This document shows, in pieces, positions 1-36,457 of a stretch of DNA of 36,457 nucleotides (its first letter is position 1; every line of letters starts with the position of its first letter). This stretch comes from Clostridiales bacterium (GTDB lineage: Bacteria; Bacillota; Clostridia; Lachnospirales; Lachnospiraceae): the NCBI GenBank assembly GCA_012512855.1, contig JAAZDK010000225.1:1-36457 (forward strand), given 5' to 3'. The translations under genes and the position numbers were made by a program. Under the pieces are notes generated by a model. It saw only the letters and a list, made by a program, of their open reading frames with translations. It ran no database searches and had not been told where the DNA came from.

Positions 1-269
1 CCGATCGAAATACCATTATATTCAGAATTATAAGAGGTCAAATCAGTCTCAGCCGCTTTTTTTGTCAGCTCTTCATCCTTTTGCGGGGTAATATCATCCG
101 TAAATACTGCTTTATAAGCCTTCTCCTGCTTAATCCTGGCTTGTTCCTCAATAGGAGCCTTGGTCAATTCATATATATAGCTTAAAGCCAGACCGGAAAT
201 TAAAGTAATAATAAAGAGAGCAAGCGCATCCCTTATAAGAGTTGATTTCTGCTTTACCTTAGTTTGCAT
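1..269 (-). CDS. rnfG: Electron transport complex subunit RnfG, N-terminal part (runs off the left edge)
   Basis: Reverse-strand reading from the ATG at 269 gives MQTKVKQKSTLIRDALALFIITLISGLALSYIYELTKAPIEEQARIKQEKAYKAVF..., typical of the RnfG N-terminus; overlaps the end of rnfD. Confidence 0.85.
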   Translation of the reverse strand, partial: MQTKVKQKSTLIRDALALFIITLISGLALSYIYELTKAPIEEQARIKQEKAYKAVFTDDITPQKDEELTKKAAETDLTSYNSEYNGISI

Positions 270-1263
270 TGGCGCCACGCTCCTTTCCGAAGGGCCTTAT
301 GCGGGTGGCCTTCTCTATCAGGGGTACCAGCAGGTTGCAGAAAATGATAGCATAGGATACACCCTCTGCGCTGCCTCCCATAATACGGAACAGGCCGGTG
401 AACACGCCGCACAAAACGCCAAATATCGCCTGTCCGGTCAGAGTAATCGGACTTGTCACATAATCAGTCGCCATAAAGAAAGCACCAAGAAGCAAACCGC
501 CGCCTAATATATGTCCGAGAACAAAGTTTGCGTCTAAGCCATGGCCACCAAATAACAAAACAAATACAGCCAATGAAAGGATATAGGTAAAAGGAATTAT
601 TGGTGTAATAACTCTTCTAATTAAGAGGTATATTCCTCCTATCAATATCGCAATTGCACTTGTTTCACCAATTGTTCCCCCAATATTGCCAATTAACATG
701 CTTAACAGATCAACGCTTTCTCCGGCTTTAATTGCCGCCATCGGTGTTGCACCGCTTACAGCATCCGCTGTGCTTACAGCCAGATATCCATGCTGTATGT
801 AATCAAAAATTCCACTTGATGAAACCTTCTCTACAGCAAAGCTTGTCATTTTTACCGGGAAGCTGATAAGCATAAAGGCTCTTGCCGCCAGAGCTGGATT
901 CATAAAGTTTTGGCCCAGTCCGCCAAAGAGCATCTTAACCACCAGTATTGCAAACACTCCGCCAACAATAGCCATCCATACAGGCAGGCCTGCAGGCAGA
1001 TTGTATGCCAACAGAATACCTGTTACAACAGCACTGTAATCTCCGATTGTTGCCCGCTTTTTCATAAGCCTGCAATATATATACTCTGTCAAAACACATG
1101 AAAGAACCGTAGCAGCAATCAGCACCAATGCATTAATACCAAAGTTAAATATTCCGAATAAACCGGCAGGAATAAGTGCAATAACCACATCCTGCATTAT
1201 GCTTTTTGTCGTCACCGAGCTTCTGATATGGGGTCCGGCCGACACATGAAATAATTCGTTCAA
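259..1263 (-). CDS. rnfD: Electron transport complex subunit RnfD
   Basis: 334 aa multi-TM protein with RnfD-type motifs (SAGPHIRSSVTTKSIMQDVVIALIPA..., GQNFMNPALAARAF, ATDYVTSPIT); adjacent to rnfC and rnfG. Confidence 0.95.
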   Translation of the reverse strand: MNELFHVSAGPHIRSSVTTKSIMQDVVIALIPAGLFGIFNFGINALVLIAATVLSCVLTEYIYCRLMKKRATIGDYSAVVTGILLAYNLPAGLPVWMAIVGGVFAILVVKMLFGGLGQNFMNPALAARAFMLISFPVKMTSFAVEKVSSSGIFDYIQHGYLAVSTADAVSGATPMAAIKAGESVDLLSMLIGNIGGTIGETSAIAILIGGIYLLIRRVITPIIPFTYILSLAVFVLLFGGHGLDANFVLGHILGGGLLLGAFFMATDYVTSPITLTGQAIFGVLCGVFTGLFRIMGGSAEGVSYAIIFCNLLVPLIEKATRIRPFGKERGANAN

Positions 1264-1298
1264 AGCTTACACCTCTTTCTGAAATTATCACTGCTGCT

Positions 1299-2615
1299 TT
1301 ACTTTTTGCGACTGGCCAGTACTTTAGACCTCATCTGCATAATGGATTGTGTCAGACCTCTTTTTGCCGGGCATACATAGGAACAGCAACCACAGCCACA
1401 GCATTCCAGACCGTCATATTTTACAAAGCCCTCACTGTCGGAGCGGTTGCTTAATGCAGACAGCTCAAACGGCATCAGCCTTAATGGACATCTCATTATA
1501 CACCTTCCACATCGTATGCAGGCTTGCTCCTCAACAGCTGCCTTATCCTTTAAAAATGCCGTAAAGGCCGAGCTAATCTTGGTTACCGGAACATTACAAG
1601 TATAAATGGCATTTCCCATCATCGGCCCGCCTGATATTATTTTCTCAGGTGTCTCAACAAAGCCTCCTGCAGCTTCAATAAGCTCAGAGTAATCAGTACC
1701 TACCGGCACATTAAAGTTTTGAGGATTTTTTATGGCATCACCGGTTACTGTAATAATTCTTCGAATTAACGGTGTGCTTTTTGCCACTGCCATATATATA
1801 GCAATAACCGTGTCTATATTATTTACAATACAGCCAACATCTGCCGGCAGCTTTTTAGAATTCAGCTTCCTGCCGGTGGTTGCATAAACCAGCTGACGCT
1901 CACCACCCTGTGGATATTTGGTCTTCAACGCCATAACACTTATATTATCTTCCTTTGCCACAAGCTCGCCAAGAATTTTTATTGCCTCAGGCTTGTTATC
2001 CTCAATTGCTATAATACCTTTGGCCCTTTCAAACAATCTTAAGATAATCTTAAGACCGCCAATGATAGTCTCAGGCTGCTCCAGCATCATACGATAGTCG
2101 CTGGTCAGATAGGGTTCACACTCAGCTCCGTTTACAATAACATAATCAATTTTACTGTCATCCTTCGGAGTCAGCTTAACATGGGTGGGGAAGCCCGCTC
2201 CGCCCATTCCTACAATACCTGCATCCTTGACTATAGCCCTGATTTCCTCCTTACTCAGCCTGCTGTAATCCCTCTCCTGGCCAAAGCCCTCCACCTTATT
2301 ATATTCGTGGTCGTTTTCAATAACTATCGATTCAACCATAGTTCCCTGGACAACGAGTCTTTTTTCAATCGCCTTGACCGTACCCGATACGGCACTAATG
2401 ATATTTGAGGACACAAAGCCGCCGGCTTCTGCAATAATCTGTCCTGCAAGCACCTTGTCCCCTTTTGCCACAACGGGCTTGGCAGGTGCACCTATGTGCT
2501 GCACCAATGGATACACCAGCTCTCCCTTAGGCAGAAGGACGCTTGTAGGCTTGTCCTTTGTCAGGTCCTTACCGTCGTAGGTATGGATACCACCCGGAAA
2601 TGTCAATTTCGCCAT
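1299..2615 (-). CDS. rnfC: Electron transport complex subunit RnfC
   Basis: 438 aa; FPGGIHTYDGKDLT start, GMGGAGFPTHVK, and two CxxCxxCxxxCP ferredoxin motifs (CIRCGRCIMRCP, CCGCGCCSYVCP). Confidence 0.97.
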   Translation of the reverse strand: MAKLTFPGGIHTYDGKDLTKDKPTSVLLPKGELVYPLVQHIGAPAKPVVAKGDKVLAGQIIAEAGGFVSSNIISAVSGTVKAIEKRLVVQGTMVESIVIENDHEYNKVEGFGQERDYSRLSKEEIRAIVKDAGIVGMGGAGFPTHVKLTPKDDSKIDYVIVNGAECEPYLTSDYRMMLEQPETIIGGLKIILRLFERAKGIIAIEDNKPEAIKILGELVAKEDNISVMALKTKYPQGGERQLVYATTGRKLNSKKLPADVGCIVNNIDTVIAIYMAVAKSTPLIRRIITVTGDAIKNPQNFNVPVGTDYSELIEAAGGFVETPEKIISGGPMMGNAIYTCNVPVTKISSAFTAFLKDKAAVEEQACIRCGRCIMRCPLRLMPFELSALSNRSDSEGFVKYDGLECCGCGCCSYVCPAKRGLTQSIMQMRSKVLASRKK

Positions 2616-3060
2616 ATTATGCCTTCTTTCTATTAGTTTTACTTTTTTAGTGATACATGACTTTTTGATACTTATAAATTTGTAAAATTATAGCGCTTTG
2701 TTAATTCTAATACGTTCTTTGTGAATTAATTTTCCATCCTTGTTAAGCTTTTTTCTTTCTTTGTGAACTAAAAAACAATGTATTTATGCCATTCCAAACA
2801 GATCACATTATAGCACATAATGTGGTTTAGTTGAACATTTTTTTAGAATATATGAATAAAAATTCGATGAAAAGTTTTTGGTAATTATACTTTCTTTATT
2901 TAAGAGAAAAGTATTAATCATTAACAAAAATAAAACTGCATGCTTATAGGATAATAGAGCCATATTATTTGGTTAAAATCCCTAAAGCAGTCGGCTATCC
3001 TAACTGGACCTGCGTCTGGAGCAAGCTATCCGAACCGTCACCGGCATCGGCTTCAAAAAG

Positions 3061-3107
3061 AAAAAGGTATTTACATTAACCTTGCGGCTAAAATGCAATA
3101 CCTTTTT
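3061..3107 (-). terminator. Intrinsic terminator after spoIIID (bidirectional-looking)
   Basis: AAAAAGGTATT (3061-3071) pairs with AATACCTTTTT (3097-3107); immediately downstream of the spoIIID stop. Confidence 0.65.
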
Positions 3108-3139
3108 GCCATAAATTGCACCGGCCATAATCCGACCTG

Positions 3140-3409
3140 CTAATAAGCCTGTGTATATCTGCTTTTGTTAAGATATTTTTCCTTTGTTGCCAAGCCACCT
3201 CTTATATGGCGCTCCGACTTGTTGAGGTCCAACACTACCCGCGCTTTCTCGGCGAGGGAGGGGTTAATTTGCGAAAGACGTTCAGTTACGTCTTTATGTA
3301 CGGTTGACTTTGAAATGCCAAACTGCTTTGCGGTCTGCCTCACAGTCGCATTGTTCTCAATGATATAATTAGCGATTTCAACCGCCCGTTCCTCTATATA
3401 GCCTTTCAT
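3140..3409 (-). CDS. spoIIID: Sporulation transcriptional regulator SpoIIID
   Basis: 89 aa: MKGYIEERAVEIANYIIENNATVRQTAKQFGISKSTVHKDVTERLSQINPSLAEKARVVLDLNKSERHIRGGLATKEKY, highly characteristic of SpoIIID. Confidence 0.97.
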   Translation of the reverse strand: MKGYIEERAVEIANYIIENNATVRQTAKQFGISKSTVHKDVTERLSQINPSLAEKARVVLDLNKSERHIRGGLATKEKYLNKSRYTQAY

Positions 3410-3508
3410 AGTTTCTGCGTCTGTCTCCTGACAGAACGCATTCCCCCTTATTATCGTTGTTGTTACATTGTATGCAGGGGAAAACGGCTATAGTACACCC
3501 AAATAAAA

Positions 3509-3555
3509 ACTTCTATATAACAAGCATTTTCCTTGGTCACTTGTTATATAGAAGT
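3509..3555 (-). terminator. Terminator of the sugar ABC transporter operon
   Basis: Perfect 16-bp inverted repeat ACTTCTATATAACAAG / CTTGTTATATAGAAGT with a 15-nt loop; T-rich tract on the minus strand; just downstream of the permease stop. Confidence 0.75.
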
Positions 3556-3576
3556 ATTTTAAATCATTTAAATTTA

Positions 3577-4497
3577 CTATTCTTTGATACCACCTATAGT
3601 CAAGCCGGTTACAAAGTATCTCTGCAGGAACGGATACAACGCAACAATTGGCAAGCTGGTAAGAATTGTTGCTGACGCACGTATTGATACTGTTGTTACC
3701 TGTGTGCTGGCACCTGACTGGCTGGCCACACGGGATGCGTCCGCATTGCCGCTTAGCTGGCTGACGCTGGACAACAGCTTCATCAGCTCATACTGCAGGG
3801 TTGTCAGGTTATCATTCATTCTGTTGTAAAGCATGGTGTCAAACCATGAATTCCACTGATATACTGCTATGAACAGGGCTATCGTTGCAAATACCGGTTT
3901 ACACAATGGAACAATAATCTTTACAAATATAGTGGTAAAGTTTGCTCCATCAATCATAGCCGATTCCTGTAGGCTCTCCGGCAAACCGTTTATATATGTG
4001 CGTATTACAAGCATGTTAAAGGCACTTACCATTCCGGGCAGGATATATACCCAGAAGCTGTTTGCAAGTCCCAATGCCCTGTTTAACAGGAAGGTAGGAA
4101 TTAGGCCACCGTTAACATACATTGTGAGTACGTACAGCACTGTTATCGGTTTAGCAAAGACATAATCCTTGCGGCTAACAACATAAGCAATAAGAGCTGT
4201 AGTAGAAAGCTGTAGGACGGTAGCCACAACAGTTCTCAGAACCGAGATATAAAAGCCTGTAATTATATTATCCTTTCTCAGAACCGTTATATAGTTTTGC
4301 CAGGTAAACTTGCGGGGTACAAGATGAATACCACCACGCAACGAATCTATTGCATCGTTGAAGGATACAGCCAAAGTGTTCAGTATTGGATACAGGGTCA
4401 CTATAACAAATATTGTCAGTATCAAACCTATTATGAAAGAATATATTAATCCTCCTATATCGATACGCTTGTGTCTTTTAATTACTGTCTTCATCAT
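3577..4497 (-). CDS. Carbohydrate ABC transporter permease (CUT1, LplC-like)
   Basis: 306 aa multi-TM; EAA-type loop LPESLQESAMIDGANFTTIFVKIIVPLCKP; C-terminus TGLTIGGIKE. Confidence 0.9.
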   Translation of the reverse strand: MMKTVIKRHKRIDIGGLIYSFIIGLILTIFVIVTLYPILNTLAVSFNDAIDSLRGGIHLVPRKFTWQNYITVLRKDNIITGFYISVLRTVVATVLQLSTTALIAYVVSRKDYVFAKPITVLYVLTMYVNGGLIPTFLLNRALGLANSFWVYILPGMVSAFNMLVIRTYINGLPESLQESAMIDGANFTTIFVKIIVPLCKPVFATIALFIAVYQWNSWFDTMLYNRMNDNLTTLQYELMKLLSSVSQLSGNADASRVASQSGASTQVTTVSIRASATILTSLPIVALYPFLQRYFVTGLTIGGIKE

Positions 4498-4506
4498 CCC
4501 ACCCCC

Positions 4507-5469
4507 TTAGAACAGCCTTTCTTCACCGGCAAGCTTAGCTGCAAGGTTGCCAAGGTAAATCAGGATAATACTTACCAGGCTTCTGAAAATACCCGCTGCT
4601 GTACCCAGTGAATAGTCAGTTAAGCTAATACCGTATTTTAACACATATATATCAATGGTTTGGGAGACGCTTTGTACTATTCCGTTTGTTAACAGGTATT
4701 GTATTTCAAAACCAGCGTTCAAAACCCATCCGATATTAATCAGCAAAAGGATAAAAATAGTCGGTTTAATTCCGGGTAAAGTTATATGCCACATTTTGCG
4801 AAGCCTTCCGGCTCCGTCTATTGATGCAGCTTCGTAAAGATCCGGATTGATGGCTGTAATGGCGGCAAGATAGATAATACTGTTCCATCCGGTTTCCTTC
4901 CATACATTTGCAAAGCCTACAATCCACCAGAAAAGACTCTTATAGGTAAAGAAATTAATAGGAGCGTCAAGTATCTTCAGGCTGACAAGCAGCTCATTTA
5001 CTATTCCATTCTCAGGTGAAAGACAATCTCTTAAAATTCCGCAAACTATAATCCATGACAAAAAGTGTGGCAAATAAGATATAGTCTGCACAAACTTCTT
5101 GGGTCCCTTGTGCTTAACCTCATTAAGTACAAGGGCAAATCCTACGGCAAAAATAAAGCTCAGTACCAGATTGATAACACCCATAGCCAGAGTATTTCTG
5201 ATAACTCTAAGGAAATCACTGTTACCAACAAACAATTCCTTAAATTTATCCAAGCCTATAAACTCCGATCCGAAAATACCTTTCTGGGGCTTATACTTCT
5301 GGAATGCCATAATCCAGCCAAGAAGCGGTACATAGTTAAACAATATGACATACGCAACAAAAGGAATTGACAATAAAATTAATTCCTTCTGCTTCTTAAT
5401 CACTTTCCAGCTTATTTTTTTATTCCCTTGATTTACACTTATCGCATTAACATTATTTTTCCTAGCCAT
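4507..5469 (-). CDS. Sugar ABC transporter permease (CUT1, LplB-like)
   Basis: 320 aa multi-TM; FNYVPLLGWIMAFQKYKPQKGIFGSEFIGLDKFKELF and EAA loop DLYEAASIDGAGRLRKMWHITLPGIKPT. Confidence 0.9.
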   Translation of the reverse strand: MARKNNVNAISVNQGNKKISWKVIKKQKELILLSIPFVAYVILFNYVPLLGWIMAFQKYKPQKGIFGSEFIGLDKFKELFVGNSDFLRVIRNTLAMGVINLVLSFIFAVGFALVLNEVKHKGPKKFVQTISYLPHFLSWIIVCGILRDCLSPENGIVNELLVSLKILDAPINFFTYKSLFWWIVGFANVWKETGWNSIIYLAAITAINPDLYEAASIDGAGRLRKMWHITLPGIKPTIFILLLINIGWVLNAGFEIQYLLTNGIVQSVSQTIDIYVLKYGISLTDYSLGTAAGIFRSLVSIILIYLGNLAAKLAGEERLF

Positions 5470-5493
5470 TAGTTTTACATACCCTCTTTACAA

Positions 5494-5535
5494 AAGCAGG
5501 TGGCTGTGGCAATCGTCCTGTCCAACCACCTGCTT
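5494..5535 (-). promoter_or_regulatory. Intercistronic hairpin between binding-protein gene and permease gene
   Basis: AAGCAGGTGG (5494-5503) / CCACCTGCTT (5526-5535) perfect 10-bp inverted repeat, CTTTTG tail on the minus strand. Confidence 0.6.
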
Positions 5536-5569
5536 GTATATTAATCTAGTTTACGATTTATCAGCTCTA

Positions 5570-7222
5570 TTAATTAGGTCTCTTTCCAGTAACGAACTCA
5601 ATTCTGTCATATACAGCTTCCTGCATCCAATCAAAGAATACCTGAGGATTTACTGAATAATATGCGTCCAGATATTCCTGCCAGGTCTTCTCGAAATCAT
5701 CAGCTATAACAACCTGAGGCAGCCACTGCTTCTTGGTCTCTTCCATCTTGTTCCATACTATTCCGCCAGGTGTATCGGCAGGCAGTGAGTTAACATAAGA
5801 CCACATCGGATACCAAGGCTCCTTGGTTCCGTCGATTTCGTTGTAGTCGAGCATCTCAACAAAGGTCTTAGCGCCATAAGCTGCCAGGCATTCCTGCTCA
5901 TCTTTGCTTAAGCTTGCAAAGAACTCACCAGGCTGCTGACTAGGATTAATAGCATTCTTTCCGTCAGGATGCATACCTGAGTAGTTAGGGAAGTAGCTGT
6001 AAGGGCAGAAGTGTGAAGCCTTGTAATCGGAGCTTACAGCTCTGTCTCTCATCTCCTGTGTTCTGTAGAAGAGGCCGTTTTCGTCTACAAGATAGTCAAC
6101 ATCCTTAACACCCCAGCTACGAAGTGTTATAATTTCAGGATCAAGCAAATCGTTAACAAACTTCAGAGCGCCCTCAACGTCCTTACAGCTGGTGGTGATG
6201 CACAAGCCACCGGTAAGAACCTGAGCTTCGTTAACAGCATAATACATTTCATGCATACCAGGCTCGATTGTGATTCCCAAAGGAACATATGTGCAGCCCT
6301 CAAGCTTCTGAGCCTTGATGGAGTCTTCTGCTGTCTGGAAGTCCCATCTCTGCTCAACCATGCAAAGAACACGGCCGCTTGCGATGTTGGCAAGGAACTG
6401 ATCGTGGTCGTTTGTCATGAACTGAGGATTGATGATGCCCTTCTTGTATTCCTCATTAAGCTTCTGGAAGTATCTCTTTGCAGTAGGTGTTACATTGTAG
6501 TCAGAAACCTTGTAGGTCTTGGGATCAACTATACAACGACCGTTGTTCGGCCATCCGTCCAGGAACTGAGGCGGATTCTCAAGGCAGAAGTAAAACCAGT
6601 CATAGCAAAGGATATCGAAAGGAATTACTGGTGTACCATCAGGCATTGTGGGATTAGCCGCATAGTATCTCTCCAGCAGATCAAACAGCTGATCAAGAGA
6701 TTCGATTACAGGGTAATTGTCCCACTTTAATACTCTGGTCTGAATCCAGAATGCTTCTCCGCTATGATATGTATCCATAGCCTTGATGTTGATGTTATCA
6801 AACTGAGGTATGGAATAGATGTGTCCGTCTTCCTGCCTCAATGACTCCCACTGGGTTTCGCTCCAGAAAGCCTTAAGGTTCGGGAACTTATCCAAATAAG
6901 GATCAATAGCTACTACAGCGCCTGCTTCCTGCAACTGAGGGCTCCAGTTCATGAAGTCAGGATATTCACCGCTGGCAATATACATACCAACTGCTTCTTC
7001 AGCTGTCTGACCGGTTAACCAGGTCTCTTTACACTGTGCACCGATTTTTTCTGCAATAATTTTCTTGATTTCATTATCAGCAGTAAGCTCAATACCCTGT
7101 CTGTCAAAGAATGCTGTAAATTCCTTGACCTTGGAGGATGAGCCCTTATCTTTACCGCAAGCTGCGAGCAAAGATGCTGATACTACAATACCGAGAAGTA
7201 TTGTTAGTATTCTTCTTTTCAT
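5570..7222 (-). CDS. Extracellular solute-binding lipoprotein of a CUT1 sugar ABC transporter (LplA-like)
   Basis: 550 aa; lipoprotein signal MKRRILTILLGIVVSASLLAACGKD; followed by two permeases; YesM/YesN-like genes upstream. Confidence 0.88.
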   Translation of the reverse strand: MKRRILTILLGIVVSASLLAACGKDKGSSSKVKEFTAFFDRQGIELTADNEIKKIIAEKIGAQCKETWLTGQTAEEAVGMYIASGEYPDFMNWSPQLQEAGAVVAIDPYLDKFPNLKAFWSETQWESLRQEDGHIYSIPQFDNINIKAMDTYHSGEAFWIQTRVLKWDNYPVIESLDQLFDLLERYYAANPTMPDGTPVIPFDILCYDWFYFCLENPPQFLDGWPNNGRCIVDPKTYKVSDYNVTPTAKRYFQKLNEEYKKGIINPQFMTNDHDQFLANIASGRVLCMVEQRWDFQTAEDSIKAQKLEGCTYVPLGITIEPGMHEMYYAVNEAQVLTGGLCITTSCKDVEGALKFVNDLLDPEIITLRSWGVKDVDYLVDENGLFYRTQEMRDRAVSSDYKASHFCPYSYFPNYSGMHPDGKNAINPSQQPGEFFASLSKDEQECLAAYGAKTFVEMLDYNEIDGTKEPWYPMWSYVNSLPADTPGGIVWNKMEETKKQWLPQVVIADDFEKTWQEYLDAYYSVNPQVFFDWMQEAVYDRIEFVTGKRPN

Positions 7223-7318
7223 AAAAACTAAACCCTCCCAAAATTATATATTCTCACAAAAGTGATGCTTATATTTTCACATATTTTTAACAAAAAGAAA
7301 TCATACAAAGTATATAAA

Positions 7319-7359
7319 AAACTACTACAAAGTATATATGTACATCTTTGCAGTAGTTT
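7319..7359 (-). terminator. Terminator after the response regulator
   Basis: AAACTACTACAAAG / CTTTGCAGTAGTTT stem, downstream of the stop at 7384. Confidence 0.55.
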
Positions 7360-7383
7360 ATTAAAAAAAATTAGTTATTTCTA

Positions 7384-8094
7384 CTAATTATCCATGCTGC
7401 TTATATTCCGCTTCCTGAAGCCTGTGGGGGTTGTTCCGTATACCTCCTCGAATTTGTTAATAAAATACTCAAGGTTTTTATATCCCGACTCCACGGCCAC
7501 CTCATATATCTTTTTGTCGGTATGCAGAATCATTTCAGCCGCCTTGCGGATACGTATATTGTTCAAGTATTCCTTGAAGCTGCAGCCGTATTGCTTGTTG
7601 AACAGCTGCCCCAGATAAGCGCTGTTGAAATAATATTTTTCAGCAAAATACTTCAGGCTTATATTATCGGCATAATTATCCTCTATCTCTGCTTCAATAA
7701 GCTCGATTATCCCTTTGGATTTATTCTGTCTTACCTGCATAAGATAATCGGCGTATTCCTCCATGAACTGCTGGAACCTCAGGCAGTTTTCATTGCTGGT
7801 TTTTGATGCAAATACCGTTTCCTTGATATACTGCATAATCTCTTCCTGATCAATATCGGTATCCTGCTTGTATGCAAGCCCCAGCATTTTGTAGATAAGG
7901 TACTGGACGTTTTTGCTCACCATGTCCGGATCCATGCTTTTGTCCATCATACTTTTATATACGGTTTTGGCTTCCTCTTTTATCCTTGACTTATCATTAA
8001 TCTCTATGGCATGAATGAGCTCATCCATATATTTTCTGATCCTTGGAAAGAGCCATAAATTTATCATCGTTCTGGGAAAGCTCACAATGGACAT
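7384..8094 (-). pseudogene. C-terminal part of a YesN-type response regulator (AraC-type HTH), separated from its receiver domain by a frameshift
   Basis: AraC HTH: IELIEAEIEDNYADNISLKYFAEKYYFNSAYLGQLFNKQYGCSFKEYLNNIRIRKAAEMILHTDKKIYEVAVESGYKNLEYFINKFEEVYGTTPTGFRK. In-frame homology with the upstream ORF resumes at KYMDELIHAIE after a +1 shift. Confidence 0.8.
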
Positions 8095-8626
8095 AGGTCA
8101 TATCACCTGAAAGCTCCATCTTGTCCTGCACATACCTAATGTCGATATCGTCGCATTTGCCCCATAAAACAGCCATCAGATGATGATATGCCTTTGCATC
8201 ATCCTTCCTGCTTTCCTTCTTGTCCGCTTCTTTTCTGTAATCGTTCATTATTCTTCGGATTGTTGCCAGCAGCTCCTCGCTCTGTATCGGCTTTAGGATA
8301 TAATCACAGCAGCCGTATTGAATTGCCGTCTTGGCATACTGGAAATCGTAATATCCGCTGAGAAATATAAATCTGGCATCCGACAGCTTATTCTCTTTTA
8401 CATAGGTTAAAAATTCAATGCCGTCCATCTGAGGCATTTTTATATCAGAAATTATAAGATCATAAGTATTGTTCTTCAACAATTCGATCGCAGTAGCGCC
8501 ATTGCTTGCTTCACCGCTTATGCAGTAGCCTTCCGCTTCCCAGTCTATCAAAGCGGCAAGCCCTTTTCGGATAAACGGTTCGTCATCCACTACCAAAACC
8601 TTTAAAAGGGAATCAGCAGCCTTCAT
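8021..8626 (-). pseudogene. N-terminal receiver domain of the same YesN-type response regulator, truncated by a frameshift
   Basis: Receiver: KVLVVDDEPFIRKGLAALIDWEAEGY...DLIISDIKMPQMDGIEFL...KPIQSEELLATI; ends prematurely at ...SKDQKIYG*. Confidence 0.8.
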
Positions 8627-9978
8627 GCTTTTTGCTCCTCCTTCTTTATATCTGTCAGCGGTATCTTAATAATAACACAGGTTCCAACATCCTTTTCACT
8701 TTCAATATTTATCCTGGTCCTGGCGCCACAGCATTTTTTTAGCCGTATGCAGGCATTCAGCATACCAAGTGATGTAGATTTCTGCAGTTTTCCTATATCC
8801 GCTTCATTTAGCATCCTCTCCAGCTCTTTTGCCTCGTCCGCTTCCATTCCTACACCTGTATCCTCAACCTGGATAAAAAGATGCTTGTCCTCTTCATATA
8901 TGAAGATAAAGATGGTTCCGGCATGTCCTTCCCTGTTGAAGCCATGGACGCAGGAATTTTCTACAAAGGTCACCAGAACAAGGCTGGGAATGAGATAAGA
9001 GCCGCATCCTGTGCTGACCCGGATTTTATAGTTAAAGGCATCCCCAAAGCGATACTTTTGCAGGTTTAGATAATCCTCGGTAAAGGAAATCTCCTGATCA
9101 ACAGTTATCATATCCGAGCCCCAGTCGGCACTCTTGCGCATTAATCTTGCCAGACTTTCAATCATTCTGGCGGTTTCCTTCTCCCCCTTTATAACACTGT
9201 GCATCCGGATGCTCTCCAGCACATTAAACATAAAATGGGGATTTACCTGGCTGTGCAGGGCCAAAAGCTCCGCCTGCTGCCTGGCAAGGGTAAGCTCCTG
9301 CTGTTCAAGCTTGCTTTTATATTCGTTTTCAAAGAGATTCTTTATTATACTAATCATCAGATTGTAATTATCCAGCAGCTCGCTTATTTCATCCTTGCCC
9401 TCGCATTCGGGAATCAACTCAAACTCATCCAGCTTAATCCTTTTCATATAGCTTCCAAGAAGCAGCACCCGCTTGGTGATGGATCTGGAAAACAGTGAAA
9501 GCATCATGGCGGGAATCAATGCGTCCACCAGCAGCAGCACGATTAGTATCCACAGATTATTCAGCAGCTTGTCATTATAATTGGATTCATATCCGGCAAG
9601 ATAGATATCATAATCATAGCCATATATGCTAAATCTCTTGTGCAGCTGTACCCTGTCCATAGGTATGGTTGACACATCATTATAGTCCGACATTATGTCT
9701 ACACCTTCCTTGCCGGAGTAAAACAATATCTTGTCACCCTGGCAGACGTACACATCGGTGTTCAGAGCAGCACTTCTGATATTGTCATTGATCATGCCGT
9801 AATTTAAGTCCAGCTTCACAATCTTGGTTATATCGTTATTCCCCTGATAATTCAGTCTTTTTATAATGGACAGCATCCGTCTTTTATTAAATTCCAAATT
9901 ATCAAAATAAGGGATAAATAAAAACATTCTGTTCGCCCTGAATATACTGCCTGTACCATTCCTGATTCTTGACGTCAT
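8623..9978 (-). pseudogene. C-terminal part of a YesM-type sensor histidine kinase (HAMP, His_kinase, HATPase_c)
   Basis: H-box LHSQVNPHFMFNVLESIRMHS; HATPase region VTFVENSCVHGF...VEDTGVGM...GTCVIIKIPL. The N-terminal sensor part is in another frame (9902-10495). Confidence 0.82.
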
Positions 9979-10495
9979 CTATGCGAAAGAAGCGCCCACC
10001 ACTTATCATGGTTTCATTGTCCGAATAAAGGGTAATTCCGCTTACTAAAAACTTGGTACTGGCATTGAACACATAATTGTTAAAAATCCTGTTATAGGCA
10101 TTAAGATAACTGCCATCGTTGTCATAATGCGCATCAAGAAAGTTATAGATAGATGCATTTGCATAAACATCAATTATCACAAAAACAGCACTTTCAAGCG
10201 ATGATGTAATTTCGTATATAACAGAATCAACTATATTGTTGATATTCTTATCCTTTTCATCCCGGGCAGCTATAAAGGCATAATTGATTATCAATATATT
10301 GGTGACGAGAACAGGAAGGAGAACACAAAAAACATACAGGTAAAATGTCTTTGTCTTTATCTTTTTATTGTTAATAACGGCCTGCAGCCGGCCTGTTTTC
10401 CTTTTGATAAAGCCCGCAGCCTTATCCCTTATAAAAATGCCTGCTTCTCTTAGGCTCATAACCCTTCCCTCGTTCGGATATCTTTTGATCTGCAT
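9902..10495 (-). pseudogene. N-terminal TM/extracytoplasmic sensor part of the same YesM-type kinase, truncated by a frameshift
   Basis: TM segment TKTFYLYVFCVLLPVLVTNILIINYAFI; ends ...QNVFIYPLF* where the other frame continues ...IPYFDNLEFNKRRMLSIIKRL. Confidence 0.78.
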
Positions 10496-10659
10496 TATGC
10501 CAAAATTATCATGTTAGTTAAAAACACTTAATCATATTGTAGACTTTAGATGCTATTATGTCAAATTTTTTTAACCGCAAGGAGCCGGGCGATTTGTATA
10601 AAATGTCTAGAAAATGATGATATCATTTCATATTGTGTAACTTTATGCCAAAGGAAAAA

Positions 10660-10724
10660 GCCCGGATAATGAGCAAGCACCGGATCGGCTGTGCAAATCC
10701 GGCGCCTTACACCATTATTCGGGC
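10660..10724 (-). terminator. Two-stem structured terminator after the phosphoribosyltransferase
   Basis: Outer stem GCCCGgATAATG / CATTATtCGGGC; inner stem GCACCGGAT / ATCCGGCGC (one G-U); minus-strand tail GGGCTTTTTCC. Confidence 0.6.
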
Positions 10725-10756
10725 ATTTCTTTAATTTACTGATTATAAGTAATTAC

Positions 10757-11404
10757 TTATCCATGCAGCTTTGTATAGCCGTAGCTGTTGACGATTGCCT
10801 CTAGTCTGTGCTTTTGGCTGCACATAGGACATTCATCAATCGAATAGCTCCTGTAATCCGGTATATCACCGGGCTTAAAAAGAGATTTAACCTCAATCCC
10901 GTCAACCTTATCAACTGCGCTGAACACAGCACTGATACCAACAGCAATTCCCCCATAGTATTTTATGCAGTCCAGACTGCGCCTTAGGGTATCACCTGTG
11001 GTAACGGCTCCTGCCAGCAGCAAAATGTGCTTGTTGAATACTGCCGACTGGTTGTTCTCCCTGAAAATCATCTGACCGTTTGTGTTATATACGGGATTTA
11101 TAATGTAAATCGTCTGATGTGCATTCATGGACATAATCCCACCGTTGGTCAGCTCCTGGGCCAGAAAAGCTCCTATAACCTCACAGCCGTCAAGGCATAC
11201 GATAGTATCCACTATGGTATTTCTTTGGTAATGCTTTGCCAGCTCCCTGGCAACCTCCTGGGCCTCGCTCTGCCTTGATTTGGTCATTGTCAGATCGATA
11301 TACTGGTTTATATGGGAATTATTCGTTGCAAAATGCCCCGGAATAACCCTCAATATAAGCTTTTTATTGCTTGGTGAATAATACCTGACAATCCTGCTTT
11401 CCAC
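10757..11404 (-). CDS. Orotate-phosphoribosyltransferase-like (PRTase fold) protein
   Basis: 215 aa; PRPP-loop-like stretch HILLLAGAVTTGDTLRRSLDCIKYYGG; C-terminal DECPMCSQKH. Confidence 0.7.
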   Translation of the reverse strand: MESRIVRYYSPSNKKLILRVIPGHFATNNSHINQYIDLTMTKSRQSEAQEVARELAKHYQRNTIVDTIVCLDGCEVIGAFLAQELTNGGIMSMNAHQTIYIINPVYNTNGQMIFRENNQSAVFNKHILLLAGAVTTGDTLRRSLDCIKYYGGIAVGISAVFSAVDKVDGIEVKSLFKPGDIPDYRSYSIDECPMCSQKHRLEAIVNSYGYTKLHG

Positions 11405-11601
11405 GCATACATCCCCCTTACCAATATAATAATACTGATGCGCAAACCCGCTCCTATAATATATTATTATACTTATATGGATATTTGAGTCCGTTCTTTT
11501 GTATATTATTTTAATTTTATTATATCCTGTTTACTGACTTCGCGCAACATTTTCTTATTATTTAATATCATTAAGGGGTTTTGTATAAACTCATGCTATT
11601 A

Positions 11602-13140
11602 TCAAGATATATTTACAGAAGATTCATTCTTGTTTTTGTGCTCCGTCATAGCCGGCAAAAACTTCTTGTATATTACCTCCACCCTGTTACGGTTTGCTAT
11701 GAAGATATCGGCTATAAGCGGATCAAAATGGCTGCCTCTTCCTTCCGAGATTATTTTCATGGAGGCTTCAAAGGAAAATGCAGGTTTATAGGGTCTGACA
11801 CTGGTTAAGGCGTCAAAAACATCCGCCAGGGCTACAATCCTTGCACAAAGCGGTATTTCCTTGCCCTTTTTGCCCTCAGGATAGCCTGAACCGTCCCATT
11901 TTTCATGATGGCTCTCAACTATCTCAATACCCATCTGAAACATCCTTTTATTGTCCTTCATATTCTGCTGTGCCTGCTTTAAAACCTCTGCCCCATAAAC
12001 AGTATGAAGCTTCATTTCATTATATTCTTCAGTCGTCAGTTTTCTGGGCTTAAGCAGTATACTGTCACGAATGCCCACCTTGCCTATATCATGCAGGGGG
12101 CTGTAGCGTTCTATTCGTTCTATATAATCCAGATTGATTTCGTCCGTATACAGATTGCTTTCATACAAAAGCTCGGCTATCAGTCTTGAATACACAGCCA
12201 TCCGGTTAAGATGCTCGCCGGTATAGCCGTCCCTTGCTTCCGCCAGCTTTGCCAGCGCCAGAACACTGCTGTACATAATATCATTAACATAGATATTTTT
12301 ATTGAGACTAATGGCGATACTGCTGGCCAAGGTGTCTAAAAGCTTAATATGTTCGGGTTTGTAAACATTTTTATAAACGCTGGAGAAGAATATCACTCCA
12401 ACCGGCTCACCGGACACCTTAAGCGGCAGGCTTATGGAAGCTCTGATTCCCGCATCAAGTATCACCTGGTTATATGGCTTTATCGGCTTACCGGCGCAAT
12501 ATTTCTCCAGGTCGTTAATTATCCGGGAATTGCCGGTCTGAATAAGTTCCTGAAGGCTTGTCTCCTTAATCGGCCAGCTTATTCCCGAAAACCTGTCCGG
12601 CAAGCCCTTTATACTGGCGTCGGACACCCCATATGAGGCCTTCAGGAATTTCTTATCCTCACTTATCAGGGATACTCCTATATAATTATATGGTATGAAG
12701 GCCGAGAAGGATTTGTATATAAACTGCAGCATCTCTGCAAAGGAGGAATTGTCATTAAGACTGCTGATCAATGATATTACATTTTTTATCTTCTCAAACA
12801 TATCGTCTATTTCAGAAGATACAGACAGCATCCTTTTTCCCGATCCATCCCTGTTGTCCAACGTATAAAAGCCCAGTCCTATCTCGTCAATTCCGTTGTA
12901 AAGATGGGCAAAAGGCTGTAGTATATTATGACGCAGATATATGATAGCTGCAACCGTCATGCAAAGCAGCAACATTACGGCTCCGGCAACCAGATATTGC
13001 ATAAGCTGCGCTTCATTGCCTGCAACAAAAATGTAACTGCAAATATAAATGATTCCGGTAAGCATCAGCAGCAAGGTTGCTATAATCAATCCAATAATTA
13101 TTTTCAGTTTCCTTATAAAGCCTCGTCCTGTTGTTGTCAA
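11602..13140 (-). CDS. Membrane-associated GAF plus HD-GYP domain protein (probable cyclic dinucleotide phosphodiesterase)
   Basis: 512 aa; two N-terminal TM segments; GAF-like region; HD-GYP motifs HDIGKVGIRDSILLKP, HTVYGAEVL, SHHEKWDGSGYP, ALADVFDALTSVRPYK. Confidence 0.9.
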   Translation of the reverse strand: MTTTGRGFIRKLKIIIGLIIATLLLMLTGIIYICSYIFVAGNEAQLMQYLVAGAVMLLLCMTVAAIIYLRHNILQPFAHLYNGIDEIGLGFYTLDNRDGSGKRMLSVSSEIDDMFEKIKNVISLISSLNDNSSFAEMLQFIYKSFSAFIPYNYIGVSLISEDKKFLKASYGVSDASIKGLPDRFSGISWPIKETSLQELIQTGNSRIINDLEKYCAGKPIKPYNQVILDAGIRASISLPLKVSGEPVGVIFFSSVYKNVYKPEHIKLLDTLASSIAISLNKNIYVNDIMYSSVLALAKLAEARDGYTGEHLNRMAVYSRLIAELLYESNLYTDEINLDYIERIERYSPLHDIGKVGIRDSILLKPRKLTTEEYNEMKLHTVYGAEVLKQAQQNMKDNKRMFQMGIEIVESHHEKWDGSGYPEGKKGKEIPLCARIVALADVFDALTSVRPYKPAFSFEASMKIISEGRGSHFDPLIADIFIANRNRVEVIYKKFLPAMTEHKNKNESSVNIS

Positions 13141-13197
13141 AATATTTCCTCCTATGCACGCAGTAAAATTATCTGTAGTAAATCATTCTATAGCAAC

Positions 13198-14796
13198 TTA
13201 TCGATCCCATTTGTCACAAAGAGCGTGTATCTGGCTTGCAAATTTGGCAAGATCCTTATTGGCTACACCCTTGTTACGCTGTATAACAGCAATCAGGCGT
13301 TTACCTGCAAGTACAAGCTTGTCAAATACCGTATCAGCCCGCTGTGCTGCAGCCTTTCCTTGTGCAGGTATGGGCCTTCCCTCTTCAACAAAGACATTTC
13401 GGGCGAGATCATATATTGTCCCGCTATATGGAGCATATGCATCATAGCCCAATTCCTTTGTGAGATATTCGGCAAAGCGGTTACATACGCTGTCCTCACC
13501 ATGAACCACAAATACCTTCTCGGGTTTTTTCTCAAAGCTGGTAAGCCACTTCAGCAAACCATTCATATCCGCATGTCCGCTTACACCCGGCAGACTTTTT
13601 ATTCTGGCTGCAACCTTGATTGTCTCACCGAACAAACGGACCTCGGTCGCTCCGTTAAGCAGCTGTCGCCCCAGAGTACCTTCGGCCTGGTAGCCTACAA
13701 AAAGTATAGTGCTGTCTTCCCTCCACAAATTATGCTTAAGGTGGTGTCTTATTCTTCCCGCTTCACACATACCGGCAGCAGAAATTATTATCTTCGGCTC
13801 ATCATCAAAGTTAATCGCTTTGGACTCCTCAGAGGTAATTGATGTCCTAAGACCGGGGAAGGAGATCGGATTTATTCCCTTTCTTGCCAGCTTCATAGCC
13901 TCGGAATCAAAGTAATCATACATAAATTCACTGAAAATCTGTGTTGCCTCAACCGCCAGAGGACTGTCAACATATACCTTGAAATTCTCATGCCCCCTGA
14001 TAAGCTTCTGCTCCTTTATTATACGCAAATAATAAAGCAGCATCTGGGTTCTGCCTACCGCAAAGGCGGGAATCACCAGATTGCCTCCCGCATCAAGGGT
14101 TGACTGAATTACATTTGCCAATTCCGTTACATAATCGGGAGGGATATCATGGAGGCGGTCGCCATAGGTTGATTCCATAATAACATAATCGGCTTCCTTT
14201 ATATACTGGGGATCATTAATAAGCGGCTGGTTTAAATTGCCGATATCACCGGAGAAGACCAGCTTTTTGGTGACGCTTCCCTCGGTAATCCATACCTCAA
14301 TGCTGGCGGATCCCAGCAAATGACCCGCGTCAGTAAATCTTACCTCAATACCGTCATACAGCCTGAATTTTTCCCCATAATCATGTCCCACAAAACGTCT
14401 GACGGTTTCAAGCGCATCCTCCATGTTATATATAGGAACATACAGCTCATCCCCTGAACGCTTTTTCTTGCGGTTCCTCCATTCGGCTTCAGCAACCTGT
14501 ATATGGGCACAATCACGAAGCATGATGTTGCACAGGGAGGCAGTTGCTCTGGTGGAATGTATTTTCCCCCTAAAGCCCCTGGCATAAAGCATCGGAAGCT
14601 TTCCCGAGTGATCAATATGGGCGTGGGTGAGCAATACAGCATCAATATCCACTGCCGAAACCGGAATCTCCTGATTTTCGAAGGTATCCCTTCCCTGCTC
14701 CATCCCGCAGTCAATAAGTATATTCCTGCCGCAGGCTTCCAGTAAAAAGCAGCTGCCTGTCACCTCATGGGTTGCACCCAAAAATACAAGCTTCAT
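13198..14796 (-). CDS. MBL-fold beta-CASP RNA metallo-hydrolase (CPSF73-like)
   Basis: 532 aa; LTHAHIDHSGKLP, DAGHLLGSASIEVW, FSGDIGN, IPAFAVGRTQMLLYYL, ISAAGMCEAGRIRHHLKHNL, SGHADMNGLLKW, VVHGE. Confidence 0.93.
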   Translation of the reverse strand: MKLVFLGATHEVTGSCFLLEACGRNILIDCGMEQGRDTFENQEIPVSAVDIDAVLLTHAHIDHSGKLPMLYARGFRGKIHSTRATASLCNIMLRDCAHIQVAEAEWRNRKKKRSGDELYVPIYNMEDALETVRRFVGHDYGEKFRLYDGIEVRFTDAGHLLGSASIEVWITEGSVTKKLVFSGDIGNLNQPLINDPQYIKEADYVIMESTYGDRLHDIPPDYVTELANVIQSTLDAGGNLVIPAFAVGRTQMLLYYLRIIKEQKLIRGHENFKVYVDSPLAVEATQIFSEFMYDYFDSEAMKLARKGINPISFPGLRTSITSEESKAINFDDEPKIIISAAGMCEAGRIRHHLKHNLWREDSTILFVGYQAEGTLGRQLLNGATEVRLFGETIKVAARIKSLPGVSGHADMNGLLKWLTSFEKKPEKVFVVHGEDSVCNRFAEYLTKELGYDAYAPYSGTIYDLARNVFVEEGRPIPAQGKAAAQRADTVFDKLVLAGKRLIAVIQRNKGVANKDLAKFASQIHALCDKWDR

Positions 14797-14838
14797 CCTA
14801 ATACCTCCTTCTCATTTGAATTGTCAGTAAGAATACAG

Positions 14839-15510
14839 CTAACGCTTCAAGCTTCTTACCATTTCCTTGTCCACCTTGTCCACTCTGTTTGATTCTATGA
14901 TTTTTTGTATTGCCTTATTATGGGTAAAAGTATCAAGATTGTTATTTTTAAGATACTCAAGTGTCAGCTTGGGACAGTTTACGTAATACATGGACAGCAC
15001 CCATGCAATCGCCATCCTGGCATAATAGCCCTCATGCTTTATCCTGTCAAAATGCGAAAAAGCCTGGGAGGCATATTCCTCGCTGAGATAATGCAGGAGC
15101 ATGACCACCCCAAAGCGTATCTCAAATTCCCTATCAGAATGAAAATAAGGCTGAATAAAATCCCAAACCAGCTCTTTATGCGTATCCGCCAGCTTCAGTG
15201 AGCTGCAGAAGCTGTCACATACCGGCCAGCAATCGATTTTTGGAACAAAATCAGCCACCATAAGCAGCTTTTCTTCCGGGCTTACCTTGCAGCCGCAGAT
15301 AACAAAGCCCTGCAGCATAAGCTCCTCCATGCTGTCGCAAGGATTCTTAAGATAGCCCTTCCAGTCATTTTTCAGTATTTCTTTGGCCAGCTTCCGAAGC
15401 AGAGGTAATCTCACCCCAAGGATATTATCCTTGCCGGGTGTCAGAGATGCACTGAAATTTCGGTATTTCTCATCCGCCAGCTCCATTAGCCTTTTTCTGA
15501 CATCTAACAT
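14839..15510 (-). CDS. DNA alkylation repair (AlkD-like HEAT repeat) protein
   Basis: 223 aa; GVRLPLLRKLAKEILKNDWKGYLKNP..., CWPVCDSFCSSLK, HSDREFEIRFGVVMLLHYL, YYARMAIAWVLSMYYV, TFTHNKAIQKIIES. Confidence 0.85.
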   Translation of the reverse strand: MLDVRKRLMELADEKYRNFSASLTPGKDNILGVRLPLLRKLAKEILKNDWKGYLKNPCDSMEELMLQGFVICGCKVSPEEKLLMVADFVPKIDCWPVCDSFCSSLKLADTHKELVWDFIQPYFHSDREFEIRFGVVMLLHYLSEEYASQAFSHFDRIKHEGYYARMAIAWVLSMYYVNCPKLTLEYLKNNNLDTFTHNKAIQKIIESNRVDKVDKEMVRSLKR

Positions 15511-16184
15511 GCAAGTTCCTCCAGCTTTTCTTTATCTATAATTCTTATACTTCCCCTGTCAAGCTTGACCAATCCGATATTTTGAAAATATTTCAGCATG
15601 CGGGTAACCACTTCACGGGCGGTTCCGAGGTGGTTTGCTATTTTTTCATGGGTGATAAGCAAAACATCGGAAGCATCAATATCTGACATTTCAAGCAGAA
15701 ACTGTGCCAGCCGCTTGTCAAAGCTTGCAAAGAGCGCCTGCTCCATAATCCAGACAAGCTCGGAAAAACGCCTGGTTAAAATGTTGTTTATAAAAATCTG
15801 AACCGGCAGGGATTCTGAAGAAAGCTTTTTTATGGCAGAAGTCGGTATCAGATAGGCCTGTGTATCCTTCTCGACCTCAATATGCAGTTCAAAAGCTATG
15901 TTTTTCATCATACAGGATGCCGAAAATATACAAACATCACCATCAAACAAGCGGTAAAGGGTAATCTCCTTGCCGCTCTCAGATATAATATAAGTCCTTA
16001 TCTGTCCTTTGTATATGAGAAATAAGCCCGAACAATTTTCGGCCCCTCCCTGCATAATTTCACCTTTATTAAAATGCTTCATTACAAGCGCCTGCTGCAG
16101 ACTAAGCTGCTGCTTTGCATCAAGCTCCCTAAAAAAGCTTAGCTTATCATGCAAAAAGGCCAGATCCTCCTGCTGAACAGACAT
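15504..16184 (-). CDS. Crp/Fnr family transcriptional regulator
   Basis: cNMP-binding-like N-terminus (FNKGEIMQGGAENCSGLFLIYKGQIRTYI) and C-terminal HTH (THEKIANHLGTAREVVTRMLKYFQNIGLVKLDRGSIRIID). The ORF track starts at 16217; ATG 16184 with CAGGAGG upstream preferred. Confidence 0.9.
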   Translation of the reverse strand: MSVQQEDLAFLHDKLSFFRELDAKQQLSLQQALVMKHFNKGEIMQGGAENCSGLFLIYKGQIRTYIISESGKEITLYRLFDGDVCIFSASCMMKNIAFELHIEVEKDTQAYLIPTSAIKKLSSESLPVQIFINNILTRRFSELVWIMEQALFASFDKRLAQFLLEMSDIDASDVLLITHEKIANHLGTAREVVTRMLKYFQNIGLVKLDRGSIRIIDKEKLEELAC

Positions 16185-16369
16185 ATAAACCTCCTGAATA
16201 CGGACTGATGAAAGCATATTTGAAACATGTATAAGAAAATACTATATAGATAATTTTACAGCAAGATATTAAAAATTTCCAAATTAAATATTCTATAAAA
16301 AATTCGAGTGAATTTTATAGGATTTTTATTTTTTAAGCAAAATTCGGAGCCTGCAAAGCATAATAAAAA

Positions 16370-16420
16370 TGCATGCAGTCGACCTTGGTATTATTTTATC
16401 CTACAGCCACACTGCATGCA
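16370..16420 (-). terminator. Hairpin/terminator downstream of thioredoxin
   Basis: TGCATGCAGT / ACTGCATGCA perfect 10-bp inverted repeat with TTTTTATTA on the minus strand. Confidence 0.6.
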
Positions 16421-16459
16421 ATGTTTTATTCTATATTTTACTGTGTCTTTCCGATTCAA

Positions 16460-16774
16460 CTATTCATTAAGCATCTTAAGAATATCCTTCTTGGGCCGCA
16501 CCCCTACCGCCTGGGCAGATACCCGGCCATCCTTTATTACCATCAGCGTCGGAATACTCATTATCCTGAAACGGGATGCAAGTAGCGCCTCCTCATCTAT
16601 GTTGACTTTGCCGACCTTTGCAACTCCCTTAACTTCCTCCGCTATCTCATCTATAGTCGGAGCCACCATCCTGCAGGGAGCGCACCAGGGTGCCCAAAAA
16701 TCCAGCAATACCGGTTCCTTTGAATTAAGTACCTCTTTATCGAAATTTTGCTCTGTAATCCTTATCACAGCCAT
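16460..16774 (-). CDS. trxA: Thioredoxin
   Basis: [48 protein letters not shown]...; WCAPC active site; start at 16774 preceded by GGAGGTT (the ORF track extends to 16846). Confidence 0.93.
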
Positions 16775-16977
16775 AATATAACCTCCATTCCTTATCTTAT
16801 ATAAGCTTATGCAGGCCTGCCTGCTGCAGCCTGTGCAGCCATCCATTTTGCTCCTGCAATTTCATCTTCCGGTTATACTATACTGCAACAGGAAGCATAT
16901 GTCTGTGATATTGTCACAATTTACTTTTATTTATATAAGAAATTTTCATTCACTTTTTGCCGAAGGCTTTTCAGGCT

Positions 16978-17928
16978 TTATCTTTCCTCCCTGAAATAAT
17001 TTATACCGCATCCTGCCGGTTGAACTCCCTTCTTGGTCTTTTTCATGGATGTGATAATCAAAATGAGAGTTGTGATAAGGAATGGAAGCATAACATAAAA
17101 GGCATTTGGAAGCTCAATAATATTTCTGGGGACATAAAACTGCAGAACCGAAAATGCGCCGAACACCAAAGAGCCAAAGATTGCCTTCGCAGGATTCCAG
17201 GCTGCAAAGATAACCAGGGCCACAGCAATCCAGCCCTGGCCGTTGACAACATTGCTGTTGTTCCAGATGCCTCCCCCGTTAATAAGGGAAAGATAGGCTC
17301 CGCCCAGGGCACAGATACCCCCTCCAAGGCAAATATGAATATATTTTACAGCGTATACATTGATTCCGGCGGCATCTGCAGCTGCGGCAGATTCACCTAC
17401 TGCCCGCATATTCAGACCTGCCCTGGTCCTGCTCATATATATGGTGCAAATTACAGCAATGATTATCGATATGTAGACCAAAGGATTATGGGAAAAGAGA
17501 AGCTTGCCAAGCACCGGTATATCCCCCAAAAGAGGCAGGGGCTGTTCCGATATGGATTTTATAAAGCTTTCCGAAAGCTTGGGAGAGCCTCCCGCCTTGC
17601 TTATCATTGATTCACCGAAAAATTTGGCATAGCCTGCTCCGAATATTGAAAGGGCCAGACCCGTCACATTCTGGTTTGCCATAAGGCTTACCGTAAGAAG
17701 CGCATATATCATGGCCGCGAGCACTCCTGTTCCGAAGGCGGCCAAAAGGGCAAGGGCAAGGCTGTCGGTTTTATATGCAGTGTAGAAGCTGACAAAGGCT
17801 CCCATAAACATCATGCCCTCAACACCCAGATTGAGGTTGCCGCTTTTTTCAGTCATTATCTCGCCGGTGGTGCCAAACAGCAAGGGACATCCGGCTTTTA
17901 TTGCAGCGAACAGAAAGTTAATTATCAT
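16978..17928 (-). CDS. ABC transporter permease, purine nucleoside (BMP-associated) type
   Basis: 316 aa multi-TM; FGTTGEIMTEKSGNLNLGVEGMMFMGAF, SRTRAGLNMRAVGESAAAADAAGINVYAVKYIHI; in a BMP/ATPase/permease cluster. Confidence 0.92.
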   Translation of the reverse strand: MIINFLFAAIKAGCPLLFGTTGEIMTEKSGNLNLGVEGMMFMGAFVSFYTAYKTDSLALALLAAFGTGVLAAMIYALLTVSLMANQNVTGLALSIFGAGYAKFFGESMISKAGGSPKLSESFIKSISEQPLPLLGDIPVLGKLLFSHNPLVYISIIIAVICTIYMSRTRAGLNMRAVGESAAAADAAGINVYAVKYIHICLGGGICALGGAYLSLINGGGIWNNSNVVNGQGWIAVALVIFAAWNPAKAIFGSLVFGAFSVLQFYVPRNIIELPNAFYVMLPFLITTLILIITSMKKTKKGVQPAGCGINYFREER

Positions 17929-19019
17929 AGCTTTTTCCTTACCTTTCTAAATACAATACGGTATCTGGTAAAGAAGTCCATGCCCAGTATGGTAAACAGA
18001 ATGATACCCTGCAGTATGCTGGAAACCGACTGGGACAGACCGTAACTGCTTTGCATAACACTGCTGCCCTTCTCCAGAATGGCAAAAAACATGGTCACTA
18101 TAAGAATAATCAAGGGATTCAGTCTGGCAAGCCATGCTACTATTATGGCAGTAAAGCCGACTCCTCCGGCGACCCCGTCACCTAAGGTATGAGCCGCTCC
18201 CGATACCTGAATCATACCGGCCATACCGCATATAGCCCCGCTGATAAACATAGTACGCATGACAATCTTTTTAACATTCATTCCGGCATAGCGGGCGGTA
18301 TTTACGCTTTCACCCACTACACTGATTTCATAGCCCTGCTTTGAATACTTCAGATATATAAACATAACCAATGTCAGTATAAGTGCAATCAGCCAGCCTG
18401 CATGCACTCCGAAAATTAAATCCAGTCTGGCATTTTTGTCAAATGAGGCTATCTTGGGAAAGCCCGATGAGCTGGGATCACGCCAGGGGCCTTCCGTCAG
18501 GTATTTGATCATATATAGAGCTATATAATTAAGCATCAGAGTAAATAAGGTCTCATTGGTGCCAAACTTGGTCTTAAAGTATGCCGGTAACAGTCCCCAT
18601 AAGCCGCCTCCCAGCATTCCTGCCAAAAACATTACAAGCAGCAGCAAATAATGGGGCAAATGAGCCCAGAAGAGGGCAAAATATGTGGCAAAAATCCCTC
18701 CCATTATTATCTGGCCTTCCGCACCTATATTCCAGAATTTCATCTTAAAAGCGGGAGTGATGCCCAAAGACGCTATCAGGAGGGGAATTGCTATCTTTAT
18801 GGTACCGCTTGCTGCAAGCTTGCTTCTCCATGCTCCCTGCAAAATCGACCAATAGATATCTGTCGGATTGTGGCCGATTATAAGAATGAAAGCTCCTCCC
18901 GCAGCTATGGCAATGGCCAGACCCAGCAGAGAAAGGAGGGCCGTCTTTGTATAGCCCAGCTCGGCCTTCTTAACTACACGCATCAGAGGTTCTTTTATGC
19001 TATGTGCATTGTCCTTCAT
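17925..19019 (-). CDS. ABC transporter permease, purine nucleoside (BMP-associated) type
   Basis: 364 aa multi-TM; FKMKFWNIGAEGQIIMGGIFATYFAL, YEISVVGESVNTARYAGMNVKKIVMRTM; overlaps its neighbours by a few bp. Confidence 0.92.
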   Translation of the reverse strand: MKDNAHSIKEPLMRVVKKAELGYTKTALLSLLGLAIAIAAGGAFILIIGHNPTDIYWSILQGAWRSKLAASGTIKIAIPLLIASLGITPAFKMKFWNIGAEGQIIMGGIFATYFALFWAHLPHYLLLLVMFLAGMLGGGLWGLLPAYFKTKFGTNETLFTLMLNYIALYMIKYLTEGPWRDPSSSGFPKIASFDKNARLDLIFGVHAGWLIALILTLVMFIYLKYSKQGYEISVVGESVNTARYAGMNVKKIVMRTMFISGAICGMAGMIQVSGAAHTLGDGVAGGVGFTAIIVAWLARLNPLIILIVTMFFAILEKGSSVMQSSYGLSQSVSSILQGIILFTILGMDFFTRYRIVFRKVRKKL

Positions 19020-20560
19020 TAGTTATTTCCCCCTTCCTGCAGGTCAGGTCTGTCACTAGCTGCGCCGGTCATCAAAAGCCCCAGCTCTTCCTTGCTGACC
19101 TCTTTTGCATTCACTATACCGGTAATTCGGCCATGGCACAGAACCATTATGCGATCGCATAGCTCCAGCAAAACGTCCAGATCCTCACCGATGAACAGGA
19201 TGGCGACACCCTTTTTCTTCTGTTCATTCAGCATATCGTATATGGTATAGGATGAATTTATATCAAGTCCTCTCACAGGATATGCAGTAATGAGTACATT
19301 AGGGTCAGATTCGATCTCCCTGCCTAAAAGTACCTTTTGCACATTTCCACCCGAAAGCTTCCTGACAGGGGCATCAACACTCGGGGTTGCTATATCAAGC
19401 TGCTCAACAAGCCTTCTTGCCAGAGCCCTCGCTTCCTTTTTTCTAACAAAGGGGCCTTTGCCCTGATAATATTTTTTCAGCAGCAGATTATCAACAAGGC
19501 TCAGGGAAGCGGCCAGCCCCATACCCAGACGATCCTCAGGAATAAAGCTCATACTGATGCCAAGATTGATTATTTCCTTAGGAGATTTGCCAATCAGATT
19601 TTCCTTATTATACAGTATTGCCCCCTTCTTTACAGGCATCAAACCGGCTATAGCTTCACACAGCTCCTTCTGGCCGCTGCCGGCCACACCTGCCACTCCC
19701 AAGATCTCGCCCTTTTTAAGATTAAAGGAAATATCCCTGATGGTTTCAAAGCCCTCCTCATCCGCCACTGTAAGATGATGTACCTCCAGCAGGCTTTCGT
19801 CATATTCCGGCTCAGGACGGTATATGGAAAGCTCAACCGATCTTCCCACCATAAGCTCGGTTAGCTCCTTAATGTTTGTTTCGGCAGTATTGACAGTGGC
19901 AACGCTTTGCCCCTTACGCAAAATAGTTACCCGGTCACTGATTTCCATAACCTCATTCAGCTTGTGGGTAATGATAATTATGGCGCAGCCCTCCTGCTTC
20001 ATCCTCCTGAGGATATCAAAAAGCCTCCTTGTTTCCTGGGGTGTTAATACCGCTGTCGGCTCATCGAGTATCAGAATATTGGCATTACGGTAAAGCACCT
20101 TGAGTATCTCTACCGTCTGCTTCTCACTGACGGACATATCGTGTACCTTTTTTAAGGGATCTATCTCCAGACCAAAACGCCTGGAAATGCTTCTGATTTT
20201 TTCTGCCCTGGATTTTTTAAGGAAAAGCCCCTTTTCCTTTGAGCCCATAATTATATTGTCGGCTGCCGTCAGGGATTCCACCAGCTTGAAATGCTGATGA
20301 ATCATGCCAATTCCCAATTTGATGGCTGCCTTGGGTGAATTGATTACAACACTTTTGCCGTTAATAAAAATAGAACCGCTGTCCGGCTTATATATGCCCG
20401 ACAGCATGTTCATCAGGGTAGTTTTTCCCGAACCGTTTTCGCCAAGCAGGGCGAGAATTTCACCCTGCCTGACGGATAAATCTATACCGGCATTAGCCAC
20501 TACCGGGCCAAAGCTTTTGGTAATCTGCTTCAGTTCGATTGCCATTACATCATTATTCAT
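19019..20560 (-). CDS. ABC transporter ATP-binding protein, two NBDs, purine nucleoside type
   Basis: 513 aa; Walker A GENGSGKTT; VSEKQTVEILKVLYRNANILILDEPTAVLTPQE; second NBD GVAGSGQKEL...LSGGNVQKVLLGREIE. Confidence 0.95.
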   Translation of the reverse strand: MNNDVMAIELKQITKSFGPVVANAGIDLSVRQGEILALLGENGSGKTTLMNMLSGIYKPDSGSIFINGKSVVINSPKAAIKLGIGMIHQHFKLVESLTAADNIIMGSKEKGLFLKKSRAEKIRSISRRFGLEIDPLKKVHDMSVSEKQTVEILKVLYRNANILILDEPTAVLTPQETRRLFDILRRMKQEGCAIIIITHKLNEVMEISDRVTILRKGQSVATVNTAETNIKELTELMVGRSVELSIYRPEPEYDESLLEVHHLTVADEEGFETIRDISFNLKKGEILGVAGVAGSGQKELCEAIAGLMPVKKGAILYNKENLIGKSPKEIINLGISMSFIPEDRLGMGLAASLSLVDNLLLKKYYQGKGPFVRKKEARALARRLVEQLDIATPSVDAPVRKLSGGNVQKVLLGREIESDPNVLITAYPVRGLDINSSYTIYDMLNEQKKKGVAILFIGEDLDVLLELCDRIMVLCHGRITGIVNAKEVSKEELGLLMTGAASDRPDLQEGGNN

Positions 20561-20632
20561 AGCTACCTCATATGTAATTAATCTCTGATAATTGCCGGGT
20601 AAAATCTAACATCGGTTATCATAATATTTCTG

Positions 20633-21766
20633 TTATTCAGCTACTACATTTCTGTAATACCAGTTCATCTTTCCACCGGTTATATCAGAATCGGAGAGGA
20701 ACTCGCCCTCCTTGCAGATCTGGTTGCCTTCGTTGTCAAAGATATCGCCTTCAAACACCTTATAGCCATCCAGTATCCTCTTTCTTGCAGCCTCAATTGC
20801 CTCAGCCGTTCCATCGGCGCAATTTTCAGACAGAGGGGAGATATCAACAAGGCCATCCCCCATACCGCCAAAGTAATTCTCATTTGTCCAGTTTCCTTCA
20901 ATAACGGCCTTTACAGCTGCTGTATAGTAAGCGCCCCATTTCCATATGGGAGCTGTCAGATGTGCCTTCGGTGCATCCTTGGTCATGTCGGAGTTATAGC
21001 CGCAGCCCCATACTCCTCTTTCCTCTGCTGCCAGCTGAGGTGCTGTTGTGTCGGCATGCTGGGCGATTACATCACAGCCCATATCAAGAAGAGCCTCTGC
21101 TGCCTGCTTCTCAAGTGTGGGATCAAACCAGGTGTTGGTTACCTTTACATATACCTTTGCATCAGGATTTACAGATTCAATTCCCATTGCAAATGCGTTA
21201 ATTCCACCGGTAACCTCGGCATTGTCCTTGCCCATGGCGGCAACATAACCGATTTTATTGCTCTTAGTTTTCAGACCTGCTGCAATACCTGCAAGATAAC
21301 GGGCCTGATAGATCCTTCCGAAATAATTGTTGAAATTCTTGTCATTACTCTTGTAGCCTGAGCAGTGGGAGAAGATTATATCAGGATGCTCCTCCGCCAT
21401 TTCAGCCATCATGTCCATATAGCCCCAGCTGGTACCAAATATAATATGGGCACCCTCTTCAACGCATTCCTCAAGGGCTGTCTTTATTGCAACCGCATCC
21501 GTATCATCCACATTGTTTTTGCGGATAATCTGATTATCGGCAAGTCCCAGCTCCTTCTGCATGGCTATAATGCCCTGATCATGAGCATATGTATAACCGG
21601 CTCCGTCTGCAGGATTACCGATATGAATTACAGCAACCTTAATTTTGTCCTTGGATATGCCGGCCGACGCACCGCCGCTTTCCTTGCTGTCATCCGTCTT
21701 TTTGCAGGCTGTCATAGATGCAGCCATGGCAACTATAAGCAGTAACGTTACTAACCTCTTCAGCAT
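20633..21766 (-). CDS. BMP family ABC transporter substrate-binding lipoprotein
   Basis: 377 aa; signal MLKRLVTLLLIVAMAASMTACKK; IKVAVIHIGNPADGAGYTYAHDQGI, GTSWGYMDMM, GRIYQARYLAGIAAGLKTKSNKIGYVAA. Confidence 0.93.
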   Translation of the reverse strand: MLKRLVTLLLIVAMAASMTACKKTDDSKESGGASAGISKDKIKVAVIHIGNPADGAGYTYAHDQGIIAMQKELGLADNQIIRKNNVDDTDAVAIKTALEECVEEGAHIIFGTSWGYMDMMAEMAEEHPDIIFSHCSGYKSNDKNFNNYFGRIYQARYLAGIAAGLKTKSNKIGYVAAMGKDNAEVTGGINAFAMGIESVNPDAKVYVKVTNTWFDPTLEKQAAEALLDMGCDVIAQHADTTAPQLAAEERGVWGCGYNSDMTKDAPKAHLTAPIWKWGAYYTAAVKAVIEGNWTNENYFGGMGDGLVDISPLSENCADGTAEAIEAARKRILDGYKVFEGDIFDNEGNQICKEGEFLSDSDITGGKMNWYYRNVVAE

Positions 21767-21845
21767 TGCAATATTTCCTCCTTAAATAAAAAATGTTTTG
21801 GTAATATTGTTTTAAAGCTTTTATATACAAGGCTGTGCAGCCTTA

Positions 21846-22427
21846 TCAGTCCTGTCTGCGAAATATTATTCCATTTATCTCATCCATGGACTCGATTATC
21901 GCCAATGATTCGACACGAAGTCCTTTTTGCCTCAGGAGCTTTCCTCCCTCCTGGAATGCCTTCTCTATTACAATCCCTGCACCAACCAAAGTGGCATCTG
22001 CATCCTCGACCAGCTTGGACAAGCCTAAAAGCGCATTGCCGTTGGCCAGAAAATCATCAATTATAAGCACCTTGTCCTCCGGCCCCAGAAAATCCTTAGA
22101 AACCATTATCTCATACTCACGACCGTGAGTGAAGGATTCCACCTTGGCTGTATATACATCACCGGCTATATTTTTCGTCTTGCTCTTTTTGGCAAAAACC
22201 ACTGGTACCTTAAAATATCGAGCAGCTATACAGGCTATGCCAATTCCTGAGGCTTCTATGGTCAATATCTTACTTACCTCACAATCGGCAAATCTTCTTT
22301 TAAACTCTAATCCCAGCTCTTCAAACAGGTCTATATCCATCTGATGGTTCAAAAAGCTGTCGACCTTCAATATATTGCCTGCCCTTACCTTGCCGTCCCT
22401 TCTGATTCTGTCCTCCAATAGCTTCAT
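21846..22427 (-). CDS. xpt: Xanthine phosphoribosyltransferase
   Basis: 193 aa; MKLLEDRIRRDGKVRAGNILKVDSFLNHQMDIDL...LTIEASGIGIACIAARYFKVPVVFAKKSK...VLIIDDFLANGNALLGL. Confidence 0.96.
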   Translation of the reverse strand: MKLLEDRIRRDGKVRAGNILKVDSFLNHQMDIDLFEELGLEFKRRFADCEVSKILTIEASGIGIACIAARYFKVPVVFAKKSKTKNIAGDVYTAKVESFTHGREYEIMVSKDFLGPEDKVLIIDDFLANGNALLGLSKLVEDADATLVGAGIVIEKAFQEGGKLLRQKGLRVESLAIIESMDEINGIIFRRQD

Positions 22428-22625
22428 AATGCACTCAACGCCTTCCTTAACTGCTGATCATATATCAGTTTATATCCGAACCTCTTACAATAAAAATCCA
22501 TATAGTTATCTTATACTTAGCAATTTCATTTTACAATTTAATATAATTAATAAGAAACATAACTATATCTAATAAAATGGTTGTAATTAATTCCATTCTC
22601 CCCCAATTGTGGAGAACTGACAGGC

Positions 22626-22690
22626 AATCAGCCTCCTGTCCCGTACAGGCCTGCGCTATAAACGGATTCTTATTAAGCTTCCGGCTGATT
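22626..22690 (+). promoter_or_regulatory. Structured leader segment upstream of the amine oxidase gene
   Basis: AATCAGCC (22626-22633) / GGCTGATT (22683-22690) enclosing CCTGT cccgt ACAGG (22635-22649); followed by TTTGTTATATT. Confidence 0.4.
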
Positions 22691-22752
22691 TTGTTATATT
22701 ATGATCTCGGCGCTAATATATTTCTACTGTAATAATAAATAGGAGCAAAATC

Positions 22753-24435
22753 ATGCAATCTTCTTTGAACCTTGTCAACAATCCAACTGATGAGCAGAGG
22801 CGCAGGATGCTGAAGGAGACCTGCGAGAATGCCGGCAGGCCGGAGGATTATGATTACATCCTTCAATATTTAAGCCCGCCTCCTGAAATTACCAGCATTG
22901 TACCGGCAGGGGCCCTTAAGGGGGTAAAAATAGGCATAGTTGGCGGAGGACTGGCCGGTTTGGCTTCTGCCTACGAATTGCGCAAGCTTGGTGCCGATAT
23001 CACTATTATGGAGGCAAATACTGACAGAATCGGCGGTAGAGTATACACCTACTACTATGATGCAAATGGTCAGTATTACGGGGAATATGGCGCATACAGA
23101 ATTCCGGTTTCCCATGAAACGACCTGGTTTTATATCAATATTTTCGGATTGGACACCACATCCTTAACTCCCCCGAAACGCAACAATTTTTATTACGTCC
23201 ATAATGTCCGGATAAGGGTTACTGATTCTATAGAGCAATATATCTATCCCAAATATAATCTTACCTCCGAAGAGCAAAATACTCCCTGGAGAGCTCTTAA
23301 GGAATATGCCGATACATACCGTTTTCTGCAGCTGACAGCTGAGGAACGCTCCCAGCTTATACGTATCCTGCCTGAATACTCTCCGGAATTTCTTTCCTTA
23401 ACTGAAATCAGTCTCAGGCAAAATTACGAAATGCTTGGCTTAAGCCAGGGGGCAATAGAACTGATATCCGGTCTTGACCCGGCAGCAGGTGCCCTGCTTA
23501 ATGTAAGCTATGCCGATATTGCCTCTGATGATTACAGCTTTGATTTTGTAAATATATTTGGAATCCAGGGGGGGATGGTAAAACTTCCACTAGCCTTCTT
23601 TGACTCATTTAAATCAAAAAATCCAAAGGGATACGGCAGCCTGTCCCAGTCCCAGATAGGCAGCGTATCCTACAAGGCCGGCCATATAGTAACAGGCATA
23701 TATCTGTCGGATTATAAAAACAAGATAGTGCTAAAATACAGGAACAGGATTGACGGCAATGATGCAGCCGATATTTTTGATTATGTAATATGCACAATAC
23801 CTCTGACCGCCCTGAGAACCGTTGATATAAGGCCCCGTTTTACAAACTCCAAGATACAGGCGATCATGGAGCAGTATTATACGGACGCAATGAAGGTCTC
23901 ATTCTTCTGCAACAGACGCTTTTGGGAGCGAAATACCGATTATGGCAATATAATCGGCGGAATATCCTTTACGGATTTGCCGATTCAGTCTATCTTATAT
24001 CCGCCCGATCATAACAGCTACCTGCCGGAAGCCAGCTGCACCAGCGAGGAGCCCGGAGTTCTTACAGCCTCCTATACCCTGGCTCATAATTCAGTCCGGC
24101 TCGGCGGAATGTACGACAATCTAAGATACGAGACAATAAGGCAGAATGTTGAGGAGGTTCATGGTCTGCCCAGGGGATTCTTAAGCTCCTTTGTTCAATA
24201 TCACAAGGCTGTTCACTGGAATGCCGAGCCCTTGTACCGGGGCGCTTTTAGTCTTGATTTGCCCGGACAGAAGAAGCTTTTTTCATATGAGCTGCAGCAG
24301 CCTGAATATAACGGCAGATTATATCTGGCGGGTGAGCATGTGTCTGCCAAGCACGGCTGGATGCAGGGAGCCCTGTACAGCGCTAAAGACACAGCCAACA
24401 GGCTGGCAATGCATTTTTTCAGCAAATATGTGTAA
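22753..24435 (+). CDS. Flavin monoamine oxidase family protein (FAD-dependent)
   Basis: 560 aa; dinucleotide-binding motif KIGIVGGGLAGLASAYELRKLGADITIMEANTDRIGGRVYTY; C-terminal GRLYLAGEHVSAKHGWMQGALYSAKDTANRL; RBS AGGAG upstream. Confidence 0.92.
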   Translation: MQSSLNLVNNPTDEQRRRMLKETCENAGRPEDYDYILQYLSPPPEITSIVPAGALKGVKIGIVGGGLAGLASAYELRKLGADITIMEANTDRIGGRVYTYYYDANGQYYGEYGAYRIPVSHETTWFYINIFGLDTTSLTPPKRNNFYYVHNVRIRVTDSIEQYIYPKYNLTSEEQNTPWRALKEYADTYRFLQLTAEERSQLIRILPEYSPEFLSLTEISLRQNYEMLGLSQGAIELISGLDPAAGALLNVSYADIASDDYSFDFVNIFGIQGGMVKLPLAFFDSFKSKNPKGYGSLSQSQIGSVSYKAGHIVTGIYLSDYKNKIVLKYRNRIDGNDAADIFDYVICTIPLTALRTVDIRPRFTNSKIQAIMEQYYTDAMKVSFFCNRRFWERNTDYGNIIGGISFTDLPIQSILYPPDHNSYLPEASCTSEEPGVLTASYTLAHNSVRLGGMYDNLRYETIRQNVEEVHGLPRGFLSSFVQYHKAVHWNAEPLYRGAFSLDLPGQKKLFSYELQQPEYNGRLYLAGEHVSAKHGWMQGALYSAKDTANRLAMHFFSKYV

Positions 24436-24546
24436 TAAAGCGTTACTTAGGGACCTTGTGACTGAGGTAGCATGGCAAAGGTAGGGTGACAGAGGAAATC
24501 GCTACTGAAACTTATAATCCACAGTGTCACAGGAGGTGGAAGCTGT

Positions 24547-25389
24547 CTATAAGGGCATATACATCTCATACTGGGCCAGCTCATTTCTTGCAAAGCCCAT
24601 TTTTCTGACAAAGCCCTCAAGCGCAGCATTATTTGGAAAGCTGATATGCAAAGCTTCCAGCTTCAGGCTGCCCACCGCATGGGAAAGAAGGCTGCTTGCC
24701 AAGCCCTGGTGGCGGAAGAGAGGCCTTGTATACAGGAAATATATTTTTCCTGACTGCGCAATGCATAAAGCAGCCACAAGAGCATCTTCCTGATATATTC
24801 CATAGTTTTTAACACCACTTACCCCTTTTGCATAATCAATTCCATTCTGCCAGTTAATGTGGGTATCTATGCCTGCAGCAAGCTCTGTTATCTGTTCCCA
24901 GTCAAGCTCTTTAACCTCATGCCGGCAGTCATTAAAGATATCTGAGGCTGGTTTTAAATTAAAATATTGCAAATCATATATCTTTTGATAGCCAAGCTTT
25001 TTATAAAATTTTATAGCCCTGTCATTGCCTACTATTACCTCAAGAAACAGCTGCCTGCAGCCTAAGTCCATCGCCAGCTGACGATGAAGCTCAAATAGAG
25101 CCTTGCTGACCCCAAGGCCACGGTATTCCGGAACTACACTAAGCGCTCCGCAACGCAGTGTCAGGGTGCCCTCGTAGTTTTTCAAGCCGCTAAAAATAAT
25201 TCCAACAGGCTTTTCATCATCCAGTGCAATAAATGAATAATCCAGCCTGTTGCCCTCTCTTTCAAAAAAGGCAGAGTAAAAATGCTCCCAGCCAATTGTC
25301 GTTTTGATAATATAATCTGCAAATCCTGCCTGAAAGGCCTCATAAACCAAATGTAAATCCACTTCACTGCATTTTTTATAGCTAATCAT
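24547..25389 (-). CDS. GNAT N-acetyltransferase, probably two GNAT-like halves
   Basis: 280 aa; first half LSVVPEYRGLGVSKALFELHRQLAMDLGCRQLFLEVIVGNDRAIKFYKKLGYQK; second half RPLFRHQGLASSLLSHAV...NNAALEGFVRKMGF. Confidence 0.88.
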   Translation of the reverse strand: MISYKKCSEVDLHLVYEAFQAGFADYIIKTTIGWEHFYSAFFEREGNRLDYSFIALDDEKPVGIIFSGLKNYEGTLTLRCGALSVVPEYRGLGVSKALFELHRQLAMDLGCRQLFLEVIVGNDRAIKFYKKLGYQKIYDLQYFNLKPASDIFNDCRHEVKELDWEQITELAAGIDTHINWQNGIDYAKGVSGVKNYGIYQEDALVAALCIAQSGKIYFLYTRPLFRHQGLASSLLSHAVGSLKLEALHISFPNNAALEGFVRKMGFARNELAQYEMYMPL

Positions 25390-25578
25390 GTTCTGCTCCT
25401 TCCTGAGACTAAAATCTCAGTTATATTGTTGTCATTGCTTCAATCAGTTAACCTTGTGATAATACGGATGAGCTTTGCTCTGTCTGCTTTACTGGATGAA
25501 CTTCTTCATCTGAACCGGATTGCCTGCCGAAAGCAATCACAATAAATAGATTGCTTATGCAACAGGCCGCTAATAAAA

Positions 25579-25616
25579 AGCATGCTCCATGTAATAATAT
25601 CACATAAAGAGCATGC
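25579..25616 (-). terminator. Intrinsic terminator-like hairpin
   Basis: GCATGCTC (25580-25587) / GAGCATGC (25609-25616); minus-strand tail TTTTTA. Confidence 0.5.
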
Positions 25617-25650
25617 CTTCCATAAAAACATATTACCGGCAGAGCCTTAA

Positions 25651-25682
25651 TAAGGCTGCCCTGAAGCCTCAAGGCAGCCTGT
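25651..25682 (-). terminator. GC-rich hairpin immediately downstream of the PKTG protein gene
   Basis: AGGCTGCC ... GGCAGCCT inverted repeat; short T-containing tail on the minus strand. Confidence 0.55.
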
Positions 25683-25720
25683 TATGTATCTTATTTTTAT
25701 GCTTAATTTTTAAAGCTTAG

Positions 25721-26350
25721 TTATTTCTGCTTTCTTCTAAGTGCTACAGCACCGGATGCAAGAAGAGCAGCACCAAGGCCATATACAACTCCTAATCCTA
25801 CAACACCGGTCTTAGGTGCAGCAGCGGGAGCCTCATTTGCAGCTTCCTCTACAGGAGCAGCTTCTTCTGCAGGAGCAGCATCATCAGCAGATGCCTTGCC
25901 ATGTGTAAGAAGGATATTGCCTGCCTCATCCTTGAAATCCATCTGGGTAACTGTAACATCACCATTCTGGTTGTTTACGAACACAACAACTTCACACCAC
26001 TGTGAACCTAATGTACCATCCATAGGGAAGTTAACAACCAATTTTCCATCCAGGGTCTGTCCCGGATAATCTGTAGGCGCCCAGCCACCATCATTGGAGT
26101 TATAAACAAGCTGAAGATCGAACGTAGCATTTCCTTCAAATGTAATGTCAACAGATTTTACCTTTGTAGCTACATCAGCGTTTGAAATAAACTCGCCGCC
26201 ACCGATCAGCTTAACCCAGCAATCATAATTGTCGTCGGGGAAGCTGAAAGGCAATTTGTTGGAGGGATCCTTAGCAAATGCTGTTCCCACCATGGTGGAC
26301 AGAACAAATACCATTGCAATAAAACCAACTAATACCTTCCTTAACTTCAT
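25721..26350 (-). CDS. Secreted, probably cell-wall-sorted protein with C-terminal PKTG / TM / positive tail
   Basis: Signal peptide MKLRKVLVGFIAMVFVLSTMVGTAFA from the ATG at 26350 (RBS GGAGG; ORF track start 26455 is upstream); Ala/Glu/Pro linker; APKTGVVGLGVVYGLGAALLASGAVALRRKQK. Confidence 0.85.
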   Translation of the reverse strand: MKLRKVLVGFIAMVFVLSTMVGTAFAKDPSNKLPFSFPDDNYDCWVKLIGGGEFISNADVATKVKSVDITFEGNATFDLQLVYNSNDGGWAPTDYPGQTLDGKLVVNFPMDGTLGSQWCEVVVFVNNQNGDVTVTQMDFKDEAGNILLTHGKASADDAAPAEEAAPVEEAANEAPAAAPKTGVVGLGVVYGLGAALLASGAVALRRKQK

Positions 26351-26614
26351 TTCATTATCCTCCTTAAAAAATACTGATAGTATTTCTAGCAACTTAAATT
26401 CTAGCATTATAAAATATGCTTGTATATGCCAATAATTCATAAATTTAGAAAACAAAATTTATGCAACTCTCAAAATACTTATAAATTTTTAAGTGGATTC
26501 TACAACATATGTGACAAATCACTATTATATGTGCCGTTATACAGCTTTAATTATATTATAACCTGCATTTTTTTGGCAACTCCACCTGACAAAGAATAGT
26601 AATGCTCTTTATAT

Positions 26615-26743
26615 TTGATTGGAAAAGGGATTATATTAGGCGAAGCAGATAAGGCGGCTGCTATTGATGACACCAGATATATGCCAGATGAAAGCTATAT
26701 TGGAATAAGGGAGAGAATCAATAGTGGTCTTCCTCTGCCATAA
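26615..26743 (+). pseudogene. Orphan 42-codon reading frame (gene remnant or small protein)
   Basis: TTG-initiated frame (M)IGKGIILGEADKAAAIDDTRYMPDESYIGIRERINSGLPLP, then stop; followed by a terminator-like hairpin. In-frame stops just upstream. Confidence 0.35.
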
Positions 26744-26767
26744 GAAATTTTTAGCTTATGGTATTTT
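26738..26767 (+). terminator. Intrinsic terminator
   Basis: CCATAAG aaatttttag CTTATGG followed by TATTTTTATAT. Confidence 0.6.
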
Positions 26768-26851
26768 TATATATAATCTCTTCTTCTTATTGGCATAATA
26801 ATAAAAATAAGTTTACTCAGACAAGCAAATATGCCGATAAGGAGTGTCAAT

Positions 26852-28972
26852 ATGAATACAAGCAATCAGGAAACAAACAAGGGTAAAGGAACAACACGGA
26901 TACCAAATAAATTAGTTAATGAAAAATCCCCTTACTTATTACAGCATGCATATAATCCGGTCAAATGGTATCCCTGGTGTGATGAGGCCTTTGAAAAGGC
27001 TAAGAATGAAAATAAGCCCATTTTCCTATCAATAGGCTATTCCACCTGCCATTGGTGCCATGTGATGGCCCATGAAAGCTTTGAGGACGAAGAGGTGGCG
27101 GAGCTTCTAAATGAGGCCTTTGTAAGTATCAAGGTGGACAAGGAGGAGCGCCCTGACATTGATGCCGTATATATGACCATTTGTCAGGCCACTACCGGTC
27201 ATGGCGGCTGGCCGCTAACAATCCTTATGACCCCTGACAAAAAGCCATTTTTTGCAGCAACATATCTTCCGAAGGATCCGGGCTACAATCTGATAGGACT
27301 TTATGATCTGCTGAGCGAGGTTAAAAGAAGGTGGGAGCAGGACCCGGCCGATCTGCAGAATACGGGAAACAAACTGGCCGACATAATAAAACGGGAGTTT
27401 GAAAGCTCCCTGGATCCTGCAGAACCAAGCAAGGATATGATTAACCTGGCTGTAACCCAGTTTAACCAGTCCTTTGATCATGAATTCGGCGGCTTTGGTT
27501 CTGAACCCAAGTTCCCCAGCCCTCATAATCTTTTGTTCCTTCTCCGTCATTCATATTATGAGGCAGACCAGAGGGCACTTTATATGGTCGAGCATACTCT
27601 GGAGCGTATGTATCGGGGCGGTATCTTCGACCATATCGGTTACGGCTTTTGCAGATACTCCACCGATGCAAGATGGCTGGTTCCTCATTTTGAAAAAATG
27701 CTTTATGACAATGCCCTGCTTGCTTTAACCTATACCGAAGCCTACCAGTATACAAAAAAGGAATTCTACCGTTCTGTGGCTGAGCAAATATTTGAATATA
27801 TCCGCCGTGAAATGACCAGCCCTGAAGGCGGCTTCTACTGCGCACAGGATGCCGACAGCGAAGGAGTAGAGGGCAAATATTATGTCTTTACCCCGGATGA
27901 AATTAACAGGGTACTGAACAAGGAAGACTCTGCCTCAGAGGATGCATCCTTTGCGTGCAACTATTTTAATATTACAAACGAGGGAAATTTTGAAGGTTAT
28001 TCAATTCCTAACCTGATACAGACAAATGAAATAATATCTTCAGACAACGAACAGCTAAGACGGGTCTGCAGCAAATTGTATACCTACCGCCTTAACCGCT
28101 CCAGACTTCATAAGGATGACAAAATCCTGACCTCATGGAATGCTCTTATGATTACAGCCTATGCCACTGCCGCAAAAGTGTTCAGGAATTCTGATTATGC
28201 GGATGTGGCAAAGCGGGCTGCACAGTTTGTCAGCAACAATCTGATGGACGAAAGCGGCAGGCTTTTCATCAGGTACCGCGATGGCGAGGCTGCTTTTCCC
28301 GGCCTTATTGACGACTATGCCTTCTACTGTATGGCTCTTCTTGCCCTTTATGATTGCAGCTTTGACGAGCGCTACCTAGAGCAGGCATGCGCTCTTGCAG
28401 ATAAAATGTATGAGCTTTTTGGGGACGACAAATACGGTGGCTTTTTCCTTTATGCCAAAGACGCCCAGCAGCTAATCTATCGTCCGAAAGAGGTATTCGA
28501 CGGTGCCATTCCATCAGGCAACTCGGTGGCAGGCTATGTTCTGCAGAGGCTGGCAAATATTACAGCAGACAGTAAATATATCCGGCTGGCAGACAGACAG
28601 CTGCGCTTCCTTGCCGGTCAGATATCCGATTATCCTGCAGGATTTAGCTTCAGCCTTATGGCCTTTCAGTCGGCTCTTTACCCCTCCAGGCAGATTGTAT
28701 GTGTGGCGGTACGCAGCGACTCATCAAGGGCCAATAACCACGAAGTAAACGATCCGGAAAATTACGAAGAGTTATCTGATTATCTGTCCGATAATTATGA
28801 GCCTAATACCGTTGTCCTGCTGAAAACCGAGGAAAATGCAGAAAAGCTGAAGGAGATAGCCGATTTTGTCGAGGATTACATGGCTATAAATGACAGAACC
28901 ACATACTACATCTGCGAAAATCATCATTGCATAGCTCCCAGCAATGAATTGATATCGGGGAATAAGAATTAA
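26852..28972 (+). CDS. Thioredoxin-domain-containing protein of the YyaL/SSP411 (DUF255) family
   Basis: [100 protein letters not shown]. Start at 26852 preferred (RBS AAGGAG); ORF track begins 26831. Confidence 0.95.
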
Positions 28973-29034
28973 ACTGTTAAGATTAATCGGCTGACTGCAT
29001 ATTATATAGTAATACAATCCATGAGGTTTTATAT

Positions 29035-29322
29035 ATGCAATGCAGATGGAGATATGAAACAATGATAGACGATCGTGATTTGCATATTCTTTATACCGCT
29101 TTGCAAAAGCACAAGGATGAATATGATTACTATCCACTGGTTGTAGCAAAGCGGGATGAAGCCGGATCGAACTATCGTTTCCTGTGCATTGCGGCACTAA
29201 AGACAAAGCCGGAATATGCATCTCATCTTGCCGAGATTGGGGTATATGTGCCTCCGGCAGGCAAGCCTTACGCCACATGTCTGTACAGGAGAGATTTTGA
29301 TCAGATATTTCCTTACTGGTAA
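29035..29322 (+). CDS. Small hypothetical protein (95 aa)
   Basis: Intact ORF with GAGG 8-10 nt upstream of the ATG, followed by a strong terminator at 29372-29401. Confidence 0.6.
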   Translation: MQCRWRYETMIDDRDLHILYTALQKHKDEYDYYPLVVAKRDEAGSNYRFLCIAALKTKPEYASHLAEIGVYVPPAGKPYATCLYRRDFDQIFPYW

Positions 29323-29371
29323 AATATGCAAAGCTCATGAATATATTATTATGAGAATTTTCTATTATATT

Positions 29372-29406
29372 AAAGGAGCTGCCTGTCAGACAGCTCCTTT
29401 TTATTT
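29372..29406 (+). terminator. Intrinsic terminator
   Basis: AAAGGAGCTG cctgtcaga CAGCTCCTTTTTATTT. Confidence 0.85.
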
Positions 29407-29508
29407 GCTTTTTCTATTGCTTTTTCTATAACCTTTATTCATATTTTATCCATTTCAGCCATATAGCTTGTTATACAGCAAGTCTCTGTCTTTCAAAATA
29501 TGCTACAT

Positions 29509-30369
29509 TTATTTTAGCAAATATGCAGCCGCCTTCTTAATCATATCCTGATGCACCTTCTGAACCACATTTGTTGTATGGGTCCTGCTGTTTTTGAAAT
29601 GAATATCCATAACACCGCTGCAGCCGTTATTTTTTACCGCATCAAGATTTACTCCATATCCGTAACCACCACTGCGCCCTCTTACATATTTATTCGCTGC
29701 AGCAGAGTCCAGACCGGCATGAGGCATAGCCGTCATCGAGCCGGCTATAACATAATTGTCAATCTCAACAATTACGGCTCTTCTCTCCCAGCTGAAGCCA
29801 CCCCATATATCCTTGATTATTTGAGTATCCTCCTTGGTCAGAGGCTCTACATCCGCATGATTTGTACCGTATGTTCTCTTTACACTAAAGCTCAAACCGG
29901 TTTCCACATCGGTTACGACAGCATTTTCCCCTCTTTCCCAAACCTTTTTTACTGTTGTAAACCAGTCAAAGGAGCCGGCCTTTTTGTCAGTTCTGTCGGA
30001 TTCCGCTGACAGGGATGAGGCCGAAATAAGAGAAAGCTCATCATCAGCAATATCTGCCGTCATGTCAACTGTACTGCCTGCGACCGACTTAAGAGCAGCA
30101 TATGTCTGCCTGCCAACTATCCCGTCGACATATAAACCATTTGCCCTCTGGAAACGTTTCACAGCCTCTTTGGTAATGCTCCCGTAATATCCTGTAACCT
30201 TGCTGTATGTAAAATATCCCAGATTCTTAAGCTCGCTTTGTATTTGTTCTACTTCATTTCCTCTTGAGCCAAACTTTAATAACGTAGCAGCAGACGCATC
30301 AACAGGTGACATTGCTATAACTGCTGCCGCCAGGCATGCTCCGCATTTTGCCAAAAAACCTTTTTTCAT
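29509..30369 (-). CDS. Secreted peptidoglycan-binding (PG_binding_1) domain protein
   Basis: Signal peptide MKKGFLAKCGACLAAAVIAMSPVDASA; LKFGSRGNEVEQIQSELKNLGYFTYSKVTGYYGSITKEAVKRFQRANGLYVDGIVGRQTYAAL. Start at 30369 preferred. Confidence 0.88.
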   Translation of the reverse strand: MKKGFLAKCGACLAAAVIAMSPVDASAATLLKFGSRGNEVEQIQSELKNLGYFTYSKVTGYYGSITKEAVKRFQRANGLYVDGIVGRQTYAALKSVAGSTVDMTADIADDELSLISASSLSAESDRTDKKAGSFDWFTTVKKVWERGENAVVTDVETGLSFSVKRTYGTNHADVEPLTKEDTQIIKDIWGGFSWERRAVIVEIDNYVIAGSMTAMPHAGLDSAAANKYVRGRSGGYGYGVNLDAVKNNGCSGVMDIHFKNSRTHTTNVVQKVHQDMIKKAAAYLLK

Positions 30370-30567
30370 ATGCCTCTCTCCTTGCTTCCTCATTATTGTA
30401 TAGACTTTGCCTGTTCAAGAGAATTATATTACATAAATATTAATATGTCAATTTATTTCTTAATATTTATGTAATATTTAATTAACCATTATGTAACATA
30501 TGGAAATCCACCCCTATTTATCCATAACTGATTACAACTGCCATATGACATTAAATTTTGCCAATAA

Positions 30568-30597
30568 AAAATCCCCTACATTTGTAAAAATGCAGGA
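30568..30597 (-). terminator. Terminator of the MarR-type regulator
   Basis: Minus strand CCTGCATTT ttac AAATGTAGG GGATTTTTTATT. Confidence 0.65.
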
Positions 30598-30623
30598 GAC
30601 ATCTTTAAAATAGTTTTTTCATC

Positions 30624-31052
30624 CTATACCATTATATCATTCAGCTTCTTAAGCAGCTTTTCCATTGTCTCAATTTCTTCTTTAGTAAAATTTTCTCTTA
30701 TGGTTGCCATCAGCTCAGCATTATATGAAGCATTCATACCATAATTCTTTGAAAACTTGTCGGTTACCTCCAGAAAATATTCTCTTCTATCTTCAAGTGA
30801 TAAAACCTTTCTTACATATCCCTTTTCAATCAGATTGCTGATGCGATATGTTGCATTAGGCTGCGATATATTCACATAATTTGCAAACTGGCGAACAGTA
30901 GGTCTGTTTAACAAAAAGATAACTTCCACACAATACGACTCTGTCGGGCTTAAGCTGTCCTTATCCTCATTGACACTTGAGAATAAATTCTTACAGTAAT
31001 TGTTGCGGAACTTATAGTATAATTTCTCAAATTCTTTTTCAAGCATTATCAT
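30624..31052 (-). CDS. MarR family transcriptional regulator
   Basis: 142 aa; winged-HTH NRPTVRQFANYVNISQPNATYRISNLIEKGYVRKVLSLEDRREYFLEVTDK. Confidence 0.85.
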   Translation of the reverse strand: MIMLEKEFEKLYYKFRNNYCKNLFSSVNEDKDSLSPTESYCVEVIFLLNRPTVRQFANYVNISQPNATYRISNLIEKGYVRKVLSLEDRREYFLEVTDKFSKNYGMNASYNAELMATIRENFTKEEIETMEKLLKKLNDIMV

Positions 31053-31380
31053 TCGCTCCTATCAAACATTAAATTGGTTTATTAACTAAAGCTTATAATG
31101 ATATTAAATGATACTATTTCTTTATTATTATATACATTCCAATCAGAAAAAAGCAATTGCTTATTTTAATTATTTAGGCTTCCATATAATAGCATTAAGG
31201 AAAATAACTACAGAACTTAAAAAAGATAATCCTTTTTGCTTCCCACAAAGCATATCTATATGGTATAATGACCAAAATAGCTTACTAATCCCATTCTATT
31301 TTCATGGAATGATTTAAGCCTTGTCATAAATAATCTTGTATGTATAAATGATTAATTAACAGACCAAAGATAAGCAAAAG

Positions 31381-31422
31381 CTTTATTCTGCAGGAATTCC
31401 TCAAAATACCTATAGAATAAAG
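31381..31422 (+). promoter_or_regulatory. Hairpin in the leader of the CcdA-thioredoxin gene
   Basis: CTTTATTCT / AGAATAAAG perfect 9-bp inverted repeat, about 150 nt upstream of the start. Confidence 0.35.
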
Positions 31423-31572
31423 GAAAATGTACATAATACCAAGAATCAGTATACATAGATTTTATTTTATTTTATCAAATAATTAACAAATATACTATCA
31501 ATAATTGATTTTCGTTTTTTTTCGGGTCATATTTTTCGTTTTGTTTTCGATTTATGCTTCAGGAGTGATAAA

Positions 31573-32919
31573 ATGCCTGCATTAAATGTATCAGCCACCA
31601 GTATTAATATCTTTATCGTGTTTTTGGAGGGAGTTTTGTCCTTCTTTTCACCGTGTGTAATACCCCTTATACCTGTTTATGTCAGCTATCTGGCGGGTAA
31701 TGCCAAAATAAGCACTGAGGACGGCAGGGTTAAATACATCCGCAAAAGGGTGTTCCTTCATACCCTTCTGTTTGTACTGGGTATTTCTAGTGCTTTCTTT
31801 ATTCTGGGCATGTCGGTGAATGCATTAAGAATTTTTTTCAACTCATATCAGATGGCTTTTGTCCGTGCAGGTGGATTGCTTATAATATTTCTGGGCCTGG
31901 TTCAGACCGGAATTATTAAACTAAGCTTCCTGCAAAGAGAGCATCGTTTTAATTTTAATATCGGAGAACGCAGGATGAGCCCTCTCCTGGCCTATATCAT
32001 GGGCTTTACCTTCAGCTTTGGCTGGACACCCTGCATTGGCCCGGCGCTTTCATCCGTCCTGGTATTGGCTGCCGGCAGCGACAGCAGACTGGCGGGGAAT
32101 CTCTTGATATTGGTTTACACCGCAGGCTTTGTCATTCCCTTTATGCTGCTGGGCCTGTTCACAACACAGGTATTGAACTTCCTGAACAGGCATAAAAAGG
32201 CCTTAAGATATACCGTAAAGGCTGGAGGAATTTTATTGATTATAATTGGCTTTTTAACTCTAACCGGCTGGATGAATTCAATATCCAGATATCTTAACTC
32301 ATTTACCGCCTCCTTAGGCGAGCAAACAGGCGCTCCCTCCCCGACCGAAGAGGCCGATAGCGGCAACAGGGACGAGCAAGCTACTGACAATGGAAACAAA
32401 GATGCTGTAAATGATAAGAATGATACCACTGATGGAAACGCATCATCAGAGAAGGAAAAATATCCCGCCTTCGATTTTACCCTTGTAGATCAAAACGGAA
32501 CTACTCATACCTTATCGGATTATAAAGGCAAGGTAGTATTTTTAAATTTCTGGGCTACCTGGTGTCCTCCATGCAAAAAGGAGCTTCCGGATATCGAAGA
32601 GCTGTACAGGGAATACGGTGAAAACAGCTCTGATGTAATCTTTCTTAGCATCACCAACCCTGTCAGCGACGAATATCCCAATAATGCTGACATAACAAAG
32701 GATAAGATAATTGACTTTATTAAGGAAAACGATATCAGCTTCCCTGTCCTCTTTGACGAAACCGGGGAAGTTTTAAGCAAATACTATATTTCAGCCTTTC
32801 CCACCACCTTTTTGATTGATACGGATGGAAATATCTATGGCTATGCCCCGGGCATGCTGAGCAAGGAAACTATGATTAGCGCCATTGAGCAGACAAAAAA
32901 ATCCACAGGTCAGGATTAG
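31573..32919 (+). CDS. CcdA-type cytochrome c biogenesis membrane protein fused to a TlpA/ResA-like thioredoxin domain
   Basis: 448 aa; FLEGVLSFFSPCVIPLIPVYVSYLAG and GWTPCIGPALSSVL (CcdA cysteines); acidic linker; then FDFTLVDQNGTTHTLSDYKGKVVFLNFWATWCPPCKKELPDIEELY. Confidence 0.93.
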   Translation: MPALNVSATSINIFIVFLEGVLSFFSPCVIPLIPVYVSYLAGNAKISTEDGRVKYIRKRVFLHTLLFVLGISSAFFILGMSVNALRIFFNSYQMAFVRAGGLLIIFLGLVQTGIIKLSFLQREHRFNFNIGERRMSPLLAYIMGFTFSFGWTPCIGPALSSVLVLAAGSDSRLAGNLLILVYTAGFVIPFMLLGLFTTQVLNFLNRHKKALRYTVKAGGILLIIIGFLTLTGWMNSISRYLNSFTASLGEQTGAPSPTEEADSGNRDEQATDNGNKDAVNDKNDTTDGNASSEKEKYPAFDFTLVDQNGTTHTLSDYKGKVVFLNFWATWCPPCKKELPDIEELYREYGENSSDVIFLSITNPVSDEYPNNADITKDKIIDFIKENDISFPVLFDETGEVLSKYYISAFPTTFLIDTDGNIYGYAPGMLSKETMISAIEQTKKSTGQD

Positions 32920-32957
32920 AATTATGGAATTTGCTTGAAAACACTGTGACTTTTCTT

Positions 32958-32986
32958 TTGACAGAACAGTTGTCATATGCTACAAT
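32958..32986 (+). promoter_or_regulatory. Strong sigma70/sigmaA-type promoter
   Basis: TTGACA (32958-32963), 17-nt spacer, TACAAT (32981-32986). Confidence 0.75.
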
Positions 32987-33028
32987 AGTTTTCAGTTTAA
33001 AGATTGATTATAAGAAAGGATGGTTTTG

Positions 33029-33067
33029 GTGTCGGTATTAACTGTTAGCGAGGTTTGTGGACAATAA
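33029..33067 (+). CDS. Candidate leader peptide MSVLTVSEVCGQ (GTG start; or 15 codons from ATG 33020)
   Basis: Short ORF directly downstream of the promoter with AAGGA upstream of the GTG; stop TAA 33065-33067. Confidence 0.4.
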   Translation: MSVLTVSEVCGQ

Positions 33068-33180
33068 GGATATTCTGTTTGTCTTGCTTCTTATCAGACG
33101 CAAGGCTCTCGAAGTATGCCTTTTTCAGTCCTGTAATCCACCCATGCAGTTAATACTCGAAGCTGTCCTTTTACTCGTGG

Positions 33181-33210
33181 CAGCGCTGACTTTACGCGCT
33201 GTTTTTGTTT
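33181..33210 (+). terminator. Intrinsic terminator (possible attenuator) inside the leader of the MutS2-like gene
   Basis: CAGCGC tgactttac GCGCTG TTTTTGTTT. Confidence 0.6.
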
Positions 33211-33311
33211 GCATGAGCCCGGTATGATATTATTGCGACCAAATTGGACAATCGGCACAGTCATGCCCTGCTCTATTTTGGCTTTTGAAATAATGGCTGC
33301 TATACGGACAG

Positions 33312-33359
33312 TTGCCCACAGGAGTATTAACCATTGTATGGTGGATCTTCTGTGGGCAA
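33312..33359 (+). promoter_or_regulatory. Long hairpin just upstream of the MutS2-like gene
   Basis: TTGCCCACAG / CTGTGGGCAA perfect 10-bp stem enclosing ACCAT tgt ATGGT. Confidence 0.5.
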
Positions 33360-33402
33360 TTTGCATTTATGTATAGATCATATTTTGAAAGGAGCTATCT
33401 GA

Positions 33403-35355
33403 ATGATTGAAAAATCAATGATTACACTGGAATTTGATAAAATAAAGAAAATTCTTTGCAATAATGCTGTTTCTGAGGAGGCGGGACTTAAGCTAGCGCA
33501 TCTTACGCCCAGCCTGAGTGAAGGCGAGGTTAAGGCCAGAATAAACGAAACCTCACAGGCAAGGAAACTCCTTGACAGTTTGGGAACCCCTCCTCTGGCC
33601 TCAATGAAGGATATTGGCATGCTTCTGGATCTGGCCCAGAAGGGAGCCATGCTTGTGCCTGAGCAGCTTGGCCAAATTGATATGTTTATCAATGCCTGCA
33701 AAAGGATGAAAAGCTATTTAAAGCGGGCAGAGTCACTTAGCATAAATCTTGCCGCCTATGGGGCATCAATCGATGAGCTAAGCATCCTGGCAGATGAAAT
33801 AAAGCAGGCAATCCGCAATAACCAGGTAGATGACAATGCCTCCGCAGAGCTTAGGGATATAAGGCGGCAGATGGAGCGAATTAATTCAGAAATAAAGTCC
33901 AAGCTGGATTCCATACTGCGAAGCAAAAAGGAATGTTTTACTGAGGGCTATGTGTCCATCAGAAACGGCCATTATGTACTCCCGGTTAAAAGGGAATACA
34001 AGCATATGGTAAGCGGCTCCGTGCTGGATATCTCCAGCAGCGGCTCAACCTATTTCATAGAGCCTGCAGCCGTTGCACGTCTTAAGGATGAGCTGGCCAT
34101 TTTGGAAATAGCCGAGAGCAATGAGGTCCGCAGGATTCTTTATGAGCTTAGCGCTCTTGTGGCAGATAACGCCCAACCCATCCGAACGAATATGGAAGCC
34201 ATGGTGGCGCTTGATTTTGCATTTGCAAAGGCAAAGCTAAGCGTAGATATGAAGGCGGTCCCGGCAAATATTAATACCGACAGAAGAATCGTTATAAAAA
34301 ACGGCCGGCATCCGCTGCTTAAGCAGGAGGAATGTGTGCCCCTCAATATTCAAATCGGTGACGGTATAAGAGGAGTCATAATCACCGGCCCGAATACGGG
34401 AGGGAAAACGGTAGCCCTAAAGACCGTTGGCCTGTTGCAGCTTATGGCCCAGTCCGGCCTTCATATTCCATGCGAAAGTGCCGACCTGTGTATGAACAAT
34501 GCCGTCTTGTGTGATATTGGCGACGGCCAGAGCATCACTGAGAACTTATCCACATTCTCCTCTCATATTACGAATATTATCAACATTCTCAACCATAGCA
34601 ACAACGAAAGCCTGGTGCTGCTGGATGAGTTGGGCTCCGGTACCGATCCAGCCGAGGGAATGGGCATAGCTATAGCAATACTTGAAGAACTTCGAAAGAA
34701 GGAGTGCCTCTTTATTGTGACCACCCACTACCCGGAGGTTAAGGAGTATGCCGCCAAAACCGAAGGCCTTATCAATGCCAGAATGGCCTTTGACCGAGAA
34801 AGCCTAAAGCCCCTTTACAGGCTTGAGATTGGTGAAGCAGGTCAAAGCTGCGCCCTCTATATTGCCAAGCGCCTTGGCATGCCCGCCCACATACTTAAGA
34901 AGGCTTATGAGGAGGCATACTTTAGCAGTCATAAGGAAGCGTCCGTTCCGGATAATGATTTCCTTAAAGATTTGCCGGTAAACGACAAAAGCCGGAATTC
35001 AAATCCCTCTTCACCGGCCAGGATACAAAGGCAAATACAGCCCAGACAGATAAACACAAGAAGCGAGCGCTTTAATATAGGTGACTGCGTTATGGTATAC
35101 CCTGAGAAAAAGCTTGGCATTGTATTTAGCAAGGCAAATGAAAAGGGTGAGGTGGGGGTACAGATACAAAAGAAAAAGACATATATAAATCACAAGAGGC
35201 TGAAGCTTAAGGTGCCTGCTGACCAGCTGTATCCTGAAAACTATGATTTCTCCATAATTTTTGACAGTGTTGCCAACCGCAAGGCAAGGAAGAAAATGAA
35301 CCAGGGCCACCAGCCCGGCCTTCAGATTGTATATGAGGATGATATTAAGGAATAA
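33403..35355 (+). CDS. MutS2-like ATPase (MutS family) lacking a recognisable Smr domain
   Basis: 650 aa; MutS2-like N-terminus; Walker A ITGPNTGGKTVALKTVGLL; LVLLDELGSGTDPAEGMGIAIAILEEL; VTTHYPEVKEYA; KOW-like FNIGDCVMVYPEKKLGIVFSKANEKGEVGVQIQKKKTYINHKRLKL. RBS AAAGGAGC. Confidence 0.88.
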   Translation: MIEKSMITLEFDKIKKILCNNAVSEEAGLKLAHLTPSLSEGEVKARINETSQARKLLDSLGTPPLASMKDIGMLLDLAQKGAMLVPEQLGQIDMFINACKRMKSYLKRAESLSINLAAYGASIDELSILADEIKQAIRNNQVDDNASAELRDIRRQMERINSEIKSKLDSILRSKKECFTEGYVSIRNGHYVLPVKREYKHMVSGSVLDISSSGSTYFIEPAAVARLKDELAILEIAESNEVRRILYELSALVADNAQPIRTNMEAMVALDFAFAKAKLSVDMKAVPANINTDRRIVIKNGRHPLLKQEECVPLNIQIGDGIRGVIITGPNTGGKTVALKTVGLLQLMAQSGLHIPCESADLCMNNAVLCDIGDGQSITENLSTFSSHITNIINILNHSNNESLVLLDELGSGTDPAEGMGIAIAILEELRKKECLFIVTTHYPEVKEYAAKTEGLINARMAFDRESLKPLYRLEIGEAGQSCALYIAKRLGMPAHILKKAYEEAYFSSHKEASVPDNDFLKDLPVNDKSRNSNPSSPARIQRQIQPRQINTRSERFNIGDCVMVYPEKKLGIVFSKANEKGEVGVQIQKKKTYINHKRLKLKVPADQLYPENYDFSIIFDSVANRKARKKMNQGHQPGLQIVYEDDIKE

Positions 35356-35552
35356 GCTTTAAACCGGCTCTGCATGTAAAATCATAATAACCTCACAGCA
35401 TAAATCTGCTGGATATTTTTAATAAAAAATGAAAATACTATATTCCATAAAGCCTGCGGCCAATTAACAATAGCCGTTAATTGCCGGCTAAAGCCGAGGA
35501 ATTAAACTATACCAGGAACTTAACTTAAACTGGATAATGAATGGAGGTTATT

Positions 35553-36071
35553 ATGATAGCAAATGTTCAGCTGACTGAAAAAGAAAGGTTTCTGCTTGAG
35601 GATGCAAAAAGCCATGAGGAGGAATGCATCCTAAAATATTGGAACTATGCCAATCTTGCAACCGATGCCCAACTTAAAGCAGTGTTCAGGGCAAACGGCC
35701 AGAAGGAGGAAGAGCATCTTCAGACCATTAATCAGCTGCTGGCAGGCCAAATACCGGAGCCGAACAAAAGCGGTGGACAAAATAATCCCGGAAATTCCAG
35801 CCAGCACAATTGGCAGAATATCCAATCACAGCAGGCCAGCATAGATCAGCAAAGCAGCGGCAATGCAGCATTTAAGGCATCCGACAAGGACCTGTGCACA
35901 GATATGCTAATGACTGAAAAATATGTTTCATCAACCTACAATACAGCCATTTTTGAATTCAAGGATCCTCAGATACGCAACATCCTTAACCATATCCAGA
36001 CTGAAGAGCAAAAGCATGGGGAAGCCATATTTGCCTACATGCAAAGCAAAGGAATGTATACCGCCAAATAG
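35553..36071 (+). CDS. CotF-like / ferritin-like spore coat protein
   Basis: Two ferritin-like helical segments (LTEKERFLLEDAKSHEEECILKYWNYANLATDAQLKAVFRANGQKEEEHLQTINQLL ... DKDLCTDMLMTEKYVSSTYNTAIFEFKDPQIRNILNHIQTEEQKHGEAIFAYMQSKGMY) with a Gln/Asn/Ser-rich linker; start at 35553 follows GGAGG. Confidence 0.8.
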   Translation: MIANVQLTEKERFLLEDAKSHEEECILKYWNYANLATDAQLKAVFRANGQKEEEHLQTINQLLAGQIPEPNKSGGQNNPGNSSQHNWQNIQSQQASIDQQSSGNAAFKASDKDLCTDMLMTEKYVSSTYNTAIFEFKDPQIRNILNHIQTEEQKHGEAIFAYMQSKGMYTAK

Positions 36072-36229
36072 TTGCCGCCTGTTATAAGCAAACTGCTTCC
36101 TGTTGCGGCCTGACTAAGGAAAAAAGCCTCATACTAAGCACCTGCCGGATACTCAAGATTAAAACAAAGCTCTTAATCCGCCGGTGGGTGCATTTCAATT
36201 TGCCCTGCCTGTATATACTCTTTGCCTGC

Positions 36230-36339
36230 AATCCGGCTTTATAACATTCTGAATGGCACAGCCTACAATCCGGCTTTTTACCTGTCTGAATGGTCAGCGT
36301 GCAATCCGGACTTCTACCTGTATGGATGGCACAATTTGC
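36230..36339. repeat. Three imperfect tandem copies of a 36-37 bp unit
   Basis: Copies begin AATCCGG at 36230, 36267 and 36303, sharing AATCCGGctTtttAcctgtcTGaATGGcac...; a weaker partial copy may precede them. Confidence 0.75.
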
Positions 36340-36457
36340 TTTTGACGGAAAAATCTGTCCCCGACATGCATGAATCTTAGCGTAAAATTTTTGTAGGACA
36401 AATAGGAATAAAAAATAAGAGAACACCAACTTTGTGTTATAATTAGTCTACCACAAC

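Follow-up and report, generated by a model that had tools for sequence, protein, structure and literature searches.

The leader of a MutS2-type gene that lacks the Smr domain, located in a 36,457-nucleotide stretch of Clostridiales DNA (contig JAAZDK010000225.1; hereafter the window), is in our judgement likely to be a translation-coupled transcription attenuator; termination, ribosome stalling, the inducer, and a function in resistance are inferred. This reading is supported by the conservation of the leader's parts, the co-variation of both of its pairings, a one-to-one link with the gene, and the behaviour of a folding model, without RNA or ribosome data. As judged from sequence, the leader is real and functional-looking, and its conservation is stronger evidence than the statistics of the window's own sequence. 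The features referred to below are the following.

32958-32986, + strand: promoter TTGACA-N17-TACAAT with an extended -10 TG; 11 of 12 consensus positions match
33014-33045, + strand: putative anti-antiterminator, made up of the SD stretch 33014-33028 and mini-ORF codons 2-6 (33034-33045); complementary to the antiterminator block
33029-33067, + strand: mini-ORF (uORF) VSVLTVSEVCGQ, GTG...TAA, 12 codons
33066-33125, + strand: T1, predicted hairpin 33066-33122 (-18 kcal/mol) with U-tract 33121-33125
33136-33172, + strand: putative antiterminator block ATCCACCCATGCAGTTAATACTCGAAGCTGTCCTTTT; its partner is the mini-ORF region or T3
33181-33210, + strand: T2, CAGCGC..GCGCTG hairpin followed by the tract TTTTTGTTT
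33312-33368, + strand: T3, terminator-like hairpin TTGCCCACAG...CTGTGGGCAA (33312-33359) with a U-rich tail
33389-33394, + strand: SD AAGGAG of the controlled gene, about 30 nt beyond T3 and outside the hairpin
33403-35355, + strand: Smr-less MutS2 paralogue, 650 aa, with core/clamp, ABC ATPase, KOW-like domain, and conserved tail

The leader and the gene it precedes

The promoter, the mini-ORF behind it, and T2 are present as the sequence-only reading had described them, and the mini-ORF has an SD, AAAGG, at 33015. For T1 that reading was right about the U-tract; its 5-bp AAGGC/GCCTT stem gives way to the longer predicted hairpin. It overlooked T3, directly before the gene, and the pairing of the SD stretch 33014-33028 with 33158-33172. 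Relatives carry promoter-like boxes at the same place in the leader, a GGGTAC...GTATACC-T5 hairpin at the place of T1, and AAGGCATAA..TTATGCCTTTTT at that of T2. The further GTATTAAC that had been pointed out at 33324-33331 is indeed there, and it lies in the inner arm of T3 (33322-33346), which is complementary to the antiterminator block. Pairing between the T3 arm that holds this third GTATTAAC and positions 33136-33158 of the block is predicted at -25.6 kcal/mol, whereas shuffled sequences average -13.2. Nearly all congeners retain the (T)GCCCACAG...CTGTGGGC of T3, and the U-tract of T3 in the window, TTTGCATTT, is weak.

The leader as a whole folds better than 100 of 100 shuffled sequences (z -4.4). 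At least two terminator-like hairpins are found on the sense strand of 67 of 74 leaders, compared to 12 of 74 on the antisense strand. No Rfam family matched the window or the eight relatives searched at gathering score. A repeat or mobile element was considered as the source of the leader and ruled out, the leader DNA being single-copy in the genome. The upstream neighbour (31573-32919) encodes a protein of 448 aa in which a DsbD/CcdA-type membrane domain is fused to a TlpA/ResA-like thioredoxin domain.

Profile matches place the gene product in the MutS_V/MutS2 family, and it is neither of the HflX type nor an ABC-F protein. It scores 600 bits with the MutS2 model TIGR01069 (cutoff 400), below the cutoff of the MutS1 model, and 243.8 bits with the model for the lysine 5,6-aminomutase reactivase KamC (NF052383), under the required 300. 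The nearest solved structures are those of Bacillus subtilis MutS2 on collided disomes (7qv3 and 8qpp), and a fold search with the predicted model (mean pLDDT 81) confirms the MutS2 match. Walker A and B (GPNTGGKT, DELGSGTDP) are intact in 103 of 104 members, whereas the Smr signature HG[KR]GTG occurs in none of the 104, compared to all 12 canonical paralogues from the window's and related genomes; Pfam likewise finds no Smr domain in the window's gene product. In place of the Smr end stand a KOW-like region and a strongly conserved tail, LYPEDYDFSIIFDSVxNRKxRHxM (35200-35350 in the window; alignment A3). Support for the KOW-like region comes from weak sequence similarity to its B. subtilis counterpart and from strands at residues 562-604 of the model, with no separate domain call.

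In the tree, a branch with 100/100 support separates the Smr-less proteins from the others. A search of 349 Bacillota genomes recovered 23 Smr-less loci besides that of the window, as judged from match lengths. Some congeners carry the Smr-less gene and others do not; it is an accessory paralogue beside canonical mutS2. Among loci L028-L053, the Smr-less genes of congeneric genomes come from distant branches of the tree and have leader types to match, and some genomes have none. The gene is patchily distributed and was possibly moved horizontally with its leader attached.

Conservation of the mini-ORF and co-variation of the pairings

A BLAST search of the leader against congeners returned a block of about 46 nt, mostly 84-91% identical, with little similarity on its flanks. 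This block comprises the SD and the mini-ORF and lies some 330-540 nt upstream of the orthologous gene. A pattern search of 34 congeneric genomes found the SD-plus-start DNA in 14, as a single copy that always precedes an Smr-less mutS2. A group-1 pattern had no match at up to three mismatches in 294 other genomes of the order because leaders diverge fast, and the search was therefore moved to loci anchored on the gene.

These loci gave a family of short peptides, written here without the stop that ends them. Close relatives encode MSVL(T/S/I/F)V(K/N/S)E(V/A)C(A/G)(N/Q/K/L), more distant Clostridia MSVLSVxVxxN, and other Lachnospiraceae ML(S/I/N)V(I/V/F)VMEKIAK. Across the Bacillota the variants include MSVLSVNEVCAN, MLSVIVMEKIAK, MSVSVLN, and VSVVGI, and they are found upstream of most Smr-less MutS2 genes. 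Endings in Leu-Asn or Ala-Asn are frequent (e.g., L188-L190 and L168). The RLR motif of macrolide leaders is absent from the mini-ORFs. Start codons (ATG, GTG, or TTG) and stop codons (TAA, TAG, or TGA) vary among loci but the frame is retained, which argues for translation of the mini-ORF.

An ORF scorer matched 70 of 98 upstream regions, none of the 98 reverse strands, and none of 294 shuffled sequences. In a held-out set, consisting of 23 Smr-less loci from a phylum-wide search that lay outside the rule's seeds, it matched 18, as opposed to none of six canonical mutS2 genes; the held-out controls gave 0 of 23 reverse strands and 12 of 460 shuffles (2.6%). Three of the five held-out loci that the scorer missed have M-S type ORFs when inspected by eye. 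Six further loci from plasmid and phage collections (L165-L170) place uORF-led Smr-less MutS2 genes in Bacilli and Peptostreptococcales too. They include MLGVVLN in Cytobacillus, MSVNVLN on the Paenibacillus plasmid pHD01, MSVIVLL in Acetoanaerobium, and VSVVGI and VSVAGI in Enterococcus and Listeria "phage" records, which are unverified and may hold host DNA; in two cases perfect complements of 11-12 bp lie downstream of the mini-ORF.

The mini-ORF, its pairing with the antiterminator block, and the pairing of the block with the terminator are, on the sequence evidence, conserved and co-varying across species. In the window, GTATTAACTG (33035-33044) is exactly complementary to CAGTTAATAC (33147-33156), as had been claimed. 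A 10-nt exact complement also arose in 41 of 5000 dinucleotide shuffles, and is by itself only mildly unusual. The predicted helix between mini-ORF region and block is longer, with 27 bp formed by 33014-33028 with 33158-33172 and by 33034-33045 with 33146-33157. The block thus has two mutually exclusive partners of similar sequence, GTATTAACTG in the mini-ORF and GAGTATTAACC..TTGTATGGTGGAT in T3. A second pairing proposed earlier, GTTAGCG with CGCTGAC, occurs in no predicted fold of the window, and its letters in the mini-ORF are not kept in relatives.

When partners were swapped between leaders, the start of the mini-ORF and its own block paired better (mean -14.8 kcal/mol) than swapped ones did (-10.3) across 21 clusters (permutation p<=5e-5), and the difference held within group 1 (p=3e-4) and group 2 (p=5e-5). 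The same applies to the SD plus mini-ORF with the extended block (p<=5e-5) and to the block with T3 (own -16.7, swapped -13.2, p<=5e-5; group 1 1e-4, group 2 1.5e-3), for which a reversed-block control gave p=0.21 overall and 0.04 within group 1. Pairing of the SD alone with the block reached p=0.011 overall and was not significant within groups; it is therefore claimed only for the window and its close relatives, as a predicted helix. The swap test was run on sequence clusters because related sequences can inflate shuffle tests; single-linkage clustering merged nearly all sequences and was replaced. Scanning the entire downstream region with the mini-ORF in a duplex test gave too noisy a signal (mean z -0.93), whereas confining the test to the block gave a clear result. 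The antiterminator seeds were picked after inspecting loci, a slight circularity, which is lessened by testing within groups and by the mini-ORF loci that were held out.

Compensating changes are seen as CTGTAA:TTACAG in most of group 1, TGTTA:TAACA in L072, L073, L045, and L041, and ATTGTTG:CAACAAT in L048; the window pairs CCACC..GTTAATACTC with GAGTATTAAC..GGTGG, and relatives pair CTACC..AAATACTC with GAGTATT..GGTAG. In alignment A1 both sides have changed in 8 of 16 pairs, and the covariation score is.237 versus.156 for shuffled alignments (0/500), dropping to.04-.11 when the register is slid. Members L100, L129, L095, L067, and L069 fit less well. Loss of conservation in the mini-ORF and the pairings had been named in advance as a refutation of translation-dependent attenuation before the MutS2-like gene; that comparison has now been made, and the idea survived it and is supported by the co-variation.

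A proposed switch and its alternatives

The following sequence of events is proposed. RNA polymerase would initiate at the promoter at 32958 and a ribosome would load on the mini-ORF. In normal reading the ribosome would reach the stop codon and leave the start region exposed to pair with the emerging block; with the block held by the mini-ORF region, T3 would form (T1 and T2 earlier), transcription would stop, and little gene product would be made. A ribosome lingering at the first codons would instead cover the SD and codons 2-6 with its footprint and leave the block free to engage the 5' arm and the loop of T3 while its last arm has yet to be transcribed. T3 would thus be pre-empted and the gene transcribed.

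We modelled these states by folding transcripts that end just before the basal 3' arm of T3, with the ribosome footprint forced to be unpaired. Without a ribosome, 0.72 of the window's block is predicted to be paired with the mini-ORF region and 0.00 with T3; with a ribosome at codon 4 the values are 0.00 and 0.88, and with one at the stop codon 0.66 and 0.00. The means over 68 leaders (mini-ORF/T3) are 0.59/0.06 without a ribosome, 0.05/0.43 with one at codon 4, and 0.38/0.16 with one at the stop, and at least 30% of the block is on T3 in 49 of the 68 leaders with a ribosome at codon 4, in 3 when free, and in 17 with a ribosome at the stop. At full-length equilibrium T3 wins in most leaders even with a ribosome present (P(T3) 0.91 and 0.89 in the window; mean 0.74-0.76 in the 68 leaders); the switch must therefore be kinetic and would depend on early pairing by the block. 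For T2 of the window, folding predicts a hairpin in all ribosome states, and how polymerase would pass T1 and T2 remains unexplained by the attenuator model.

The product would keep the ribosome-splitting core and the KOW-like domain, without the Smr domain that senses collisions. In B. subtilis, stalled ribosomes are split by MutS2, whose Smr domain promotes binding to collisions; mutants are hypersensitive to chloramphenicol, tetracycline, and erythromycin, and for survival in erythromycin the ATPase counts more than Smr (PMC10897456). Given this drug sensitivity and the precedent of HflXr discussed below, we infer that a drug-induced, collision-independent splitter is the most likely role: the product would split or rescue ribosomes stalled by ribosome-targeting drugs, resistance being inferred by analogy. 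The attenuator is probably induced by such drugs, as in HflXr; the inducer too is inferred from analogy, in the absence of induction data.

Upstream of L191 the mini-ORF is reduced to three codons, GTG AGT GTC TAA (MSV). So short a peptide would hardly allow for peptide-specific arrest and suggests stalling near the start. Arrest by phenicols or oxazolidinones favours Ser, Ala, or Thr at the penultimate position. As a speculation, a Ser close to the N-terminus and followed by Val (M-S-V, L-S-V) would suit such arrest.

An alternative explanation, which we consider unlikely without setting it aside, retains the same uORF attenuator but assigns it a signal other than a drug: shortage of an amino acid or tRNA, slow initiation, or feedback from low splitting activity might stall ribosomes on the mini-ORF. 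The anti-antiterminator overlaps the start region, where any early delay would do, and the mini-ORF peptides are unlike between clades. However, the run of a single amino acid that is typical of amino-acid attenuators is absent, and a patchy accessory paralogue beside canonical mutS2 fits a resistance gene better than housekeeping feedback.

It is very unlikely that the leader acts by translation attenuation, with its final hairpin masking the ribosome site of the mutS2-like gene rather than ending transcription. The terminator stem of C. difficile cplR does also sequester a Shine-Dalgarno sequence (PMC10201436); here, however, about 30 nt separate the end of T3 (33359) from the SD of the gene (33389), a U-rich tract comes after T3, and in the leader set the last U-tract lies a median of 53 nt upstream of the gene. 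Slightly less credence still can be given to a structured leader, either a riboswitch or a protein-bound switch, whose mini-ORF would be merely incidental. The strong fold (z -4.4) would be expected of it, and the DNA from SD to start codon is conserved beyond coding need; but pairing with the block accounts for these conserved non-coding letters, start, stop, and frame are retained despite codon changes in distant clades, and no Rfam match was obtained for the window and eight relatives. The notion that the mini-ORF is what remains of a deleted ABC-F gene, which rested only on a resemblance of MSVLTV to ABC-F N-termini suggested by the earlier reader, can be dismissed, as in every close relative the 12-codon ORF stands alone and has a stop of its own, the distant versions (MLSVIVMEKIAK, MSVSVLN, VSV) do not share that resemblance, and the mini-ORF DNA is present once per genome, before the Smr-less mutS2, in 14 congeners.

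Returning to the drug-induced attenuator, the Smr-less gene is accompanied by its uORF leader across the Bacillota, and occurs beside canonical MutS2. We put forward only tentatively, and with somewhat more doubt than confidence, that Smr-less MutS2 proteins are widespread, unrecognised, inducible splitters for tolerance of ribosome-targeting drugs in this phylum, which lost Smr and target single drug-stalled ribosomes. Being active on single ribosomes, they would for that reason be kept silent by the uORF attenuator until stalling occurs. If true, this would add a class of ribosome-splitting ATPases to inducible intrinsic resistance, offer a reason why a MutS2 could dispense with its collision sensor, and predict drug-inducible expression in many gut and soil Firmicutes.

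Comparison with known systems

The regulatory principle is of a known kind. What is new, as far as we could see, is the gene family under control and the arrangement of tandem terminators in which the SD takes part in the pairing; a literature search, from which most subscription literature was excluded, found no paper on an attenuator or uORF before a MutS2 gene. The closest parallels are in resistance genes. HflXr (rli80-lmo0762 of Listeria monocytogenes), a homologue of a ribosome splitter that confers resistance to lincomycin and erythromycin, is under an attenuator with a 14-aa uORF (PMC6310831). The two leaders share a short uORF overlapping the anti-antiterminator, an antiterminator, an intrinsic terminator, and a ribosome-splitter homologue as the product. 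They differ in that the product is HflX-like there and a MutS2 ATPase here, in that the HflXr uORF contains an RLR motif, and in that the present leader usually has several terminator-like hairpins and a block that pairs also with the SD of the uORF.

The uORF attenuators of ARE ABC-F genes (lmo0919/vgaL, vmlR, cplR, and lsaA; PMC10201436) are similar in their very short uORFs and low demand on context. The uORFs of vmlR (MIN) and lsaA (MAGN) have Asn as their last residue (PMC10201436), and many of the present mini-ORFs are also Asn-terminal (LN, AN, or IN before the stop). However, the present uORFs mostly have 6-13 codons and start with M-S or M-L, and the product is unrelated to ABC-F. The Erm and msrD leaders, which act by macrolide-dependent translation or transcription attenuation, resemble the proposed switch in that ribosome stalling on a leader peptide reshapes the downstream RNA, but no known macrolide-arrest peptide motif is present here.

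As for the product, B. subtilis MutS2, or RqcU (PMC10897456; 7qv3, 8qpp), has the same arrangement of core, clamp, and ATPase and a KOW-like region, as judged from sequence and predicted fold, whereas the present protein is without Smr, about 100-150 residues shorter, and in a separate clade (100/100). The uORF leader is the Smr-less genes' own and is absent from the canonical mutS2 genes tested.
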